Part shown: piece by piece, positions 1 through 64,000 of the stretch
Layout: every line of letters begins with the position of its first letter
Numbering within the stretch: the stretch's first letter is position 1
Position numbers and translations under genes: made by a program
Notes under the pieces: generated by a model
Databases searched by the model: none
The model's input: only the letters and a program-made list of their open reading frames with translations
Told to the model about the DNA's origin: nothing
Origin: Allorhodopirellula solitaria
GTDB taxonomy: Bacteria > Planctomycetota > Planctomycetia > Pirellulales > Pirellulaceae
Reading direction: 5' to 3'
DNA: 64,000 bases
Assembly (NCBI RefSeq): GCF_007859855.1
Contig: NZ_SJPK01000009.1
Location: forward strand, 1 to 64,000

Positions 1-160
1 ACTTGGATCTGCGTTTGGCGCAGTCGACCGAAACGACACCAAAGTGAGAGGGACCGACCGCCTCGACTCGCTGCTGAATCACCCCAGCTGGCTTGCCGAT
101 GTAACGGGCCTGATTGGATTTTGACGATTTTGACGAACGTTTCTTGGTGGCGATTGCCAT
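1..160 (-). CDS. IS110-type transposase, N-terminal part (cut by window edge)
   Basis: Read leftward from the ATG ending at 160, the frame is open to the window edge and gives a basic Ser/Lys-rich leader followed by HFGVVSVDCAKRRSK. A short hydrophobic strand carrying the first Asp and followed by a Lys/Ser run is typical of the N-terminal RuvC-like DEDD domain of IS110-family transposases. Only about 53 residues are visible, so the remaining catalytic acidic residues and the C-terminal transposase_20 region cannot be checked. The seven-Lys/Ser leader is longer than in many IS110 proteins. The repeat-rich DNA upstream fits a mobile-element landing zone. It could be a remnant rather than an intact element. 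Confidence 0.6.
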   Translation of the reverse strand, partial: MAIATKKRSSKSSKSNQARYIGKPAGVIQQRVEAVGPSHFGVVSVDCAKRRSK

Positions 161-256
161 ATCGGAGTTCCTTGATTGAAGGGGAAGTGAATTCCTTCAA
201 TGAAAGCACTCAGAATGCGCCCCTGGTAGTTATTTAGGCTAACTTGGGGACATACC

Positions 257-491
257 AGGCATGGCTCTCGTATCCAATGATCGTTCAGAAATGCGTCCCT
301 GACGAACAAGGGCTCGCCAGGGACCGACAACACCATTGGCGTACCGCTTTTGCAGGGAAACGCTGGCGACCGAGATATCCCTTGCCAAGCCAGCACCTCT
401 GCAGAGCTCGGCTCCGTTTCTCTCGGCAGTGCCAGTCTAACATTGATAATCACATCCCAAAAATAAATCCTTGGATACGGGAGCCATGCCT
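257..491. repeat. Inverted-repeat element with about 21-bp arms
   Basis: The arm at 257-277 (AGGCATGGCTCTCGTATCCA plus one base) is repeated in inverted orientation at 471-491 with a single mismatch, about 193 bp apart. The interior has shorter palindromes such as TCCCTG...CAGGGA near 297-325. Just right of it, CGCTTCCGTCGGATGA at about 509 recurs near 20969 inside another repeat block. I see no credible gene inside. It looks like a small non-autonomous element or a decayed palindromic repeat. Confidence 0.5.
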
Positions 492-660
492 TGAAAACCT
501 CGGGCGCACGCTTCCGTCGGATGAGCCGAAATAGCAATTGTTTTAGGCCGGAGGCCACCAGAACCCCAGCCGGTGGCGCCACGGCCTGTCGATCTATTCG
601 ATGCCTGCCACTAAATTCCGAGAAGAACATGATCAATAGGTAGCGGATTTTGCGAGATTG

Positions 661-690
661 TTTCTGTAGTGAACGAGGCGACGAGCTGTT
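661..690. repeat. Fragment of the GTAGTGGACGAGGCGACGAG repeat family
   Basis: TTTCTGTAGTGAACGAGGCG followed by ACGAGCTGTTGATT matches the inner end of the element seen complete at 7909-8016 and 58505-58833. The same CGAGCTGTTGRTT extension is present at 20668 and, inverted, near 20990. The block CCCCTGTCAGCTTGTCTGGC at about 779 also recurs in the 58505-58833 copy, so this 160-1180 stretch is a mosaic of family modules. Confidence 0.55.
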
Positions 691-838
691 GATTCCCCAT
701 GAGTTTGCTCCCCCGTGTGCTTGTCATACGCCGATGCGACGTTTTCAAATGAGAAAACCGCGGCATCGACACGCGGTCCCCTGTCAGCTTGTCTGGCAGG
801 AAACCAAGCCGACAAACTTTGCTCTCATGCGGGGCAAG

Positions 839-1138
839 CCTGGGCTGTTCAATCTTTGGGGTTGCGACCCGTTTCGGTTGATTTTCATGGAGGTGATTTC
901 TGTCCTGATTTCACCCTCCCGAGCGAAGCTGGGGAGGGTCGAGAAACGAGCCTTCAGCGAGTTTCTCGGGGAGGGCTCGGTCAGGGTTTTGCAGCGATTG
1001 AGGCGTTTTCCCAGTGCTGGGCCCCTCCCCGACGAGGCTTCGCCCGTCGACCCTCCCCAAACTTCGTTTGGAGAGGGTGAAGTCAAGAAATTGCGCAAGA
1101 CCAATCGAGCGTCAACCCCAAAGATTGAACAGCCCAGG
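839..1138. repeat. Composite palindrome with perfect 26-bp arms and a nested hairpin block
   Basis: Positions 839-864 and 1113-1138 are perfect 26-bp inverted copies (core GGGCTGTTCAATCTTTGGGG). Between them, 911-1083 begins TTCACCCTC and ends GAGGGTGAA and holds three hairpins: CCCTCCC...GGGAGGG, GAGAAAC...GTTTCTC, and CCAAAC-TTCG-TTTGG flanked by ACCCTC/GAGGGT. This reads as one repeat inserted into another. All frames across it are low-complexity and unlike any protein I know, so I treat 163-1180 as non-coding. Confidence 0.55.
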
Positions 1139-1180
1139 GCTACCCCCACGTCAGATTGTTCGGCCTCTAAGAAAATTCGC

Positions 1181-2185
1181 TTAGGCGATCTGGGATCGTT
1201 TTGCTCGGCGGCGGTGTCGACGGTGGGCCAAGGCGGCACACAGTAGCACTCCAAATGAAGCGATGGAGGCAGGTTCCGGCGCGGCGCTGGTGGGTGGCGT
1301 CGGTGGTACCGTCGGCAGTGGTGGCAGCGCCAGATTCGGGAGGTGGATTTCTGCACTGAGGACAACGTTATTGCCAACTACCGTGCCGGTAATGTTGGAT
1401 TGAAAATCGATTGTAGCGTTTGGAGCGATCAAAGCGCCGTTCAAAGCTCCATTAACATTGACTGTTGTCGCATTTGGGAAATACCACACGATACGATCCA
1501 GAAAGCTGGCTTTGTTGAACTCGTTCATGTTGAGGTTCAGCCCGGACAGGAAATTAATACTGGTGGCATCGTCCTTGATCAGAAACAGATCTCCCGTCGG
1601 TTCCGGATCACCCACCAGGCTCGCTCCACCGTTTTTGCGGTCAAAGAAGTACGGCTGTCCCACTTGTTCCGTCAAGTCAAAAACTGCCACACCGTCCTTG
1701 CCGGGGGTAGTGATGAACTTCGCGTTGTTCATGTCCGCCAAGTCAGTTTTACTATTCGCGTTCAGAGTGTCGAAGTAGCTCGTCAAGCGATCAACCTCAG
1801 CGCGAGCATCGTCCAGGATCGCTTGCACTCCGTCCGCGTCATAAATCGTTTTTGCGTTATCAATTTTGGCCCCAGCTATCTGGGCTTCCTTGAGTTTCGC
1901 ATTCCCATTATTCACTTTGATATTGGTTTTGAGTTGCCCCCCCAGAATCAGACCGTCGTTTTCGTACGAGGCCCCCGGTGTAACGGGACCTGAGTCCACT
2001 AATTTGTCCTGCGCGAAATCCATCGTGCCCTTTACGATGTCGCCAAAGATCAAGGATCGACCGTGAACGTGACTTTTCCCGCTAACATTCCCGAAAGCGA
2101 TCAGGTTGAAATCTTTCAGCACGCCTGCGGATGCAGAGGCGGCCGACAGCAAGAGGGAACCAACGACGATCAAATGACGAATCAT
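1181..2185 (-). CDS. Choice-of-anchor A family protein with PEP-CTERM sorting signal
   Basis: 334 residues. The N-terminus MIRHLIVVGSLLLSAASASA is a clear Sec signal peptide. It is followed by the choice-of-anchor A opening (LKDFNLIAFGNVSGKSHVHG), where the family usually has an F-N-x-I/V-x-F-G/D-N/D pattern. The body is rich in Asn and beta-prone repeats and ends with NGALNGALIAPNATIDFQ, also typical. The C-terminus is a Pro-rich linker, then PEPASIASFGVLLCAALAHR with an Arg/His tail: a PEP-CTERM signal processed by an exosortase/archaeosortase. The predicted product is exported and anchored or released at the surface. No exosortase gene is in the window. It stands alone, with repeat DNA downstream. 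Confidence 0.85.
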   Translation of the reverse strand: MIRHLIVVGSLLLSAASASAGVLKDFNLIAFGNVSGKSHVHGRSLIFGDIVKGTMDFAQDKLVDSGPVTPGASYENDGLILGGQLKTNIKVNNGNAKLKEAQIAGAKIDNAKTIYDADGVQAILDDARAEVDRLTSYFDTLNANSKTDLADMNNAKFITTPGKDGVAVFDLTEQVGQPYFFDRKNGGASLVGDPEPTGDLFLIKDDATSINFLSGLNLNMNEFNKASFLDRIVWYFPNATTVNVNGALNGALIAPNATIDFQSNITGTVVGNNVVLSAEIHLPNLALPPLPTVPPTPPTSAAPEPASIASFGVLLCAALAHRRHRRRAKRSQIA

Positions 2186-2416
2186 TAACGTTAACTAACC
2201 TGGAAGGGTGATTTTGAGAGAGGGGGGGAACTGTTACGACAGTCTCGAACACCCGGCGGGTATTCATAAGCCAGAACGTACCCATCCTACGCATGTACTC
2301 ACTGTGAAAGTTCGGCCAGCGAGGGACTGCTGCGGAACACCCCATGGGTGCGGCAAGAAAGGCGTCGATTCTCACCCAGTCGGCAGAGAAAAATATCCCG
2401 ACGGGTGGCCACTCGG

Positions 2417-2668
2417 TTATCGCAGCGACTCGGTACGCACGTTGGGGATTGCGTAGCCCGGTCGGATTCCTTGGAGGATCGCCACACCACTGGCGGCGGT
2501 GATGATCGCGACAGCCAACCAGAGAGCTCGCGCGGCGGATTTGCCAAAGCGATTCTGCACGTACTTTACCGACCGGATTTGATAGGGGGCCGTCCAAGGG
2601 CCAATCGCGATCACCGTGGTCAGGATCGCCAGAGCCAGGGCCAACGAGCCAACAAAAAACTCATCCAT
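2417..2668 (-). CDS. Small membrane protein, unknown function
   Basis: 83 residues from the ATG at 2668 (a TTG two codons earlier is possible). Two hydrophobic segments, FFVGSLALALAILTTVIAIG and ALWLAVAIITAASGVAILQG, flank a polar cytosolic or periplasmic loop with several Arg/Lys. It begins 28 bp downstream of the HEAT/TPR gene on the same strand, so the two are probably co-transcribed. I do not recognise the family. The start of the second helix is Arg-rich, which suggests a two-helix hairpin topology. Function unknown. Confidence 0.6.
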   Translation of the reverse strand: MDEFFVGSLALALAILTTVIAIGPWTAPYQIRSVKYVQNRFGKSAARALWLAVAIITAASGVAILQGIRPGYAIPNVRTESLR

Positions 2669-2696
2669 AGTCAAAACAGGTTCTTAATTTGGGCGT

Positions 2697-3377
2697 TCAA
2701 ACGTCGCTTTGGCGCAGCCGCCGGCGGATCTGGCCCCGCTGCATGCGGGCGGTATCGAGATCGGGATTGATCGCCAAACAATAGTCGAGCGCTTGCAGGG
2801 CCTTTTCGAAATCGCCCTTGAGATAGCGGATCTTGGCCAAACTCTGCCAGGCGAGATAGTGAAATCGGCAATGCCAGAGACAATTCTCATAGGCTTGCTG
2901 GGCACGTGAGAAGTCCTCTAAACCGTGCCAACAGATGGCGAGTTGATGGTGGGCTTCGGCGTACATCGGGGCCTGGTCGATAAGAATCATCGCTGGCGAG
3001 AGCGCCGCAGCATACTCGGCTCCGTCATTGAGATGCATCACACGGAGCAACTGCTGATGATGCAGCGGCGCTGCGTCACGGACCATCACAGCCCGAAAAG
3101 AGTCGTCCGCCACCAACCGAACTCCTGGATCACTGTCGCAGATGGCGCGGCCGAGAGCTTCCACGCTGCACCGATCGCCTAACATCCCCAGGGCCAAAGC
3201 GGCGGCGCGGCGCTGTTCCACCTGACCGCGACTGAGCAGAGCGTTCAACGTCGCAGCTGTGTAAAATTCATCGATTTCGTGAGCGAAACGGCACGGGTTG
3301 GCGGATTGCAGATATCGCCGATAGGACTTCGCCAAATGGGTGGTGTGTACTTGAGGTGTCGTCACGTGGGTTTCCAT
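2697..3377 (-). CDS. HEAT-like / TPR repeat protein
   Basis: About 226 residues from the ATG at 3377; a TTG nine codons upstream is possible. The first half contains a HEAT-like pair (RRAAALALGMLGDRCSVEAL, then a partner helix with ICDSDPGVRLVADDS). The second half has TPR-type helices with conserved Ala/Tyr/Pro spacing (MYAEAHHQLAICWHGLEDFS, LAWQSLAKIRYLKGDFEKAL, and a last one ending in INPDLDTARMQ). No signal peptide is seen, so it is likely cytosolic. It is probably a scaffold for protein interactions. The next gene downstream is a two-helix membrane protein that may be its partner. No catalytic motif is visible. Confidence 0.75.
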   Translation of the reverse strand: METHVTTPQVHTTHLAKSYRRYLQSANPCRFAHEIDEFYTAATLNALLSRGQVEQRRAAALALGMLGDRCSVEALGRAICDSDPGVRLVADDSFRAVMVRDAAPLHHQQLLRVMHLNDGAEYAAALSPAMILIDQAPMYAEAHHQLAICWHGLEDFSRAQQAYENCLWHCRFHYLAWQSLAKIRYLKGDFEKALQALDYCLAINPDLDTARMQRGQIRRRLRQSDV

Positions 3378-3521
3378 TGGGGTCGATATTTTCGGTGCAG
3401 CCAACCAACAGCAGTGTCGCCAAACGGAGCCATTTTGCCTTCGAATTCTCCCCCGTCTGACCCTTCGATGTTAGACCGATTAGACTAGCAGGCAAGACAA
3501 CAACTGAAAAAAGAGTGGGAG

Positions 3522-4793
3522 ATGAATCGAGCTTCATTACTGCGATCGGCGATCATTCTACTCGTGTCCGGGCCCCTGCTGTTTCCACGTGGGGCCGCCT
3601 GTCAGCCGCCTCGTTTGAGTGTGATTGCCAGTGAATCGTTGGTCCAGACGCCGATCACGCTCAGTGTCGACGAACAGACGATCGGTGAGTTACTGTCCCA
3701 ACTGCTCAGCTCGGTCGCAGCGATCGAGGGGACTCGGCGGGGCCAGCAGCGACCGATCCGGTCACTTTGGTTTGCCCCCGGGGTCGACACCGAGGCCCGC
3801 GTGAGCCTCGCCGAAGCTCAGACGCCCGCCGCCCAGTTGTTCTTAAAGGTAGCCCAGTCAAAGGATTTGGCTGTGTTCCCGTTGCCCGGTGTGCTGGTCG
3901 TGGGACCTCCCGAGTGGATCGACGCGATGCTCAGCCACTTGCACACGAACGAGCAGGCAAACCGCGACTCGATCTCGATCCGCTGGCCGACAGGGAGTAC
4001 GGCAGCGGAGATATTGGCCCTCATCCTGGCGGCTCCTTCCGATGAGGCCGCTGGCGGTCCGGTGACGAATTGGGCGGAGCTAGAATCCCTGCAGGCGGCT
4101 GGCAAGCGAGCTGGCAGGATTCCGACTTGGGTCCCGCATGACATCTGGTCGGCGGGCAGCCTGATCGGCGTGGATCGCAATTTAGCGGTCGGCCTGCTGC
4201 TGGCCCAATTCCGCTGTGGGCTCCGTCCCGGCACACCGCTGGCGAGCCTCACGGGCAAGCAGTCGACCCAGCCGGATACCGATCCGCTCGACGGGCGATC
4301 GGACACCCCTGCTGGCGTCTTGCCTTGGGAGGCGATGCCTGCTGCCAAGCCATTTCTGCTGGCCTATCCCGCGGGCGATTCGGCGCTGCCGATTCGCACG
4401 GCTCTCGCCAAGGTTCGCCCCCGGCCCTCGATCCGCGTCTCGGACAACCGATTGCTGATCAATACGTTCGCCTCACATCACCTCCGCCTCGTTGCGGTGC
4501 ACTGGAAAGCAGCGACTGAGAAAGCGGCTCGGGCAGCGGTGGCTAAAAATGGTACTCCAGCCGTGTTCGATTTGCAGCTGATCGATACGCCCGCCTCGTC
4601 CGTCCTGAGTCAGCTCGCTCAAGCGGCGGGCAAGAAATTTCGTCTCGATCCTGAAGCCGAAGCCGCCGGTGAAACATTGGTCTCGCTTGATGAAACCAAG
4701 AAGACCCTCGAAGAGCTGGCCGAACTCGTCGCCGCCTCAGTCGGGCTGGATCTGAGTTGGGGCGAAGCCGAGGTGGTCGTGACGAACCCCTGA
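3522..4793 (+). CDS. Secreted protein with secretin-type STN-like domains
   Basis: 423 residues. The N-terminus has an Arg, a hydrophobic run (SAIILLVSGPLLF) and a likely cleavage site near AACQ, consistent with export. The region around residues 45-70 (ITLSVDEQTIGELLSQLLSS) and the C-terminal 75 residues (VFDLQLIDTPASSVLSQLAQ, later LEELAELVAASVGLDLSW) have the strand-helix pattern of secretin and TonB short N-terminal (STN) domains. No secretin pore domain is present and the protein ends after the last STN-like unit. A role in a type II/IV-pilus-like or envelope system is possible but not shown. It converges with the coiled-coil gene; a 6-bp hairpin GGGGCA...TGCCCC at about 4795 lies between them. 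Confidence 0.65.
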   Translation: MNRASLLRSAIILLVSGPLLFPRGAACQPPRLSVIASESLVQTPITLSVDEQTIGELLSQLLSSVAAIEGTRRGQQRPIRSLWFAPGVDTEARVSLAEAQTPAAQLFLKVAQSKDLAVFPLPGVLVVGPPEWIDAMLSHLHTNEQANRDSISIRWPTGSTAAEILALILAAPSDEAAGGPVTNWAELESLQAAGKRAGRIPTWVPHDIWSAGSLIGVDRNLAVGLLLAQFRCGLRPGTPLASLTGKQSTQPDTDPLDGRSDTPAGVLPWEAMPAAKPFLLAYPAGDSALPIRTALAKVRPRPSIRVSDNRLLINTFASHHLRLVAVHWKAATEKAARAAVAKNGTPAVFDLQLIDTPASSVLSQLAQAAGKKFRLDPEAEAAGETLVSLDETKKTLEELAELVAASVGLDLSWGEAEVVVTNP

Positions 4794-4860
4794 GGGGCAC
4801 AGAACTGCCCCGTCGCTGCCGGTCTCATGATCGTCACCAGCCCCGCGTGGGCGGCGGCGA

Positions 4861-7590
4861 TCAGGCAGCCTTGTTCTGTTCGCGGGGATCGGATGCGCCG
4901 AGGGCAGGGACATTGGCTCGCTTGCGCCGGAGGTCCCTCATCGCCACCGCATTTTCGTGCAGTTGCCCCTCGATTTGACGCAACCGCTGTTGCATCACCA
5001 CATTGGCATCGAGGCTAGCGTCGAGTTCAGCAGAAACCCGGTGGAGCTGCTGTTGCAAGTCGTCCCGGTGGGTTTGCGTCGCGACCACCTTCTCGTGCAT
5101 CTCGCCCGCTAGCAGCTCGAACCGCTGAGCGGACTCAAATTGAGCCCTGGCATCGCGAAGCTCCTGTCCCAGCCGCTCGATCACCGCCGCTTGGTTTTCG
5201 GCCTGCACCTGGCTCTGTTGTTGATGTTCATTGAGTGAGCTGATTTGGCGGTCCCGGCTCTCGAGTTCCGTGCGCAGTCTCGCTTGGTCTTCGCGGATCG
5301 ATTGCAGTTCCGACTGCGTCTGCGCCAAGGCTGCTGATTTCTGCGTCACCGCGTCCTCGAGCTCAGCCAACTCGGGGGCGTCCGCGCTGAGTCGCTCCAC
5401 TTCGGTGAGATGCCGATCGATCGCCTCCGTCTGCTCGGAGATCTGTTTCTCGAGTTCCGCGATCTGTTGATCTTTCTTGCTGAGTGTGGTGGTGAGATCG
5501 CCCGATTGCGATTCGATCTCGGTCTTGCTGAGTTGTAGGTCGGCCAGTTTCGCTTCGTGGTGTGCGCAGAGTTCGTTGGCTGCCGCAATTTCAGCGAGCA
5601 ACGATTCGGTACGAAACTCCATTTCACTCAGGGCTGTCTCGGCAGTGACCCGGCCGTCAATCGCAGCTTGGATTCGGGAGGTGCGTTCATCGAGCTGATC
5701 GAGCAACTCATCGTGTTCGACCTGCATCGTCTGTACTTGAACGGTGGACTGATCGAGCGCCTCGGCCAACCGCTGAATCTCGGCTTGGTGCGATTCAAAG
5801 GTGCTCGACTGTTCCTGGTTGGCGGTAATGGCCGCTGCATACTCGTCACGGAGGGCAGCGTAGTCTTTCTGCAGCTGAGTGTACTCTTCGTCGGTCTGCC
5901 CCACCTGCGTTGACGTTTCCTCTCGCTCACTCCGCAGCTGGTCGCGTTCCCGCGTGACTTCGTCGTGTTTGGTCACGAGTTCATCGTGCTGAGTAATGAT
6001 CTGATCGCGTTCAACCGTCGCTTGATCGCGATCGACAACGATTTGGTCGCGTTCGCCGACGAGTCGATCCCGCTCGGCAACCACCGCGGTATGCTGGCTC
6101 GTGATCGTCTCGAGCTGTTGAGCGATTTGTTCTTGTTCGCTCGTCAGTCGATCATGGTCACTGAGAAGCTGGACTCGCTGACGAGCCATCTCGTCGCGTT
6201 CGGCGGTGAGTTGATCGTGCTGGACAGTCAGCTGCTCGCGTTCGGCAGTGAGTTGGTCCCGCTCGGCGGTGACCTGATCGCGCTCGGCGGTTACTTGATC
6301 ACGCTCAGCGACAGCCTGATCGCGATCGGCAACGATTTGATCGCGGTCGGAGGCGGTTTGCCCCTGTTCAGCAACGAGCTCGGTGTGCTGGCTGGTGATG
6401 GCCTCGAGCTGTTGAGCGATTTGTACTCGTTCGCCCGCCAGTCGATCACGTTCACTGAGGAGTTGGTCGCGTTGACGAGCCACCTCATCGCGTTCGGCAG
6501 TGCATCGTTCGTGCTCAGCCGTAAGTTGATCGCGTTCCGCGGTGAGTTGATCGCGTTGGATAACGACTTGATCGCGCTGGGCGGTTACCTGATCACGTTG
6601 GACGACCGCCTGATCGCGTTGGGCAACAACTTGGTCACGGTCGGACGCGGTTTGATCCTGTTCAGCAACAACATGGGTGTGCTGGCTGGTGATAGCCTCG
6701 AGCTGTTCCGCGATTCGGTCTCGTTCGCTCGCGAGTTGGTCGCGATCAGCAGCGAGTTGGTCGCGTTCGGCGGTGAGTTGGTCACGTTGGCTGGCGGCGT
6801 CATCGCGTTCGGTGGCAATTTGATCCCGCTCGCGGGCGAGGTAGTGGCGTTGGTCCGCGAGAGAGTTGCGCTGCGTGATCGCTTGGTCGCGTTCCTCATG
6901 GGCAGCATCACGCAACGTGATCAGTTCGTCACATCGACTGCGCAGTTGCTCCATCTCCGCAGCGAGTTGTTCTCCTCGTCGACTGATTTGCCCCAAGTCA
7001 CGGGTGCTGTCATCGTGGAGCTGGGCGAGCTGATCGCGTTCGGTTTCGAGTTGATCGGCGCGTAGACGATGTTCCCCGACTTGGGCGTTCGCGCGTTCAG
7101 CCGCCTCGGCGTGATCGCGAACATCAGCGGACGCCTGTTCCAGTTTTGTTTCGGCTTCCTGCAAACTCTCCTGCAAACGGGCGAGTTCCGTGCTCGCATC
7201 TTCCGCCTGCCCGTGAGCTGCATCACGCTGGTGCTGCGCATCTCGACAGGCGAGTTCGAATCGGCTTTGCTCGGCGTGGAGTTTCCCCAATTCGCTCTCA
7301 AACGATTCGGCTCGCGCGGTCTGCATGGCGAGCGATTGACGCAGCGACTCTGCCTCGGAGCGATACTCGCTCGACTGCGTCTCAAAATTGCGGGCGTCTC
7401 GCGAGAGGAGAACAAATTTGCGCTTCCGATTTCGCGCCGCAGCCTTGGCCCGGTTGTATTTCGACTCCGCTTCCTTGACGGCCCGGAGATCGCTGCTGCG
7501 GTCCCGGTACCAGAGCAGGTGACCGATCAGGATCCCGCCCATGAACAGCAGAAACACGGAAATAAAGGAGCTTCCAATCCAAGTACTCAT
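4861..7590 (-). CDS. Membrane-anchored giant coiled-coil protein with 98-residue tandem repeats
   Basis: About 909 residues from the ATG at 7590 (another start lies 13 codons upstream). One transmembrane helix near the N-terminus (SSFISVFLLFMGGILIGHLL) is followed by WYRD and then an almost unbroken coiled coil to the end. The centre is built of xRDQxxA heptads. At a higher level, a 98-residue unit (14 heptads) starting QLEAITSQHT repeats three times. C-terminal of that, the coiled coil is less regular and ends in a basic stretch. The protein is predicted to be a long rod held at the inner membrane. It resembles M-protein/SMC-like or FlxA-like rods only in composition; no head or enzymatic domain is visible. 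Function unknown. Confidence 0.8.
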   Translation of the reverse strand: MSTWIGSSFISVFLLFMGGILIGHLLWYRDRSSDLRAVKEAESKYNRAKAAARNRKRKFVLLSRDARNFETQSSEYRSEAESLRQSLAMQTARAESFESELGKLHAEQSRFELACRDAQHQRDAAHGQAEDASTELARLQESLQEAETKLEQASADVRDHAEAAERANAQVGEHRLRADQLETERDQLAQLHDDSTRDLGQISRRGEQLAAEMEQLRSRCDELITLRDAAHEERDQAITQRNSLADQRHYLARERDQIATERDDAASQRDQLTAERDQLAADRDQLASERDRIAEQLEAITSQHTHVVAEQDQTASDRDQVVAQRDQAVVQRDQVTAQRDQVVIQRDQLTAERDQLTAEHERCTAERDEVARQRDQLLSERDRLAGERVQIAQQLEAITSQHTELVAEQGQTASDRDQIVADRDQAVAERDQVTAERDQVTAERDQLTAEREQLTVQHDQLTAERDEMARQRVQLLSDHDRLTSEQEQIAQQLETITSQHTAVVAERDRLVGERDQIVVDRDQATVERDQIITQHDELVTKHDEVTRERDQLRSEREETSTQVGQTDEEYTQLQKDYAALRDEYAAAITANQEQSSTFESHQAEIQRLAEALDQSTVQVQTMQVEHDELLDQLDERTSRIQAAIDGRVTAETALSEMEFRTESLLAEIAAANELCAHHEAKLADLQLSKTEIESQSGDLTTTLSKKDQQIAELEKQISEQTEAIDRHLTEVERLSADAPELAELEDAVTQKSAALAQTQSELQSIREDQARLRTELESRDRQISSLNEHQQQSQVQAENQAAVIERLGQELRDARAQFESAQRFELLAGEMHEKVVATQTHRDDLQQQLHRVSAELDASLDANVVMQQRLRQIEGQLHENAVAMRDLRRKRANVPALGASDPREQNKAA
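5990..6705. repeat. 294-bp in-frame tandem repeat inside the coiled-coil gene
   Basis: Equivalent bases of the QLE(A/T)ITSQHT anchor fall at 6117, 6411 and 6705, exactly 294 bp apart (98 codons, 14 heptads). Inside each unit there is a 21-bp heptad period coding for (E/Q)RDQ(V/L)TA-like repeats. Copies differ by scattered substitutions, so they are not a recent perfect duplication. The array could expand or contract by slipped-strand or unequal recombination without breaking the frame. Confidence 0.8.
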
Positions 7591-7908
7591 CGACGACTCC
7601 GCAGGCACACGTGCCTCAACGGAGGCCACTCTTCTCGTTGAGCTGGCGTCGTAGCGAGCCAGCCGGTTCGGGGCGATTCACGCGGCCAAAGCCGCAACCA
7701 CCTCGGGCTGTATCAACTTCCTAGACGCAATGTCCACCCCAATCAATCGAAAGGGCAAACGAAACGATAAACGATGAAATCCGCAGAATGCGTACAGTCC
7801 TTCCTCTTTCCTGTTGTCGACTTCGAGATCGGTGGGGCGGCGATCTCGGAGCGTGGCTTCGTGCCAGTTTTGTGAGCTACACTATGAGGTCTGGGTAAAA
7901 TATGCTTA

Positions 7909-8016
7909 GCAACACACGATGAATAAGTGTCGGTTTTAGTAGTGGACGAGGCGACGAGTCCTGCGGCTTTGGACTCGTCGCCTCGTCCACTACGACAGAA
8001 ATTGATCGTGCGTTGC
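7909..8016. repeat. MITE-like palindromic element, copy A (108 bp)
   Basis: The ends are GCAACACACGAT and ATCGTGCGTTGC, an 11/12 terminal inverted repeat, and the element is flanked by TTA at 7906-7908 and at 8017-8019. The centre is a perfect 23-bp inverted repeat (7939-7961 and 7971-7993, core GTGGACGAGGCGACGAGTCC) around a 9-nt loop, which would form a very stable hairpin. No coding function. It lies 30 bp before the NRPS start used here, and an open frame runs through it into the NRPS gene, which can mislead start calling (a GTG at 7927 is inside the element). Related copies: 20620-21013 and 58505-58833. Confidence 0.8.
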
Positions 8017-8046
8017 TTAGGCAATTGCGGACTCGTCGGCCAATCA

Positions 8047-11000
8047 ATGGGGTTGGTCGCGCTCAATCGCCTCATTTCACACAACGATTGGCTCGTGGAT
8101 CACGAAACCGGAATCGAATCGGCAACCCAATTTTCTGATATTTGGACCCCGTGCGGCTCAGCTTCCCCTGAGGTGTCGACACTCGTTCACTACTGCCGCA
8201 ATCATGCTCACGGGCGGATGGCCGCTGCGCCGGCGTTCACGCATGTTACCGGAGAGCCGGGTGAGCACGACCGGCTGAGTTTTGCCCAGCTCGATGCCCG
8301 CGCCCGCACGATTGCCGCAGAGATTCAGCGACGAGGTGGCGTTGGAAAACCCGTTCTCGTTGTGCTCGATCCGGGGGCCGACTACGCCGCTTCGCTCTTC
8401 GGATGCTTATACGCCCGGGCGATCGCGGTTCCCATCTATCCGCCGCAGATGCTGCGACTGCAGCATACTCTGCCACGACTCAAGGCGATCATTGAGAACG
8501 CCGACGCGAACATTATGCTGAGCGATCGATCCACGATCGGAGAATCGCTCAGTTCGATGTGGCGGATGCCCAGCGACGGGGCGATCGCCGTCGATGAGAT
8601 CGACTCCGCTGCTGCCGACGGTTGGGACGGTCGGCTGCCCAAGCCCCACGATATCGCCCTGCTGCAGTACACATCCGGGTCGACGGGCAACCCGCGTGGC
8701 GTGGTGCTCACACACCGGACCCTGCTCAGCAATCTGGCGGCGATTGTCGAGCATGTTCACTTCGAGGGGGCCCGCAGTGTGCAGTGGGTGCCACCTTATC
8801 ATGACATGGGTTTGATCGGAGGCATTCTGTTGCCGATCTATCGGGGAGTGGAGACTGTCATCATTTCGCCCGCTGACTTCGTTCGCAATCCGCTGCTGTG
8901 GCTGCGTTGCATCGACCATTACCGCGGTTCGAGTAACGGGGCCCCGAACTTCGGTTACGAACTCTGCGTGCGGCGGGTAGATCACGCCGATTGCGAGGGG
9001 CTCGATCTGAGCTCATGGAAGATGGCCGTGGCTGGCGCAGAGCCGGTTCGAGCCGCAACGCTGCGTCGATTTGAAGAGAAATTCGCGAGATACGGTTTTG
9101 AATCCACGGCATTCTGTCCCGCTTTCGGGATGGCCGAGACGACGGTGATGGCAACGGGATCTCGTTTGGGCGAACCCTACCGGACCTTTCATGTCGACGC
9201 CCAATCTCTCCAGCTCGGCAAGATTGAACTGGTCTCACCGGGCCCCCAATCGACGGTGTCCGAAGATGTTACCGGGACGATGAGCGACGCTGGTTCCTCG
9301 CGACGGGCGGAGTCGTCGGACGACGGTCGGTCGCGGCCGGTGCTGGAGTTAGTGAGTTCGGGGACCCCAGTCGCCGGAATGCACTACGAAATCGTTGACC
9401 CTCAAACTCATCGTGCACTACCCGATGGCGAAATCGGAGAGATCTGGGTACGCGGTGGATCGGTCGCCTCAGGCTACTGGCAGGATGACGAGGCGAGTCA
9501 ATACACGTTCCATGCCAACCTTGCCGCTGCGCCGGAGAATCCGGACGTGCGAGCCGTCGATGCAACGGCCGATTATTTGCGCACCGGCGACCTCGCTGCC
9601 CGAGTCGATGGCGAATTGATCGTTACCGGACGGCTGAAGGAACTGATCATCGTCGCGGGCCGCAATTTCTATCCGCACGACATTGAACAGATCGTGCAAT
9701 CGACCAGCGAAGCGTTCAAACCGGACACGGGAACGGCGTTGAGCGTCGATATCGGCGACAGTGAAGAGATGGTCGTCATCCAAGAGTTGTGGCGGCCCAA
9801 GAAATTCCCAGCCGATGAACTGCTGCCGGAGGTCGTTGCGGCGATTGCCGAGCAAGCTCAAGTGACACCAGCGTCGATCGTGCTCGTCCGCAGCGGGTCG
9901 TTGCCGAAAACCTCCAGCGGCAAACTGCGCCGGACCGACGCGAAGAAGCTCTTTCTCGAGGGCGAATTGGTGGAACTGGCTCGCTGGGAATCCGGAACAC
10001 TGCGGGCGACGACGACGCGGGACATCGAGCCTCCAGCCACGGCGACGGAAACTCAGATTGCGGAGATCTGGTCTCGTATCCTTGACGTCGAGGCCATCGG
10101 TCGCGGCGACGACTTTTTCCATCTCGGTGGCAGTTCACTTCTGGTCGCCAACATGCTCATCGAGGTCGGTGAGTGCTATTCGGTCGCGATTCCGATGAAA
10201 GCGCTGTTCTGCAGTCCCACGCTGGAGGGCTTCTCGGCGTTGGTGGACTCTCACAGCGCTGGGACCGCTGCTCCGCCCACGATCGCGCCGTCGGGCATCC
10301 AATGGAACGAAACAAACCCGCTTTCCTCGGCGCAGCAACGGTTTTGGCTGCTCGACCAGCTGGGACAGACCAATGCGTTCGTGCACGTACCGATCAGTAT
10401 ACAACTCGACCGTCCGCTAGCCCTGCAACAACTGCAGTCGGCGTGTGGGCGGGTGCTCGATCGCCATCCAATGCTGCGAGCTCGGTTTACACAGATTGGG
10501 GCGGACGTCACACAATCGGTCGATGAAGTGGCGGAGGTTGATATCCGAACCTTCCTCAACGATCCGTCCGACGAGAATGAGCTTTCATCAGAACGGCGAG
10601 AGTTTCTCAATGCGCCCTTCGACCTCAGCCAGCCGCCGCTGATGCGGGTGGCGGTCACGAACCAAACCGCGGGCGGCTGCCGGATTGATATCGTCCTACA
10701 TCACTTGGTATGTGATGCGAGCAGCCTGCAGATCCTGCTCGCAGATCTACAGCGCGAGTTTGCCCCCGATTCAGATCGTCGTCCGCAGCGTGATGACGAT
10801 TCCGGGTGCGACGAGGGATCGGCGGCAGCGCAGCTACGCTATGTCGACTACGCCGCGTGGGATTTCGCGCCGCAGCGGCGCGACCAGATACAGGAGCGAG
10901 TGAACTACTGGGCCGAGCGGCTAGCGGGAATGCCCGCGGACTTGAATCTGCCGCAGTGCAGCAATCGCCATCGAGATGCGGCGGTAGCACATTCGTCCGA

Positions 11001-13494
11001 TTCCGGCATACCGGCGTCGACATGCGTCAGCCCCGATCTGATGCGCCAGATCGACAACCTGGCGATCAGTCACAACCTCACCCCGTCGATGGTCTATCTG
11101 ACCGCGCTTGAATGGGTGCTAGCACGCTACGGTGCGAGCGATGATTTCGGGATCACGATTCCCACATCCTCTCGTCCAGCGTCGCAGCTTCGAGACGTCG
11201 TGGGTTGTTTCGTGAACCCCATCGTGTACCGGGCTGAAGTCGATGGTGAGCAGACCGTCGCTAGCCTGCTGTCGGAAACACGCGATGCATTGCTATCGGA
11301 TCTCGAACATGCTGATGTGCCTTTTCAAGACGTGGTCGCCGTGACCGGTGGTGCCCGAGATACCGATCGGATGCCGCTCTCACCAGTAATGTTTTTGTAT
11401 CAGCCGCCGCTGCCATCGGTCACTCGGTTCGGAGCCGCCCGCGTCACGTCCGTCCAGCCCGACTACTCGGCGGTCACGGCATATGATGTTTCATTGATCG
11501 TTCAACCAGGCGAAACAACGGAAATGACCGTCGTCCTGGGCGAACTCGTTTCACCCGACCTCGGTGATCGCATCCTCAGCTCGATGCAGACAGTGCTCCG
11601 GCAACTCGTTGCCCCCGATGTGGGCCAATCGCCGATCTCGTCATTGAGCATCCTGTCGGTCTCGGATCGAGCCAGCCTGGAATCTGCGCAGCAGGGCAAG
11701 AAGATTGAGAACCGGAGTCAAACCAGCGTGGTGGATCGGCTGCGTGAGCACGTCGAGCATCAGCCCGATGCCTTGGCCATCCGCGACGATCACACGGGAC
11801 TGACGTATCGCGAGGTCAACGAACAGAGTGATCGAATCGCGGCGGCTTTGGTCAACGAAGGCGTGCGTCCCTCACCACTCGTCGCTCTGGCGATGCCACG
11901 ACGAGCCGAAGCCATTGTCGCCATTATCGGCATCTGGAAAGCCGGTGCGGCCTACGTGCCGATTGACCTCGATCTTCCCGACGGGCGTCGTGATCAGATC
12001 CTTCGCGAATCAGGTGCGGAGATTGTCGTCGATCCAGAACGATGGGATGTTTGGACGCAGCGTTGCGATACGTCGCCTCAACCGACCTTTCTGGACGCTT
12101 CGATCAATCCAACCGATTTGGCGTACGTGATGTATACCTCGGGATCGACCGGGAAACCCAAGGGGGTTGCCGTGAGCCACAGCAACCTTGTCAATCTGTT
12201 GACATCCTTCGGTGACGAGCCCGGATTTTCGGCGAGTGATTCCATGTTCGCCGTGACGACAATGTCCTTCGACATTTCACTCCTCGAGATGTTTCTCCCG
12301 CTATGGTGTGGCGGTCATGTCTGCCTGACGGCGCACCGAATTGGTGAAGATCCAGAATCCGTGATCGCGGCAATCGAGCAGTCGCATCCCTCGGTGATTC
12401 AGTCCACACCCTCGGCATTTCGAATGCTGCTGTCGGCGAATTGGCGTCCCGCGCCCGGGACACGACTGCTCTGCGGCGGCGAGCCCATGCTCGCCGATCT
12501 GGCCCGCGATCTGTTAGCGACATCCTGTGAGTTATGGAACGTGTACGGGCCTACCGAGACGACGGTTTGGTCCACGGTCACTCGCATCGATTCGGCTGAG
12601 AAAATCAGCATCGGTCACCCGATTGCGAACACGATCTGCCGCGTCGTCGATCGTCATGGTTTGCTCGCTCCGACCGGTGTCGCGGGGGAACTGCACATCG
12701 GAGGTGCGGGGGTGGCGCAGGGTTATTGGCGTGATCCTACGCAAACCGAGGAACGTTTCTTCATCGATCAGGGCGAACGATTCTATAAAACCGGCGACCA
12801 GGTCCGCCGCACACCCAATGGTGACCTAGAGTTTCTCGCCAGGAACGATCGACAGATCAAACTGCGTGGTTTCCGCATCGAACTCGATGAAATCGAATCC
12901 ATGCTGCAGCAGTGCCGTGGCGTCGATCGCGCCGCCGTGGTACTGCGTAACGCCGACGTTCCTGGTGGCAGCCGAATGGTCGCATTTTTCAGTGGACCGG
13001 GAACGGTGGAAACTGTCCGGGCTCAACTGACTGGGATGCTGCCTGACTACATGATACCTGCAACGATCGCTTGGTTAGAAACCCTGCCACGCACTCCGGC
13101 AGGAAAAACTGATTACACGTCATTGCCGTTAGATACACCGCCGCGTGGGGAGCCAGACGATGCATCCACCCAGACGCCTTTGGAAGGTGTGCTGGCCGAG
13201 ATGTGGTGCGAAGTCCTGGGTCGCCAAAGCGTTGGGCGGCATGATCACTTTTTTGATCTTGGCGGGAACTCGTTGATGGCGGCTCAGTTGTTTGCTCGGT
13301 TGCGACAACGATTCGATGTCAACCTACCGCTGCGAGAAGTTTACTCACGACCCACGATTGCCGCATTGGCCGAAGCGATTGTCATCCATCAAGCTGAAAC
13401 CGAGGCGGACGATCTCAGCGACCTGCTCGGCCAGCTCGACACGCTTTCGGACGACGATGTCCTGCGAGCTCTCGAAGAGACCAACAAACCATGA
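8047..13494 (+). CDS. NRPS loading/elongation protein: FAAL-PCP-C-A(Gly?)-PCP
   Basis: 1815 residues from the ATG at 8047. Residues about 40-640 are a fatty acyl-AMP ligase, with LLQYTSGSTGNPRGVVLTH near 205, the FAAL signature WVPPYHDMGLIGG near 248, and KTSSGKLRR at its end. Carrier 1 has FFHLGGSSLLV near 690. A condensation domain follows, with active-site HHLVCD near 884. The adenylation domain has YTSGSTGKPKG near 1362 and YGPTETTVW near 1499. By-eye pocket residues read D-I-L-Q-L-G-V-V-W plus Lys, close to the glycine-type code (inference). Carrier 2 has FFDLGGNSLMA near 1740. The protein should activate a fatty acid and condense it with the amino acid. The stop overlaps the flavoprotein start (ATGA). 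A GTG 40 codons upstream is rejected because it lies in a repeat. Confidence 0.9.
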   Translation: MGLVALNRLISHNDWLVDHETGIESATQFSDIWTPCGSASPEVSTLVHYCRNHAHGRMAAAPAFTHVTGEPGEHDRLSFAQLDARARTIAAEIQRRGGVGKPVLVVLDPGADYAASLFGCLYARAIAVPIYPPQMLRLQHTLPRLKAIIENADANIMLSDRSTIGESLSSMWRMPSDGAIAVDEIDSAAADGWDGRLPKPHDIALLQYTSGSTGNPRGVVLTHRTLLSNLAAIVEHVHFEGARSVQWVPPYHDMGLIGGILLPIYRGVETVIISPADFVRNPLLWLRCIDHYRGSSNGAPNFGYELCVRRVDHADCEGLDLSSWKMAVAGAEPVRAATLRRFEEKFARYGFESTAFCPAFGMAETTVMATGSRLGEPYRTFHVDAQSLQLGKIELVSPGPQSTVSEDVTGTMSDAGSSRRAESSDDGRSRPVLELVSSGTPVAGMHYEIVDPQTHRALPDGEIGEIWVRGGSVASGYWQDDEASQYTFHANLAAAPENPDVRAVDATADYLRTGDLAARVDGELIVTGRLKELIIVAGRNFYPHDIEQIVQSTSEAFKPDTGTALSVDIGDSEEMVVIQELWRPKKFPADELLPEVVAAIAEQAQVTPASIVLVRSGSLPKTSSGKLRRTDAKKLFLEGELVELARWESGTLRATTTRDIEPPATATETQIAEIWSRILDVEAIGRGDDFFHLGGSSLLVANMLIEVGECYSVAIPMKALFCSPTLEGFSALVDSHSAGTAAPPTIAPSGIQWNETNPLSSAQQRFWLLDQLGQTNAFVHVPISIQLDRPLALQQLQSACGRVLDRHPMLRARFTQIGADVTQSVDEVAEVDIRTFLNDPSDENELSSERREFLNAPFDLSQPPLMRVAVTNQTAGGCRIDIVLHHLVCDASSLQILLADLQREFAPDSDRRPQRDDDSGCDEGSAAAQLRYVDYAAWDFAPQRRDQIQERVNYWAERLAGMPADLNLPQCSNRHRDAAVAHSSDSGIPASTCVSPDLMRQIDNLAISHNLTPSMVYLTALEWVLARYGASDDFGITIPTSSRPASQLRDVVGCFVNPIVYRAEVDGEQTVASLLSETRDALLSDLEHADVPFQDVVAVTGGARDTDRMPLSPVMFLYQPPLPSVTRFGAARVTSVQPDYSAVTAYDVSLIVQPGETTEMTVVLGELVSPDLGDRILSSMQTVLRQLVAPDVGQSPISSLSILSVSDRASLESAQQGKKIENRSQTSVVDRLREHVEHQPDALAIRDDHTGLTYREVNEQSDRIAAALVNEGVRPSPLVALAMPRRAEAIVAIIGIWKAGAAYVPIDLDLPDGRRDQILRESGAEIVVDPERWDVWTQRCDTSPQPTFLDASINPTDLAYVMYTSGSTGKPKGVAVSHSNLVNLLTSFGDEPGFSASDSMFAVTTMSFDISLLEMFLPLWCGGHVCLTAHRIGEDPESVIAAIEQSHPSVIQSTPSAFRMLLSANWRPAPGTRLLCGGEPMLADLARDLLATSCELWNVYGPTETTVWSTVTRIDSAEKISIGHPIANTICRVVDRHGLLAPTGVAGELHIGGAGVAQGYWRDPTQTEERFFIDQGERFYKTGDQVRRTPNGDLEFLARNDRQIKLRGFRIELDEIESMLQQCRGVDRAAVVLRNADVPGGSRMVAFFSGPGTVETVRAQLTGMLPDYMIPATIAWLETLPRTPAGKTDYTSLPLDTPPRGEPDDASTQTPLEGVLAEMWCEVLGRQSVGRHDHFFDLGGNSLMAAQLFARLRQRFDVNLPLREVYSRPTIAALAEAIVIHQAETEADDLSDLLGQLDTLSDDDVLRALEETNKP

Positions 13495-15248
13495 TTAAAA
13501 CGAGTCAAGAACGCGACATCGACTTCCTCGTCATTGGCGCCGGGCCTGCCGGTGTGCAGTTGGGATACTTCCTCAAACGGGCTGGTTACGATCATCTCAT
13601 CCTCGAGGCCAATGATCGCCCCGGCACTTTTCTCGAGAAGTACCCGAGGCACGGCAAGTTGTTGTCGATCAACAAGATCCACACCGGATACACCGATCGA
13701 GCCTCCCAGCTCCGCTACGATTGGAACTCGCTGTTATGCGACGACGATGAGATGGCGTTTACGAAATACTCCAAAGAGTATTTCCCGAGCACGGAGGATT
13801 ATGCCCGCTACACCCGCGACTTTGCGGAACGCTTTGATCTGGATATTCAGTTCAACACTCGTGTGGAGTCCGTCGAAAAAGCGATCGATGGCGAAGAGGG
13901 GCACCTTGTTCGTGATTCACATGGGACGACCTACCACGTCCGCTGCCTGATCGTCGCTGTCGGAGTTCAGAAACCCTACATCCCCGAGATTCCTGGCATC
14001 GAGCTGACCGAGAACTACATGGAGATGTCGCTCGATCCAGAGGACTACGCCGGGCAACGTGTGCTGATTCTGGGCAAGGGAAACTCTGCCTTCGAAACCG
14101 CAGACCATCTGACGGCCGCGACGCGGGTCACCCACCTGTGCAGTCCCAGTCCGATCAAGATGGCGTGGCAAACGCATTTCTTCGGTCACCTTCGCGCGGT
14201 CAACAATAGTTTTCTAGACACGTATATTCTCAAAGGACAGAACTCGGTTCTCGATGCAACGGTGGACTCCATCCAAAAGGTTGACGGTGAGTACCACGTT
14301 GAGATCACGTTTGCCCATGCAGAGGGTCAACGAGCCTTGCTGGCTTACGACCGTGTCCTGTGCTGCACGGGATTTCGTTGGGACCCCACGTTCTTCGCCG
14401 ATGACTGCCGCCCTGAGATGGGCTGCGAAGATCGCTTGCCGGCTATGACGAGCTCGTGGGAGTCGACCAATCTGCCGGGCGTGTTCTATGCCGGCACCAT
14501 CACCCAGATCCGCGATTTGAAGAAGACCATGTCGAGCGTTCTGCATGGGTTCCGTTTCAATACTGCCTCGTTATTCAACGTGATCGCTGAGCAGTTCATG
14601 GACGCACCCTGGCCCGCAGACACCTTCGCTGCCACGGCAGAGAACATTGCCGACAAGATCACTGCGCAGGTCAGTTCGGCGGCCGGATTGATGCACCAAC
14701 CTGGCTTCCTCGGCGATTGTCTCGTGGTTGATGACGAGAGCGGCCAAGCCAAGTATCACGAAAATCTGGCGGTCGACTACATCCAGGACAGCGCGTTTGC
14801 ATCGAATCCCCACTACTACATCATCACGATGGAATACGGTGAGTTCGAGGGTGACATTTTCAACAAGCAGCGTGTCCCCGATGCAGCCAAAGGGTACGAC
14901 GATGCCTACCTGCACCCTCGGATCCGCCGCATGTGCCGCGGCCGGTTGATTGCCGAACACCATATCTCCGAATCACTCGAGAATGATTGGCGCGTCGGCG
15001 AGCATCCCGGCGAACGCCCCTTGATCCGCGCGATTGATTTTATCGGTCAAGCAGACCCGACGGACTATCAACGCACGCATCGAAATCAATTGCTCTGTTT
15101 CCTCAACGCGCAGCTGGCAGTGGGATCACCCTCGCTCGCTGAGATGCCAGACGACTCTTCGTGTCCTTCGATGAGCTCCCCTTCTCCAGCGATCCCCGCA
15201 GCTACTCATTCAGCAGGAACCTCATGTCCGACATCCAGAAACGGCTAG
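13491..15248 (+). CDS. FAD-dependent oxidoreductase/monooxygenase within the NRPS operon
   Basis: 585 residues. An N-terminal Rossmann fold carries GAGPAG (residues 16-21) for FAD. A second dinucleotide site, ILGKGNSAFETADHL, lies near residue 191, and a C-T-G-F motif near 290 (CCTGFRWDPTFF) closes the fold, as in flavin monooxygenases and FOXRED2-like proteins (Pyr_redox_3). The C-terminal 190 residues are less familiar. It is translationally coupled on both sides (4-nt overlap upstream, 25-nt overlap with the next NRPS), so it very probably acts on the peptide or a precursor. Candidate reactions are N-hydroxylation, Baeyer-Villiger oxidation or alpha-oxidation; the sequence does not decide. 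The last 30 residues are Ser/Pro-rich and may be a read-on tail. Confidence 0.85.
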   Translation: MIKTSQERDIDFLVIGAGPAGVQLGYFLKRAGYDHLILEANDRPGTFLEKYPRHGKLLSINKIHTGYTDRASQLRYDWNSLLCDDDEMAFTKYSKEYFPSTEDYARYTRDFAERFDLDIQFNTRVESVEKAIDGEEGHLVRDSHGTTYHVRCLIVAVGVQKPYIPEIPGIELTENYMEMSLDPEDYAGQRVLILGKGNSAFETADHLTAATRVTHLCSPSPIKMAWQTHFFGHLRAVNNSFLDTYILKGQNSVLDATVDSIQKVDGEYHVEITFAHAEGQRALLAYDRVLCCTGFRWDPTFFADDCRPEMGCEDRLPAMTSSWESTNLPGVFYAGTITQIRDLKKTMSSVLHGFRFNTASLFNVIAEQFMDAPWPADTFAATAENIADKITAQVSSAAGLMHQPGFLGDCLVVDDESGQAKYHENLAVDYIQDSAFASNPHYYIITMEYGEFEGDIFNKQRVPDAAKGYDDAYLHPRIRRMCRGRLIAEHHISESLENDWRVGEHPGERPLIRAIDFIGQADPTDYQRTHRNQLLCFLNAQLAVGSPSLAEMPDDSSCPSMSSPSPAIPAATHSAGTSCPTSRNG

Positions 15249-18200
15249 CCTCACTCACCCCGGCGAAACGGGCGTTGCTTGAGCAGATGCTGCTGGAGCG
15301 GGCTGGGACACGAGGTTCCAAGATCATGCCGCGGCCCCGTGGTTGTGATGAACAGCTCTCCGATGCGGAACGCCGGCTGTGGTTTGTGGACCAAATTGCC
15401 AAGGACGATCCATTCTATAACATGCCTTTGGCAGCACGCTTGCGCGGTCCCCTCGACCGGGAATCGCTGCAGCATGCGGTCGATCAGTTAGTGGCCCGGC
15501 ATGAATCGCTACGTTCGACCTATCATCTCGTCGACGGAGAACCCCAGCGAACGATTCACGAGCAGATGCGTGTCGACTGCGTTTGGTATGACGTCTCGCA
15601 CGGCGAGCATGTCGAGGCGGACCTGAAACGCCGCATGCGGGTTGCCGGTCGGACGCCGTTTGATCTCGAGCACGGCCCTCTGCTACGCGTGAACGTCTAT
15701 CGCATCAGCGATGACGAACACGTCGTGCTGTTTGTCATGCACCACATCGTCTCGGACGGGTGGTCGATGATCGTGATGCTACGTGAGCTCACGCTCGTTT
15801 ACGAAGTCGCTCAAGGCGACCATGCCGCTAGCGATGAGAGCAATGCGACACTGCCACCGCTGGCGATCCAGTACGCAGACTTCGCTCGCTGGCAGCAGGA
15901 ACGAAGCTCGAGTGAGCGTATCGAAGAGCAGATGGATTATTGGCGACGCAACCTCCAGGATGCGCCTGCGGTCCTCGACCTGCCCACGGATCGACCTCGG
16001 CCGGCAGTCCAAGACTTCATCGGTGCGACGGTCGAGTTCGAGTTTTCACGGGAATTAACGACCGCCATCAATGAACTCGCGACCCGTTTGCAAACGACAC
16101 CTTTCGCGGTTCTGATGGCGGCGGAGGCCGTTCTGCTCGGGCGATACTCGCAGAGCGATGACCTCGTGCTGGGGACCGCCTCAGCCGGCCGGACGCATCC
16201 GGAGATTGAGCCCCTAATCGGATTCTTCGTCAACACGCTCGCCCTGCGCATTCGCTTGCATGATCAACCCACGTTTGCGGACCTCGTCGGGCAGGTCCAT
16301 CAGCGAACAGTCGAGGCCCACGAGCACGCCGATGTCCCTTTCGAGCGACTCGTTGAGGAACTTGCACCGTCCCGCGATCGCAGTTTCTCGCCAATCTTTC
16401 AATCGGCGTTGGTGATGCAGAATCTGCCGCGCGACATCAGTGAGAAGGGCAGGTTGGAAGTCGAACCCATGCTCGTCGATAACGGTACGGCCAAGTACGA
16501 CTTGACGTTCTTTTTGTGGGAGGAGTCCCACCGGCTGATCGGTCATGTCGAGTATCGTTCGACTCTGTTTGACCGCGAGACGATCGAGCGATTGATCGAC
16601 TCCTTTCGCACGCTACTCGAGGCAGCGACCGGCTCTCCGGAAACGCAAGTCGATCGATTGCCGATTCTTTCGAGCGACCAATACGACCAGGTAGTCCATG
16701 CATTCAATGCAACCGAAAAGGGCTATCCCGGACCGCACTTGCTGCATGAACTCGTTGCCACTCAAGCGGCAAAGTTTCCTGAGAAAACGGCTGTGGTCGA
16801 TCGATCGCAGAGCATCAGCTACGACGAATTGATGCGGCGTGTCGATTGGTTCGCCGGGCAACTACTCGAAGCGGGCGTCCAGCGTGAGTCCGCAGTCGTC
16901 ATTCGTCTGCCGCGATCGGTCGACCTAATCGCTGCGATCTTGGGTGTTTTGAAAGCGGGAGGCTCTTTCGTGCCAGTCGATCCGGGCCTGCCGTCGGCCC
17001 GAGTCGAACACATCGTCACGGATACCGCTGCGGTGGCCGTCGTGGACGAGGAGTGGATTGCGACGCGCGGCGAGCTGACTGTACCCACTCACTTTCCCGA
17101 CATCGATCCGGGCGATCGAGCCTACGTGATCTTCACTTCCGGCTCGACCGGACGCGCTAAGGGCGTGGAGATCGAACATGACGGCATCAGCAACTTTGTT
17201 CGTGCGCAGATCGACCGGATGGGGCTAACAGCGGACGATCGCTTCAGTTTCAGCTTTTCCCCATCGTTCGATGGCGCCGTTTCGGAGATCTTCTACGCAC
17301 TCGGTAGTGGCGGCACGTGCGTGGTCGTTGACCAAGAGACGTTGTTGGTCCCCGATGCATTGGCCGAACTGCTCCGCGATCAACGCGTCAGCGTAGCGAA
17401 GTTTGCACCCGCGGTACTGGCGATGCTCGATCATGAGCACCTCCCCTACCTACGGACGGTTGCGTCCGCTGGTGACAAGCTCAGTGGTGAGCTCGCCCGT
17501 CGTTGGACCGAGGGCGGCCGGCGTCTGTTCAACGGATACGGTCCGACCGAAGTCTCCGTAGGCTGCTCGATGATGCCGCTGCACCGCGAGTGGACCGGCG
17601 AGCGTCCGCCGATCGGTGGCCCGATGCATAACATGCTGATGTATGTTCTCGACGAGCATCGGCAACCGCTACCCATTGGTGCCACCGGCGAGATCTACAT
17701 CGGTGGCCGCGGAGTCGGACGCGGCTACCTGAATCAACCCGAACAAACCGCCGCCGTTTTTCTGCCCAATCCATTTCTCGGTGAGAAAACAAGGCCGCAT
17801 TCCCGTATGTACCGCACCGGCGACCTGGGACGATGGCTTCCCGGCGGTGTCGTGGAATTCGTCGGACGAGCGGACGATCAAGTCAGCTTGCGTGGATACC
17901 GGGTCGAACCGGGCGAGATCGCAGCAACTCTCGAAACACTCGGCGAAGTCCGCCAAGCGGCCGTCATCGAACGTCGTGACCGCGAGAACACACAGCTCGT
18001 CGCCTATGTCGTCCCGCAGCCCAACGCGGCGAAAGACGCCAAGGGATCCCAACTGCAAGCCGATCATGTGACGCATTGGCGAAACCTGTTTGAGCAAACC
18101 CACCGTCTCGCTCCACCCGTACTCGACAACTCGTTCAATATCACGGGATGGGTGAGCACGTATACCGGCACGCCGATCCCCAGTGACGAGATGAAGCAGT

Positions 18201-20515
18201 GGACCGATGCGACCGTGGCTCGGATCCTGGATTTGCAGCCGCGCCGTGTGCTCGAAATCGGCTGCGGAACCGGCCTGCTGCTGTTGAGGATCGCCGAACA
18301 TTGCGATCGCTACGTCGGCTCAGACTTGCTCGAGCCTTCCCTCGATAATATTCGTGCTGAACTTGGCCGACGCCCGGAATTGGATGAGACGGTCTCGCTG
18401 CACCATGCCGACGCGGATGAATTCGGCCACCTCGACGGCGAAATGTTCGACTGCATCGTGCTCAATTCGGTGGTGCAGTACTTCCCGAGCATCGATTATC
18501 TGCTGCGTGTCCTCGACGGAGCGATTGCCCATCTCGCCCCCGGTGGCAAGATCTTCTTGGGCGACCTACGCAATCTGCGGCTACAGCCCGCCATGGCCGC
18601 TGGCATCGAACTGCTGCACGCCGACGACTCACTAGCCGTCGGTGAACTGCGCCATCGGATTCATGCGCGAATGGAACATGAAGAAGAGTTGCTGCTCGAT
18701 CCGCGTCTGTTCGCCCATCGAGACGCGCTGCATCCACGAATCACCGCGGCCACGGTCCAGCTCAAAGGCGCTGCCGAAACCAATGAACTCGGCCGCTTTC
18801 GCTACGACACCGTGCTGCACGCCGATACCGAGGATGTTGTGACGGCTCGAGATTTGGTGCCATGCGATTCACAGGAAGACGTGCCCCAGCCGATTGCAGA
18901 CGCAGCCGCACCAACCCGTTTCACTGATATCGTCAATCAACGTGTGGCCCAGGATTGCCATCTCTTTGAATCGATTGCGTCACTGCCCGCATCGGCCACG
19001 GTCGCCGATCTCAAGGAGCACGTCGCGGGGTTCGCCGCGTCGAATCGCATGCACGAACCCAACACGACGTTGGCTCACTCGGCAACTGCCATCGCGACAT
19101 GGAATGATGCCAACCCCGCGGCATTTGATGTCGTGGTGGGTGGATCTTTATCGACGCAGCCCAGCGATGATCGGCCCATCGACTTCGCCGACTTCGCAAA
19201 CGATCCGACAGGTACGGAATCGTCTCGCCAGCTCACCCAGCGACTCCGCGATGAGTTGACGGCACGCTTGCCCGCCTACATGATCCCGTCCGCATTCGTG
19301 GTGCTCGACGAATTGCCACAAACGATCAACGGCAAAATCGATCGGGCCGCCCTGCCACGACCAGCTGGACGCCCGGCTTGGGCGGGGCATTTCGAAGCCC
19401 CCACTACCCCCACGCAGGAGACGCTCGTCGCCATCTGGGAAGAACTCCTCGATACCCGTCCGATCGGGATCCAGGACGACTTTTTTCAACTCGGTGGTCA
19501 CTCCATGCTCGCCGTTCGCATGACGAGTGAAGTCGAACGACTATTGGGCAAACGGCTACCGTTGGTAGCCTTGTTCCAGAACGCTACGATCGACCATCTG
19601 TCAACGATCATCGATCAAGACGAGCTGGCGACATTAGGGACGACGTTGATGCCGCTCCGCGCGAACGGGCCACCGCCACAGGAACCCGGGGATTCCCATT
19701 CGCAATCGCCGCTGTTCTGTATCCATCCCGCCGGCGGAACAGTCTTCTGTTATCTGGAAATGGCGCAGTCGCTGAGTGCGGGACGAGCCGTTTATGGGGT
19801 GCAGGCCAATGGTATCGATGGAAATCAACCGCCCCATGAGACCCTCGCTGAAATGGCGGCCCACTACGCGCGCACGATTCGGGAGATTCATCCCCAGGGG
19901 CAAGTGCATCTAGCAGGCTGGTCACTCGGCGGCAACATTGCCTTTGAAGTCGCTCGGCAACTCCACTCGCGAGGTACGCCGGTTGGTGTCGTCGCCCTGC
20001 TCGACTCGGGACTGCTGTCGCCCGAGGAGCAACTCCGCGAGGAGGATTTCCTGCCACTGCTAACGGCGTTATTCCCCGGTGCAATGAACCTCGATCTCGA
20101 AGCGATCCGGCAGCAGAGTCCTGCTGATCAATTGCAGTTCTTTGTCGATCGAGCTTCTCAGGCCGGGATCGTACCGGATGAGCTGCACGATATCGTCGCG
20201 ACCAAGGATGCTCCGGATGCGGCACATGTGTTTGGTGTTTTCCAGGCCAACGTGAAGGCGGTCCATGAGTACATCGCCGAGCCTTACGCCGGCGACGTGC
20301 ATCTGTTCCGGCCCGCCGATCAAGGGAAAACGAACCGACTCTTCGACGACCCGCTATTGGGTTGGCGAGAGGTCACCGAGCAAACCTTGGTTCGTGAAGT
20401 CCCCGGCGACCATGCTCACATGTTGCAGTCACCCGCCGCCGAGTCGATCGCCGAGCAACTCGACGAACTAATGGTGGCGAGCGAACTCTCACCGGCCGCC
20501 GCCAGTACCCTCTGA
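15224..20515 (+). CDS. NRPS termination protein: C-A-nMT-PCP-TE
   Basis: 1763 residues from the ATG at 15224, preceded by AGCAGGAACCTC; an earlier in-frame start at 15161 lies deep in the previous gene. A condensation domain has HHIVSDG near 172. The adenylation domain has FTSGSTGRAKG near 636 and GYGPTEVSVG near 770. Between its A8 and A10 motifs sits an N-methyltransferase (VLEIGCGTGLLLLRIA near 1008). The A10 motif TINGKIDRAALP is near 1366. The carrier has FFQLGGHSMLAV near 1425. The type I thioesterase has GWSLGG near 1565, Asp in LLDSG near 1592 and His in PGDHAHML near 1728. It adds one N-methylated residue and releases the product. The pocket reads roughly D-G-S-K-A-A-G-V-G, which I cannot assign. 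Confidence 0.92.
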   Translation: MSDIQKRLASLTPAKRALLEQMLLERAGTRGSKIMPRPRGCDEQLSDAERRLWFVDQIAKDDPFYNMPLAARLRGPLDRESLQHAVDQLVARHESLRSTYHLVDGEPQRTIHEQMRVDCVWYDVSHGEHVEADLKRRMRVAGRTPFDLEHGPLLRVNVYRISDDEHVVLFVMHHIVSDGWSMIVMLRELTLVYEVAQGDHAASDESNATLPPLAIQYADFARWQQERSSSERIEEQMDYWRRNLQDAPAVLDLPTDRPRPAVQDFIGATVEFEFSRELTTAINELATRLQTTPFAVLMAAEAVLLGRYSQSDDLVLGTASAGRTHPEIEPLIGFFVNTLALRIRLHDQPTFADLVGQVHQRTVEAHEHADVPFERLVEELAPSRDRSFSPIFQSALVMQNLPRDISEKGRLEVEPMLVDNGTAKYDLTFFLWEESHRLIGHVEYRSTLFDRETIERLIDSFRTLLEAATGSPETQVDRLPILSSDQYDQVVHAFNATEKGYPGPHLLHELVATQAAKFPEKTAVVDRSQSISYDELMRRVDWFAGQLLEAGVQRESAVVIRLPRSVDLIAAILGVLKAGGSFVPVDPGLPSARVEHIVTDTAAVAVVDEEWIATRGELTVPTHFPDIDPGDRAYVIFTSGSTGRAKGVEIEHDGISNFVRAQIDRMGLTADDRFSFSFSPSFDGAVSEIFYALGSGGTCVVVDQETLLVPDALAELLRDQRVSVAKFAPAVLAMLDHEHLPYLRTVASAGDKLSGELARRWTEGGRRLFNGYGPTEVSVGCSMMPLHREWTGERPPIGGPMHNMLMYVLDEHRQPLPIGATGEIYIGGRGVGRGYLNQPEQTAAVFLPNPFLGEKTRPHSRMYRTGDLGRWLPGGVVEFVGRADDQVSLRGYRVEPGEIAATLETLGEVRQAAVIERRDRENTQLVAYVVPQPNAAKDAKGSQLQADHVTHWRNLFEQTHRLAPPVLDNSFNITGWVSTYTGTPIPSDEMKQWTDATVARILDLQPRRVLEIGCGTGLLLLRIAEHCDRYVGSDLLEPSLDNIRAELGRRPELDETVSLHHADADEFGHLDGEMFDCIVLNSVVQYFPSIDYLLRVLDGAIAHLAPGGKIFLGDLRNLRLQPAMAAGIELLHADDSLAVGELRHRIHARMEHEEELLLDPRLFAHRDALHPRITAATVQLKGAAETNELGRFRYDTVLHADTEDVVTARDLVPCDSQEDVPQPIADAAAPTRFTDIVNQRVAQDCHLFESIASLPASATVADLKEHVAGFAASNRMHEPNTTLAHSATAIATWNDANPAAFDVVVGGSLSTQPSDDRPIDFADFANDPTGTESSRQLTQRLRDELTARLPAYMIPSAFVVLDELPQTINGKIDRAALPRPAGRPAWAGHFEAPTTPTQETLVAIWEELLDTRPIGIQDDFFQLGGHSMLAVRMTSEVERLLGKRLPLVALFQNATIDHLSTIIDQDELATLGTTLMPLRANGPPPQEPGDSHSQSPLFCIHPAGGTVFCYLEMAQSLSAGRAVYGVQANGIDGNQPPHETLAEMAAHYARTIREIHPQGQVHLAGWSLGGNIAFEVARQLHSRGTPVGVVALLDSGLLSPEEQLREEDFLPLLTALFPGAMNLDLEAIRQQSPADQLQFFVDRASQAGIVPDELHDIVATKDAPDAAHVFGVFQANVKAVHEYIAEPYAGDVHLFRPADQGKTNRLFDDPLLGWREVTEQTLVREVPGDHAHMLQSPAAESIAEQLDELMVASELSPAAASTL

Positions 20516-20619
20516 ACTCGATGCAAAGAAAGCGTGCGCCCTTTTTTCCGGTGCATGAGCCGGTGGTATGAGCGTAGGGAACATCACCGGAGACGTCTGA
20601 ATGACTTCCTCGCGCCTGC

Positions 20620-21013
20620 TTAGCAACACACGATGATAAGTGTCGGTTTTAGTAGTGGACGAGGCGACGAGCTGTTGGTTACCCACAAGTGCAGCATTCT
20701 ATCGATTGCTGAAGATAGCTCATGACAACGCCCCAACGGGGCAGTTCTATGAAAGCCCCAGGCAACGCCTGGGGTTTCAGACGCCACCACCTCGCGTTAG
20801 CCCCAACGGGGCGGCTCTATTTGCACATGCCATCCGAACCGCAGGATTGCGGCGAACATGAGGGCCGCCCCGTTGGGGCTAACGAAACATTTCGCTATCC
20901 GATTATCCGACCCCAGGGCGATGCCCTGGGCTTTCATACAGCCGCCCCGTTGGGGCTCAAGAACGCTTCCGTCGGATGAACCGGAATCAACAGCTCGTTG
21001 CCTCGTCATAGAC
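20620..21013. repeat. MITE-like palindromic repeat block, copy B
   Basis: The left end TTAGCAACACACGATGATAA plus GTGTCGGTTTTAGTAGTGG matches copy A with one deletion and the same orientation. About 200 bp (20620-20825) are nearly identical to the complement of 58640-58836. The interior holds GCCCCAACGGGGC palindromes three times, flanking CCCAGGC...GCCTGGG hairpins. The right side ends with a degraded AACAGCTCGTTGCCTCGTC near 20990-21010, the inverted counterpart of the left motif. Frames through it (for example 20722-20979) are repeat-encoded and not believable proteins. The whole 20516-21021 gap is explained by this block. Confidence 0.7.
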
Positions 21014-21021
21014 GACATTCA

Positions 21022-22128
21022 TTACTCCGGCGTTGCTTCGTCTTTGCCCTGGGGCTCACTGTATCGCGCGGCCAAAACTGCGACGGCCGCTGCGACCGCG
21101 TCGCGATATTCGGGCGGTGAGAGGACTTCGGCGTCTGCTCCCAGGGCGAGCACCTTGGGTAGCAATTCACGTGGGTGTGATGCAGGGACTGTGAGCAGAA
21201 AATCGGTGGCGGGCGCTATTTCATCACTCGTCTGCGAATCGGAATCCTGAGCCTCCGGCGAGCTTGCGTCGTCACTGATTGGCTCCAGCAATTGGTCGGG
21301 ATGCCAGGGGTCCTCTTTGAGATAGGAGGCGGATCGAGCCCCGAGCCGAATCTGGACCTGCGTCGAGGTTTCCCCCGAGAAAATACCGATGCTCTTGCTC
21401 AGGAACTTGGCGAGGTCGACCTTGGAATCGGGCTTGAAATAGTCGTCGGTGACCTGGGCATGCTGGAAACGATCGAGCTTCCAGTTTCGCAGTCGCTCGG
21501 TCGCGTCGGTCACTTCCGGTGCCGCGGCCACGACGTAGATGCTGCTCTGATGAACGGCGAGGGCGTAGGGCTCAATCCGGCGCCGGGTAGCCGGCCGGCC
21601 AACGGATTTGTACTCAATTTCGACGACCCGATGTTCCAGAATACTGCGGGTGATCGTCTTGAGCATCCCTGAATGGGCAGCATAGGTTTTCGACGGCGTT
21701 CCCGACACATAGAGTACCTTGCGATACCGTTGATAGTGCTCGTAGACTCCCTCTGGAATCGCTTCTTGGACCTTGTTCCAGAACGTTTCGATGCCCTGCC
21801 AATACTGTGTCCCCATCAGCGGTGTGAGCAGATCACGGCCGATTGAAAGCGCGATCAGTTCGGTTGCCGAGAAGGCGATTTCGTGGACCGCGGTGTGATT
21901 GCGTCCGAGTTTGTACACCTTGCCACGTTCGACCATCTCGTTCTGGATGTCGTATCCCGCTGCTTGGAGCGCCTCCATGTCCCGCCGCACCGTGCGGCCG
22001 TGAAGCGTCGTCAGCCCCAGGTCAGCGACCAGGTCGGCCTTCAGTTCATTGACCGTTCGACCGAAGCGGGATTCCTCGAGAAGCTGTAGCAACTTGTGCT
22101 GACGAATGAGCTGTTCGTTACGTGCCAC
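21022..22128 (-). CDS. WYL-domain transcriptional regulator
   Basis: About 368 residues from the GTG at 22128 (MARNEQLIRQHKLLQLLEES, the usual family opening); a TTG five codons upstream is possible. An N-terminal winged helix-turn-helix has HGRTVRRDMEALQAAGYDIQ. A WYL ligand-binding domain follows around residues 150-235 (VVEIEYKSVGRPATRRRIEP, YVVAAAP), then a C-terminal WCX-like part with an Asp/Ser-rich insertion of about 30 residues (around 290-315). WYL regulators bind DNA as dimers and often sense nucleic acids or small ligands. It follows the FAH gene immediately on the same strand, so it may be co-transcribed with that gene. No binding site was identified. Confidence 0.88.
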   Translation of the reverse strand: MARNEQLIRQHKLLQLLEESRFGRTVNELKADLVADLGLTTLHGRTVRRDMEALQAAGYDIQNEMVERGKVYKLGRNHTAVHEIAFSATELIALSIGRDLLTPLMGTQYWQGIETFWNKVQEAIPEGVYEHYQRYRKVLYVSGTPSKTYAAHSGMLKTITRSILEHRVVEIEYKSVGRPATRRRIEPYALAVHQSSIYVVAAAPEVTDATERLRNWKLDRFQHAQVTDDYFKPDSKVDLAKFLSKSIGIFSGETSTQVQIRLGARSASYLKEDPWHPDQLLEPISDDASSPEAQDSDSQTSDEIAPATDFLLTVPASHPRELLPKVLALGADAEVLSPPEYRDAVAAAVAVLAARYSEPQGKDEATPE

Positions 22129-22143
22129 GTCGGTTCCATCCAA

Positions 22144-23016
22144 TCAAGGAGCGGTGGGGGAAGTGGGTTGCACAATGGGGTTGGACAGAGTGCCGATGTC
22201 AGCGATCGTGATCTCGACGATATCAGCGGGCTGCAGGGTGAAGTCGTTGCCCGGCACGATCCCAGTTCCTGTCATCAAGAACGCGCCGTTTGCGAAAGTG
22301 TTGTCGCGGCCCAGCCATCCGACGAGATCGTCAAATTGCCTGGCCATCTCGGCCGCGCTGGTGGATTGCTCGAAAACAACGGAGTCACCACGGCGGATTT
22401 TTAGATCGACCGTGATTGCTTCAACCGGTGGCAATTCGTCGTAGAGGCGAATCCATGGCCCGAGCCCCGCGCATTGGTCGTAACACTTCGCCTGCGGCAA
22501 GTACAACGGATTTTCGCCTTCGATGTCTCGCGAACTCATGTCGTTGCCGATCGTCAATCCGACGATCCGCAAGGCTGGCGAGAGCACCAGTGTGATTTCG
22601 GGCTCCGGGACGTTCCAGGTCGCGTCGTAGCGGATTCGTAGTGGTTGGCCGTGCCCACTGACACGGCTCGGTGTGGCTTTGAAGAACAGCTCGGGCCGGT
22701 CGGCTTGGTAGACTCGATCGTAGCAAGATGCCGCCGCAGCGGACTCTTCCATCCGCGCCGTTTGGCTGCGTCGATACGTCACCCCGGCTGCCCAGACCTC
22801 TTGCTGGTCAATCGGCGGCAACCATGCGGTCTGAGCATCAATGGCGATCGGTTCGTCACGCGCCAACGACTCAGCTGCTGCCACGGGACGGTCCGCGGCG
22901 AGAATGTCCGCGAGAGTGGCTAGCTCCGGCGTCAACTGGAGCGGGACCAGCTGCGCGCCTTCCACGATGGCGACGCGCGGCCCCCCCGATGCGTCCGAGA
23001 ACTTGGCAATGTGCAT
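22144..23016 (-). CDS. Fumarylacetoacetate hydrolase-family protein (2-keto-3-deoxy sugar acid dehydratase-like)
   Basis: 290 residues. It has the FAH fold landmarks [10 protein letters not shown], an [13 protein letters not shown] strand, [10 protein letters not shown] carrying the metal-binding Glu pair, and [20 protein letters not shown], the strongly conserved stretch in bacterial FAH proteins. The order and wording of these motifs are closest to 2-dehydro-3-deoxy-D-arabinonate dehydratase-like members, which act on sugar-acid catabolic intermediates; the exact substrate is an inference. A divalent metal (Mg or Mn) is expected. It is cytosolic, with no signal peptide. The WYL regulator lies directly downstream. 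Other FAH activities (hydrolase, decarboxylase) remain possible. Confidence 0.85.
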
Positions 23017-23143
23017 GGCGTTGCTGCTTCGCGTAGGGAATTCAAAGGTGGTTCGGCGCGACCCATCATCGTCGCTACCGAGTCGTTGGGTAGCAACGCG
23101 AAATTATCGCACAAGTGCCCAGGCCGTGACACCCAGTGTGCAT

Positions 23144-25582
23144 TCAATCACCCGGGTGGAGTGTCTCGAGGAAGAAATTGGTCATCAGCTGGTGCAAGTG
23201 CATCACCGTTCCCTCGCCCTCGGATATCGAGTGAGATCGGCCGGGGTAGCTCATCATGTCAAACTGTTTCCCAAGGGCCACCAAGCGATTAATCAATCGC
23301 TCAGTCGATGCGAAGTGCACGTTGTCGTCTCCCGTTCCATGAATGAGCAACAAGGGGTCGGCAAGTCCCTCGGCGTGCGTCAGCGGCGACCCCTCGACGA
23401 AGGGCTGGCGGTCGTCCTCGACCAAGCCCATGTATCGTTCTTGATAGATCGTGTCGTAATCGAGTTGGTCCGATACCGGAGCGACCGCAATCCCAGCGGC
23501 ATAGAGTTCGGGATAGCGGAACAGGCTGTGCAGGGTCGTCGAACCTCCGCCGCTCCAACCCCAGACACCGACACGGTCAGGGGCGAGCTGCGGAAATCGT
23601 TTGAGCAGCTGCTGCACGCCCGCGGCTTGATCGGCAGGCGGGAGGATACCGATTTTGCCATACACGCTCTGCCGGAACTCGCGGCCACGCGGCGAGGCAG
23701 AGCCGCGAGCGTCGATGGTGGCGACGGCGAAGCCGAGTTGAGTCAGGTAGCGATGCCATAGATACGTCCGACCGAGATAACGATCTCGCACCGTCTGCCC
23801 GGCGGGTTCCGCGTAAACGTGCAGAACGAGGGGCACGCTATGACGACTGCCCGTGGCGTCCGCGTTGCCACTGGATTGCGGCAGCATGATCCACGCATCG
23901 AGTGATTCTTGATCATCGATTTGAAGCGAAATGAACTGCTGCTCGATCGGCCGCAGCGCCTCGATCGCTGCCCGGCATGTGGCGTTGTCATGGAGCACTT
24001 CGATGCGTTGATAGGCATCGAGGTGCACAAGACGCTCGACGGGGGGAGTGGATATGTCAGACCACGTTTCCAACGCAAACTGCCCAGTGGGGCTGATCCG
24101 ATACTCGAACGTCCCCTCTTTCTCAGGTGATACCCGGCTGGGGTGAGCATTGGGTTGCTCCCGATTGCTTGCACACATGTAAAGAGCTCGTGCCGCGGCA
24201 TCGTCGGGAGATGCCGTGAAGAAAAGATCACCCGTCGTTTGACTGACCGCATCGAGATCGATCACGTCCCAGGCCCCCGTTGTGATTGGATCGAGCTGAA
24301 CACCTCGGTGGGTATTGGCATCATCGAGCACTTCGCTGGTGTCGATCGGGCTGGTCAACAGCCATGGCATGATGGCCGCGCGGTACAGGTGACGCCACCC
24401 GCTGCGTTCACTCAGCCAAATTAAATCCACCGTTTCCCGTCGCACCCCCGCGCTCGGGCCCGATTCTTGTTGGGGTAGCAATGGCATGTTCGCTTGCCGC
24501 ATGACCCAGCCAGGACTCGTTTCCTTGAGCAGGACAACACAGTCGCCTGAGGAAGCGTCGCAAAGCCACAACCTATTCGCGTTCTGGGGGCGGTTGAGTT
24601 GCTGAACGAGCAACCGTTCGTTGCTCCCGGGTGATTCCGCGGGCAACCACCGCAGCGCCGCGAGGTAGTGCTGGCGCGGATCGCCGGCAATTCGCAACCA
24701 CGTCGTTTGAGCGTCGTCGAAGTGAAAGATGCCGATCTTGGCCGCTGAATTGGTTTGCCCGACTTTCGGGTAAGCGAACTGCTTGATAATCGGATAACGT
24801 TCCGACGTGTTGTCGATAAGCGAGTGGACGGGAACCTCCGATTCGTCCAATTGCCAGAAGGCGATTTTCTCGCCGTTGGGACTGAACTGAAATCCACGGG
24901 TGAGTTTGAGTTCCTCTTCATAGACCCAATCAAAAGTGCCTTCGATGAGGTTCGGTTCGTCACTCGCCGCGATCGCGTCGACTTCGCCGCTGGCGGTGGA
25001 TTCCCAGTACAGATGCCGATCTCGGACGTAGGCGATCTTGTCTCCTTGAGGGGAGAACGTCGCGAACATCAGTGACTGATTGGCCGCTTCTTCGCCCCCC
25101 AGTTTCCGCCAAGACTTGGAGATTAAATCGAGTAGCCAGTAGTCACCGCGAGTATGCGATCGCCACACCCGGACTGAGTTTGTGAAGACGAGCAGGTATT
25201 GGTGGTCGGGAGACCAGCGGTACTGGTCGATCGAAATCCGCTCGCCCGAGGGAAGTCGAAACTGATCGGCAGAAACCGCAACGGTTTCCTTGCCTTCGGG
25301 AATGGACCGGCGGATGATCTCGGGGTGCCCCGCATCGTTGTCCCGCAGCGACCACAGCACATTCTGGCGTGCGTCCCAGCGAATGGACTCCTGCTGCAGG
25401 TTGAAATCGGGGCCATGATAGATACGCGCCAGCGAGAGCGTGGTCCGCTCGGCGAGAGCCGGCGGCAGGGGCGGCCCACCGCCACGACTGGGAGGTGCGG
25501 CGGCAACCGCCATGTCCTGACACAGCAGTAGCAGCGGACACAAGCAGCCGACCAACAAAAGTTCCATCCGAGTTGTTTTCAT
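23144..25582 (-). CDS. Prolyl oligopeptidase-family serine peptidase, DPP-IV-like (S9)
   Basis: 812 residues from the ATG at 25582; an alternative start lies eight codons upstream. A signal peptide (LLLVGCLCPLLLLCQDMAVA) predicts export. The N-terminal part is the eight-bladed propeller of the DPP-IV N-terminal domain and contains FDWVYEEEL, whose Glu pair anchors the substrate N-terminus. The C-terminal alpha/beta-hydrolase has Ser in GWSGGG, Asp in HGTGDD and His in PGRSHS, so the triad is complete. It should cleave X-Pro (or X-Ala) dipeptides from peptide N-termini in the periplasm. It stands alone, with 127 bp before the FAH gene. Nothing is missing compared with full-length S9B enzymes. 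Confidence 0.9.
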   Translation of the reverse strand: MKTTRMELLLVGCLCPLLLLCQDMAVAAAPPSRGGGPPLPPALAERTTLSLARIYHGPDFNLQQESIRWDARQNVLWSLRDNDAGHPEIIRRSIPEGKETVAVSADQFRLPSGERISIDQYRWSPDHQYLLVFTNSVRVWRSHTRGDYWLLDLISKSWRKLGGEEAANQSLMFATFSPQGDKIAYVRDRHLYWESTASGEVDAIAASDEPNLIEGTFDWVYEEELKLTRGFQFSPNGEKIAFWQLDESEVPVHSLIDNTSERYPIIKQFAYPKVGQTNSAAKIGIFHFDDAQTTWLRIAGDPRQHYLAALRWLPAESPGSNERLLVQQLNRPQNANRLWLCDASSGDCVVLLKETSPGWVMRQANMPLLPQQESGPSAGVRRETVDLIWLSERSGWRHLYRAAIMPWLLTSPIDTSEVLDDANTHRGVQLDPITTGAWDVIDLDAVSQTTGDLFFTASPDDAAARALYMCASNREQPNAHPSRVSPEKEGTFEYRISPTGQFALETWSDISTPPVERLVHLDAYQRIEVLHDNATCRAAIEALRPIEQQFISLQIDDQESLDAWIMLPQSSGNADATGSRHSVPLVLHVYAEPAGQTVRDRYLGRTYLWHRYLTQLGFAVATIDARGSASPRGREFRQSVYGKIGILPPADQAAGVQQLLKRFPQLAPDRVGVWGWSGGGSTTLHSLFRYPELYAAGIAVAPVSDQLDYDTIYQERYMGLVEDDRQPFVEGSPLTHAEGLADPLLLIHGTGDDNVHFASTERLINRLVALGKQFDMMSYPGRSHSISEGEGTVMHLHQLMTNFFLETLHPGD

Positions 25583-25835
25583 CACACTGTGTTCCGTCGA
25601 GTCCAATCCGCGAGTGGTGAGGTATTCATGCTATCGCACCAGATTCACTCCGCCCACCCAATTCAACAGGCTGCCGACTTAATCGATGTGGGTCGCCGCA
25701 ATATTGAGCTGAGGGCCGTGAAACCCCGGGTAGCGCAGCCTACCTGGCCACTTCGCAACGCGTGATCAACACGATGGGTGTGGGCAGCTTCGCATAGCGT
25801 GGCAGCCCGCCCTAAAAAAAACCGCCAGAAATCGC

Positions 25836-25864
25836 TTGACCAAGACACCCGACCCCTGTACCAT
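25836..25864 (+). promoter_or_regulatory. Candidate sigma-70 promoter of the gntR-ABC operon
   Basis: TTGACC at 25836-25841 and TACCAT at 25859-25864 are separated by exactly 17 bp, 63 bp before the GntR start codon. The match is 5/6 for -35 and 4/6 for -10. The -10 overlaps the palindrome described next. The other 25583-25835 bases show nothing I can name. Confidence 0.5.
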
Positions 25865-25876
25865 GCAACCAGTACA
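25857..25876. promoter_or_regulatory. Candidate operator TGTAC-N10-GTACA for the GntR/YtrA regulator
   Basis: A perfect 5-bp inverted repeat with 10-bp spacer lies across the -10 box and probable start site of the promoter at 25836-25864. YtrA-type regulators are known to bind palindromes with GTGTA/TACAC-like arms, so this is a plausible autoregulatory site. The assignment is inference from position and symmetry. Confidence 0.45.
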
Positions 25877-25926
25877 CCAGCCAACCGATCAGGCGATCGC
25901 AAACGGCGTTTTTTCAACGGTGCGTT

Positions 25927-26361
25927 ATGTTTTTTTCCATCGATACCTCCGATGACGTTGCCATCTACGAGCAAATCGTTCGTCAGGTGAAGTTCGCGAT
26001 CGCTGAGGGCAGCCTCCAACCGCGGCAACAACTCCCCAGTGCTCGGCAGCTCAGTGGTGAGTTGGCGATCAACCCCAACACGGTTAATCGGGCTTATCAG
26101 CAGTTGCAGTCCGACGGCGTGCTGGAATTGCTGCGGGGACGCGGGATGGCCGTTTGCGTCGATGCGGTCAAGAAGTGCCATGCCGCCCGTGCGGATCTGA
26201 TTACCGCACGCCTGCGGAGTGCTCTTCGCGAAGCGCTTCACGGTGGGCTGACTGCGGACCAGATCCGTGAATTGCTGCACACGGAACTCGAATCACTCGA
26301 AGGAGCGACCCCCACGGTCGCCTCAAAAACCAACTCCTCTTCCCATGGTGGTCCTGCATGA
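25927..26361 (+). CDS. GntR-family regulator, YtrA type
   Basis: 144 residues. It has the typical YtrA plan: IDTSDDVAIYEQIVRQVKFA at the N-terminus, then a winged helix (LPSARQLSGELAINPNTVNR, AYQQLQSDGVLELLRGRGMA), and only a short C-terminal helical tail of about 60 residues instead of a large effector domain. Members usually repress an adjacent ABC transporter operon and respond to envelope stress or antibiotics. The stop codon overlaps the start of the ABC ATPase gene (ATGA), which supports that role. A palindrome over the presumed promoter (25857-25876) is the candidate operator. The final Ser/Thr/Gly-rich residues look disordered. Confidence 0.9.
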   Translation: MFFSIDTSDDVAIYEQIVRQVKFAIAEGSLQPRQQLPSARQLSGELAINPNTVNRAYQQLQSDGVLELLRGRGMAVCVDAVKKCHAARADLITARLRSALREALHGGLTADQIRELLHTELESLEGATPTVASKTNSSSHGGPA

Positions 26362-27371
26362 GCTCGGCAACAAACGAAACTGGCTCGCGTGATCCGGCGA
26401 CGGATGACTCCGTGGCCCCCGTCATTAGTACGAATGAGATCGAGATGCACTTCAGCGGCTGTGACGCGCTGCGAGGTGTCAATCTCGCTGTCCGCCGTGG
26501 TACGGTATTCGCCTTGCTCGGTGAGAACGGTGCTGGCAAAACGACGTTAATCCGTATCTTGACCGGATTCCAGCCGCCTTCCTCGGGCACCGCTCGGGTG
26601 TGTGGCATGGATCCGACGCGGCAAGCCTTGGAGATCCGCCGCCGGATCGGATACGTCTCGGACTCGCCGACGATGTACGATTGGATGAAGGTCGACGAGA
26701 TCGGTTGGTTTACCGCCGGTTTCTACCCAGACGGATACCTCGAAGGTTATCGCGATCTGATCGGCCGTTATGAACTGCCGCCCACACGAAGAATCCGCGA
26801 ACTGAGCAAAGGCCAGCGGGCGAAGGTTGCCCTGAGTCTCGCCCTCGCTCATGACCCGGAGTTATTGATTCTCGATGAACCGACGTCGGGGCTCGATCCG
26901 CTGGTCCGGCGAGAGTTTCTCGAAAGCATGATCGACCGGGCGGCCACGGGGCGCACCGTGCTGTTGTCGAGTCATCAAATCAGCGAGGTGGAGCGGGTCG
27001 CAGACGAGATCGCCATTGTGCATCAGGGCCGTGTCCAGCTCACTGGGGTATTGGCGGACCTTCGCCAATCGATTTCGGAAGTCACCGTCAAGCTCCATGA
27101 TCCTTTGACGACGCTACCATCGCTCACTCAGCCGTCGCAAATTTTGAGCGAACAAACCAGTGGTCGGCAGCGGCGGATGATCGTCCGCGATCTGACACCG
27201 GAGAATGAGGCTTTGCTGTCGAGTTCCTATGGCGTTTTCGACGTCGCACACCGCTCCGCGAGTTTGGAGGAACTGTTTGTCGCCTGCACCCGTGGCGTCG
27301 ACGCGACCAAGGCGATTGCCGCCGAGCATGAAGCAGCTCCAGCACCCCCAGTGCAAGGAGTCACGCCATGA
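26358..27371 (+). CDS. ABC transporter ATP-binding protein
   Basis: 337 residues. An N-terminal tail of about 25 residues precedes the nucleotide-binding domain with Walker A GENGAGKTT, signature LSKGQRAKVALSLALAHDPE, Walker B LLILDEPTSGLDP and H-loop SSHQ. The last 110 residues form the regulatory tail seen in CcmA/YtrB-like export ATPases and end in an Ala/Pro-rich segment. The LSKGQ signature (rather than LSGGQ) is common in YtrB-like proteins. It is coupled to GntR upstream and to the permease downstream by 4-nt overlaps. It should energise that permease; the substrate is unknown. Confidence 0.93.
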   Translation: MSSATNETGSRDPATDDSVAPVISTNEIEMHFSGCDALRGVNLAVRRGTVFALLGENGAGKTTLIRILTGFQPPSSGTARVCGMDPTRQALEIRRRIGYVSDSPTMYDWMKVDEIGWFTAGFYPDGYLEGYRDLIGRYELPPTRRIRELSKGQRAKVALSLALAHDPELLILDEPTSGLDPLVRREFLESMIDRAATGRTVLLSSHQISEVERVADEIAIVHQGRVQLTGVLADLRQSISEVTVKLHDPLTTLPSLTQPSQILSEQTSGRQRRMIVRDLTPENEALLSSSYGVFDVAHRSASLEELFVACTRGVDATKAIAAEHEAAPAPPVQGVTP

Positions 27372-29851
27372 ACACGTCTGCTTCCATGAGCCGGCGGCTG
27401 CTGTGGAAAGAAACTCGACAAGCTATCCCGCTGGTCGTCACGATTGTCGGCTTGGCCGTGCTGCTCATTGTCTGGCGCGCGTCCTGGCAATTGGGGTTCG
27501 ATTCAGTCGATCCATACGTCTACAAAGTCATCGCCTGCATTCCGCCGATCCTTTTCTCGTTGGGTGCAGGCACGGTACTCGTGGGGCAGGAGAAGGAAAG
27601 TCGGTCTCTGAACTGGCTCAACTCCCTGCCCGTTCCGCCGAACTATCTGATCCGACATCAGTTCTTGTTTGCCCTCAGCCTGCTCGCCATCTTATGGCTG
27701 GCGGCTTTCCTGGTGTTTTGCGCGGTCGCGGCGTTGGCCAACCAACCGCTGCTAAGGAATTGGAATGAGACCACGGTCATGCTGTTCGTTGTCCTCAACT
27801 CGCTGTACTTGCTCGTGTGTGGATTCACGATGTCGTGGCTGAGTCCTTCACCGCTGATGGGATTGGTCAGTGTATTGCCACTCGCGGTCCTTCCCTACAT
27901 GGCTGCATACGCATGGCAGTATGTACTCAATACGTTCGATGACCAGATCTACCTGCCCTCGGATCCGTCGCCTGGGATGATCGCAACAGCGCTCGTACTC
28001 GGCATCGTGGTTATCGGCACACTTGGCTATCGCATCGCCCGAGCACAGCTCACCGGTCAAGCGAATCGAACTCCATCGCAGCGCGAACAGTCATGGAAGG
28101 CGTCCTGGCAGCGTTGGACCACCATCGCCGATGACTTTTTTCGTGGCGACAGTCAGACCAAGCAGCAGCCCTTGTCCGCCACGGGCACACTGCTCTGGCA
28201 ATTCCGAAATCAAAATCGTCTCATTTTTTTCAGCCTCGTCGCTGCGGTGGCAGTTTGCGCTCCGATCGCGATCCGCGAGATTCTGCACATCAGCGAAGGG
28301 ACCAACTTCGTCCTTCTCAATTCGATTTGTGTCGTGATCTTTGTCAGTTCACCGTGCTGGTTCGCGTTGCTGACGTTTCACGGAGACCAGGTCGACAAAC
28401 GCATCGAATTCCTCGCCGAACGCGGCGTGTCACCGCCGCGCGTGTGGTGGACGCGGCAACTCGTGCCCGCGCTGTGTGTACTCGGTTTCACAATCGTCTG
28501 TCTGGTCTCCGAAAGCATCTTCGGCAAAGGCGAGAGCCTGCACGTGCTCATCGCCTGCGGGATTCTCTACGCAGTCTCCCAGTGGCTCAGCCAATTGATC
28601 CGGCCCGTTGTGATTGTCGCCCTACTGGCTCCGATTGCCAGCCTCTTTGCGTGCATGTATGGCTCGGCCACCCATGCCGAGATGGCGACGTCAGCAAAGA
28701 CCGTGGCAATCTCGTTGATTGCTATCCCCATGTTGGCGACCTGGTTGATGATGCGGCATTGGATGGATGGGCGGCGAGGCTGGAGTTACTGGATGATGCA
28801 CGCGGGTCTGATTGTGGTTGCCGTGGCAATGCCAGCTTTCCAGTATCTGCGTGTGTACGCTTTTTCTGGTGGTTTCTCGTCCTGGCAAAAAGCACAACTG
28901 CTATTCGAAGCGAACGAATTTGTCGATGGCGTTCCTGCGTCTCTGAATATTGCCCCGTCAGCCGACCAGGACCCCCTTCTCGATTGGAGAAAAATCAAGG
29001 ACGAGGAGCAGCAGCAAGCGTCTCGTCTGCGAGCGGTCGATTTGGAATCACAACACAGAGAGTTACTCGCTTCATTAAAAACTAGCTTGAAAGAACTGCA
29101 GCGTGACCGAAAACAATCGGTCGAATTGGTGTCATGGCATTTGCAACAATGCGTCGGCCGGCCAACATCGCTGCGGATGCGGATCGAAACGAACTCGGCA
29201 AACGACGAGCAAGCTTTGCGTGAGTATCGAGACTGGATGCGGACCCTACCTGATTTGGCTTCAGCGATGCGAAATAGCCTGCAATTGGGAACACAGGAAG
29301 CCGCTGATTCCCTTGAGATCTTCTTGATCGCCGAGCTTCGAAACCCGAAGAACGCGACGAGAATCGATGACGAAACACGTCAAGCGATCCTCGACGTGAC
29401 CGGTGCGACCGACGCTCGGTGGCTGGCCCGGCGCCGGGCATTGATCTATTCCGCCAGAGATCTTTATCGCAGCAACGCGAGATTTGGTATCGGCGAGCAC
29501 CTCGGGGGAGTTCAGCTGTCCACGACCTACAGAGACGACCGAAACAGCTACGAAAATTTAGTTCACGTGCGCGAGACTGAGCATCTCGTCAAAACGCTGC
29601 TGGAGTACATCGACCGAGCCCGTCAAGGCAACAACGACTACCCGCTTGATGAACTCTTGGAGTACTGGGATGGCCCGTCAATCATGTATGGCGTAGGCCC
29701 AGGGGGCGACTACTACCGTATTGATGATGTCCGCAAGTTCGCGAATATTGAATCCGGTAGCATGCCGATTGCTTCCCAGTGGGGCGCCGGTTGGGAAGCG
29801 GCCCCGGGCATCACCAGTTCCAACGATACCGACCTGGAGGCGAACCGATGA
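27368..29851 (+). CDS. Large ABC transporter permease with C-terminal soluble domain
   Basis: 827 residues. The N-terminal 230 residues carry about six membrane helices (for example AIPLVVTIVGLAVLLIVWRA and FALSLLAILWLAAFLVFCAV). A cytosolic linker follows, with a second helical set at about 285-505 (SLVAAVAVCAPIAIREIL, GWSYWMMHAGLIVVAVAMPA). Residues about 510-827 are soluble, helical and polar (QQQASRLRAVDLESQHRELL), and probably lie outside the membrane. Such a tail is absent from ordinary ABC2 permeases. Stop and start codons overlap with both neighbours. The operon order regulator-ATPase-permease-anchored protein resembles YtrA systems, but the tail is distinctive. Substrate unknown. Confidence 0.85.
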   Translation: MNTSASMSRRLLWKETRQAIPLVVTIVGLAVLLIVWRASWQLGFDSVDPYVYKVIACIPPILFSLGAGTVLVGQEKESRSLNWLNSLPVPPNYLIRHQFLFALSLLAILWLAAFLVFCAVAALANQPLLRNWNETTVMLFVVLNSLYLLVCGFTMSWLSPSPLMGLVSVLPLAVLPYMAAYAWQYVLNTFDDQIYLPSDPSPGMIATALVLGIVVIGTLGYRIARAQLTGQANRTPSQREQSWKASWQRWTTIADDFFRGDSQTKQQPLSATGTLLWQFRNQNRLIFFSLVAAVAVCAPIAIREILHISEGTNFVLLNSICVVIFVSSPCWFALLTFHGDQVDKRIEFLAERGVSPPRVWWTRQLVPALCVLGFTIVCLVSESIFGKGESLHVLIACGILYAVSQWLSQLIRPVVIVALLAPIASLFACMYGSATHAEMATSAKTVAISLIAIPMLATWLMMRHWMDGRRGWSYWMMHAGLIVVAVAMPAFQYLRVYAFSGGFSSWQKAQLLFEANEFVDGVPASLNIAPSADQDPLLDWRKIKDEEQQQASRLRAVDLESQHRELLASLKTSLKELQRDRKQSVELVSWHLQQCVGRPTSLRMRIETNSANDEQALREYRDWMRTLPDLASAMRNSLQLGTQEAADSLEIFLIAELRNPKNATRIDDETRQAILDVTGATDARWLARRRALIYSARDLYRSNARFGIGEHLGGVQLSTTYRDDRNSYENLVHVRETEHLVKTLLEYIDRARQGNNDYPLDELLEYWDGPSIMYGVGPGGDYYRIDDVRKFANIESGSMPIASQWGAGWEAAPGITSSNDTDLEANR

Positions 29852-30999
29852 ACATCAAGCGAGTGCTTTCTCCCTGGTGGTTGCTCGTCGCAATCTCGCT
29901 GGCGGGTTTGGCGGCGCCTTTCGCATGGCAACACATGCGCCACGCCACCGTCGTTCGTGAGGTTGGCGCGCAGGCCGCATCACTTCGTCAATCGGGCCAC
30001 CCTGGCGACGTAAACTCGCTGCTGCAGCAATTCCGAGAGACGGCGAGCGATGAGCATACCGTTGCCTGGTTGGAGTGGATGTATATTGCGTTTGAGTTTC
30101 GTAAAATCGCCCTTTCTGCTGGTGTGCTCGATCGCAATAGTGGTGAACTTCAGGTCGCTGACCCCGACTCGGGAGGTTCATGGTCCGACGATCCGGTGCT
30201 CGACGTGCTCCTCCAGCAGAGCGAACCGGTTTACGAGCGATTGAAAGAGCTCTGCCGCCATGGTGACCAGGTCTGGCTGCCGTGGCCACCCAATGCCGAC
30301 ACGGGTGGGCTATCGCCGCTGGGCATGATTTGGGAGATCCAGTCATTCATGCTGACGCGAATGTCGCATGCGGTCGATAGCCGCGATGCAGAAACCGCGA
30401 TGGAGGCGTTTGCGACGCATCAGGCGGCGTTGGATGCGTTTGATTGGCAGTTATCCGTGTCCGTCGAGGTTCAGCTCAGCAAGATATTTGAGCAACGCGA
30501 CACAATCGTCATCGAAGCGATTGAGCAAGGGTTATTCGATGCCGATCAGATCAATCAGTTGGAGCAAACGATTGCTCGTCCATTCGATGTGCGCAAGCGA
30601 TGGCGAAGCGTCGTCGCGGCGAACCAGGTCGTCTTTCTAGATCAACTCCGCGACCAGCTTGAGAAGGACCGTAGCATCGTGGACTCACAACGGGATGACC
30701 AATCCGGTGACCGGCGAATCGCGAGAGCGAGCCTGCAACAGGTCCTCCTGGGTTGGGACCGGATCATGGATGCCGCCGACGATGGCATCGAGAACCTACA
30801 ACACAACGCAAACACCGCCGCGAGTGCCCTGAGTCCGGTCGAGCAAAACGAACTGGCGAACCGGCCCCAGCTTGCAGGGATCCAGGGGCTCGAAAATGTC
30901 GCATCCAACGTGAGGGGATTGGCTCGAGCGATGGTGCTCCGCGAAGCGTCCCGTAAAAAGACAATTCGCACGATGGACCGGGAACGCAAGGCTAAGTAG
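29848..30999 (+). CDS. Membrane-anchored helical protein coupled to the ABC permease, unknown function
   Basis: 383 residues from the ATG at 29848, which overlaps the permease stop (ATGA); an upstream in-frame GTG/ATG lies inside the permease gene and is rejected. One N-terminal membrane helix (WWLLVAISLAGLAAPFAW) is followed by an extracytoplasmic, almost entirely helical domain rich in Gln, Asp and Glu. No catalytic motif is evident. Like the soluble tail of the permease, it would sit on the same side of the membrane, so the two may interact. I do not recognise the family; the strict coupling says it belongs to the transport system. The 31000-31276 gap after it shows nothing notable. Confidence 0.75.
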   Translation: MNIKRVLSPWWLLVAISLAGLAAPFAWQHMRHATVVREVGAQAASLRQSGHPGDVNSLLQQFRETASDEHTVAWLEWMYIAFEFRKIALSAGVLDRNSGELQVADPDSGGSWSDDPVLDVLLQQSEPVYERLKELCRHGDQVWLPWPPNADTGGLSPLGMIWEIQSFMLTRMSHAVDSRDAETAMEAFATHQAALDAFDWQLSVSVEVQLSKIFEQRDTIVIEAIEQGLFDADQINQLEQTIARPFDVRKRWRSVVAANQVVFLDQLRDQLEKDRSIVDSQRDDQSGDRRIARASLQQVLLGWDRIMDAADDGIENLQHNANTAASALSPVEQNELANRPQLAGIQGLENVASNVRGLARAMVLREASRKKTIRTMDRERKAK

Positions 31000-31276
31000 T
31001 GTGAGTTATCCCTCGGGGGGGATGGAGCGGAACAGATCACGCCTCGGCAATGTTCTTATCGAAATCAGGTGTGTTCGGAGCTGCTCGGGCAGGCATCGCG
31101 ATGCACCTCCGCACCATCCACTTTGATCCCGAACTGCGCCGCGAACGCGTCGTCAGGAAGTACCAAATGTCCAAACGCCCCCTTTCCTCGTGGATCACGA
31201 GCGTGCGACAATGGGAGGTTCAGGCGGGATTCTTTGTTCGCGTTTGGTGCCATTCATCGTTATCAAGAGAAAACTC

Positions 31277-32158
31277 GTGTCCACTTTATCACCCGCTGGC
31301 CAGCAGCTCGTTCAAGATCTGGCCCAACGCCATCATGTTTCACCTGAGGCTGTCACGCATATGTTGATTGCCGTCCAGAATGGCAATGGCAGCATGGCTC
31401 AATTCAACCATCCCGAATTTGGTGGTTCGGGCCAGTGGATGCGGGGCGGCATGACCATGGTCAGCGATCTGTTCAACAACCAATTGAAATTCCGCGTCGA
31501 CAGTCTGTGCAGCGATATCACCAACGCGCTTGCCAACCACCAGACCTCCCCCCTGTTTGGCTCGTTTCAATCGCAATCACAAAACGGTTCCAACCAACAG
31601 ACACAGGCGGCGGGAGGTCTTGGCGGATCGAACTCGCTGTTCGTGCCTGACCCAGATCAAAATTGGTGGCCACAGGATCTCGGTGCCCCCAATGCGGTGG
31701 GAAACCAGAACAACATCCGCTACGCCTACTTTTCCAATGCACGCCGATTGGCTGTTTCCACAAACGGCGACGTCTGGGTCTATGACACCGGCAACCATCA
31801 GATTGGCGGCTTCTCACAACAGCAAGGCGTCGGCGGTTCGATCACGTTTAGTAGCCAGCTCGGTACGGTGAACCTGTCTGAACTACCGGTCGTAACGCGA
31901 AATGGCACTCCCGTGGAGAGGGACCAACAGCCTGCCACGAGTCCCTCGGTTCCAGAACGGAACCCGATCCCACCAGTGGAATCTCACGTGGAAGCCCCCG
32001 ATGCGATCCCGGATGGGAACAGCACGTCGACCGCCACCCCCGCCGACGAACACAACATCCTAGCCATGCTGGAAAAACTCGGCGGACTGCACGACAAGGG
32101 GTATCTCACCGATGAAGAGTTCCAGGCGAAAAAATCTGATTTGCTCTCTCGATTGTAG
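31277..32158 (+). CDS. SHOCT-domain protein
   Basis: 293 residues from the GTG at 31277, preceded by AAGAGAAAACTC; longer starts upstream give an implausible leader. The N-terminal 90 residues (STLSPAGQQLVQDLAQRHHV, MAQFNHPEFGGSGQWMRGGM, TMVSDLFNNQLKFRVDSLCS) match a family of bacterial SHOCT proteins of unknown role. The middle is Gln/Asn/Gly-rich and ends in a Pro-rich linker. The C-terminal 35 residues (MLEKLGGLHDKGYLTDEEFQ, KKSDLL) are a SHOCT (short C-terminal) domain. No signal peptide or membrane helix is seen. It converges with the esterase gene, with a 48-bp gap. Confidence 0.8.
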   Translation: MSTLSPAGQQLVQDLAQRHHVSPEAVTHMLIAVQNGNGSMAQFNHPEFGGSGQWMRGGMTMVSDLFNNQLKFRVDSLCSDITNALANHQTSPLFGSFQSQSQNGSNQQTQAAGGLGGSNSLFVPDPDQNWWPQDLGAPNAVGNQNNIRYAYFSNARRLAVSTNGDVWVYDTGNHQIGGFSQQQGVGGSITFSSQLGTVNLSELPVVTRNGTPVERDQQPATSPSVPERNPIPPVESHVEAPDAIPDGNSTSTATPADEHNILAMLEKLGGLHDKGYLTDEEFQAKKSDLLSRL

Positions 32159-32206
32159 GCTCTGATGGTTCTGGCGGTGCTTCGTCGTCCTTGGGCGGCG
32201 GCCATC

Positions 32207-33151
32207 CTAGAGTTGGTTCATCCCAAATACGATCGCCTGGGGCGCGGCATCACCATGCGATGCGTCGGGAAAGATTTTGGATGTCACTTGGAGCTGAGTA
32301 TCTTGGAGCGTCTCCATTCGGTCAGCGAAGTCTTCCGTCGTGCCGAATTGACGCTTGGCCTCCGTTTCATCAAGCGCCGCGGCTGGCCCCGCATCGGGGC
32401 CCAGCTCCAACTCGCCGACCGTTAGCACTAGATTCAACGAGGTCCGGCCCTGCGAGTGTTTTTCGCCAAACGCAGCTGCGGCTTCACCGATCGCATAGTC
32501 GTTCCACCACACCGATGGACTGGCGGCGATGTAGGTTTGGAAGCATCCAGGACGTGTGAAGAGCGTATGGAGCACGAACAGCCCACCAAAGGAATGCCCG
32601 AAAATTGTTTGCTTTGTCTGATCGATGGCATATCGATTCTGTAGCTGCGGCTTCAGTTCCGTCTCGATGAACTGGAGAAACACATCCGCGCCACCCCAGG
32701 TGGGCCAGGCGTCGCCACCGCGACGCGGCGGCAGGGTGCGTTGCTCGGCCGGCGGAGTCAGATCAAATGTCCGGCGCACGAAATCAATGCGGCCTTCGAT
32801 GGGGTAGCCGATGCCAACGACCACCATGGTCCGTCGCAGTTCAGCCAACGCATCGCGAGCGCGAACGACATCGGCAAAATAGGCATTCCCGTCGAGAACG
32901 TAGGTCACCGAATAGCCGCCCGGTGGTGGCTCTGGACCGGGCACTGAGATGAAGATTCGATACGACCGCTGGCCGGCCGATTCAATGTCCAAAACATCGG
33001 TCGCATGCTCGGCAGGATCCGCCGGCTGCTGCCGTGAGGGTATCGGCGGCTGGGCCGAAACAGGGAGAGCTGCCAGCGTGAATGCCAACACGCCCGCGAA
33101 GGTCGCTGAAATCGTCGTTATGTTCATGGTGAAATTTGCCAGGAAAGACAT
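32207..33151 (-). CDS. Alpha/beta hydrolase, IroE/BesA-like (esterase D family)
   Basis: 314 residues; a start eight codons further in (33127) gives a neater signal peptide (ATFAGVLAFTLAALPVSAQ), so export to the periplasm is likely. The core has YVLDGNAYFADV, the nucleophile elbow TIFGHSFGGLFVLH with the catalytic Ser, SPSVWW, and a late DASHG that should supply His. This layout is that of PF00756-type esterases, which include the siderophore hydrolases IroE and BesA. It is the last gene of a leftward group with PepSY, DUF2271, DUF4198 and flavodoxin proteins, so a role in iron-siderophore handling is a reasonable inference. Other ester substrates are possible. Confidence 0.8.
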   Translation of the reverse strand: MSFLANFTMNITTISATFAGVLAFTLAALPVSAQPPIPSRQQPADPAEHATDVLDIESAGQRSYRIFISVPGPEPPPGGYSVTYVLDGNAYFADVVRARDALAELRRTMVVVGIGYPIEGRIDFVRRTFDLTPPAEQRTLPPRRGGDAWPTWGGADVFLQFIETELKPQLQNRYAIDQTKQTIFGHSFGGLFVLHTLFTRPGCFQTYIAASPSVWWNDYAIGEAAAAFGEKHSQGRTSLNLVLTVGELELGPDAGPAAALDETEAKRQFGTTEDFADRMETLQDTQLQVTSKIFPDASHGDAAPQAIVFGMNQL

Positions 33152-33185
33152 TCCGCTACGTGTTTAGGAAGGCGGGGACAATTGG

Positions 33186-33203
33186 TGTCGCCTCGTCCAC
33201 TAC
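33186..33203. repeat. Short fragment of the palindromic repeat family
   Basis: GTCGCCTCGTCCACTAC at 33187-33203 is identical to the inner arm of copies A, B and C (complement strand). It lies between the flavodoxin stop and the esterase start; no further parts of the element are recognisable here. Confidence 0.45.
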
Positions 33204-33247
33204 CGAACCGCTCTCGCAAGATCCTCCACTCATCGATCGCGCGAAGT

Positions 33248-33937
33248 TTAGGAAACCGAGGCCACACGCGACTCCCAGTGCTGAAGTGCTTCCGGATCGC
33301 CATCGTCAACTTCGATGATATCGAACAGAGTTTCAGCGCCGCAGCCTCGCAGCCATGTAGTGATGTCGTGGCCGAATGCACAGTATTCGTCATAGCTACG
33401 GTCTCCCAAGGCCAACACTCCGAACTTGAGTTCTCGCAAACTCAGCGACTGTTGCATGAGGGATTCCGAGAACTCCATGGCGTGATCGGGTGGATCGCCT
33501 TGTCCAGCGGTACTGGCAATGAACAACGCCTGTTTCGCCGCCACCAACTGTTCGCTGGTGATGGCATCGATCGGGGCGAGGTGTACTGGTGTGCCGCGTT
33601 GCTGCAAGTGATCGTGGGTCTGATGAGCCAGCGATTCAGCGAATCCCGTTTCGCTCGCGTAGACAACGAGCACGCTATCGCTGCGGGGAGCGACGTGCGG
33701 CGTCGGCGTCTGAGCCCGGGTCTGGCGTTGCGCTGAATTTCGCCAGGCCCATCCGGCCAGGAGGAGGTAGGCTGCTCCCACGCCAGCGGCCCAGTACAGG
33801 CGAGATGGCAGCGGCGAGGCGGGCCACCAATCTCCAGGCGTCCACCACAGACACAGCAGTGCGGCGATCGCGACCACCACGCCCGCGAGAACGCTCGCGA
33901 GAGTGGTCTTGGTAGGCAGAGAGCAACAATTCATCAT
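33248..33937 (-). CDS. Membrane-anchored flavodoxin-domain protein (CysJ N-terminal-like)
   Basis: 229 residues. Two N-terminal membrane helices (LASVLAGVVVAIAALLCLWW and LYWAAGVGAAYLLLAGWAW) are followed by a complete flavodoxin domain. It has VVYASETGFAESLAHQ for the FMN phosphate, ASTAGQGDPPDHAMEF, and LALGDRSYDEYCAFGHDI near the isoalloxazine. The protein stops right after this domain. Related proteins in iron-uptake loci usually continue into FAD- and NADPH-binding modules, as in sulfite reductase alpha; those are absent here. It would carry electrons at the membrane but needs a separate reductase. It begins 8 nt after the DUF4198 stop and is clearly co-transcribed. Confidence 0.85.
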   Translation of the reverse strand: MMNCCSLPTKTTLASVLAGVVVAIAALLCLWWTPGDWWPASPLPSRLYWAAGVGAAYLLLAGWAWRNSAQRQTRAQTPTPHVAPRSDSVLVVYASETGFAESLAHQTHDHLQQRGTPVHLAPIDAITSEQLVAAKQALFIASTAGQGDPPDHAMEFSESLMQQSLSLRELKFGVLALGDRSYDEYCAFGHDITTWLRGCGAETLFDIIEVDDGDPEALQHWESRVASVS

Positions 33938-33944
33938 CGGGCAA

Positions 33945-34751
33945 CTACTGTGGCAATACTTCGAGTGTTGCCGCGTAGCTCAGGCGTCGACTCGTCGCTT
34001 GAGGGATCGACGTGTCGTCATCCTCCGTGCTGGTTTCTAGCCAGTACATGCCTGGCTCGTCCCAGGCCACTGAGAACTCACCGTTCTCGTCCGTGGTCAG
34101 CTCCTTGGCTTCCTGTGCATCGCGATAGCGAGTGCCACCTTGAATGACGGTGATCGTCAATCCCTCGGCGGGCTTGCCGTTAACGACCAAGCGAAACTTC
34201 GTCGTTTCACCGGCGTAGAGATCGTTCGGGTGCGTCAGTGGAACCAGCTCCACGCCTTCCCCGGCGGGTTGGATCGATTCGGTCGAAGGAGCTCCGTTGG
34301 TGACAAACGTTTCAATGCGGCCGATGCTCTCGGTAACGCGAACGTTGGTAGCATCGCTCGGGATCGATTCGGCGAGTTCCTTGGGGGAGCCCCGGAATCG
34401 CTTCCGCTCGCCGTCTACTTCCCAGCTCGCGAAAGCGCCGCGATTGACGATGGCGATTCGATAGGTGCCTTTTTCAGTCAGCGGTAGATCGAAAACGCTG
34501 CGGTACTTGCCCACCGATTCGTTCTGGGCGCTGACTTCCTCGCCGCTCGGTGCAATGATCTCGAGTCCATCGAGCCGAAGTGGGAAGTGATTGAAATAGA
34601 ACAGGTCGTTGGAGACGGCGGCGTCAACGGTTACCCAGGGTTCCGGCCCGGAGAGGACCGTTTGCGAAGGTCGGAGCCAGACTTTGTGTGCGAAACTCGT
34701 CGCGGGTAGCGCGATGATGAGCGTCAGGGCGAGTAGAAAGCTTCGGGTCAT
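33945..34751 (-). CDS. DUF4198 periplasmic protein
   Basis: 268 residues from the ATG at 34751, preceded by GAAGGAACTGAAG. The signal peptide is [20 protein letters not shown]. Mature sequence opens with [12 protein letters not shown], the DUF4198 (NikM/GlpM-like) hallmark, and the C-terminal half has an Ig-like carboxypeptidase-regulatory pattern ([20 protein letters not shown]). Proteins of this type are found with metal-uptake systems and may present a His-lined metal site after signal cleavage. Here it lies in a five-gene leftward group with PepSY and DUF2271, a common accessory set near TonB-dependent iron receptors. The metal and role are inferred. Confidence 0.85.
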
Positions 34752-34819
34752 CTTCAGTTCCTTCAATGGAGAGGGGATTCAAGAACGGTAAGTAGGTGTG
34801 AAAAATTGTTGGGTGCATC

Positions 34820-34896
34820 AGCCGGTGGGCGTTAGCCCCGGTTTTCAAAACGCTTCGCATTTAGCGTGGGAAAACCGGGACTAACGTCCATCGGCT
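34820..34896. repeat. Hairpin element with 26-bp imperfect inverted repeat
   Basis: 34820-34845 and 34871-34896 are inverted copies differing at 4 of 26 positions (core GTTAGYCCCGGTTTT), around a 25-nt loop. It sits in the 213-bp gap between DUF2271 and DUF4198. Compensated differences are not obvious, so a mobile or REP-like origin is likelier than a conserved RNA. It could still attenuate or stabilise the operon transcript. Confidence 0.55.
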
Positions 34897-34965
34897 CATC
34901 GGGTTATCCAAAACGACCTACCCACAACTGCTTAGCAATTCAAAAAGTGCGGTCGCATCGATGCG

Positions 34966-35502
34966 TCAGTGGGTTGGCTGGATCGTGAGGGTGACTTCGC
35001 CCAGTTCTTTCTTGCCTGCGGCCTGTTCTTCCTGGAGGTCTTTGGCGGGCCATGTGAACGGGAGGGTCAGCAGTTCACGGCCGCCGACTTCGCGTGAGGC
35101 TTCCACGACGAGGCTGTATTCTCCGGGCGGGAGTTTCGCCAGCCGAGGATCACTACTAGAATAGGACAGAGTGTGCTTCCCCGCCGGACGCGTTGCAGAG
35201 GACACCCCATCGACTGGCATTTCGAGACTGCGTCCCGATCGACGCCACCACTGGCGTAGGTCCGGCAACCACTTCGTACCGGCGCCTTCACTCGACTCGG
35301 TCATCTGGTACCAAACGTTCAGGTTGGCGACGGCTTGGCGATCTTCGTCTTGAATCCACGCAGCCACGTAGGGGCGATGGTATTCGGAGACGTCGATCCG
35401 GGGAATCTCGATCGTGACTGCCACATCGGGTGTTGGCTCATCGGCCCAAGCCATCCCAGCGATCGCGCAGCCGAGGATCAGGGTAGTGATTTTTTTGTTC
35501 AT
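34966..35502 (-). CDS. DUF2271 periplasmic protein
   Basis: 178 residues from the ATG at 35502. The signal peptide is KKITTLILGCAIAGMAWADE. The mature part has the DUF2271 pattern: an initial strand VTIEIPRIDVSEYHRPYVAA, then WIQDEDRQAVANLNVWYQ, the conserved W-L-P-D-L-R-x-W-W segment near residue 80, and G-x-H-T-L near the middle. The Arg-Trp pair and the strand order match members from other phyla that accompany PepSY proteins. It lies 29 bp downstream of the PepSY gene. An accessory role in iron or haem uptake is proposed from such neighbourhoods; no direct activity is known to me. Confidence 0.85.
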   Translation of the reverse strand: MNKKITTLILGCAIAGMAWADEPTPDVAVTIEIPRIDVSEYHRPYVAAWIQDEDRQAVANLNVWYQMTESSEGAGTKWLPDLRQWWRRSGRSLEMPVDGVSSATRPAGKHTLSYSSSDPRLAKLPPGEYSLVVEASREVGGRELLTLPFTWPAKDLQEEQAAGKKELGEVTLTIQPTH

Positions 35503-35534
35503 CAATCAATTCTCTGCGTGTATAAGGTTTCCGT

Positions 35535-36176
35535 TTAATGAATCAACAGAATCGCAACCAACCAGGGTGCGATCAATCCGAGACCGACCAGCGGCCAGGT
35601 GAGGCTCCGGCGGCGAGCATGCTCGATCAGCAACAAGAGTCCTGTCAGGCAAAACACGAGCGTGGCGATCGCAAACAGGTCCAATACCCATTTCCACGCC
35701 GGCCCGGTATTGCGACCTTTGTGCAGATCGTTGAAATAGGAAATCCAACCTCGCTGAGTCTGCTCAAACTCGACAAATCCTGTCTCTCGATCGATTGCCA
35801 GCCAGGCATCACTGCCCGGCCCAGGCATGGAAAGATAGACTTCGTACTCCGACCATTCGGCTTGACGCTGGCCGATCGGTTTCTGAAAACGTTCGCCCAG
35901 CCAATCGGCTAGCTCCACAGGCAGGGCGGCTTTGTCCTCATGCTGCTCGATTTGGAGAAGCTCCTGCAGATCCGGTGGCAACTCAGCCGACTGAGTTTGA
36001 ACATCGGGCTTGGCTGAAATCTGAGACGCATGGTTGAGCGTAATTCCCGTTATCGCGAACAGCATCATTCCCACCAGGCTGATCGCGGAACTGATCCAGT
36101 GCCATGTGATGATCGTTCGCAAGCGATACTTGCGTTGAGCAACTTCAGCGGGATCGTTAGCTGGCGCGGATGGCAT
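35535..36176 (-). CDS. PepSY-associated membrane protein
   Basis: 213 residues. It has a basic cytosolic N-terminus ([20 protein letters not shown]) leading into a first membrane helix ([15 protein letters not shown]), a periplasmic PepSY-like domain with W-L-A-I-D-R-E-T-G and a following F-N-D-L-H-K-G-R, and two C-terminal helices ([39 protein letters not shown]). His in TWHW, NHA and DLHKG are candidate haem or metal ligands, as in PepSY-TM iron-uptake proteins. It is the first gene of the leftward iron-type group. No ferric reductase module is fused to it. Confidence 0.88.
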
Positions 36177-36206
36177 GATGCTATTGGCGTGAGGAACGAA
36201 CCAGGA

Positions 36207-37289
36207 TTATTCCGACGAAACCGTTTTGACTTCACTGCCGTGTCGGGTCCAGCTCGCGTGCCAGACATCACGGTCGATGGAGTCGGTGACGTTGCGAACG
36301 CTGCCGTCGGCCAGGGCGACCTTGGCAATTCCGGTATGGTAGCTACGTGCCGCAGTGATCTTCGAAGATCCGTAAACCAGGTCCGGAACCGGGCTATTGG
36401 GTGTCAGGCGGCCGTTGATAACCGGGCCATTGGGAACGCTGCCACGCAGCCAGTAGTGATTGCGATCGCCACTCCAGCCGCTGATGTAGCTCTGGACTCC
36501 ACTGAGTCCACCGGAATCAGCGGCTTCGGCGAGCGTGACGTCGATCCCAGTATTGGCTGAGGCCCGGTATCCACGCACATCCATCGCAGGCGTGGGAGAT
36601 GCTGTGTCAATTCCCGACCCGACGATCGTTTCGGCGAAAACGATCGTGTTACTAGTCCCATCTAGGATGTCCCGGAATTTGACTTTCGCATCAATCCAAC
36701 ACAGCCCATCGGACTTGACAGCTGGATGGAAAACGCCATCCAGTCCACTGCCTTGATTCATCGCGTAGCTCGAACCGGCGATCTGGATCGAGGCTCCCGA
36801 AGGCATCGTCAGAGAGTGTAGTTCTGTATTGACGTCGCTGGGGCATAGATAGGTCGCCACGCGTGTCCCCGCCGCCTGGTGCAATTCCGCGGGAAGATCA
36901 GCCAACGCCGGATGCCCCATGTAGATATCAAAATCGATGAGTTCCTGTAGCTGCGCCTGCTCCAGGTAAGGCAACAGTTTTGCCAGTGGTGAGTAATCAC
37001 TCGGGTAGCCGCCCGTCCACGAGTAGCCATTGTTTGGAAAGGCGCCGTTATAGGTGGAGGCGTAGTTGTGCAGTCCCAGTCCAACCTGTTTAAGATTGTT
37101 GCCACATTGCATGGAACGCGCCGCTTCACGGGCTGCTTGGACAGCCGGAAGGAGCAAGCCCACGAGGACACCAATGATCGCGATCACGACCAACAGTTCG
37201 ACGAGCGTGAAGGCGTTTCGCGACCGCCGTCGGGCCGGGCGCCCGCTGCGAGGGGCCAGTTGGATTGGGGTGGTTTTCAGAAAGGACAT
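36207..37289 (-). CDS. DUF1559 protein with prepilin-like N-terminus
   Basis: 360 residues. A basic leader (SGRPARRRSRN) precedes [20 protein letters not shown], a textbook type III/IV pilin methylation segment with Glu at position +5, cut by a prepilin peptidase. The rest is a planctomycete DUF1559 domain with [28 protein letters not shown] and the C-terminal H-x9-DG box (HTGIAKVALADG). It is predicted to be membrane-anchored by the N-terminal helix. Pseudopilin-like assembly is an inference. It lies 30 bp upstream of PepSY on the same strand, so it could be read with the iron-type group, although DUF1559 genes are numerous and usually independent. Confidence 0.92.
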   Translation of the reverse strand: MSFLKTTPIQLAPRSGRPARRRSRNAFTLVELLVVIAIIGVLVGLLLPAVQAAREAARSMQCGNNLKQVGLGLHNYASTYNGAFPNNGYSWTGGYPSDYSPLAKLLPYLEQAQLQELIDFDIYMGHPALADLPAELHQAAGTRVATYLCPSDVNTELHSLTMPSGASIQIAGSSYAMNQGSGLDGVFHPAVKSDGLCWIDAKVKFRDILDGTSNTIVFAETIVGSGIDTASPTPAMDVRGYRASANTGIDVTLAEAADSGGLSGVQSYISGWSGDRNHYWLRGSVPNGPVINGRLTPNSPVPDLVYGSSKITAARSYHTGIAKVALADGSVRNVTDSIDRDVWHASWTRHGSEVKTVSSE

Positions 37290-37617
37290 GACGAAGTCTC
37301 AGGCTAGAGGCACACGTGCTGAACAATGCAATTGAGGATTCATCGAGAGCGGCCGAGGGCCGCCAGGATCTCAAGGGATTACCGGCGTGGCTGGCTAGCA
37401 GACCATCGAATGTCTGTGGCTGGCGAGAGCAGGGACCGAGAACGCTACTGCGAGTCAGTTGCAATAGTATGTCTGGACAGGAGTTCAACAGGTAGGGGGT
37501 AGGGAAGAAAATACGGGGTGGATCGACCCCGCGGCGAAAAAGGGGATTTTTTAGCATGGCTCCGATCGTTGGCGACCGATGCGTGCATGCTCAATCAAAC
37601 CGATGCCAGGGGCGAAA
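37290..37617. other. Intergenic region upstream of DUF1559
   Basis: 328 bp between the end of the leftward ABC ATPase gene and the start of the leftward DUF1559 gene. It should hold the DUF1559 promoter on the minus strand. Short A/T runs occur near 37540-37555. I see no convincing promoter boxes, terminator hairpin or small gene. Confidence 0.4.
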
Positions 37618-38403
37618 TCACGGGAGCGTCTCGGCGAGGACACTCTCCTCCGCGCCGACGACCTGTTGGTAGTAGGCTGCGAGGGACTGTGGGTCGGCAT
37701 GCTCCGACGTAGCGAACTGATCGATGATCTGGCCGTCCTTCAAAATGACCACACGGTCGGCCCATGCAGCCACGCTCGGTTCGTGAGTCACCATGACGAT
37801 CGTGCGACATTGTTGATCACACAACTTCCGTAGTAATTCACAGATCGCCTGCCCGGTCACTGAGTCCAGACTGCCGGTCGGTTCGTCGGCAAAAACGATT
37901 GCCGGATGGGTGATTAACGATCGAGCGATCGCTACTCGCTGTTGCTCGCCTCCGCTGAGCGAATCAGGCCGATGCGACAATCGGTCTGCAATCCCCAATT
38001 GCTCGGCGAGCTCCTGCAGTACTCCATCGTCCGATGGAGTGATGCCTGCCGCGTAGAGCGGGAACAGAATATTGTCGGTAGCGTCGAGTGACGGGATCAA
38101 GTTGAAGGCTTGGAAAATTAAACCGATTCGGCGACGGCGAAAATGAGTGAGCTTGCGATCGGAGAGTCCCGCGAGATCTTGCCCGTCGATGGTGATGCTG
38201 CCGGAACTCGGCCGCGTCAGTCCGCTCATCAAGTGCAACAGCGTGCTCTTGCCGGAGCCGCTCGCGCCCATCACTGCCACAAACTCACCCGAGTCGACGG
38301 TCAAGCCCACGTTTTGAAGCGCACTCACCGTTCGATTACCTTGCCGATAATTCTTCGACACGTCGTGGACGACGGAGAGAGGCGATGCAGCGGTATCGTT
38401 CAT
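37618..38403 (-). CDS. ABC transporter ATP-binding protein, MacB/LolD type (second copy)
   Basis: 261 residues from the ATG at 38403; longer frames upstream have an implausible leader. Walker A GASGSGKST, Q-loop FQAFNLIP, signature LSGGEQQRVAIARSL, Walker B IVFADEPTGSLD and H-loop VTHEP are all present. It is close in wording to the other ATPase at 41494-42252, including a shared ending with W-A-D-R-V-V-x-L-K-D-G, so the two look like paralogues. It lies 284 bp after the permease stop on the same strand. That gap holds the string GGAGCGACGTAGCTGGCGCT near 38580 but no clear gene. It may serve either permease. Cytosolic. Confidence 0.93.
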   Translation of the reverse strand: MNDTAASPLSVVHDVSKNYRQGNRTVSALQNVGLTVDSGEFVAVMGASGSGKSTLLHLMSGLTRPSSGSITIDGQDLAGLSDRKLTHFRRRRIGLIFQAFNLIPSLDATDNILFPLYAAGITPSDDGVLQELAEQLGIADRLSHRPDSLSGGEQQRVAIARSLITHPAIVFADEPTGSLDSVTGQAICELLRKLCDQQCRTIVMVTHEPSVAAWADRVVILKDGQIIDQFATSEHADPQSLAAYYQQVVGAEESVLAETLP

Positions 38404-38686
38404 GAAGATCGGCAGCCAGTAGGATTCGAGGTTGTGCGTCGGGGAGACCCTTGCTCTCTTTGCATGGGGCGTGCCAGCTTCAACCGGCCCGCCTTTCTCA
38501 AAGAGCCAGTGGTGCCGCACGGGTAGCGAAACCCAACGCAATGTCGGTTTTCATGCCCATACCGAGCATTTACGTTTCGGAGCGACGTAGCTGGCGCTGG
38601 CGTTTTCCGGGTAGGTCGATGGCGAAATTGCCACCGCCGGCGGACAAATATCCGCCCGGTGGGCTGACGCCTGTGTACCGATGCGT

Positions 38687-41497
38687 TCACCCCGTTTCAC
38701 TGCCCGTCTGCAGTAGTTCCATGGGCCGAGCCCTGCCGATCGATACTGCGGGCCAAGCGGCGCTCAAAATCCCTAGAAGTAACACCAGCGTGATTGCACC
38801 GAGAATCGGCAACCATGGAATCATCAGCGGCGGATGCAGGCCACCAAAAAAACTAATGTGTTGGGCCATGACGCAACCGAACCAGCCGCTGAGGATTCCG
38901 AACCCGAGACTCAGTACGATGGCGACGAACGCAATCAGAATTCCTTCCACCAAGATTGCTCTGGTCAGCTCAGAGCGAGTGATGCCGATGGCGCGCATCA
39001 CACCGAACTCCCACCGGCGGGCCCGAACGGAGGCCAACATGACATTCAATACGCCCAGGCAGGCGATCAACAAAGCCGTCAGCGGCACGCAGCTGGTCAC
39101 CCAGATCCAACGCCGCGCCGCCCCATCCAAATGGTCACGAATCTGCTGGACAGGCACGACATTGACGTCTCCGGCCGCTTCGCCGTCGGGACTCGCCTCC
39201 ACTGACCGAAGCGATGCCACGAGAGTCTGAGCGGATTGTTCGAGTTGCGTCCAATCGACAGCATCGTCGTGATCGCAGGAAAACCAAATATGCGAGGCGG
39301 AGTTCAGATCAAAATCCTCGGCGACCGATTCATAGTCAGCAAACACCAAGGCGGCAGCACGATGCGTACGCGTCCGCAATCCAGTCAGCTTTGTCTGCCA
39401 GTGCCACCCCGGCAACTCCACTCCGCCGACGATCTCATACACGCATCGTTGGCCAGCATTCCGCGGTGGATCCAAGGTGATCGTATCGCCTATTTCGAGC
39501 CCCGCCTCGACGAGGAAGTGATTCGGCACCACGCAGGCGTGCCCCTGTTTCATTCGCTCCACGGCCGCCACTGGATCGCCGGCAGTCCACTCCAATTTGA
39601 GTAACGGTGTCTCGCCACCAAAGGCTCCTAGCGGATCCAGACCGACGATGACCACGTTGTCCTGGCGAACAACTGACGCTCGCGCTGCGCTGTCGGTGGG
39701 ATCGCCAGCCAACCGCGGTTGCTCGACCACGAGCGGTAGGCATCGAGAGGCATCCACGTCGGGGAGCGCTGCAAACTCAGCGACTCGGTCGGGCGGCAGT
39801 CCAGGCTCCATCATCACGATTGCGTCGGGGACCCAATCACCGGGAATGAAGGCCTGAAGCATGGTGAAGCCCCAGACCTGGATGCCGATGAATAGGCTCA
39901 GGCCGAACGCCAGCGATAACGACGCCCCCACAGCCCGCCATACGTTGCTGGTTATTTGGCTAGAGACGAGCTTGGGATCAATCCGGAACACCCGCGAAAA
40001 AATGGGGCTGAGCCAGCGATCGATGAGAATCACCGTTGGCGGTGTGATCAAGATGAACCCCAACGCGGCACAAGCGAACCCGATTCCCATCGCCCAGGCG
40101 ATGCTGGTCTGATGAAGCGGAATGACGAGTGCGAGCAGTGGGGTGACCGAGATCAAGATCACCGCCAGGGTGACCAGTGGCCAGTGGATAGATGCCTCCA
40201 TCACCGATTCTTGGCGGGGGGCCATCGCATCGACCGGCTTCACACGGATGGCGCGATAGGCGGGAACGATTGCCGCCAGCAATGCGCCACCGATGCCAGC
40301 GATCCCAGCGAGCAGCAAACTGTTCGCACCAAAACCCACACCATGGTGGAGCAATCCAGCGAACACGGATTCGACGATCTGGAGGAGCATCCAGCCGATC
40401 GCGATGCCGGCAACCAGGCCGAGGGTCCCCAAGACGAACGCTTCGATCAGGATCAGCCAGCCGATTTGGCGACGGGTGAAAACGACGGCGCGAAGAATCG
40501 CATACTGCCGTGTGCGTTCGGACACGCCCATGCTCAGCGTGCAGTAGATGACCAGCATGGCGACGAGCATCGCCACACCGGTCGCTGCATAGGTCTGCAA
40601 CTTCACGTTCTCTGCGGCCGACGCTTGGTCCAATGCCTCCTCGATCTCAAACGCTTCTTGGAACTGCAAAGGCGTGGCATAGCCACTCAGACGAGGTGCC
40701 CAGCCGAAGCGAAACGAGGTGATATCCGCGTCAGGATTCACCGCCACTCCGAGCAAGCTGATTTGTGACGAGCGGCCGGCAATGCGTTCGGCGACAGGCG
40801 TGGCAATAAAGGCTTCTCCTGTGCTCGGAGTGAGCATCGGGATGCCCACTGCTTCCGCTCCCATCAGGGCGGGGGCACTGACAATCCCGACCACTCGCAA
40901 GTCGAGTTGCGATTCTCCGTTGAGCCCCGGGCGTGGCAGCTCAACGGTGATGAAGTCGTCGATGTCGAGCCCACGCTGCGCCGCCACGTCCTGGCGCAAA
41001 ACCACCTGCGGTGCAGTGGATGCGGACATATCGATCCACGTGCCTGCGATAATGTCAAAGGGCGAAACATCGGAATCGAGCGCCAGGAACATCATGCTGG
41101 GCAGGCGGGCGAGCGGCCCTGTGCCCGGACCGCGCGTGGGACTGCCGCTGCTTGCGGTCGGATTGAAAGTTCCGTCTCCGGCGCTCGCTGCGTCTGTGCG
41201 GACACCAAAGCGATTCGCCCACATCGGTTCCACCGCCCGCACCGCTGGGTCGCGCCGCAGCTGCGGCAGAACCTCGGGCGCGACGAAGTCGGTATCGGCG
41301 GCGCTGATCGGAGCGATTGCTAACTCATAGCGTCCGAGGGCAAGATCTGCGTAGTCGTCGTAGGTTTGGTGCAAGGCCTCATAGCCGCTACTGACCCAGA
41401 TCACCATGCACACTGCAGCGGCGGTCGCGACCGTCGTCAGGGCCACTCGCGAAATCCGCTCCCGCAAAAATGAAATCGCGAGCGATAGAACTTTCAA
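38687..41497 (-). CDS. FtsX-type ABC permease (two FtsX domains), leftward copy
   Basis: 936 residues. One N-terminal helix (ALTTVATAAAVCMVIWVSSG) precedes a periplasmic MacB-like domain (about 40-285). Helices near 305-415 form the first FtsX domain (TLSMGVSERTRQYAILRAVV). Two or three helices near 440-545 follow, then a second periplasmic domain (about 560-790) and a last FtsX domain with EFGVMRAIGITRSELTRAIL and three helices. This duplicated plan is typical of large lipoprotein- or peptide-handling ABC systems. The start overlaps the ATPase stop (ATGA). It is homologous to the divergent permease at 42578-45517. Substrate unknown. Confidence 0.9.
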   Translation of the reverse strand: MKVLSLAISFLRERISRVALTTVATAAAVCMVIWVSSGYEALHQTYDDYADLALGRYELAIAPISAADTDFVAPEVLPQLRRDPAVRAVEPMWANRFGVRTDAASAGDGTFNPTASSGSPTRGPGTGPLARLPSMMFLALDSDVSPFDIIAGTWIDMSASTAPQVVLRQDVAAQRGLDIDDFITVELPRPGLNGESQLDLRVVGIVSAPALMGAEAVGIPMLTPSTGEAFIATPVAERIAGRSSQISLLGVAVNPDADITSFRFGWAPRLSGYATPLQFQEAFEIEEALDQASAAENVKLQTYAATGVAMLVAMLVIYCTLSMGVSERTRQYAILRAVVFTRRQIGWLILIEAFVLGTLGLVAGIAIGWMLLQIVESVFAGLLHHGVGFGANSLLLAGIAGIGGALLAAIVPAYRAIRVKPVDAMAPRQESVMEASIHWPLVTLAVILISVTPLLALVIPLHQTSIAWAMGIGFACAALGFILITPPTVILIDRWLSPIFSRVFRIDPKLVSSQITSNVWRAVGASLSLAFGLSLFIGIQVWGFTMLQAFIPGDWVPDAIVMMEPGLPPDRVAEFAALPDVDASRCLPLVVEQPRLAGDPTDSAARASVVRQDNVVIVGLDPLGAFGGETPLLKLEWTAGDPVAAVERMKQGHACVVPNHFLVEAGLEIGDTITLDPPRNAGQRCVYEIVGGVELPGWHWQTKLTGLRTRTHRAAALVFADYESVAEDFDLNSASHIWFSCDHDDAVDWTQLEQSAQTLVASLRSVEASPDGEAAGDVNVVPVQQIRDHLDGAARRWIWVTSCVPLTALLIACLGVLNVMLASVRARRWEFGVMRAIGITRSELTRAILVEGILIAFVAIVLSLGFGILSGWFGCVMAQHISFFGGLHPPLMIPWLPILGAITLVLLLGILSAAWPAVSIGRARPMELLQTGSETG

Positions 41498-42252
41498 CGT
41501 TCACACCCCGCATCGAGGGACTGGTGGTATCGGTTGCCCAGCGATTGAGGATCTCGTCGACCATCAGTGGCAAACTCAGCCAGGTTCTCGCCATCCTTGA
41601 GCACCACGACTCGATCAGCCCACATCGCGACGTGGGGTTCGTGGGTGACCATCACGATCGAACGTCCTTGCTCATCGACCATCGCCCGCAACAACTGGCA
41701 AAGATGCGTTCCACTGACGGAATCGAGACTGCCCGTCGGCTCATCGGCGAGCAAGATCGCAGGATTGCAGATCAAGGCTCGCGCGATCGCCACGCGTTGT
41801 TGTTCGCCACCCGAGAGTGCGGCAGGTTTGTGTTGCCGTCGATCGGTCATTCCCAGCCGATCGAGCATGGCATCGACCTCCCGATCGAGCCCGGCACTGG
41901 CAGTAGCGGGCAACCGAATATTGTCCTCGGCCGAGAGCGTCGGGATCAAATTGTACGCCTGGAACACGATTCCGAGTTGGCGTCGCCGGAACCGCGTGAG
42001 CGCCGCGTCACCGAACTGGGCAAGGTCTTGGCCGGCGATCACAACACGCCCCTCGTCGACATCGATCAGGCCTGCGATCGCGTGCAGTAGCGTGCTCTTG
42101 CCCGACCCCGAGGCGCCCATGATGGCGACGAACTCGCCCGCTTCCACGGACAGACTCACGTTTTTCAAAGCGCGAACGCTCGCCCGTCCCTGGCGATAGG
42201 ACTTGCCGATCTGATCGACGTCGAGTGGAAGAGAGGAGTCAGGTGTGGTCAC
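41494..42252 (-). CDS. ABC transporter ATP-binding protein, MacB/LolD type (first copy)
   Basis: 252 residues with Walker A GASGSGKST, Q-loop FQAYNLIP, signature LSGGEQQRVAIARALICNPA, Walker B ILLADEPTGSLDS and H-loop VTHEP. The stop codon overlaps the permease start, so the pair should form one complex. The start faces the divergent permease gene across 325 bp. The protein has the short length usual for LolD-like ATPases and no extra domain. It is likely to power both permeases, together with or in alternation with the second ATPase at 37618-38403. Confidence 0.93.
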   Translation of the reverse strand: MTTPDSSLPLDVDQIGKSYRQGRASVRALKNVSLSVEAGEFVAIMGASGSGKSTLLHAIAGLIDVDEGRVVIAGQDLAQFGDAALTRFRRRQLGIVFQAYNLIPTLSAEDNIRLPATASAGLDREVDAMLDRLGMTDRRQHKPAALSGGEQQRVAIARALICNPAILLADEPTGSLDSVSGTHLCQLLRAMVDEQGRSIVMVTHEPHVAMWADRVVVLKDGENLAEFATDGRRDPQSLGNRYHQSLDAGCER

Positions 42253-42577
42253 GGGCTGGCCGGCTTCTGAGAGTAACGAAAGGGACAGATTCTAGGTGAA
42301 AGAGGGCGGCGGCAAATCCGCCACGAGAGGCGGAAATTGCGACTCGCTGCTGTCACCTATTCACCCCGATCGGTAGATTTCCGGTGGGTTAGCGGCCTCT
42401 CGTATCCATGGCGCGTCGATTGCATGCGGCACGCCGTGATCCGCCCACCCCTCCGGTTTGGAGGTCGCGCAGTTTTTATGCTGCGTGAGCAGGTCGGCTC
42501 ACCAGAGTTGTGCGGAATCATTTCCCCCGATGTGCTTCCTGGCAATCACTTTCATCATCATCGAGAAACCCGACCCT
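42253..42577. promoter_or_regulatory. Divergent intergenic region between the two FtsX-type ABC units
   Basis: 325 bp separate the outward-facing ATPase and permease genes, so it must contain both promoters if these are the first genes. I could not identify convincing -35/-10 pairs or operators. A frame through 42458-42577 in line with the permease gives no credible signal or domain and is treated as leader. Confidence 0.45.
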
Positions 42578-45517
42578 ATGGCCAACCTTCGATTCCTTGC
42601 CAAGTTGGTATTGTCACAGCTGCGGTTGCATCCGGGACGCGCGGTTATCACGACCCTCGGTGTGGTGGCATCGACGTGTGCGGTTGTGTGGGTCGTCAGC
42701 GGCTACGACGCGTTGGTGTCGCAGTTCGACGAGAACGCTGGCAAGTATCTCGGTCGCTATGATGCGTTGATTCTCTCTCGGGGCGGCCCTCCGGGATCCC
42801 CCACACCCCCGATCGACGAATCACTGATCGCGAGCTTGCGGCTCGACGCGGGAGTACTCGAAGTCAATCCGATCAGCAATTCGCGAGTTTCCGTCAACCG
42901 TGTGCAGCCCGACTCGGAGCCGCGCGAACCTGCATCATCACTGGGGTTGCTCGTGGGCAATCGCCCGCCCGTCAACGGGGCCCCGCCGATCGACCCCACC
43001 CTGGTCAGCACTCCCGCCAGTGACCCACCCTATGAAATCGTTAGCGGTGAGTGGTTGGGAACGGATCCTGAGTCGCTGTTCGTGGTGGTGGGCGCCGACG
43101 TGGCCGAGGAGATGGGGGTCGCCGTCGGTGACGAACTGCTCGTCACGGCTCTAGCCAACCAGGTTCGCTTGCAAGTCGTTGGATTGGTTGAGCAAGCTCC
43201 CGAAACACCATCGCTGAGCGAGGGCCGTGGCGGCGGCGGCGGTGGCCAGCCGGACGCTGCGAAACGAGCTGGCCGTGATCCCGACCGAGCCTCCAAAGAA
43301 CGCCCCCCGGTAAAGCCGGCTGCGGAGGCGGGCGGAACTCAGCTGGGGCTCCCAAGCGGGTTCGTCCAAGGCGTCGCGACCAACGCGATCTATGTCCGCC
43401 CCTCGATTGCCGCGCAGATCAACGGCTACGCGTCCCAGCCCCAGGTGCTGCAGGTTGCCGTTCGCCATACCGTCTCGACCGACCAGTTTCGCCAAGTTTG
43501 GCAGGAGAAATTGGCGTCGAATCGACCGCCTCTCAAGATCGTCGATTTTGCCGCCGTCCGCGGTGGGATGGAGTCGACCCGCTCGGTATCGGGCCAGCAA
43601 TCCCAGGCTTGGGCAGCTACCGGCATGGCATCTCTGGCGGCCATCTTTATTATCTTTTCAACATTGAGCATGGGGGTGAGCGAACGGGCCCGCGAACTGG
43701 CGATGATGCGTGCTGTCGCCCTGACACGAACGCAGATCGCAGGCATTATCGCGATTGAGAGCGTGCTGTTGGCTGCGATTGGATGGTTGGCGGGATTATT
43801 GGCAGGGTGGTTGATGGTGATCGTCGGCAGCAGGGTGCTGCCAGGACTGTTCAGCTCCGGTGCAGTGCTGGGGTGGGGCTGTGTTCTCTTGACGGGGTTG
43901 ACCGTATTGATCGGGGCACTCGGAGCAGCGATCTTGCCGGCTTGGCGGGCGATGCGGATCGAACCACTCGATGCGATGTCCGCGCCGGTAACCACGCCGC
44001 ACGCGGGGAAATGGGTGGTGATGGGTATGGTCGGAATCGTCTTGTCGGCGGCCACGCCGCTGTGTGTGTTCGTGATTCCCATGTCGGACGCGTGGCGAAA
44101 ATGGTGCTATGCCTTCGTCACCTATCCCGTCCTGTTGCTGGGAATGATTTTATTGGCTCCCGCGGTCGTGGTGATCTGCGAACGTGTCTTCGCACCCCTA
44201 TTGAACAGCGTGCTAAAGCTCGACCGACGCATGATGAAAACGCAGTTGTCGAGTAATCTGTGGCGGTCTGTCAGCGCGACGTTGGCACTGTCGGTGGGTC
44301 TCGGCCTGTATGCCTCAACCCAAACGTGGGGCTACTCCATGCTCAAGCCGTTCACCCCCGGCGACTGGTTGCCCGATGCGATTGTTGCGTTCCATCCCGT
44401 TGGACTGGAGAAGGCAGACGAGCCTTTGATTGAGCAAGTCGACGGCGTCGAACCCGAGCAAGTCATGCCACTGGCAATCGAACAGGCCAAATTCGATTGG
44501 GGGGAAAGCGAGCAGCCGAGCCGGCTGAAGTTTGGCGACAACGGCGTGATCTGCGGACTCGATCCGCAAGCGGCCTGGGCAGCGGACGATCCCATGCTGC
44601 CCGTCGAATTTGTCGAGGGAGATCGGGAATCGGCGATCGCTGCTCTTGCGCGAGGCAATGCCTGCGTGGTCTCGCAGGACTTTTCCATGGCGACAGGGCG
44701 TGGCATCGGCGATGAGATCACGATGATCCCACCGTCCGCCGATAGTGAGCGAGTGGGCTACCGAATCGCTGGCATCGTCTCATTGCCGGGTTGGCAGTGG
44801 GTAACCAAGTTCTCGGGGGTGCGACGACACTTCGTACGGACAGGAGCATTGATCTTTGCCAACCGGGAACAGGTTCACAAAGACTTTCATCTCGGACGCA
44901 CCGAATTCTTCTGGTTGAATTTAAAACCGCATGCGGACCTGACTGCTGTGGAAGCTGAATTTCAGTCGATCGCCGAACGGCATGCTGGAGAATCTTTCAC
45001 CGCCACCGGCGTCGGAGAGATCAAGGCCTACCGTCCCTTCGCCCGCATGACGGCGTCGGAGACCGTTCGCAAGGCGATCGAGATGCGGGCCGATGACATG
45101 ATTTGGGGGATGAGTTACCTGCCCCTGGTGACGTTGGTAATCATGTCGCTCGCTGTTGCCAACACGGTCATCGCATCGGTCCGTTCACGGACGTGGGAGT
45201 TCGGTGTGATGCGTTCGGTGGGTGTGACGCGGGGGCAATTGGTGCGATTGGTTGTCGCTGAGACCGTACTGATCGCGATCGCCGCCTGCGTGCTGAGCCT
45301 GCTCTTCGGTCTCACCGCCGGTTGGTGCGGGGTCGGCATGGCACAGTTCGGTGGCTGGTTTGCGGGGCCACCCTCGTTCACGATCCCATGGGCACAGCTC
45401 TCCATAGGGTTTGCCATCACAGTGGGGCTTTGCCTGTTGGCCGGTCTCTGGCCAGCGATCAAGATCGGTCGCGCCGAGCCACTCGAATTGCTGCAGGCAG
45501 GACGCGCGTCACAGTAA
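42578..45517 (+). CDS. FtsX-type ABC permease (two FtsX domains), rightward copy
   Basis: 979 residues from the ATG at 42578, preceded by GAGAAACCCGACCC. The architecture matches the leftward permease: first helix TLGVVASTCAVVWVVSGYDA, a long periplasmic domain (with a Gly/Pro/charged insertion GRGGGGGGQPDAAKRAG near 250-285), the first FtsX helices with STLSMGVSERARELAMMRAV, middle helices, a second periplasmic domain and a final EFGVMRSVGVTRGQLVRLVV with three helices. No ATPase gene follows it. The two ATPases on the opposite strand are the obvious partners. It looks like a divergent duplicate of the neighbouring permease. Confidence 0.9.
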   Translation: MANLRFLAKLVLSQLRLHPGRAVITTLGVVASTCAVVWVVSGYDALVSQFDENAGKYLGRYDALILSRGGPPGSPTPPIDESLIASLRLDAGVLEVNPISNSRVSVNRVQPDSEPREPASSLGLLVGNRPPVNGAPPIDPTLVSTPASDPPYEIVSGEWLGTDPESLFVVVGADVAEEMGVAVGDELLVTALANQVRLQVVGLVEQAPETPSLSEGRGGGGGGQPDAAKRAGRDPDRASKERPPVKPAAEAGGTQLGLPSGFVQGVATNAIYVRPSIAAQINGYASQPQVLQVAVRHTVSTDQFRQVWQEKLASNRPPLKIVDFAAVRGGMESTRSVSGQQSQAWAATGMASLAAIFIIFSTLSMGVSERARELAMMRAVALTRTQIAGIIAIESVLLAAIGWLAGLLAGWLMVIVGSRVLPGLFSSGAVLGWGCVLLTGLTVLIGALGAAILPAWRAMRIEPLDAMSAPVTTPHAGKWVVMGMVGIVLSAATPLCVFVIPMSDAWRKWCYAFVTYPVLLLGMILLAPAVVVICERVFAPLLNSVLKLDRRMMKTQLSSNLWRSVSATLALSVGLGLYASTQTWGYSMLKPFTPGDWLPDAIVAFHPVGLEKADEPLIEQVDGVEPEQVMPLAIEQAKFDWGESEQPSRLKFGDNGVICGLDPQAAWAADDPMLPVEFVEGDRESAIAALARGNACVVSQDFSMATGRGIGDEITMIPPSADSERVGYRIAGIVSLPGWQWVTKFSGVRRHFVRTGALIFANREQVHKDFHLGRTEFFWLNLKPHADLTAVEAEFQSIAERHAGESFTATGVGEIKAYRPFARMTASETVRKAIEMRADDMIWGMSYLPLVTLVIMSLAVANTVIASVRSRTWEFGVMRSVGVTRGQLVRLVVAETVLIAIAACVLSLLFGLTAGWCGVGMAQFGGWFAGPPSFTIPWAQLSIGFAITVGLCLLAGLWPAIKIGRAEPLELLQAGRASQ

Positions 45518-45667
45518 AACCTGGGCAACCCGAACACGGTTGCTCAACCACGGCGACGGATTCGGTAACGAGCGTTCCTCCCAGCCACGGATGCTCTCCC
45601 CGCCGATGCGCCCCGGCCGTTGATGCGCCTAGCCGGGAACAGGATTCACAAAAACGCCATTTTTTTG

Positions 45668-45696
45668 TTGACAAGCCCCTGGCAACCCCTTAATGT
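45668..45696 (+). promoter_or_regulatory. Candidate promoter upstream of the small lipoprotein
   Basis: TTGACA at 45668-45673 and TAATGT at 45691-45696 are separated by 17 bp, 220 bp before the lipoprotein start. The -35 is a perfect match, the -10 only partial. The rest of the 45518-45916 gap has the weak hairpin GCAACC...GGTTGC near 45532 and nothing else I can name. Confidence 0.35.
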
Positions 45697-45916
45697 GAAA
45701 CATCCCAACACTGGCTAAACCTGACGCGGGCCCACAACCCGCTAAAACAGTGTAAGTGCGACAATCTGCTCGCGGTTTGGCTAAGTTTCTTGAGTGGTTT
45801 CAACGACACCCGATGAAACGGAATCAGACGCCAGACGCGGAGCTGATTCGAGCATGGCTGGACACAGCGAACTCTCGCTGTCCAGATTTCTTCTCATCGA
45901 TTCATGCAGGTTTTAC

Positions 45917-46072
45917 ATGACAAAGTTCTTTTTCCTTTCCGCTCTGGCGATTTTCTGTGTCGGTTGCGGTAGCGACCAATCTACGGTCGTCGACGATTCA
46001 GGGATGACGACTGAGCAACAGGCTGAGCAAGAAGCCTATGTCAACGAGATGGACGGCCCGGCACCGGACTGA
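45917..46072 (+). CDS. Small lipoprotein (51 residues)
   Basis: Starts at the ATG 45917: MTKFFFLSALAIFCVGCGSD, a Lys-containing signal followed by a lipobox with cleavage before Cys (VGC). The mature part is only about 34 residues, acidic, with SGMTTEQQAEQEAYVNEMDG. Tiny lipoproteins of this shape are frequent next to DUF1559 genes in planctomycetes; the next gene, 142 bp downstream, is one. A longer in-frame start upstream has no signal peptide. Function unknown. It is easily missed because of its length. Confidence 0.75.
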   Translation: MTKFFFLSALAIFCVGCGSDQSTVVDDSGMTTEQQAEQEAYVNEMDGPAPD

Positions 46073-46214
46073 TCGACGCCGCTCGATCCATCATCGGCGA
46101 GTCGGATTCGACTCGCATTTGTTCTTCAGAGTCACTTCGTTTCGGTTCTCGATGAGGGCGCCGCTGCGCAGTGATTAAACGCTACTTTTTTCTTTTCTAC
46201 GAAGGTTCAGTTTG

Positions 46215-47414
46215 ATGAAACGGTATTCTAGATCAGCGTTCACGCTGGTCGAACTCTTGGTGGTCATCGCGATCATCGGCGTCCTGGTGGGGCTCTTGTT
46301 GCCCGCCGTCCAAGCTGCCCGCGAGGCAGCGCGACGGATGAGTTGCAGTAACAACTTCAAACAGATTGGTTTGGCGATACATAACTATCATTCGGCGTAT
46401 GACCAGTTGCCGCAACACATGACGGGCAACACGCGGACGCACACCAACGACTCGCAGGTATGCAACCGCCTCTACATCAGTGCCCAGGTCGGGTTGACTC
46501 CGTTCCTCGAGCAGCAAGCTCTGTGGCAGACCATTTCCAATCCCTACGATCGCAATGGTGACGGTGTCCTCGCGTACCCCCCTGACAGCCCTCCGATGGG
46601 CCCCGGCCCTTGGCAAACGTATTACCAGCCGTGGATGACCGAACTGCCGATGCTGCGTTGCCCGAGTGATCCCGGACGTGGTCTGCCGGCACTCGGTCGT
46701 TGCAACTACGCGGTCTGCGTCGGCGACGTGATCGAGCTGGTGCATAGCGGCGGCAAAAACGAAAGCGGCATTTATGACGCGACCGATCCGCTCGATCATG
46801 ACGAGTGCAGTATGCGTCGCGGCGGTGGGAGCAATAACAACAACCGGGCTCAACAGGCACAGGGCCGTAACCGCGGTTTGTTCTGGTGCCGGCACACTAC
46901 CCGCTTTCGCGACTGCTTGGATGGCCTTTCGGGAACCATTGCGATGGGCGAAATTGCGACCATCCTCGGTGGACGTGAGATCATCTCGGAGTTCGTGCTC
47001 AATGGTCCTGATTTGATCACCACCAACCCAGCGGCCTGTGACGACCAGGTCGACCCAACGCGGCCTCAGTTCTGGCTGCAGAGCGCTAGCGTGGGTGGGG
47101 GCAACCAGATCCGTGGAGGACGCTGGGCCGATGGCCGGATCCAGTACACCGCCTTCCAAACGATCAAGCCGCCCAACAGCTTGAGTTGTTTCCGCGGCGG
47201 TGACGCCTCGCAGGGAATCTCCTCTGCGTCGAGCCGTCACCAAGGGGGTGCTCACGTGCTGATGGGTGACGGTGCCGTTCGATTCATCACCGACAGCATC
47301 GAGTCGGGCAACCAACAGGCAACGCCAGGCCACTCGGGTGCCCAAAGCAGCTTCGGTCTGTGGGGAGCACTCGGCACGCGGGCCTCTCGCGAGACCGCTC
47401 AGCTGGATCAGTAA
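46215..47414 (+). CDS. DUF1559 protein with prepilin-like N-terminus
   Basis: 399 residues from the ATG at 46215 (a TTG just before is in frame), preceded by GAAGG. After MKRYSRS comes the methylation helix [20 protein letters not shown], then [20 protein letters not shown] and the DUF1559 body with an H-x9-DG box ([12 protein letters not shown]). An Asn/Gln-rich insertion ([19 protein letters not shown], near 205-225) looks disordered. It is predicted to be held in the membrane by the N-terminal helix after prepilin-type cleavage. A strong hairpin terminator follows at 47446-47488. It is likely co-transcribed with the small lipoprotein upstream. Confidence 0.92.
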
Positions 47415-47445
47415 ACGGCGCACCGCGTAGCAGCAACAGCCGAGT

Positions 47446-47488
47446 CAGCCGCCCGAATGTGAGGTTCACGTTCGGGCGGCTTTTTTTG
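47446..47488 (+). terminator. Rho-independent terminator, overlapping the truB 3' end
   Basis: Stem of about 15 bp (GCCGCCCGAA...TTCGGGCGGC, extended by GTGA/TTCAC) with a very small loop, followed by seven T residues. It ends the rightward DUF1559 transcript. The opposite strand encodes the last residues of TruB (TKKAART) and its TGA, so the hairpin is part of that coding sequence. Confidence 0.85.
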
Positions 47489-48551
47489 TTGCATCAACGG
47501 AATGCCGGGACTCGGCGAAGACTCGGTAGGGTGCCCAGCGGCCTTGCTTGCGTCGCAGAATGGCGACAAGATCGCCGCCAGCGTCCACGGCCATGCACTC
47601 ATCCGGAGGCAGGCCGGAGCCCTCGGAACAGTGCAGCGACTGCTCCTGCACATTCTCTTGATCGAGCTCCGTTTGCTGCGGTTGCTGCGGCTCACCACCA
47701 ATGCGTATCCCATGCCGGACCCGTATTACATCGTCGGGAGAAAGTGGCATCGACGGCACATGAGCCAGCCCAGTGACGGGAGCCTGAATACTGTTTTGCA
47801 GCTCCGCGGTCCCTTCCATCGGTGTCAGTCCCTCGGCGAGCTGCGCGGGGTTACCCGGGGGTGGATCATCCGGCGGCACCGCTGGCACCGCGCCGGCGAG
47901 TTGGAAGGGGCCGACTTCGGTACGAGTCAAACGAGTCATCACGGCGACGTTTTGACAGCGGGCGGCGATGTCCATCCCGAGTGAGCGCAGATACGTGCCT
48001 GATCCGCAACGCACATCGACATCGAGGTGCGGATAGTCGTACTTGAGTACGTCGATCGAATCGATCCAAACTCGCCGGGTGGGCATCTCGACTTGCTCGC
48101 CCCGCCGAACCCGTAGGTGCGCCCGCTCACCGTCAACCCAGATCGCGGAATGGGTGGGCGGGACTTGATCGAGCCACCCATGCATCTGCGCGCAGACGGA
48201 TTCGATTTCTTCGAGACTGGGGCGCGGTGCATTGGGCAGTGCGGTGACGGGTTCCTCCAGGTCCCCCGACACGCTGCTGACGCCGAATTCAAAGCGGGCG
48301 ACATAACGCTTGGAGTGCTGGAGCAACCAAGGTGTCAATCGAGCCGCAGCACCGACGGCGATCACCACCAGCCCGTCGGCCAGAGGATCCAACGTGCCGG
48401 TGTGCCCCACTTTGAGCTTTCGATTGTTCTGTTCCCGGCGCAGGCGACGCTGCACTCGATTGACGAGCTCGCGAGATGTCATGCCGTGCGGTTTCGCGTA
48501 GGGAAGAAAACCAAACCCATGCGTGACTGCGTTCGATTGAGCTGAGGTCAT
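47466..48551 (-). CDS. truB: tRNA pseudouridine(55) synthase TruB
   Basis: 361 residues. The motif GHTGTLDPLADGLVVIAVG contains the catalytic Asp (residue 55), and KPHGMTSRELVNRVQR just before it is the family opening. KRYVARFEFGVSSVSGDLEE and the later SGTYLRSLGMDI stretch complete the TruB fold. The enzyme makes pseudouridine 55 in the T-loop of tRNAs. About 50 residues longer than E. coli TruB, with a Pro/Gln-rich segment (around 218-300) before a C-terminal PUA-like part (MAVDAGGDLVAILRRKQGRW). Start overlaps the upstream membrane-protein stop (ATGA). The last codons and stop lie within a terminator hairpin of the opposing gene. Confidence 0.95.
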   Translation of the reverse strand: MTSAQSNAVTHGFGFLPYAKPHGMTSRELVNRVQRRLRREQNNRKLKVGHTGTLDPLADGLVVIAVGAAARLTPWLLQHSKRYVARFEFGVSSVSGDLEEPVTALPNAPRPSLEEIESVCAQMHGWLDQVPPTHSAIWVDGERAHLRVRRGEQVEMPTRRVWIDSIDVLKYDYPHLDVDVRCGSGTYLRSLGMDIAARCQNVAVMTRLTRTEVGPFQLAGAVPAVPPDDPPPGNPAQLAEGLTPMEGTAELQNSIQAPVTGLAHVPSMPLSPDDVIRVRHGIRIGGEPQQPQQTELDQENVQEQSLHCSEGSGLPPDECMAVDAGGDLVAILRRKQGRWAPYRVFAESRHSVDATKKAART

Positions 48552-49738
48552 CCTTCCCCAAGGGGTTGCAGGTAATGGAGATGGCGAAGATAGGCCGCCG
48601 AGAGGCCCGCCATCAACGCTTCGACGATGATAAACATGAGCCGAGCGGCGATCACCGCGAGCAGAGCGTGGGTCGACCCAATGACCGGCGTGAGGACCAA
48701 CAGGGTGACGTATTCACGCACACCCGCGCCGCCCGGCAGAAGCGAGGCGAACCCCAACACCATGCCGAGTGAGATCGCTGCGGTAGCGACCGCTGCGAGT
48801 TCGCTCGCAGCGGGCAGGGGCTCGAACGACGGTATCGATGCGATCAGCAAGGCGAACGCGCCACCAATGAGTGCCCAGGAGATGAGCGACAGCCCCCAGC
48901 ACTGGATGAGCAACGACCACGTGATTGAATCGGGCGAGAACGTTTCCTCACGCGCGGCCGGATTCTGATCGGGCTTGATTTTGCGGCGAGCCGCAATGAA
49001 GGCGAGCAGGCGACGAAGCAGCGGCGGACAGAGCGGGATCAAGGACCCAATCGCCATCGCTGCTGCGATCAGACGCACCCAGTCCGGTAACGGGGAACGC
49101 CACAACAACAGGCCTGCGACGGCGCCGCCCACCCCCATCATCAACAGCGTTTCAAAAAACACGCAGCTCGCCACGCGGCCGATCGGCCGCGTGGAAACGG
49201 GGGCCTGCCCACGAGGATCCAGCGAGGTAGTGTGGGCGTGCAGGGCCTCGCCAGCGGAACTCGGCCCGACGTCAGAACTCGCCGCAACAGCGGAACTCGA
49301 TTTCGGCAGAATCGCCCCGACACGTAAAAACACCACCATGGCCTTGCCAGGAATGTACTTGCCGGCATGTCCCAGCAATTGGGCGGCGACCGCGCGGCGG
49401 CGCGAGCAGGGAACCGAGAGCGCCTGCAATCCCCGGTGGAGCACCCATCCGGGTGGCACCAGACCCGCGGCATACATCAACCCAGCCAACGCGGCGTAGC
49501 CCCAACGGACGTTGCCCCAGCCTGGAATCGCTGACTCATGCCGCTGAGCGTCTTGCCGTAGAGCCGCCGCGAGCACGGGATCGGGCTCCGACGCAGCCTC
49601 CCTTCGCAACCGCTCCGCCTCGGCCGTCAAGGCAGCCGTTTCGGCGTGCCATCGCTGGGCCGCTTGACTCGCCGCACTGATCAATCCGATCACGACGAGT
49701 AGGAAAACAGCACGTTTGATCCACGCAAGCCAACGCAC
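48548..49738 (-). CDS. LPG synthase TM region / flippase-like integral membrane protein
   Basis: 396 residues from the GTG at 49738. An N-terminal helix and a charged coiled stretch (ALTAEAERLRREAASE) precede seven or so further helices. GHAGKYIPGKAMVVFLRVGA and the later LLPGGAGVREYVTLLVLTPV are the two signature stretches of PF03706 (lysylphosphatidylglycerol synthase TM region, UPF0104), which also covers AglD-like polyprenol flippase-type proteins. A polar loop of about 45 residues after the first signature is unusual. It lies between ferredoxin (8 nt upstream) and truB (ATGA overlap), so the three are an operon. The substrate lipid is unknown. Confidence 0.8.
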   Translation of the reverse strand: MRWLAWIKRAVFLLVVIGLISAASQAAQRWHAETAALTAEAERLRREAASEPDPVLAAALRQDAQRHESAIPGWGNVRWGYAALAGLMYAAGLVPPGWVLHRGLQALSVPCSRRRAVAAQLLGHAGKYIPGKAMVVFLRVGAILPKSSSAVAASSDVGPSSAGEALHAHTTSLDPRGQAPVSTRPIGRVASCVFFETLLMMGVGGAVAGLLLWRSPLPDWVRLIAAAMAIGSLIPLCPPLLRRLLAFIAARRKIKPDQNPAAREETFSPDSITWSLLIQCWGLSLISWALIGGAFALLIASIPSFEPLPAASELAAVATAAISLGMVLGFASLLPGGAGVREYVTLLVLTPVIGSTHALLAVIAARLMFIIVEALMAGLSAAYLRHLHYLQPLGEG

Positions 49739-49745
49739 AGTGGAA

Positions 49746-50021
49746 CTAATTATCGGCCAACGGCTCTTTCTTCTCGGTGATCACTTCACAATTTTCTGAC
49801 TCGGTGGCATTGATTTCGATATAGTTCTGCCATTCTTCAGGTAGATTATCTTCGTGGAAGATCGCTTCGACCGGGCACTCAGGAACGCAGGCTTCACAGT
49901 CAATGCATTCCTCAGGGTGGATATACAGCATCTGCTCACCCTCGTAGAAACACTCCACAGGACAAACGACGACGCAATCGGTGTACTTGCATCCCGAGCA
50001 GGGTTCGGCGACGACGTGCAT
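49746..50021 (-). CDS. fdxA: 7Fe ferredoxin (FdxA-like)
   Basis: 91 residues from the ATG at 50021, preceded by AAAGGTAACC. CSGCKYTDCVVVCPVECF provides the C-x2-C-x4-C-x3-CP motif of the [3Fe-4S] end, and CIDCEACVPECPVEAIF the C-x2-C-x2-C-x3-CP motif of the [4Fe-4S] end. The tail LPEEWQNYIEINATES is typical of FdxA-type ferredoxins. It is a cytosolic electron carrier; its redox partners are not in this window. An in-frame extension upstream (starting 50102) has extra Cys but no sensible motif. It is the first gene of an operon with the flippase-like protein and truB. Confidence 0.92.
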   Translation of the reverse strand: MHVVAEPCSGCKYTDCVVVCPVECFYEGEQMLYIHPEECIDCEACVPECPVEAIFHEDNLPEEWQNYIEINATESENCEVITEKKEPLADN

Positions 50022-50344
50022 AACTTGGTTACCTTTGCTTATTTTGAAAAAACAGTTGCGATCTCGCTGTCCGTCGGAGCAGCATGGTGACGAGCAACCC
50101 ATCGAGTATCGACCATGTCGAAGTTGGAACTTCGCAAAAAAACGATCTCAGGCACGACACTTTTAGCGACATTTCGACGAACTCACTCAATCGCTGGCAC
50201 CCCATTTTGCCTATTCGGCAGTTTCCAGCCAACCGGCCAACAGCGAAAATCTCAACTTATTTCCATGTGTCCTATCGGCGCACCTCTTCTTTCTGAAAAC
50301 GCCTTCCTTCTGAAAACCCATTTTCCCCTCTGAAACGCAGCTCC
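50022..50344. other. Divergent intergenic region with short direct repeats
   Basis: 323 bp between the leftward ferredoxin and the rightward methyltransferase. Near 50290-50340 the string TTCTGAAAACSCC is repeated twice and followed by CTCTGAAACG, close to the methyltransferase start. No recognisable operator or RNA was seen. Confidence 0.35.
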
Positions 50345-51745
50345 GTGAACTCACACCCCGATCAACCGTCCTCGGACCTCTCGACGCCCGCCGGCCAGTC
50401 CCAACCACTGACCCTGAGAACCAAGCCCAATCGTCACTTCCCATTTCTTTCACGCCATCCCTGGGTGTTAGCGACCGCGATCGCTGACCGGGGAAAAAAG
50501 GGCGGCGAGCGAAGAGCGGACGCCTCCTCGAAACCGTCCGCCGGCGAGAGGGAATTTGTCGCGGCGGCCGGACCGGCAGACCCGCCCGCAGAAACTCCGG
50601 AACTCGGCGACGCCGTGGAATTGCTCGACCACGACGGCAACTGGATCGCTCGCGGCTTGTACAACCCGGCCAGTCGGCTGCGGTTGCGGCTGTACAGTTT
50701 CTCTCGTAACGAAGCGATTGACGACGCGATGTTTGCCCGGCGGATCGACGAAGCCATCGGGCGTCGCCGCCTGACCACCCCATCCAATCTGCGCGAGACG
50801 GGCGAACGCCTGATCTTCAGTGAATCTGACCGCATCAGCGGGTTGATCGTTGATCGCTATGCCGACTGTTTGAGCGTGCAGTTCACTGCGGCGGCGCTGC
50901 TCTCGCGGGGGCCGCTGTTGATTGAGCAGGTCCTGCAGGCAGCGAGCAAGCACGGCACACCCTGCCAACGAGTGATCTCGCGGATCGATGCAGCCACGGC
51001 CCGCCACGAAGGGGTTACCAGTGGCCGGGTAGCGGAAGTGGAATCGTGGAGCCGGGGCATCTCGCTCGATCAAGCGGTCGTGCCAGGATCCCAGGAGTCA
51101 GATACCGTTTGGTATCAACACAATGAATTGAAGATGGCGATCGACCTACGCGACGGCCAAAAAACCGGCGGCTATCTCGACCAACAAGCCAATCACGCCG
51201 AGGCGGCGCGGTACATGGAGGGGCGGCGGGTACTCGATATCTGCACCTACACCGGCGGGTTCGCGTTGGCGGCCGCCCGGGCTGGCGCCAGCGAGGTGAT
51301 CGGCGTCGACAGCAGCGAGAAGGCGCTAGAGATGGCCCAGCGTAATGCGACCGAAAACTCACTGACGCAGGTGAGTTTTCAGCGCGCCGACTGTTTTGAC
51401 GATCTCAAGGCGCGGCGAGCTGAAAATGAGTCATTTGACGCCGTGATCCTCGATCCCCCCCGATTCGCTGGAGCTCGCCGCCAAGTCGATGCGGCACTTC
51501 GGGCCTATGCAAGATTGAACATGTCGGCCATCGATCTCCTGCCGCCCGGTGGAATCCTCGTCACCTGCAGTTGCTCAGGTCATGTGTCCCGCGCCGATTT
51601 CCTCAACATGCTCGTCGATGCGGGGCGCAAACGCCAGCGGGATATCATCATCCTGCAGTCGCGCGGCCCTTCCCCGGACCACCCCTGCGCCGTCTCATGC
51701 CCCGAGAGTGACTACCTGAAATGCGTCATCGCCCAAGTCCAATAG
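50345..51745 (+). CDS. Class I rRNA methyltransferase, RlmI type
   Basis: 466 residues from the GTG at 50345. The N-terminal PUA-like part (HFPFLSRHPWV...GNWIARGLYNPASRL) is split by a charged insertion (RGKKGGERRADASSKPSAG). The central part has FSESDRISGLIVDRY. The Rossmann methyltransferase has VLDICTYTGGFALAAARAGA for SAM, GVDSSEKA, and the catalytic DPPRFAGAR. The Cys pair in TCSCSGHVS is expected for 5-methylcytosine enzymes. This is the RlmI plan (m5C1962 of 23S rRNA in E. coli). The same class includes related m5C enzymes, so the precise site is inferred. The stop is followed by about 190 bp to the FHA gene. Confidence 0.88.
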   Translation: MNSHPDQPSSDLSTPAGQSQPLTLRTKPNRHFPFLSRHPWVLATAIADRGKKGGERRADASSKPSAGEREFVAAAGPADPPAETPELGDAVELLDHDGNWIARGLYNPASRLRLRLYSFSRNEAIDDAMFARRIDEAIGRRRLTTPSNLRETGERLIFSESDRISGLIVDRYADCLSVQFTAAALLSRGPLLIEQVLQAASKHGTPCQRVISRIDAATARHEGVTSGRVAEVESWSRGISLDQAVVPGSQESDTVWYQHNELKMAIDLRDGQKTGGYLDQQANHAEAARYMEGRRVLDICTYTGGFALAAARAGASEVIGVDSSEKALEMAQRNATENSLTQVSFQRADCFDDLKARRAENESFDAVILDPPRFAGARRQVDAALRAYARLNMSAIDLLPPGGILVTCSCSGHVSRADFLNMLVDAGRKRQRDIIILQSRGPSPDHPCAVSCPESDYLKCVIAQVQ

Positions 51746-51939
51746 CGGCCCGCGACCGATCGCCGGGGCGACGTCCCACCGCATTTCCGATATAATCAGA
51801 GGCAGGTTGCTCGAGAGCACCAGCCCGCCGGCGGTTAGATCCTCAAAAGACCCTGAAAGGTCACAATTGCACGCGTCGCTGCACGAGAACGCGTTTATAC
51901 TGGAAGTGAGCGGCACGGGCACGACGGATGTGCCACGAG

Positions 51940-52638
51940 ATGACTATCGACTCACCCTCATCACGATCGAGGCTATTGGTGACGAATGTAACGATCAAGG
52001 TTTTGCATGGGTCGGATCGCGGCAAAATTTTTGAGGAGATCAACCCGCCGTTGACCATCGGACGCGAGGAGGGCAACGACATCCAGCTCAATGATGAGCG
52101 TGTCAGCCGCTGTCACTTGAAGATCCAGCGTGACAACGACCGGCTCGTGCTGACCGATCTCGACAGCACCAACGGGACCAAGGTCAACGGTGCGGAGTGT
52201 CAACTGAAGATACTCCGGCACGGTGATCTGATCGCGGTCGGACGCAGTCTGATGTTACTCGGGTCGGAACAACAGATTGCCGAGCGTTTGCGTCACGGCC
52301 ACGGGGGCAGCGGATCGCACAACCTCGACGTGAAATCGTCCGACGAATCGCTCGCCGTGGATCTGCACCAAGAACCCGTCAGCCCGCTGCCGGTTGAAGC
52401 CATGCAGGTCGATGAGTTGCCAGCGGTTCCCGATGGATTGACCCCCGGGCAAAAAGCGCAATTATGCGAGATCCTGGACTACCTGCAAAACCGGCTCGAA
52501 CGGCTGATTGAAACAGCCGAGACCGACGAAGAGACGGAACAGGTTTTGCTAAAACAATCCGCTTGGCAACGTTTACTCGATGTTCAATCGCGTCTAGCAT
52601 CCTTGAACCGCTCGATCACTGATCCCCAATGGCCCTGA
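51940..52638 (+). CDS. FHA-domain protein
   Basis: 232 residues from the ATG at 51940 (another ATG lies four codons upstream). A forkhead-associated domain covers about 15-105: PLTIGREEGNDIQLNDERVS, then SRCHLKI and LDSTNGTKVNG, with the phosphothreonine-binding Arg, Ser and Asn all present. A linker of about 60 residues leads to a helical C-terminus (EILDYLQNRLERLIETAETD). It should bind phosphorylated Ser/Thr-kinase targets, a common signalling mode in planctomycetes. No kinase is in the window. The BshC-like gene starts within 10-60 bp downstream and is probably co-transcribed. Confidence 0.88.
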   Translation: MTIDSPSSRSRLLVTNVTIKVLHGSDRGKIFEEINPPLTIGREEGNDIQLNDERVSRCHLKIQRDNDRLVLTDLDSTNGTKVNGAECQLKILRHGDLIAVGRSLMLLGSEQQIAERLRHGHGGSGSHNLDVKSSDESLAVDLHQEPVSPLPVEAMQVDELPAVPDGLTPGQKAQLCEILDYLQNRLERLIETAETDEETEQVLLKQSAWQRLLDVQSRLASLNRSITDPQWP

Positions 52639-52647
52639 CATTTCGCT

Positions 52648-54414
52648 TTGACCGATACCGCCACCACCCAAGCTCCTACGACACACCGCGACGTCTCTAT
52701 GGCCCTGAAACGGAACGAAGCTGGCTGCGCTGCCCCTGAACTCGGCGGCGGGGCCGCAGACGCTGCTCCTTCAGGATACCTCGCCTACCACGCCTGCAGC
52801 GAGAACCGTAGCGCGCTGATCCAACCACCCCTCGACGACGCCGAATTGTTGCTGAAGAAAAATCTCAGTCGGCAACCATCGGACTTCTGGGCCGGACTGC
52901 GGCAGCAGGCGAGAACCCAACTGCTCGCTGACGCCCGCCATTATACCGCGGCCTATCGCGATGTCCCCGGTGGCTCCGCCCGACCGGCAGCCCAATCCGG
53001 GGAGAAGGGCGATGACTGCACGCATGGCCTGGGACCGATCGTGATGGCCGGTCACCAACCAACGCTGTTTCATCCTGGCGTGTGGTTCAAGAACTTCGCG
53101 TTGCAGGGGATCGCCAGCAGCGTGGGGGCCCATGCCATCAATCTCGTCATCGACAACGACGTGGCTGCCGGGCGATCGATTCGAGTGCCCGTCCGCGATT
53201 CGGTCGGCCGCGTCTACTTCAAGTCGGTTGCCTACGATGCGGGCGGTGCAGGCGTCCCCTTCGAGCAAGCGAAGATCCGAGACCTGCGTCAATTCGACCG
53301 GTTTGACCAGGACGTCCGCCAAACCATTTCGCCGCTGGTGTCGGACCCCTGTGTGAGCGAACTGTGGCCGCACGCGCGGGCGGCGATCCGCCGCTGCGAA
53401 ATCGCGGGCTGTGCGTTGGCCCAAGCCCGCCATCGCCTCGAGGCTGATCTGGGTTGGCAAACCCTGGAAATTCCGCTGGGCGTGGCCGTCCGAGGTGTTC
53501 CCTTCGCGCGGTTCGTGATGGAAGTCATCGACGATGCAGAGCGTTTCCACCAGGTCTACAATGATGCCGCTGACCACTATCGGGCCTGGCACGGAATCCG
53601 CAGTACCGCTCACCCCGTGCCCAATCTAGGCCGCGACGGTGAGTGGCTGGAACTCCCCCTTTGGGTCTATGGCAACGATCATCCTGTGCGGCGAGCGATT
53701 TGGGTGCGTCGTCGGGAGGGCCAGATCGAGCTCAGTGACCGCGCCAGCGATCTGGCGGGCAGTGGCCCGGCAGGCAACAGTCCACCGCGGCACTCGGTCG
53801 TCCTCCCTGCCGACGACCGGGACGCGGCAGCCGAAATACTCGCCGAGGCCGCCTCACCAGAGTGGAAACTCCGCCCGCGCGCCCTGATGACGACCATGTT
53901 CGCCAGACTATTGCTGAGCGATCTGTTCTTACACGGCATCGGCGGCGGCAAATACGACCAGCTCGCTGACCGCATTATCTGTCGGTTCTTTCAACTGACA
54001 CTGCCTGCCCTGCAAGTCGTTTCAGCCACCCTGCGCCTGCCAGGCCAAGATCGCGATCCCAATCGTCCCGACAGGATCCAGGCATTGCAAAATCGAATTC
54101 GGGAGACTCGGTATCACGGGGAGAATTGGGTCGACGCCACCGGCGCGGCGAACCAACGGCTGATTGAGCGAAAGCAGGAACTGCTCGAGCACATGCCGCC
54201 GCGGGGCGATCGAGGCGACTGGCACCGGGAGATCACCCGCGTCAACGGGACCCTCGCTGACGAACTGCGGTCGCAGCGTCAGGAGATGCAGGCGGAGCTG
54301 CAGCGGTTGCGGCTGGAATCCAAAGAGGAGCAGATTTTAGCCAGTCGCGAGCTGTCATTCTGCCTGTTTCCGCTGCCCGAACTCGTGGGCGCCTTTGAGC
54401 AAATGTTGCGATAG
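52648..54414 (+). CDS. Conserved protein with BshC-like signatures
   Basis: 588 residues from a TTG at 52648; an ATG at 52699 (571 residues) may be the real start because the first residues are not conserved-looking. Residues near 130-150 read VMAGHQPTLFHPGVWFKNFA, whose G-x-Q-x2-LF-x2-G/P-x4-K spacing parallels the ATP-site region of BshC, the last enzyme of bacillithiol synthesis. A later stretch, LRPRALMTTMFARLLLSDLF followed by HGIGGGKYDQL, parallels the R-P...G-G-x2-E/K-Y segment. A C-terminal helical region rich in Glu/Arg fits too. These resemblances are by eye; it could be an uncharacterised relative. Co-transcription with the FHA gene is likely. Confidence 0.6.
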   Translation: MTDTATTQAPTTHRDVSMALKRNEAGCAAPELGGGAADAAPSGYLAYHACSENRSALIQPPLDDAELLLKKNLSRQPSDFWAGLRQQARTQLLADARHYTAAYRDVPGGSARPAAQSGEKGDDCTHGLGPIVMAGHQPTLFHPGVWFKNFALQGIASSVGAHAINLVIDNDVAAGRSIRVPVRDSVGRVYFKSVAYDAGGAGVPFEQAKIRDLRQFDRFDQDVRQTISPLVSDPCVSELWPHARAAIRRCEIAGCALAQARHRLEADLGWQTLEIPLGVAVRGVPFARFVMEVIDDAERFHQVYNDAADHYRAWHGIRSTAHPVPNLGRDGEWLELPLWVYGNDHPVRRAIWVRRREGQIELSDRASDLAGSGPAGNSPPRHSVVLPADDRDAAAEILAEAASPEWKLRPRALMTTMFARLLLSDLFLHGIGGGKYDQLADRIICRFFQLTLPALQVVSATLRLPGQDRDPNRPDRIQALQNRIRETRYHGENWVDATGAANQRLIERKQELLEHMPPRGDRGDWHREITRVNGTLADELRSQRQEMQAELQRLRLESKEEQILASRELSFCLFPLPELVGAFEQMLR

Positions 54415-54527
54415 CCCTTGCTTTGGCGTTGCCGACGCCAGAAAAATCGCTATCCTGCCGATGCTAAAAACATTCAGGAGCGAAAACGCTCCTTTTTCCC
54501 ATCGATCACCAACCGAGAATCCTACCC

Positions 54528-54680
54528 ATGAAGGTCGTCAGCAGTATCGGCGCTTTGAAGTACCGCCACCCCGATTGCCAAGTGGTCAAACGCCGTGGCC
54601 GCATCTATGTGATCTGCAAGAGCAATCCGAAATTCAAGGTCCGCCAAGGCGGTGCCAAGGTCAAAAAAGCTCGCCGTTAA
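54528..54680 (+). CDS. rpmJ: 50S ribosomal protein L36
   Basis: 50 residues, [20 protein letters not shown] followed by [20 protein letters not shown], closing with a Lys/Arg-rich tail. The short basic protein with the C-Q-V-V-K/R-R-x-G-R-x-Y-V-I pattern is L36 (the longer-tailed form without the full C4 zinc motif: only two Cys, plus His). It stands alone and not in a spc operon. A 10-bp hairpin without a T-run follows at 54689-54718. The gene is below common length cut-offs. Confidence 0.92.
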
Positions 54681-54839
54681 AGCCGCTGCGATTGGCGTGG
54701 GGACCGAGACGCCAGTCGCTGATGGATATATTCACCCTCTGAGCGAAACTTTAATGTGCGAAGAGGGTTCTATAGGGGAGTTCACTAATCTTGCGGGCGA
54801 TTCACTCGCCCCACCACCCTCTCTCTTGTAGGTCCCCGA

Positions 54840-55724
54840 ATGAAGACGCGTTTATTTGCTGGTATGGCTGCCCTGTTCGCGATGGTTGTCGCGTTGGAAC
54901 TCTCCGAGGTCCCATCTGCCTCAGCACAACCCCCTGGCCGCAACCAAGGCGATGCTGACCGAGGCCGCGGTGGCGGTCGCCAAGCTGGTGGTGGACAACG
55001 AGGCTTCGGCGGTGGCGCGACACGTGGCGGCGATCCTGTCATGAGTCTGCTGCGGTCTGAAGATGTCCGGAAAGAGCTCAAGATCGACACCGAGCAAGAA
55101 GCTGCTCTCAAGAAGATCGAAGAGCACGTGCGGAGCCAGCCCCGCGACAATGCCGGCGCCCGTGATTTCGATTTTCGAAATGCCAGCGAAGAAGAACGCC
55201 AAGAGTTCTTCGCCAAAATGCAAGCGGCTCAGAAAGAGCAATCCGCCAAGTCGCGTGAACTGCTCCAAGAAGTCCTGATGCCCGCCCAACTGGAACGGCT
55301 CGATGAATTGGCCCTGCAACAGCGTGGCGTGATGGCCCTGGGCGATGCCGAAACTCAAAAAGCACTCGGCATGACCTCGCAGCAAGTTGACAAGCTCGAC
55401 AAAGTCCGCAGCGAACAAGAGTCGGCCATGCGTGAGAAAATGCAAGAACTCGCGCAGTCAGGCGATCGTGGCTCAATGCGTGAAAAGATGAGCGAAGCCC
55501 GAGAGGAGCTCGAAGAGTCTGTGCTAGGTGTCCTCACTCCAGAACAAAAAGAGAAGTTCGAAGAAATGAAGGGTGAAGAGTTCGACTTCGGAGATCGCGG
55601 CGGCCGGGGCGGTGGCCGAGGTGGCGATCGCGCCGAACGAGGCGGTGAGCGTGGCGGAGAACGCGGCGGTCGAGGTGGTGAACGCGGCGGCCGCGGTGGC
55701 GGTCGCGGTGGTGCCGGCCGATAG
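54840..55724 (+). CDS. Secreted Spy/LTXXQ-like protein with RGG tail
   Basis: 294 residues. The signal peptide ends near ASAQ. A Gly/Arg-rich segment (RGRGGGRQAGGGQRGFGGG) precedes a helical core that repeats the Spy/CpxP pattern: an L-x-x-E-D-V-R-K-E-L opening, then VLMPAQLERLDELALQQRGV, GMTSQQVDKLDKVRSEQESA and VLGVLTPEQKEKFEEMKGEE. The LTPEQ/LMPAQ boxes are LTXXQ-type. The last 45 residues are RGG/GGER repeats. The core could sense or chaperone unfolded periplasmic protein, as Spy does (inference). The basic, glycine-rich ends may bind nucleic acid or polyanions outside the cell. Confidence 0.8.
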   Translation: MKTRLFAGMAALFAMVVALELSEVPSASAQPPGRNQGDADRGRGGGRQAGGGQRGFGGGATRGGDPVMSLLRSEDVRKELKIDTEQEAALKKIEEHVRSQPRDNAGARDFDFRNASEEERQEFFAKMQAAQKEQSAKSRELLQEVLMPAQLERLDELALQQRGVMALGDAETQKALGMTSQQVDKLDKVRSEQESAMREKMQELAQSGDRGSMREKMSEAREELEESVLGVLTPEQKEKFEEMKGEEFDFGDRGGRGGGRGGDRAERGGERGGERGGRGGERGGRGGGRGGAGR

Positions 55725-55747
55725 GCTAGAATAACTGCTCGAAAGTC

Positions 55748-55771
55748 ACTGGCTGTTGCCAGCCAGTTTTT
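55748..55771 (+). terminator. Rho-independent terminator after the RGG protein
   Basis: ACTGGCTG-TTGC-CAGCCAGT followed by TTTT: an 8-bp perfect stem, 4-nt loop and T-run, 24 nt after the stop codon of the RGG protein. Confidence 0.85.
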
Positions 55772-55844
55772 CGCTCTGGCAGAGGCCGCGAGCCGTTACG
55801 CAGCCCCTGCCGGGCAGTGCACCTCACACCGGCGGAAATGATCG

Positions 55845-56486
55845 ATGAAACGCAGAACGCTACTCACCCTCTTGATCCTGGGGGTAGCGTTTTGCTTTTT
55901 GAAGCTACCCGCCCAAGAGAGCCCCTCCACCGGCGAAGCGAACCCGCCCCGCGGCACGAAGAGCCCGCCCCGCGACAAGAAGAGCCCGCCCAGCGGCGCG
56001 AAGAACCCGCTCGGCGACACGAAGAACCCGCTCGGCAGCGAAGGTGAATCATTCTCGCAGCCAACGACTGTCGCCCAAGCCCGATCGCGTGCACAGTTGT
56101 TGCACGAGTCGATCCATGGCACCCTCCAAGTCGTTCATCGTGATTTTTTTGATGACGACAATCCCATTGCGATCCCATCGAATTCACTCGAGGACGTGTT
56201 CGCCGCACTCGAGGATTCCTATCAGCTCGAACTGAGCTGGCTGATCGTGGAAACGGATACTCTCAACATAGATCACGAGCCCCAAGACGAATTTGAGAAC
56301 GCCGCCGTAAAAGCGCTGCGCAGCGGCGAACCACGACATGAGGCTATCGAAAATGGTCGCTATCGCTTCGCCGGCCCCATCCGTTTGGCGTCACAGTGCT
56401 TGAAATGCCATGTCAAGAATCGACTCAGCACCGAGGATCGCACAGCCGGCCTGCTGATCTCGATGCCCCTGGATCAAGATCGTTAG
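55845..56486 (+). CDS. DUF3365 (Tll0287-like) haem-binding protein
   Basis: 213 residues. The start is preceded by GGCGGAAATGATCG. A signal-anchor (LLTLLILGVAFCFLKL) is followed by a Pro-rich repetitive segment (SPPRGTKSPPRDKKSPPSGA, then KNPLGDTKNPLG) that is probably disordered. The DUF3365 domain then follows, with one CxxCH haem site (SQCLKCHVKN) near residue 190 and NPIAIPSNSLEDVF-like features. Related Tll0287 and sensor-attached domains hold a single c-type haem. It is predicted to be a periplasmic or membrane-anchored haem protein. The MOSC gene starts 3 bp after its stop. Confidence 0.8.
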   Translation: MKRRTLLTLLILGVAFCFLKLPAQESPSTGEANPPRGTKSPPRDKKSPPSGAKNPLGDTKNPLGSEGESFSQPTTVAQARSRAQLLHESIHGTLQVVHRDFFDDDNPIAIPSNSLEDVFAALEDSYQLELSWLIVETDTLNIDHEPQDEFENAAVKALRSGEPRHEAIENGRYRFAGPIRLASQCLKCHVKNRLSTEDRTAGLLISMPLDQDR

Positions 56487-56489
56487 CCA

Positions 56490-57179
56490 ATGAACGCGAT
56501 AACCGCCGCAGTTCTGTCCATTCAAGTGGGCAAACCTCAGCAGATCTCCGGAGAGAAGCCGTGGACATCGGGCTTTCTCAAGAATCCCGTGTCCGAACCG
56601 CTATGGCTAGGAACGACGAGCTTGGCCGGTGATGGACAGGCGGATCTGGCCCATCATGGCGGTGTCCACAAAGCCGTCTGTGTCTATCCGGCAGCGCACT
56701 ATCCGTTCTGGCGCGAGACGCTCGAAATGCCGGAACTCTGCGGTGGCGGGTTCGGCGAGAATTTCACCGTCGATTCACTGACCGAGAGTGACGTTTGCAT
56801 CGGCGATGTATGGACAATCGGCGCAGCGACTGTGCAAGTTTCTCAGCCACGTCAGCCCTGTTGGAAATTGGCTCGCCGCTGGGGCATCAAGGATTTGGCC
56901 CTGCAAGTCCAGCAAACCGGACGAACAGGCTGGTACTTCCGCGTTCTCACCGAAGCGAACGTGCAGCAAGGAATGTCCTTGACGCTGGCCGAGCGGCCCC
57001 ACCCCGAGTGGACCATCGGAGCTGCCAACCAGATCATGCACCATGACCGAACCAACCTCACCGCGGCAGCCCGCCTCGCCGAACTGGAATCGCTCTCACC
57101 GAGCTGGAAGGAAACCCTCCACAAACGCATCCAACGGAAACCGCAGGCGAGCGAGAGCGCACGACTCGAAGGTAATTGA
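56490..57179 (+). CDS. MOSC-domain protein, YiiM-like
   Basis: 229 residues. Opening AVLSIQVGKPQQI and then SLAGDGQADLAHHGGVHKAV are the MOSC start and the conserved H-H-G-G/D box. QPRQPCWKLARRWG carries the invariant Cys thought to hold the molybdenum cofactor sulfur. The C-terminal 3-alpha segment (TAAARLAELESLSPSWKETL) is the YiiM type, linked to N-hydroxylated substrate reduction. The start is an ATG 3 nt after the DUF3365 stop, so they share a transcript. Cofactor and substrate are inferred from the family. Confidence 0.88.
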   Translation: MNAITAAVLSIQVGKPQQISGEKPWTSGFLKNPVSEPLWLGTTSLAGDGQADLAHHGGVHKAVCVYPAAHYPFWRETLEMPELCGGGFGENFTVDSLTESDVCIGDVWTIGAATVQVSQPRQPCWKLARRWGIKDLALQVQQTGRTGWYFRVLTEANVQQGMSLTLAERPHPEWTIGAANQIMHHDRTNLTAAARLAELESLSPSWKETLHKRIQRKPQASESARLEGN

Positions 57180-57568
57180 TTGGAAGCAGTCAACCTTGGC
57201 GATTCCCCACGAGTATCCCGTCAATGATTTACGAGAATAGCCATAGGTCAGCGCAGCGCCACCTGCGGTGTATCCACCTCTATTTTCAAATACGCCTTCG
57301 GCGCCGGAAAACCTGTGGGTAGGTCCCGGTCTGATGGAGCTTGCTACGGCTGGATGAGCGATATCTATTTTCACCGGTGCTATGAAAATCGGTTTTGAAA
57401 CGTTATCAGAGTGTGGCCACTGCTTGAGCCTGTGCCACTGCAGAGGCAGCGGACTGAGTTTTTGGCTGAGCTGCACTGCGGCGACTGGCCCGCTAGAATC
57501 CACGTTTCGATGAACCCCAGCGTGCTCGATCTCAACACGCGGGAACGCTCCGCCCCCAGGAATCTCAC
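57180..57568. other. Intergenic region, no gene recognised
   Basis: 389 bp between the MOSC and GlcG-like genes. It has a small hairpin, ATTTTCA...TGAAAAT near 57368, and several GC-rich runs. Frames across it are short and without motifs. The promoter of the GlcG-like gene should lie here, but no boxes stand out. Confidence 0.4.
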
Positions 57569-58504
57569 ATGTTTCGAATTACAAACGCCGTGCCTACTAC
57601 CCGATTGTCGATGTTGATTGCGGTTCTCATGACCAGCAGCCTCTCTGTCTCTGCCCAGACGACTCGTCCCGGGGCTACCCAACCGACGGTGCGCCGCAAC
57701 GCTCCCAAATTAACCGTTGCCGGTGCCGAACAGGCGATCGCTGCCGCTCGCCAACAGGCAGAGAAGATGGGCGTGCACTCCAATATTGCCGTCGTCGACG
57801 AGGGCGGACATCTCTTGGCGTTTATCCGGATGGACAACGCCCGACCCAGCAGTGTCTACACCGCGATCACGAAAGCGGCATCGGCAGCGACGCGTCGCCG
57901 GCCGACCGGCCCGCTCGAAGGCGAGGGTCCGGGCGGCGTGCAGCTGAGTCTGGCTCTCGAGAATGCTGCAGCCGCCAGCGGTGGCAAGTTCACAACGCTC
58001 CAAGGCGGCGTTCCGATTCTCTGTGATGATCAAGTCATCGGCGCCATCGGTGTCGGTGGCGCGACCGGCGAACAAGATGCTGAAGTCGCCGCCGCTGGGG
58101 TGAACGCTTTGACCAAAACCTTCGGCAGCGGCAAAGTGGCTTCCGAGTCCCCCACGCCTGCGGACGAATCTCGCCTGATTGGAAAATGGCTGATTGAAGA
58201 CATCGCAGGCAAGGGTGTCGTCGATCTGGCGCAAACCACGCTCGAGGTCCAAGACGATGGCTCGATCTCAGGAAATACTTCCGTCAATCGCTACTTCGGC
58301 AAAGCCAATATGGAAGGGGAGCAGATTCAATTTGGGAAAATGGGGGCCACCCGTCGCGCGGGGCCACCCGCGTTGATGGATCAGGAGAACAAGTTCATGA
58401 AAGCGATGAACCAAGTCACACGCTATCAGGTCGATGACCGGGGATTGTTGCACTTGTTCAACGAGGCGGGCGAAGAGCTGCTGCGTGCGGCCCCGATGGA
58501 GTAA
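57569..58504 (+). CDS. Secreted GlcG/HbpS-domain protein fused to a META-like domain
   Basis: 311 residues. The start is preceded by CCAGGAATCTCAC. A signal peptide (LSMLIAVLMTSSLSVSAQ) leads to a GlcG/HbpS domain (about 45-190): LTVAGAEQAIAAARQQAEKM, NIAVVDEGGHLLAFIRMDNA, then QGGVPILCDDQVIGAIGVGG. The C-terminal 110 residues (LIGKWLIEDIAGKGVVDLAQ, GSISGNTSVNRYFGK, LHLFNEAGEELLRAA) look like an HslJ/META lipocalin-type domain. HbpS binds haem in Streptomyces; here the activity is unproven. The stop codon TAA is also the junction base triplet of the palindromic element that follows. Confidence 0.8.
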   Translation: MFRITNAVPTTRLSMLIAVLMTSSLSVSAQTTRPGATQPTVRRNAPKLTVAGAEQAIAAARQQAEKMGVHSNIAVVDEGGHLLAFIRMDNARPSSVYTAITKAASAATRRRPTGPLEGEGPGGVQLSLALENAAAASGGKFTTLQGGVPILCDDQVIGAIGVGGATGEQDAEVAAAGVNALTKTFGSGKVASESPTPADESRLIGKWLIEDIAGKGVVDLAQTTLEVQDDGSISGNTSVNRYFGKANMEGEQIQFGKMGATRRAGPPALMDQENKFMKAMNQVTRYQVDDRGLLHLFNEAGEELLRAAPME

Positions 58505-58833
58505 GCAACGCACGATCAATTTCTGTCGTAGTGGACTCGTCGCCTCCTGTCAGTTACCCACAAAAACGGATCCCCTGTCAGCTTGTCTGACAGGAATCCC
58601 GGTTTTGTGATTACCCGCATGTATCCCGAAGCAAATAGAGCCGCCCCGTTGGGGCTAACGCGAGGTGGTGGCGTCTGAAACCCCAGGCGTTGCCAGGGGC
58701 TTTCATAGAACTGCCCCGTTGGGGCGTTGTCATGAGCTATCTTCAGCAATCGATAGAATGCTGCACTTGTGGGTAACCAACAGCTCGTCGCCTCGTCCAC
58801 TACGAAAACCGACACCTATTCATCGTGTGTTGC
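58505..58833. repeat. MITE-like palindromic element, copy C (329 bp, inverted)
   Basis: The ends are GCAACGCACGATCAATTTCT at the left and, inverted, GCAACACACGATGAATAGGT at the right, flanked by TAA at 58502-58504 and 58834-58836. The right 190 bp are nearly identical to the complement of copy B (20620-20825), and the left end matches the right end of copy A. Inside are GCCCCGTTGGGGC palindromes around AACCCCAGGCGTTGCCAGGG, and CCTGTCAGCTTGTCTGACAGG. Minus-strand frames through it (for example 58516-58815) are repeat-encoded. It explains most of the 58505-58938 gap. Confidence 0.8.
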
Positions 58834-58938
58834 TAAGCCCCTGCTGCGATAGATTGTTCCTCGGCTTAAATTCAACCGTCGGTTGCTAATCGACGGTAGG
58901 CGTCAGCCAAACACAGCGCGTTGACGTCGCCCCAGCTG

Positions 58939-59844
58939 TCACTTCCCAGTCGACTCAGCGTTGTACTCGCCGAGTCGCTCAGCCGCCGGCAATTGTTGCT
59001 GCAATTCAAACTCGGGGCGATCGTGGCTGTTGACGAACGCGGCGATATCGAACGCTTCCTGTTCGCTCAGATAGGGATCGTCGAGTGGCATCGCGACTTT
59101 CAACCAAGATGCGAGTTTCAGCTCCCGGCTCAGCCCCGCACCGTTGTTATAGGATTGGTCGCCCCACACAGGCGGCCCATCAACGCCGCCGAGCCCCTCG
59201 TCACCGTGACATGAGGCACAGTGATCCTCGTACAGCGTCGCGCCTCGCTCGACATCGCCTTTCAATGTGCTCCCGTCGACGACAGCCAAACCAGGAACGT
59301 GGTGCGGGCCGAGCGGCTTGTCGGGGTTCTGCTTGATTTTCTCGCCAGTAGACAGCCATGTGATGTATGCGGTGACGGCGATCGACACGTTGCTGCCCTG
59401 AGGCGGTCGCACGCCGTTTTGGCTGCGCATGAAACAGTTCAACACCCGGTCTTGTAGCGTGATGACACGCTGTTCCCGAGGCGACCAGGCAGGATAAGCC
59501 GTCGCGATGCCGAGGAAGGTACCGGCCTCGGGGTGGGTGCCCCCATCGAGATGGCATGAGGTGCAATTGAGTGAATTGCCCACGTACGCTTTGGACAGCG
59601 GGTGATCCTTCGTGTTGTTAACAATGTCCCGCCCCAACTCGATGACTCGCCCCAGTTCACCCGGTGGCAGCTCACTCGGCGGGGTCGGAGGTGTGGACGT
59701 GCCAGCAACAGGGCCGTCTGCGGCGGAGACGCGGTGGAACGAGCCGCTGACCAGCAAAACCCCCAACAGCGTGGAGGTCGTGATAGCGGCAAACAACAGC
59801 GTGATGGGGCGTGATCGAAAGGCGATCTGAAGAGAACGGGTCAC
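58939..59844 (-). CDS. Diheme c-type cytochrome, TsdA-like
   Basis: 301 residues from the GTG at 59844, preceded by GAGGATTTC. A membrane helix or signal (PITLLFAAITTSTLLGVLLV) precedes two haem sites. The first is LNCTSCHLDGGTHPEAGTF, followed by TLQDRVLNCFMRSQNG, a Cys-Phe-x-Arg-Ser pattern typical of TsdA-type thiosulfate dehydrogenases and SoxA-like proteins. The second is EDHCASCHGDEGLGGVDGPP. The order of haem domains and the N-C-F-x-R-S stretch favour TsdA. Thiosulfate to tetrathionate oxidation (or the reverse) in the periplasm is inferred. It lies 108 bp after DUF1501 on the same strand. Confidence 0.8.
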   Translation of the reverse strand: MTRSLQIAFRSRPITLLFAAITTSTLLGVLLVSGSFHRVSAADGPVAGTSTPPTPPSELPPGELGRVIELGRDIVNNTKDHPLSKAYVGNSLNCTSCHLDGGTHPEAGTFLGIATAYPAWSPREQRVITLQDRVLNCFMRSQNGVRPPQGSNVSIAVTAYITWLSTGEKIKQNPDKPLGPHHVPGLAVVDGSTLKGDVERGATLYEDHCASCHGDEGLGGVDGPPVWGDQSYNNGAGLSRELKLASWLKVAMPLDDPYLSEQEAFDIAAFVNSHDRPEFELQQQLPAAERLGEYNAESTGK

Positions 59845-59952
59845 GAAATCCTCGTATTGGCGAAAGGCGGGCGACTCATTGACGTGAAATGGCGATTCAT
59901 CGATATAAGCCGACAGCCCGTTTCTGTGATACGAGAGACCGCTGCCGAGTGG

Positions 59953-61401
59953 CTACGCGATGACGCTCTCAATCACGTGCCCTTTGACATCGGTCAATCG
60001 CATGTCGCGCCCCCCAAAACGGAACGTGGAACGGGTATGGTCGACCCCCATGAGGTGCAGCATGGTAGCGTGCAAATCATGAATCTCCGTCCGGTTTTCG
60101 ATCGCCTTGTACCCCCACTCATCCGTTGCGCCGTACACCGTCCCTGGCTTCACCCCACCACCGGCCATCCACACAGTAAATCCGAATGGGTTGTGGTCAC
60201 GGCCATTGGTTCCCTGAGCGAAGGGCGTGCGCCCAAATTCACCTGCCCAGACCACTAGGGTTTCATCGAGCAGGCCGCGAGCGCGGAGGTCTTTGAGCAA
60301 CGCGGCGATCGGTTGATCGACAGCCTTGGCGTTATTCTCATGACCTTTCTTCAAATTGCTATGTTGATCCCATCGGTCGCCACCGACCTGCGGACAGGTC
60401 AGCTCGATGAACCGCACACCTTGCTCGATCATCTTCCGCGCGATCATGCACTGGGCCCCGTAGATACGAGTGGGTTCGTACTTCGATTCCAAGCCGTACA
60501 TTTTCTGCAGATGGGCGGGCTCATCCGTTAGCGACATCACCTCCGGCACGGCCATCTGCATAGCGTAAGCGAGTTCATAGTTGGCGATCGCAGACTCAAT
60601 GCTGTCGTGTCGGCCATCGCGGTGGACCGCGATGTCGTCGAGACTGCGAGCCAAATCGAGCTTACCACGCTGGCGATCCGGACTCAGCTCGGTTGGCGAG
60701 ATATTGGCCACGCCACTACCGGACGGCTGGAAGATCGAGCCCTGGTAGCTGGCCGGCAAGAAACCGCTGCCAAAACAATCCAATCCGCCCGGTGGGATCA
60801 GGCCTCCGTTGAGAACAACAAAGCCCGGCAGGTTTTCGCATTCACTGCCCAGACCATAATTGACCCAGGCCCCCATTGTCGGCCGCCCCTGCAATCCGCT
60901 GCCGGTATGCAGGAAATAATTGGCGAACGTATGCTCGGGGAATTCAGACACCATCGAGCGAATGACGGCGAGTTCGTCCACGCAGGTGGCGATATTGGGG
61001 AACAAATCGCTGACCGACATGCCGGATTCACCGTACTGATGAAACTCCCATGGACTTGCCAATACCGTTCCATTGTTATTGAACTGGGTCGGCTCGACGG
61101 TGAAGAGCTTGCCGGGGTCTTTCCCATGAAATCGCTTCAGCAGCGGTTTGGGATCGAACGTGTCGACTTGCGACGGCCCGCCGTCCATATACAGAAAAAT
61201 CACATTCTTGGCACGGACCTCGTGATGGGGGCCATGCCCGGCCTTTCGTGTCGCGTCGATCGAGTCTGCGAAAGCGCTGTTTTGCTGCAAGGCCGCGAGT
61301 GCCAGGGCACCGAAGCCACCGGCGCATTGACTGAGCATCTCGCGCCGCGAGAGAGGAGGCGACTGCAGACGCTGGCATGGGTAGGGGGAGGGCACGTTCA
61401 T
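59953..61401 (-). CDS. DUF1501 secreted protein (sulfatase-like fold)
   Basis: 482 residues from the ATG at 61401, whose ATGA overlaps the PSD1 stop. A twin-arginine-like leader (LSRREMLSQCAGGFGALALA) predicts Tat export. DUF1501 landmarks follow: KNVIFLYMDGGPSQVDTFDP, EHTFANYFLHTGSGLQGRPT, QGVRFIELTCPQVGGDRWDQ and TLVVWAGEFGRTPFAQGTNG then GRDHNPFGFTVWMAGGG. The Asp and His residues in these stretches resemble alkaline phosphatase/sulfatase metal ligands. It is always next to PSD1 genes in planctomycetes, and their joint role in polymer metabolism is proposed rather than proven. Confidence 0.93.
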   Translation of the reverse strand: MNVPSPYPCQRLQSPPLSRREMLSQCAGGFGALALAALQQNSAFADSIDATRKAGHGPHHEVRAKNVIFLYMDGGPSQVDTFDPKPLLKRFHGKDPGKLFTVEPTQFNNNGTVLASPWEFHQYGESGMSVSDLFPNIATCVDELAVIRSMVSEFPEHTFANYFLHTGSGLQGRPTMGAWVNYGLGSECENLPGFVVLNGGLIPPGGLDCFGSGFLPASYQGSIFQPSGSGVANISPTELSPDRQRGKLDLARSLDDIAVHRDGRHDSIESAIANYELAYAMQMAVPEVMSLTDEPAHLQKMYGLESKYEPTRIYGAQCMIARKMIEQGVRFIELTCPQVGGDRWDQHSNLKKGHENNAKAVDQPIAALLKDLRARGLLDETLVVWAGEFGRTPFAQGTNGRDHNPFGFTVWMAGGGVKPGTVYGATDEWGYKAIENRTEIHDLHATMLHLMGVDHTRSTFRFGGRDMRLTDVKGHVIESVIA

Positions 61402-64000
61402 GGGATGTAGATAAATTCCTTCGTATTGACCAACGCGTGAGCCAGGTCTGCCCACACGTCGATTGAGTCCGCCGTGGTCTCGCGAGCAGACGCTTGGGCA
61501 GCGATATACTCCGCTGCAATCGCTCGTTCCTGCTCGCTGGCAGGGCGGCCGAACGCGGACTGGAACATCCAGTCGATTCGCTCGACGTGTTCGTCAAACT
61601 GCTCGATAGCCCGCTCCGCCCAATCACGTGAGAATTCCACAACGAGCGGATCGTTCATCAGAATCAAGGCTTGCGCGGGAACATTCGAAACGGTGCGTCT
61701 GCCCATCGTGCTAAACGGCGTGGGCGTGTCAAAGGTTGTCATGAAGGGCGACAGGAAATTGCGGCGAACGGCCGTGTAAATGGAGCGTCGCCCCTTCCCG
61801 TCGCGGGGACCACTGTGCGCCGGTCGGCCGCGACCCTCCATGAACGGCGTCAAGTGCACGGGCACCGACGGCCCGAAGAGAGTGGCGTCCAAACGTCCCG
61901 ATAAAACCAAGAGCGAATCACGAATCGCCTCTCCCGGCAGGCGTTGAACAGGGCGATGATGCCAGAGCAAATTCTTCGGATCCGCTGCGACGGCCGCGGC
62001 ATCGGTCTGGCTCGCCATCTGATAGGTTCGTGACAACACGATGCGGCGAATCAAGTCCTTCAGACTCTGGCCCTCGTCGGCGAACTCAGTCGCGAGATAA
62101 TCGAGCAGTCCCGGGTGTGTCGGCCGCTGGCCGAGCACGCCAAAATCGTCCGGCGTTGGCACGATCCCGCGCCCCATCAAATGGTGCCAGGTTCGATTGA
62201 CGATCACTCGCCGAGTCAACGGATTATCCGCAGCATTGATCGCCTCGGCGAGTTGCAAGCGGCCACTCCCGGTGGGAATCTCCAGCGGCTCGCCACTGAT
62301 CGCGGTCAGAAAGTGGCGGGGTTCTAAATCGCCAGGTTTCGAGGAATTGCCGCGAATAAGAATATGATCGTCCTCACCGCTGCCGTCAGACATCGCAATC
62401 GCCAGCGCCGAGCGGCGGTTCACACGTTCGCTGAGTTTCTCTCGCTCGACTGCCCAATCTGCCGCCAACTGCTGCCACTGTTCCAGGACCGCTGAGTCAA
62501 CCGCCGACTCATATTCCGCGACAGAATCAGCGATCTCGGATTCATGTTGTTCCAGTTGGGCACGCATCTCATCGGTTGCCCCGTCGGTAACCAGAACCAC
62601 TGAGAGGTCGGCGTCGGTGGAGGGGGTGAACTCCAAATGCACGCGGTGTCCCACATAGCGGTTCAAATCGAGCTGCACCCATTGTTTCTCTCCCTTGATG
62701 GGTCGGACAACCTGCCCGTGCAACGGCCCAGCGATCATCCGGTGAGAATCAACACAGGCGAAGACATGCCCCTGGCCGTCAACACGTGCGGCCACATTGC
62801 CATGCTCAACGAGGAAGGTGGGCGTTCGCAAAGTGCGCCCCGACTGCGGGATCTTCACCAACGCGCCGCGTTTATTGGTAGCGGGACCGGAAACCGACTC
62901 CAGCCCGTCCCAGAACCGATCACTGGTAGCAGCATTCCTCTTGGCCAGCTGAATCGTCGCTCCAGCGTCCGTCCTCGCCAGCACCGCATCGCCTGCGTGC
63001 CGGGGCCGCTCGCCAAAAATAAAACCGTCCTGCATGTACTCAGGGGAAGCAATCTCTGCGTAGTCCACCACAACCGTCGCCGCGGCAGCCTCATCCAGGG
63101 GTGTTGATAGCTGGTCCAATGCAGGCTCGTTCGGCAATGTCTCTGCTACCCGCTCGCGATATCTTGCATCGAGTGCAGCGAGTTCTTCCGAGATCTCTCG
63201 ATTGTTCTCGATTGATTCAAAACGCACTTGGCGATAATCGCTGCTCTGCAAAAAACCACTGAGCGAGTAATAGTCTGCTGTCGAAATTGCATCAAACTTA
63301 TGATCGTGGCACCGCGCACAGGCGACCGTCACCCCCAAAAACGTCTTGGACATCACGTCGATCATGTTGTCAAAACGATCACTCTCGTCTTTGCGGATAT
63401 CCACGGGTGAATGCACCCATTCACCCAAGAACCAAAATCCAGTACCGAGGATGGATTCGTTAAAATCTTGGTCGGGGTTCAATCGCGGAGCCGGTAACAG
63501 GTCACCTGCAATCTGTTCCCGCACGAACTGATCGTAAGGGACATCTGCATTGAGGGCGCGAATCACGTAATCACGATACTGATAGGCGTTGCGAATATCG
63601 GGGTCGAACTCGTGCCCACGAGATTCCGCATACCGCACCAGATCGAGCCAGTGCCTCGCCCAGTGTTCGCCAAAATGCTTGGAGGCGAGTAATTCGTCAA
63701 CGAGATTCTCGACTGCCTGCGGATCGGACTGAGAGAGAAAATCCGCGGCTTGATCAGCCGTGGGAGGCATCCCGATTAAATCAAAGTACAGTCGCCGCAT
63801 GAGCACATGACGATCGGCGTCGGCAGCCGGCGGCAGGCCGGCCTCCTCGAGCCTCGCCAGAATGAACGAATCGATTTCGTCACGCGGCCAGTCGGTTGCC
63901 TGGACCTGCGGTGGCTCGGGGGACTCAATCGCTTGCCAAGCCCAATGGTTTGTCTTGCGATCGTCCAAGTCGAACGTGGGCCGAGATGTGACTGGCGTCG
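61398..64000 (-). CDS. PSD1 (DUF1549/DUF1553) protein, 5' end outside the window
   Basis: About 867 residues are visible and the frame is open to position 64000, so the N-terminus (and any PSCyt1 haem domain) is missing; a TTG at 63968 is not a true start. DUF1549 includes FILARLEEAGLPPAADADRH, FGEHWARHWLDLVRYAESRG and CARCHDHKFDAISTADYYSL with its conserved C-x2-C-H-D-H. A concanavalin-like middle (about 280-480) separates it from DUF1553, which has RVIVNRTWHHLMGRGIVPTP, DFGVLGQRPTHPGLLDYLA and the terminal helices. It is translationally coupled to DUF1501 (ATGA). Typical planctomycete pair; probably secreted, function unproven. Confidence 0.93.
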   Translation of the reverse strand, partial: TPVTSRPTFDLDDRKTNHWAWQAIESPEPPQVQATDWPRDEIDSFILARLEEAGLPPAADADRHVLMRRLYFDLIGMPPTADQAADFLSQSDPQAVENLVDELLASKHFGEHWARHWLDLVRYAESRGHEFDPDIRNAYQYRDYVIRALNADVPYDQFVREQIAGDLLPAPRLNPDQDFNESILGTGFWFLGEWVHSPVDIRKDESDRFDNMIDVMSKTFLGVTVACARCHDHKFDAISTADYYSLSGFLQSSDYRQVRFESIENNREISEELAALDARYRERVAETLPNEPALDQLSTPLDEAAAATVVVDYAEIASPEYMQDGFIFGERPRHAGDAVLARTDAGATIQLAKRNAATSDRFWDGLESVSGPATNKRGALVKIPQSGRTLRTPTFLVEHGNVAARVDGQGHVFACVDSHRMIAGPLHGQVVRPIKGEKQWVQLDLNRYVGHRVHLEFTPSTDADLSVVLVTDGATDEMRAQLEQHESEIADSVAEYESAVDSAVLEQWQQLAADWAVEREKLSERVNRRSALAIAMSDGSGEDDHILIRGNSSKPGDLEPRHFLTAISGEPLEIPTGSGRLQLAEAINAADNPLTRRVIVNRTWHHLMGRGIVPTPDDFGVLGQRPTHPGLLDYLATEFADEGQSLKDLIRRIVLSRTYQMASQTDAAAVAADPKNLLWHHRPVQRLPGEAIRDSLLVLSGRLDATLFGPSVPVHLTPFMEGRGRPAHSGPRDGKGRRSIYTAVRRNFLSPFMTTFDTPTPFSTMGRRTVSNVPAQALILMNDPLVVEFSRDWAERAIEQFDEHVERIDWMFQSAFGRPASEQERAIAAEYIAAQASARETTADSIDVWADLAHALVNTKEFIYIP

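Follow-up and report, generated by a model that had tools for sequence, protein, structure and literature searches.

A conserved planctomycete operon predicted to make an N-acyl-Gly-N-methyl-Xaa lipodipeptide with a dedicated flavoprotein

Introduction

What does a compact NRPS operon with a flavoprotein gene in its middle produce, and what does the flavoprotein contribute? We addressed this question for the planctomycete Allorhodopirellula solitaria (host genome of 6.8 Mb in 62 contigs) in a window of 64,000 nt, the whole stretch of DNA analysed here (GCF_007859855.1, contig NZ_SJPK01000009.1, positions 1 to 64,000 of the forward strand). In our view, the operon probably encodes a complete two-module line leading to N-acyl-Gly-N-methyl-Xaa, together with a dedicated FAD/NADPH flavoprotein that tailors this product via a flavin oxygen adduct.

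An earlier note on this DNA had called such a small lipopeptide line with an internal FOXRED2-like flavoprotein unusual. As regards size, this claim is weakened by the corallorazine (crz) pathway, a published bimodular N-methyl lipodipeptide line (PMC11342130). Both lines join a fatty acyl chain to two residues and carry a type I N-methyltransferase in the second adenylation (A) domain. While crz incorporates Ser/Dha and then N-methyl-Gly, has its acyl-CoA ligase and carrier protein as separate proteins, and ends in reductive TD release (PMC11342130), the operon has a fused fatty acyl-AMP ligase (FAAL), a predicted Gly in first place, a different N-methyl residue, predicted thioesterase (TE) release and an internal flavoprotein gene. 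A corallorazine-like line was considered and rejected, as A1 reads Gly, the module-2 methyltransferase is paired with another code, and the line ends in a TE rather than a TD. Small N-methyl lipodipeptide lines are thus already known. The part of the operon most deserving of study is the flavoprotein, which is conserved, tied to the line and of a family in which the literature searched showed no characterised bacterial reaction.

From planctomycetes themselves, the stieleriacines of Stieleria are likewise N-acylated amino acids, for which a pathway of NasY, a nitroreductase and a ThiF-like enzyme has been proposed (PMC12479983); by Pfam, none of these three proteins is encoded in the operon genes. 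A search of the open literature for FAAL in planctomycetes returned no such line, judging by titles and the beginnings of abstracts.

Results

Three overlapping genes encode a two-module synthetase line and a flavoprotein

The operon consists of three overlapping plus-strand genes in the order FAAL-PCP-C-A-PCP, flavoprotein, C-A-[N-MT]-PCP-TE, and the motifs checked are intact. The open reading frames, all on the plus strand, span 7927-13494, 13491-15248 and 15161-20515. Genes 1 and 2 share a 4-base ATGA overlap, and the candidate start of gene 3, ATG 15224, lies within gene 2. An in-frame ATG opens gene 1 at 8047 and a longer frame begins at GTG 7927; we consider 8047 the better start because the GTG extension crosses a dispersed repeat (7939-7993).

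8047..13494, + strand: gene 1, FAAL-PCP-C-A-PCP synthetase (ORF, Pfam, NCBIfam; frame open from GTG 7927)
8230..9972, + strand: fatty acyl-AMP ligase domain (Pfam, NCBIfam and PDB matches)
10042..10230 (approximate limits), + strand: first carrier domain, LGGSSL
10312..11670, + strand: condensation domain 1, HHLVCDA
11743..13107, + strand: adenylation domain 1, code DILQLGVVWK (glycine predicted)
13192..13380, + strand: second carrier domain, LGGNSL
13491..15248, + strand: gene 2, flavoprotein with FMO-type core (residues 7-370) and C-terminal domain (370-550)
15224 (about)..20515, + strand: gene 3, C-A-[N-methyltransferase]-PCP-TE synthetase (ORF, Pfam; frame open from GTG 15161)
15356..16690, + strand: condensation domain 2, HHIVSDG
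16757..18040, + strand: adenylation domain 2, main part, code DGSKAAGVGK
18143..19336, + strand: methyltransferase insert and end of adenylation domain 2 (Pfam, 5wmm alignment)
19418..19606, + strand: third carrier domain, LGGHSM
19709..20464, + strand: type I thioesterase, GWSLGG, LLDSG, PGDHAH

The repeat is REP-like and palindromic, and is found in the window at 7939-7958 (+), 7974-7993 (-), 20652-20671 (+) and 58784-58803 (-), with near matches at 666 and 33184; copies thus lie within the GTG extension of gene 1 and shortly 3' of gene 3. Its 20-base arm has 166 exact copies in the genome (85 plus, 81 minus; reversed control, 0), and several pairs among the places listed are 35 or 312 bases apart. 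Elsewhere in the window, positions 1184-2185 (minus strand) encode a predicted ice-binding-like adhesive domain protein (PF20597).

Pfam assigned AMP-binding (two), PP-binding (two) and Condensation to gene 1, Pyr_redox_3 to gene 2, and Condensation, AMP-binding, methyltransferase, PP-binding and Thioesterase to gene 3. At the scale of the genome, PF00668 matched only the two Condensation domains of the operon, and PF01648 (phosphopantetheinyl transferase) gave two matches.

A FAAL-type domain followed by a carrier and a condensation domain, as found here, places the operon among FAAL-initiated NRPS lipopeptide lines. Matches of this domain to the NCBIfam fatty-acid-AMP-ligase models fell far under the cut-offs. 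Among 18 distinct PDB sequences matched at E ≤ 1e-20, seven are named FadD23, FadD28, FadD32 or fatty-acyl-adenylate-ligase and four 'acyl-CoA synthase', the best match being 7r7g ('Polyketide synthase', E 1.1e-116).

Adenylation domain 2 is of the methylation-interrupted type, with a SAM methyltransferase inserted near its C-terminal end. The insert and the end of the A domain align with PDB chain 5wmm ('NRPS'; query residues 2-397, 396 residues; E 8.2e-52). This chain, presumably TioS, is likewise methylation-interrupted, but belongs to another synthetase.

Adenylation-domain codes suggest an acyl-Gly-N-methyl-Xaa product

A script located the ten code positions from sequence landmarks. A1 reads DILQ[LFV]GV[VI]WK in all 13 loci compared, which points to glycine: the operon's own DILQLGVVWK deviates at two positions from the Gly code DILQLGMIWK given in PMC12283262. 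This agrees with the earlier note, which had held the first residue to be probably glycine.

The A2 code is DGSKAAGVGK in 11 of the 13 loci, DGSKSGGVGK in L035 and DGSKLAGVGK in L037. One tyrosine code is DASTVAAVCK, with which the A2 code agrees at five of ten positions. It agrees at five of ten also with the Asp/Asn code DLTKVGHVGK (PMC12283262). Because the Asp/Asn-like and Tyr-like codes tie, we left A2 without a residue assignment; judged from the code, a lysine in fourth place among otherwise small residues could accommodate a bulky side chain that ends in a polar or acidic group. The product is most likely N-acyl-Gly-N-methyl-Xaa, probably released as an acid, and the prediction is sound down to the level of acyl-Gly-N-methyl-Xaa.

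The operon is a conserved unit

Flavoproteins known to be at least 54% identical to that of the operon occur in 13 genomes (G000, G001, G003, G007, G008, G010, G012, G018, G020, G537, G579, G580 and G059); G059 belongs to another family of the order, and the gene set thus spans two families. Same-genus relatives include Rhodopirellula rubra, Rhodopirellula sallentina, Neorhodopirellula pilleata and Aporhodopirellula aestuarii. All 13 genomes also harbor orthologs of the gene 1 and gene 3 synthetases (NRPS1 and NRPS2). In ten of them the three genes are adjacent on one strand, with a gap of ~1.3 kb ahead of the flavoprotein gene in G020. In the remaining three (G018, G579, G580), NRPS1 adjoins the flavoprotein gene, and NRPS2 is represented by an ortholog (53% identity across about 1725 residues) at another place, ~300 to 600 kb off if the chromosomes are circular.

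A flavoprotein profile at E ≤ 1e-60 was positive in 7 of 13 genus genomes and 19 of 241 family genomes, shorter paralogs being included in the 19. Profile-positive genomes outside the 13 were G455, G458, G461, G464, G465 and G500 (the surroundings in G455 and G465 lay outside the comparison), and G503, with a contig of only 3.2 kb, was left unclassified. Among the former six, the flavoproteins compared directly (L067, L068, L069, L071) are 42-46% identical. An even draw across the phylum gave one positive in 392, the window genome itself.

Distances among the three proteins correlate (r 0.93, 0.99 and 0.95; 12 of the 13 loci, L025 left out), which could be explained largely by vertical descent alone. 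In the flanks compared, genes were common only to close species, except for one gene of ~300 residues, adjacent to NRPS1 in two genera, for which Pfam returned no match. Between G018 and G579, dN/dS was 0.055 for NRPS1, 0.067 for the flavoprotein and 0.103 for NRPS2; the corresponding values against G007 (0.111, 0.018 and 0.053) are rough, with synonymous sites near saturation.

The operon has, and its relatives retain, HHxxxD, the carrier serines, the A3/A5 motifs, the SAM motif and the serine and histidine of the TE. The SAM motif reads EIGCGTG in 12 of 13 NRPS2 proteins and EVGCGTG in L035. The TE Ser and His are kept in 13/13, and Asp in the ten NRPS2 proteins compared for it; their position and conservation suggest a catalytic role for Ser, Asp and His.

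Much of what the earlier note had proposed is thereby borne out. Its FAAL start agrees with the Pfam results and the PDB matches to FadD23/28/32-type ligases, its two modules with the domain order FAAL-PCP-C-A-PCP / C-A-[MT]-PCP-TE, and its N-methyltransferase in module 2 with the Pfam methyltransferase, the SAM motif and the 5wmm alignment. It had also judged the line to look functional from HHxxxD in both condensation domains and a full TE triad, a view strengthened by the intact motifs in relatives and by dN/dS values indicating selection. Inactive carrier or condensation domains, which it had named as evidence to the contrary, did not emerge from the alignment, where carrier serines and HHxxxD are retained.

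The flavoprotein departs from known flavoenzyme signatures

The flavoprotein is the most conserved of the three operon proteins. Its core, with GAGPAG and GKGNSA motifs, Pyr_redox_3 and an FMO-type fold, is an FAD/NAD-binding unit common to many other flavoproteins, and its C-terminal domain (370-550) had no PDB fold match. YpdA-type reductases are nearly as near in fold as FMO types.

Class B FMOs and Baeyer-Villiger monooxygenases (BVMOs) are recognized by the fingerprint FxGxxxH(xxxW). Although fold and profile are close, this fingerprint is missing from all 18 rows of the flavoprotein alignment, and membership of that class was rejected; since it is missing, oxygen chemistry is argued from the fold only. 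CxxC was likewise found in 0/18 rows. Classical flavin-dependent halogenases bear WxWxI and Fx.Px.Sx.G (PMC12871659). WxWxI occurs in 0/18 rows and Fx.Px.Sx.G in one (L031); the operon flavoprotein (P0002) has neither, and assignment to the classical halogenases was also dropped. The flavoprotein of Rhodopirellula sallentina SM41 (L025, 9800-11553) was excluded from the alignment, as it is split over two frames, by a genuine break or a draft error.

The flavoprotein may be ERFAD/FOXRED2-like, in line with the FOXRED2 label of the earlier note, and under our preferred explanation it belongs to a separate family beside FMO/ArsO-type monooxygenases. Our searches of the open literature found no link of FOXRED2 with biosynthetic gene clusters, no characterised bacterial member of the family, and no reaction of an ERFAD protein besides that of OroF, the ERFAD-like brominase of sponge oroidin biosynthesis. 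Among the matches listed for ERFAD, halogenase, FMO-like and brominase, ERFAD was named only in PMC12833800.

Relatives occur in other settings. In all five stretches examined from Streptomyces (four loci) and Nonomuraea (one record), a relative lies beside an acyl-CoA-ligase-like enzyme, and these stretches also encode a P450 (4/5), a Lyase_aromatic-family enzyme (4/5) and an FMN dehydrogenase (3/5). All four Streptomyces loci (L028-L031) combine flavoprotein, acyl-CoA-ligase-like and Lyase_aromatic-family enzymes, and three add P450, FMN dehydrogenase and a second flavoprotein. The Streptomyces lyase scores highest against histidine ammonia-lyase models, under their cut-offs, followed by tyrosine and phenylalanine enzymes. 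No carrier motif was found in the Streptomyces and Nonomuraea stretches searched, and no NRPS genes in the stretches examined around the relatives in L036, L065, L067 and L028-L031; the family therefore need not act on carrier-bound peptides. In L069 (5894-14369), from another planctomycete, the neighbours of a shorter flavoprotein paralog are a class IV aminotransferase and an NRPS truncated at the contig edge (PCP, C, A, PCP, TE). In L067 (7811-11151), a paralog and a 596-residue gene with no Pfam match overlap by a few bases. Given the varied company of planctomycete paralogs and of the Streptomyces and Nonomuraea relatives, the family serves several pathways.

Discussion

From the domain order we infer the following sequence of steps. 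FAAL would adenylate a fatty acid and load it onto PCP1, and C1 would couple the fatty acyl chain to glycine on PCP2. C2 would then join acyl-Gly to the second residue, Xaa, N-methylated by the methyltransferase within its own A domain, and the TE would release the finished N-acyl-Gly-N-methyl-Xaa, in the simplest case as a free acid. The flavoprotein would be a dedicated tailoring enzyme using FAD and NADPH and acting on the peptide through an oxygen adduct of its flavin; candidate reactions are oxidation of a backbone carbon and side-chain hydroxylation or bromination, so that the oxidation suggested in the earlier note is one option among several.

The boldest testable guess, made by analogy and rather unlikely, is a special case of this reading: the flavoprotein may brominate or otherwise halogenate an aromatic Xaa, as a bacterial ERFAD-type halogenase giving a halogenated N-acyl-Gly-N-methyl-aromatic lipodipeptide. 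OroF, ERFAD-like according to its authors, uses FAD, NADPH and KBr to brominate pyrrole carboxamides and is devoid of known halide-binding motifs (PMC12833800). The operon flavoprotein likewise has neither WxWxI nor Fx.Px.Sx.G and joins an FAD/NAD core to a C-terminal domain with no PDB fold match; small residues abound in the A2 code, and Lyase_aromatic-family enzymes are near the relatives in 4/4 Streptomyces loci. However, OroF comes from an animal, has an ER signal peptide, acts on pyrrole amides and is set beside the operon flavoprotein by description, and human ERFAD has no characterised reaction according to the same paper (PMC12833800). A2 is equally like the Asp/Asn code, and an Asp/Asn Xaa would offer no aromatic ring; the Streptomyces lyase, nearest to histidine ammonia-lyase models, need not indicate phenols; and no halide site can be named in the flavoprotein. 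Its kinship to animal ERFAD is itself putative. If bromination held true, an ERFAD/FOXRED2-family halogenase would be built into an NRPS line, planctomycetes would make brominated N-acyl-Gly-N-methyl-aryl lipodipeptides, and the bacterial family would display the older chemistry of animal ERFAD proteins.

We regard it as less probable still that the line makes a structural aminolipid of the membrane and not a secreted metabolite, comparable to the glycine-serine dipeptido-lipids described for Bacteroidota in PMC12479983. The linear acyl-Gly-Xaa layout would suit such a lipid, as would the flanks compared, which have no conserved exporter or resistance gene and, across genera, share only the ~300-residue gene. 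An essential membrane lipid would, however, fit poorly with the patchy spread of the flavoprotein (7/13 in the genus and 19/241 in the family, counting paralogs).

Improbable, too, is a MOx-like role as in myxothiazol-type lines, with the flavoprotein hydroxylating the glycine alpha carbon of acyl-Gly and the result being fatty amide cleavage or a modified glycine passed on. PMC11342130 describes MOx acting on Gly. The Gly module lies directly upstream of the flavoprotein, and in genus g7 the flavoprotein is still next to the Gly synthetase, with NRPS2 at another locus; yet a chain cut at glycine would waste NRPS2, retained in 13/13 genomes. MOx domains belong to a different flavin family and sit embedded in the A domain, unlike the free-standing flavoprotein gene. 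Just as doubtful is a YpdA-like reductase or redox helper that leaves the peptide untouched, considering the close co-occurrence of flavoprotein and NRPS pair and the missing CxxC, although YpdA itself is not known to have a CxxC.

Few natural products are known from the phylum. Under the favored reading of a two-module line with a dedicated tailoring flavoprotein, the operon adds an orphan pathway that is conserved and whose product is short and almost predictable; a single heterologous expression could therefore name the product. A reaction found for the flavoprotein would bear on sponge OroF and, if the kinship is true, on human ERFAD.
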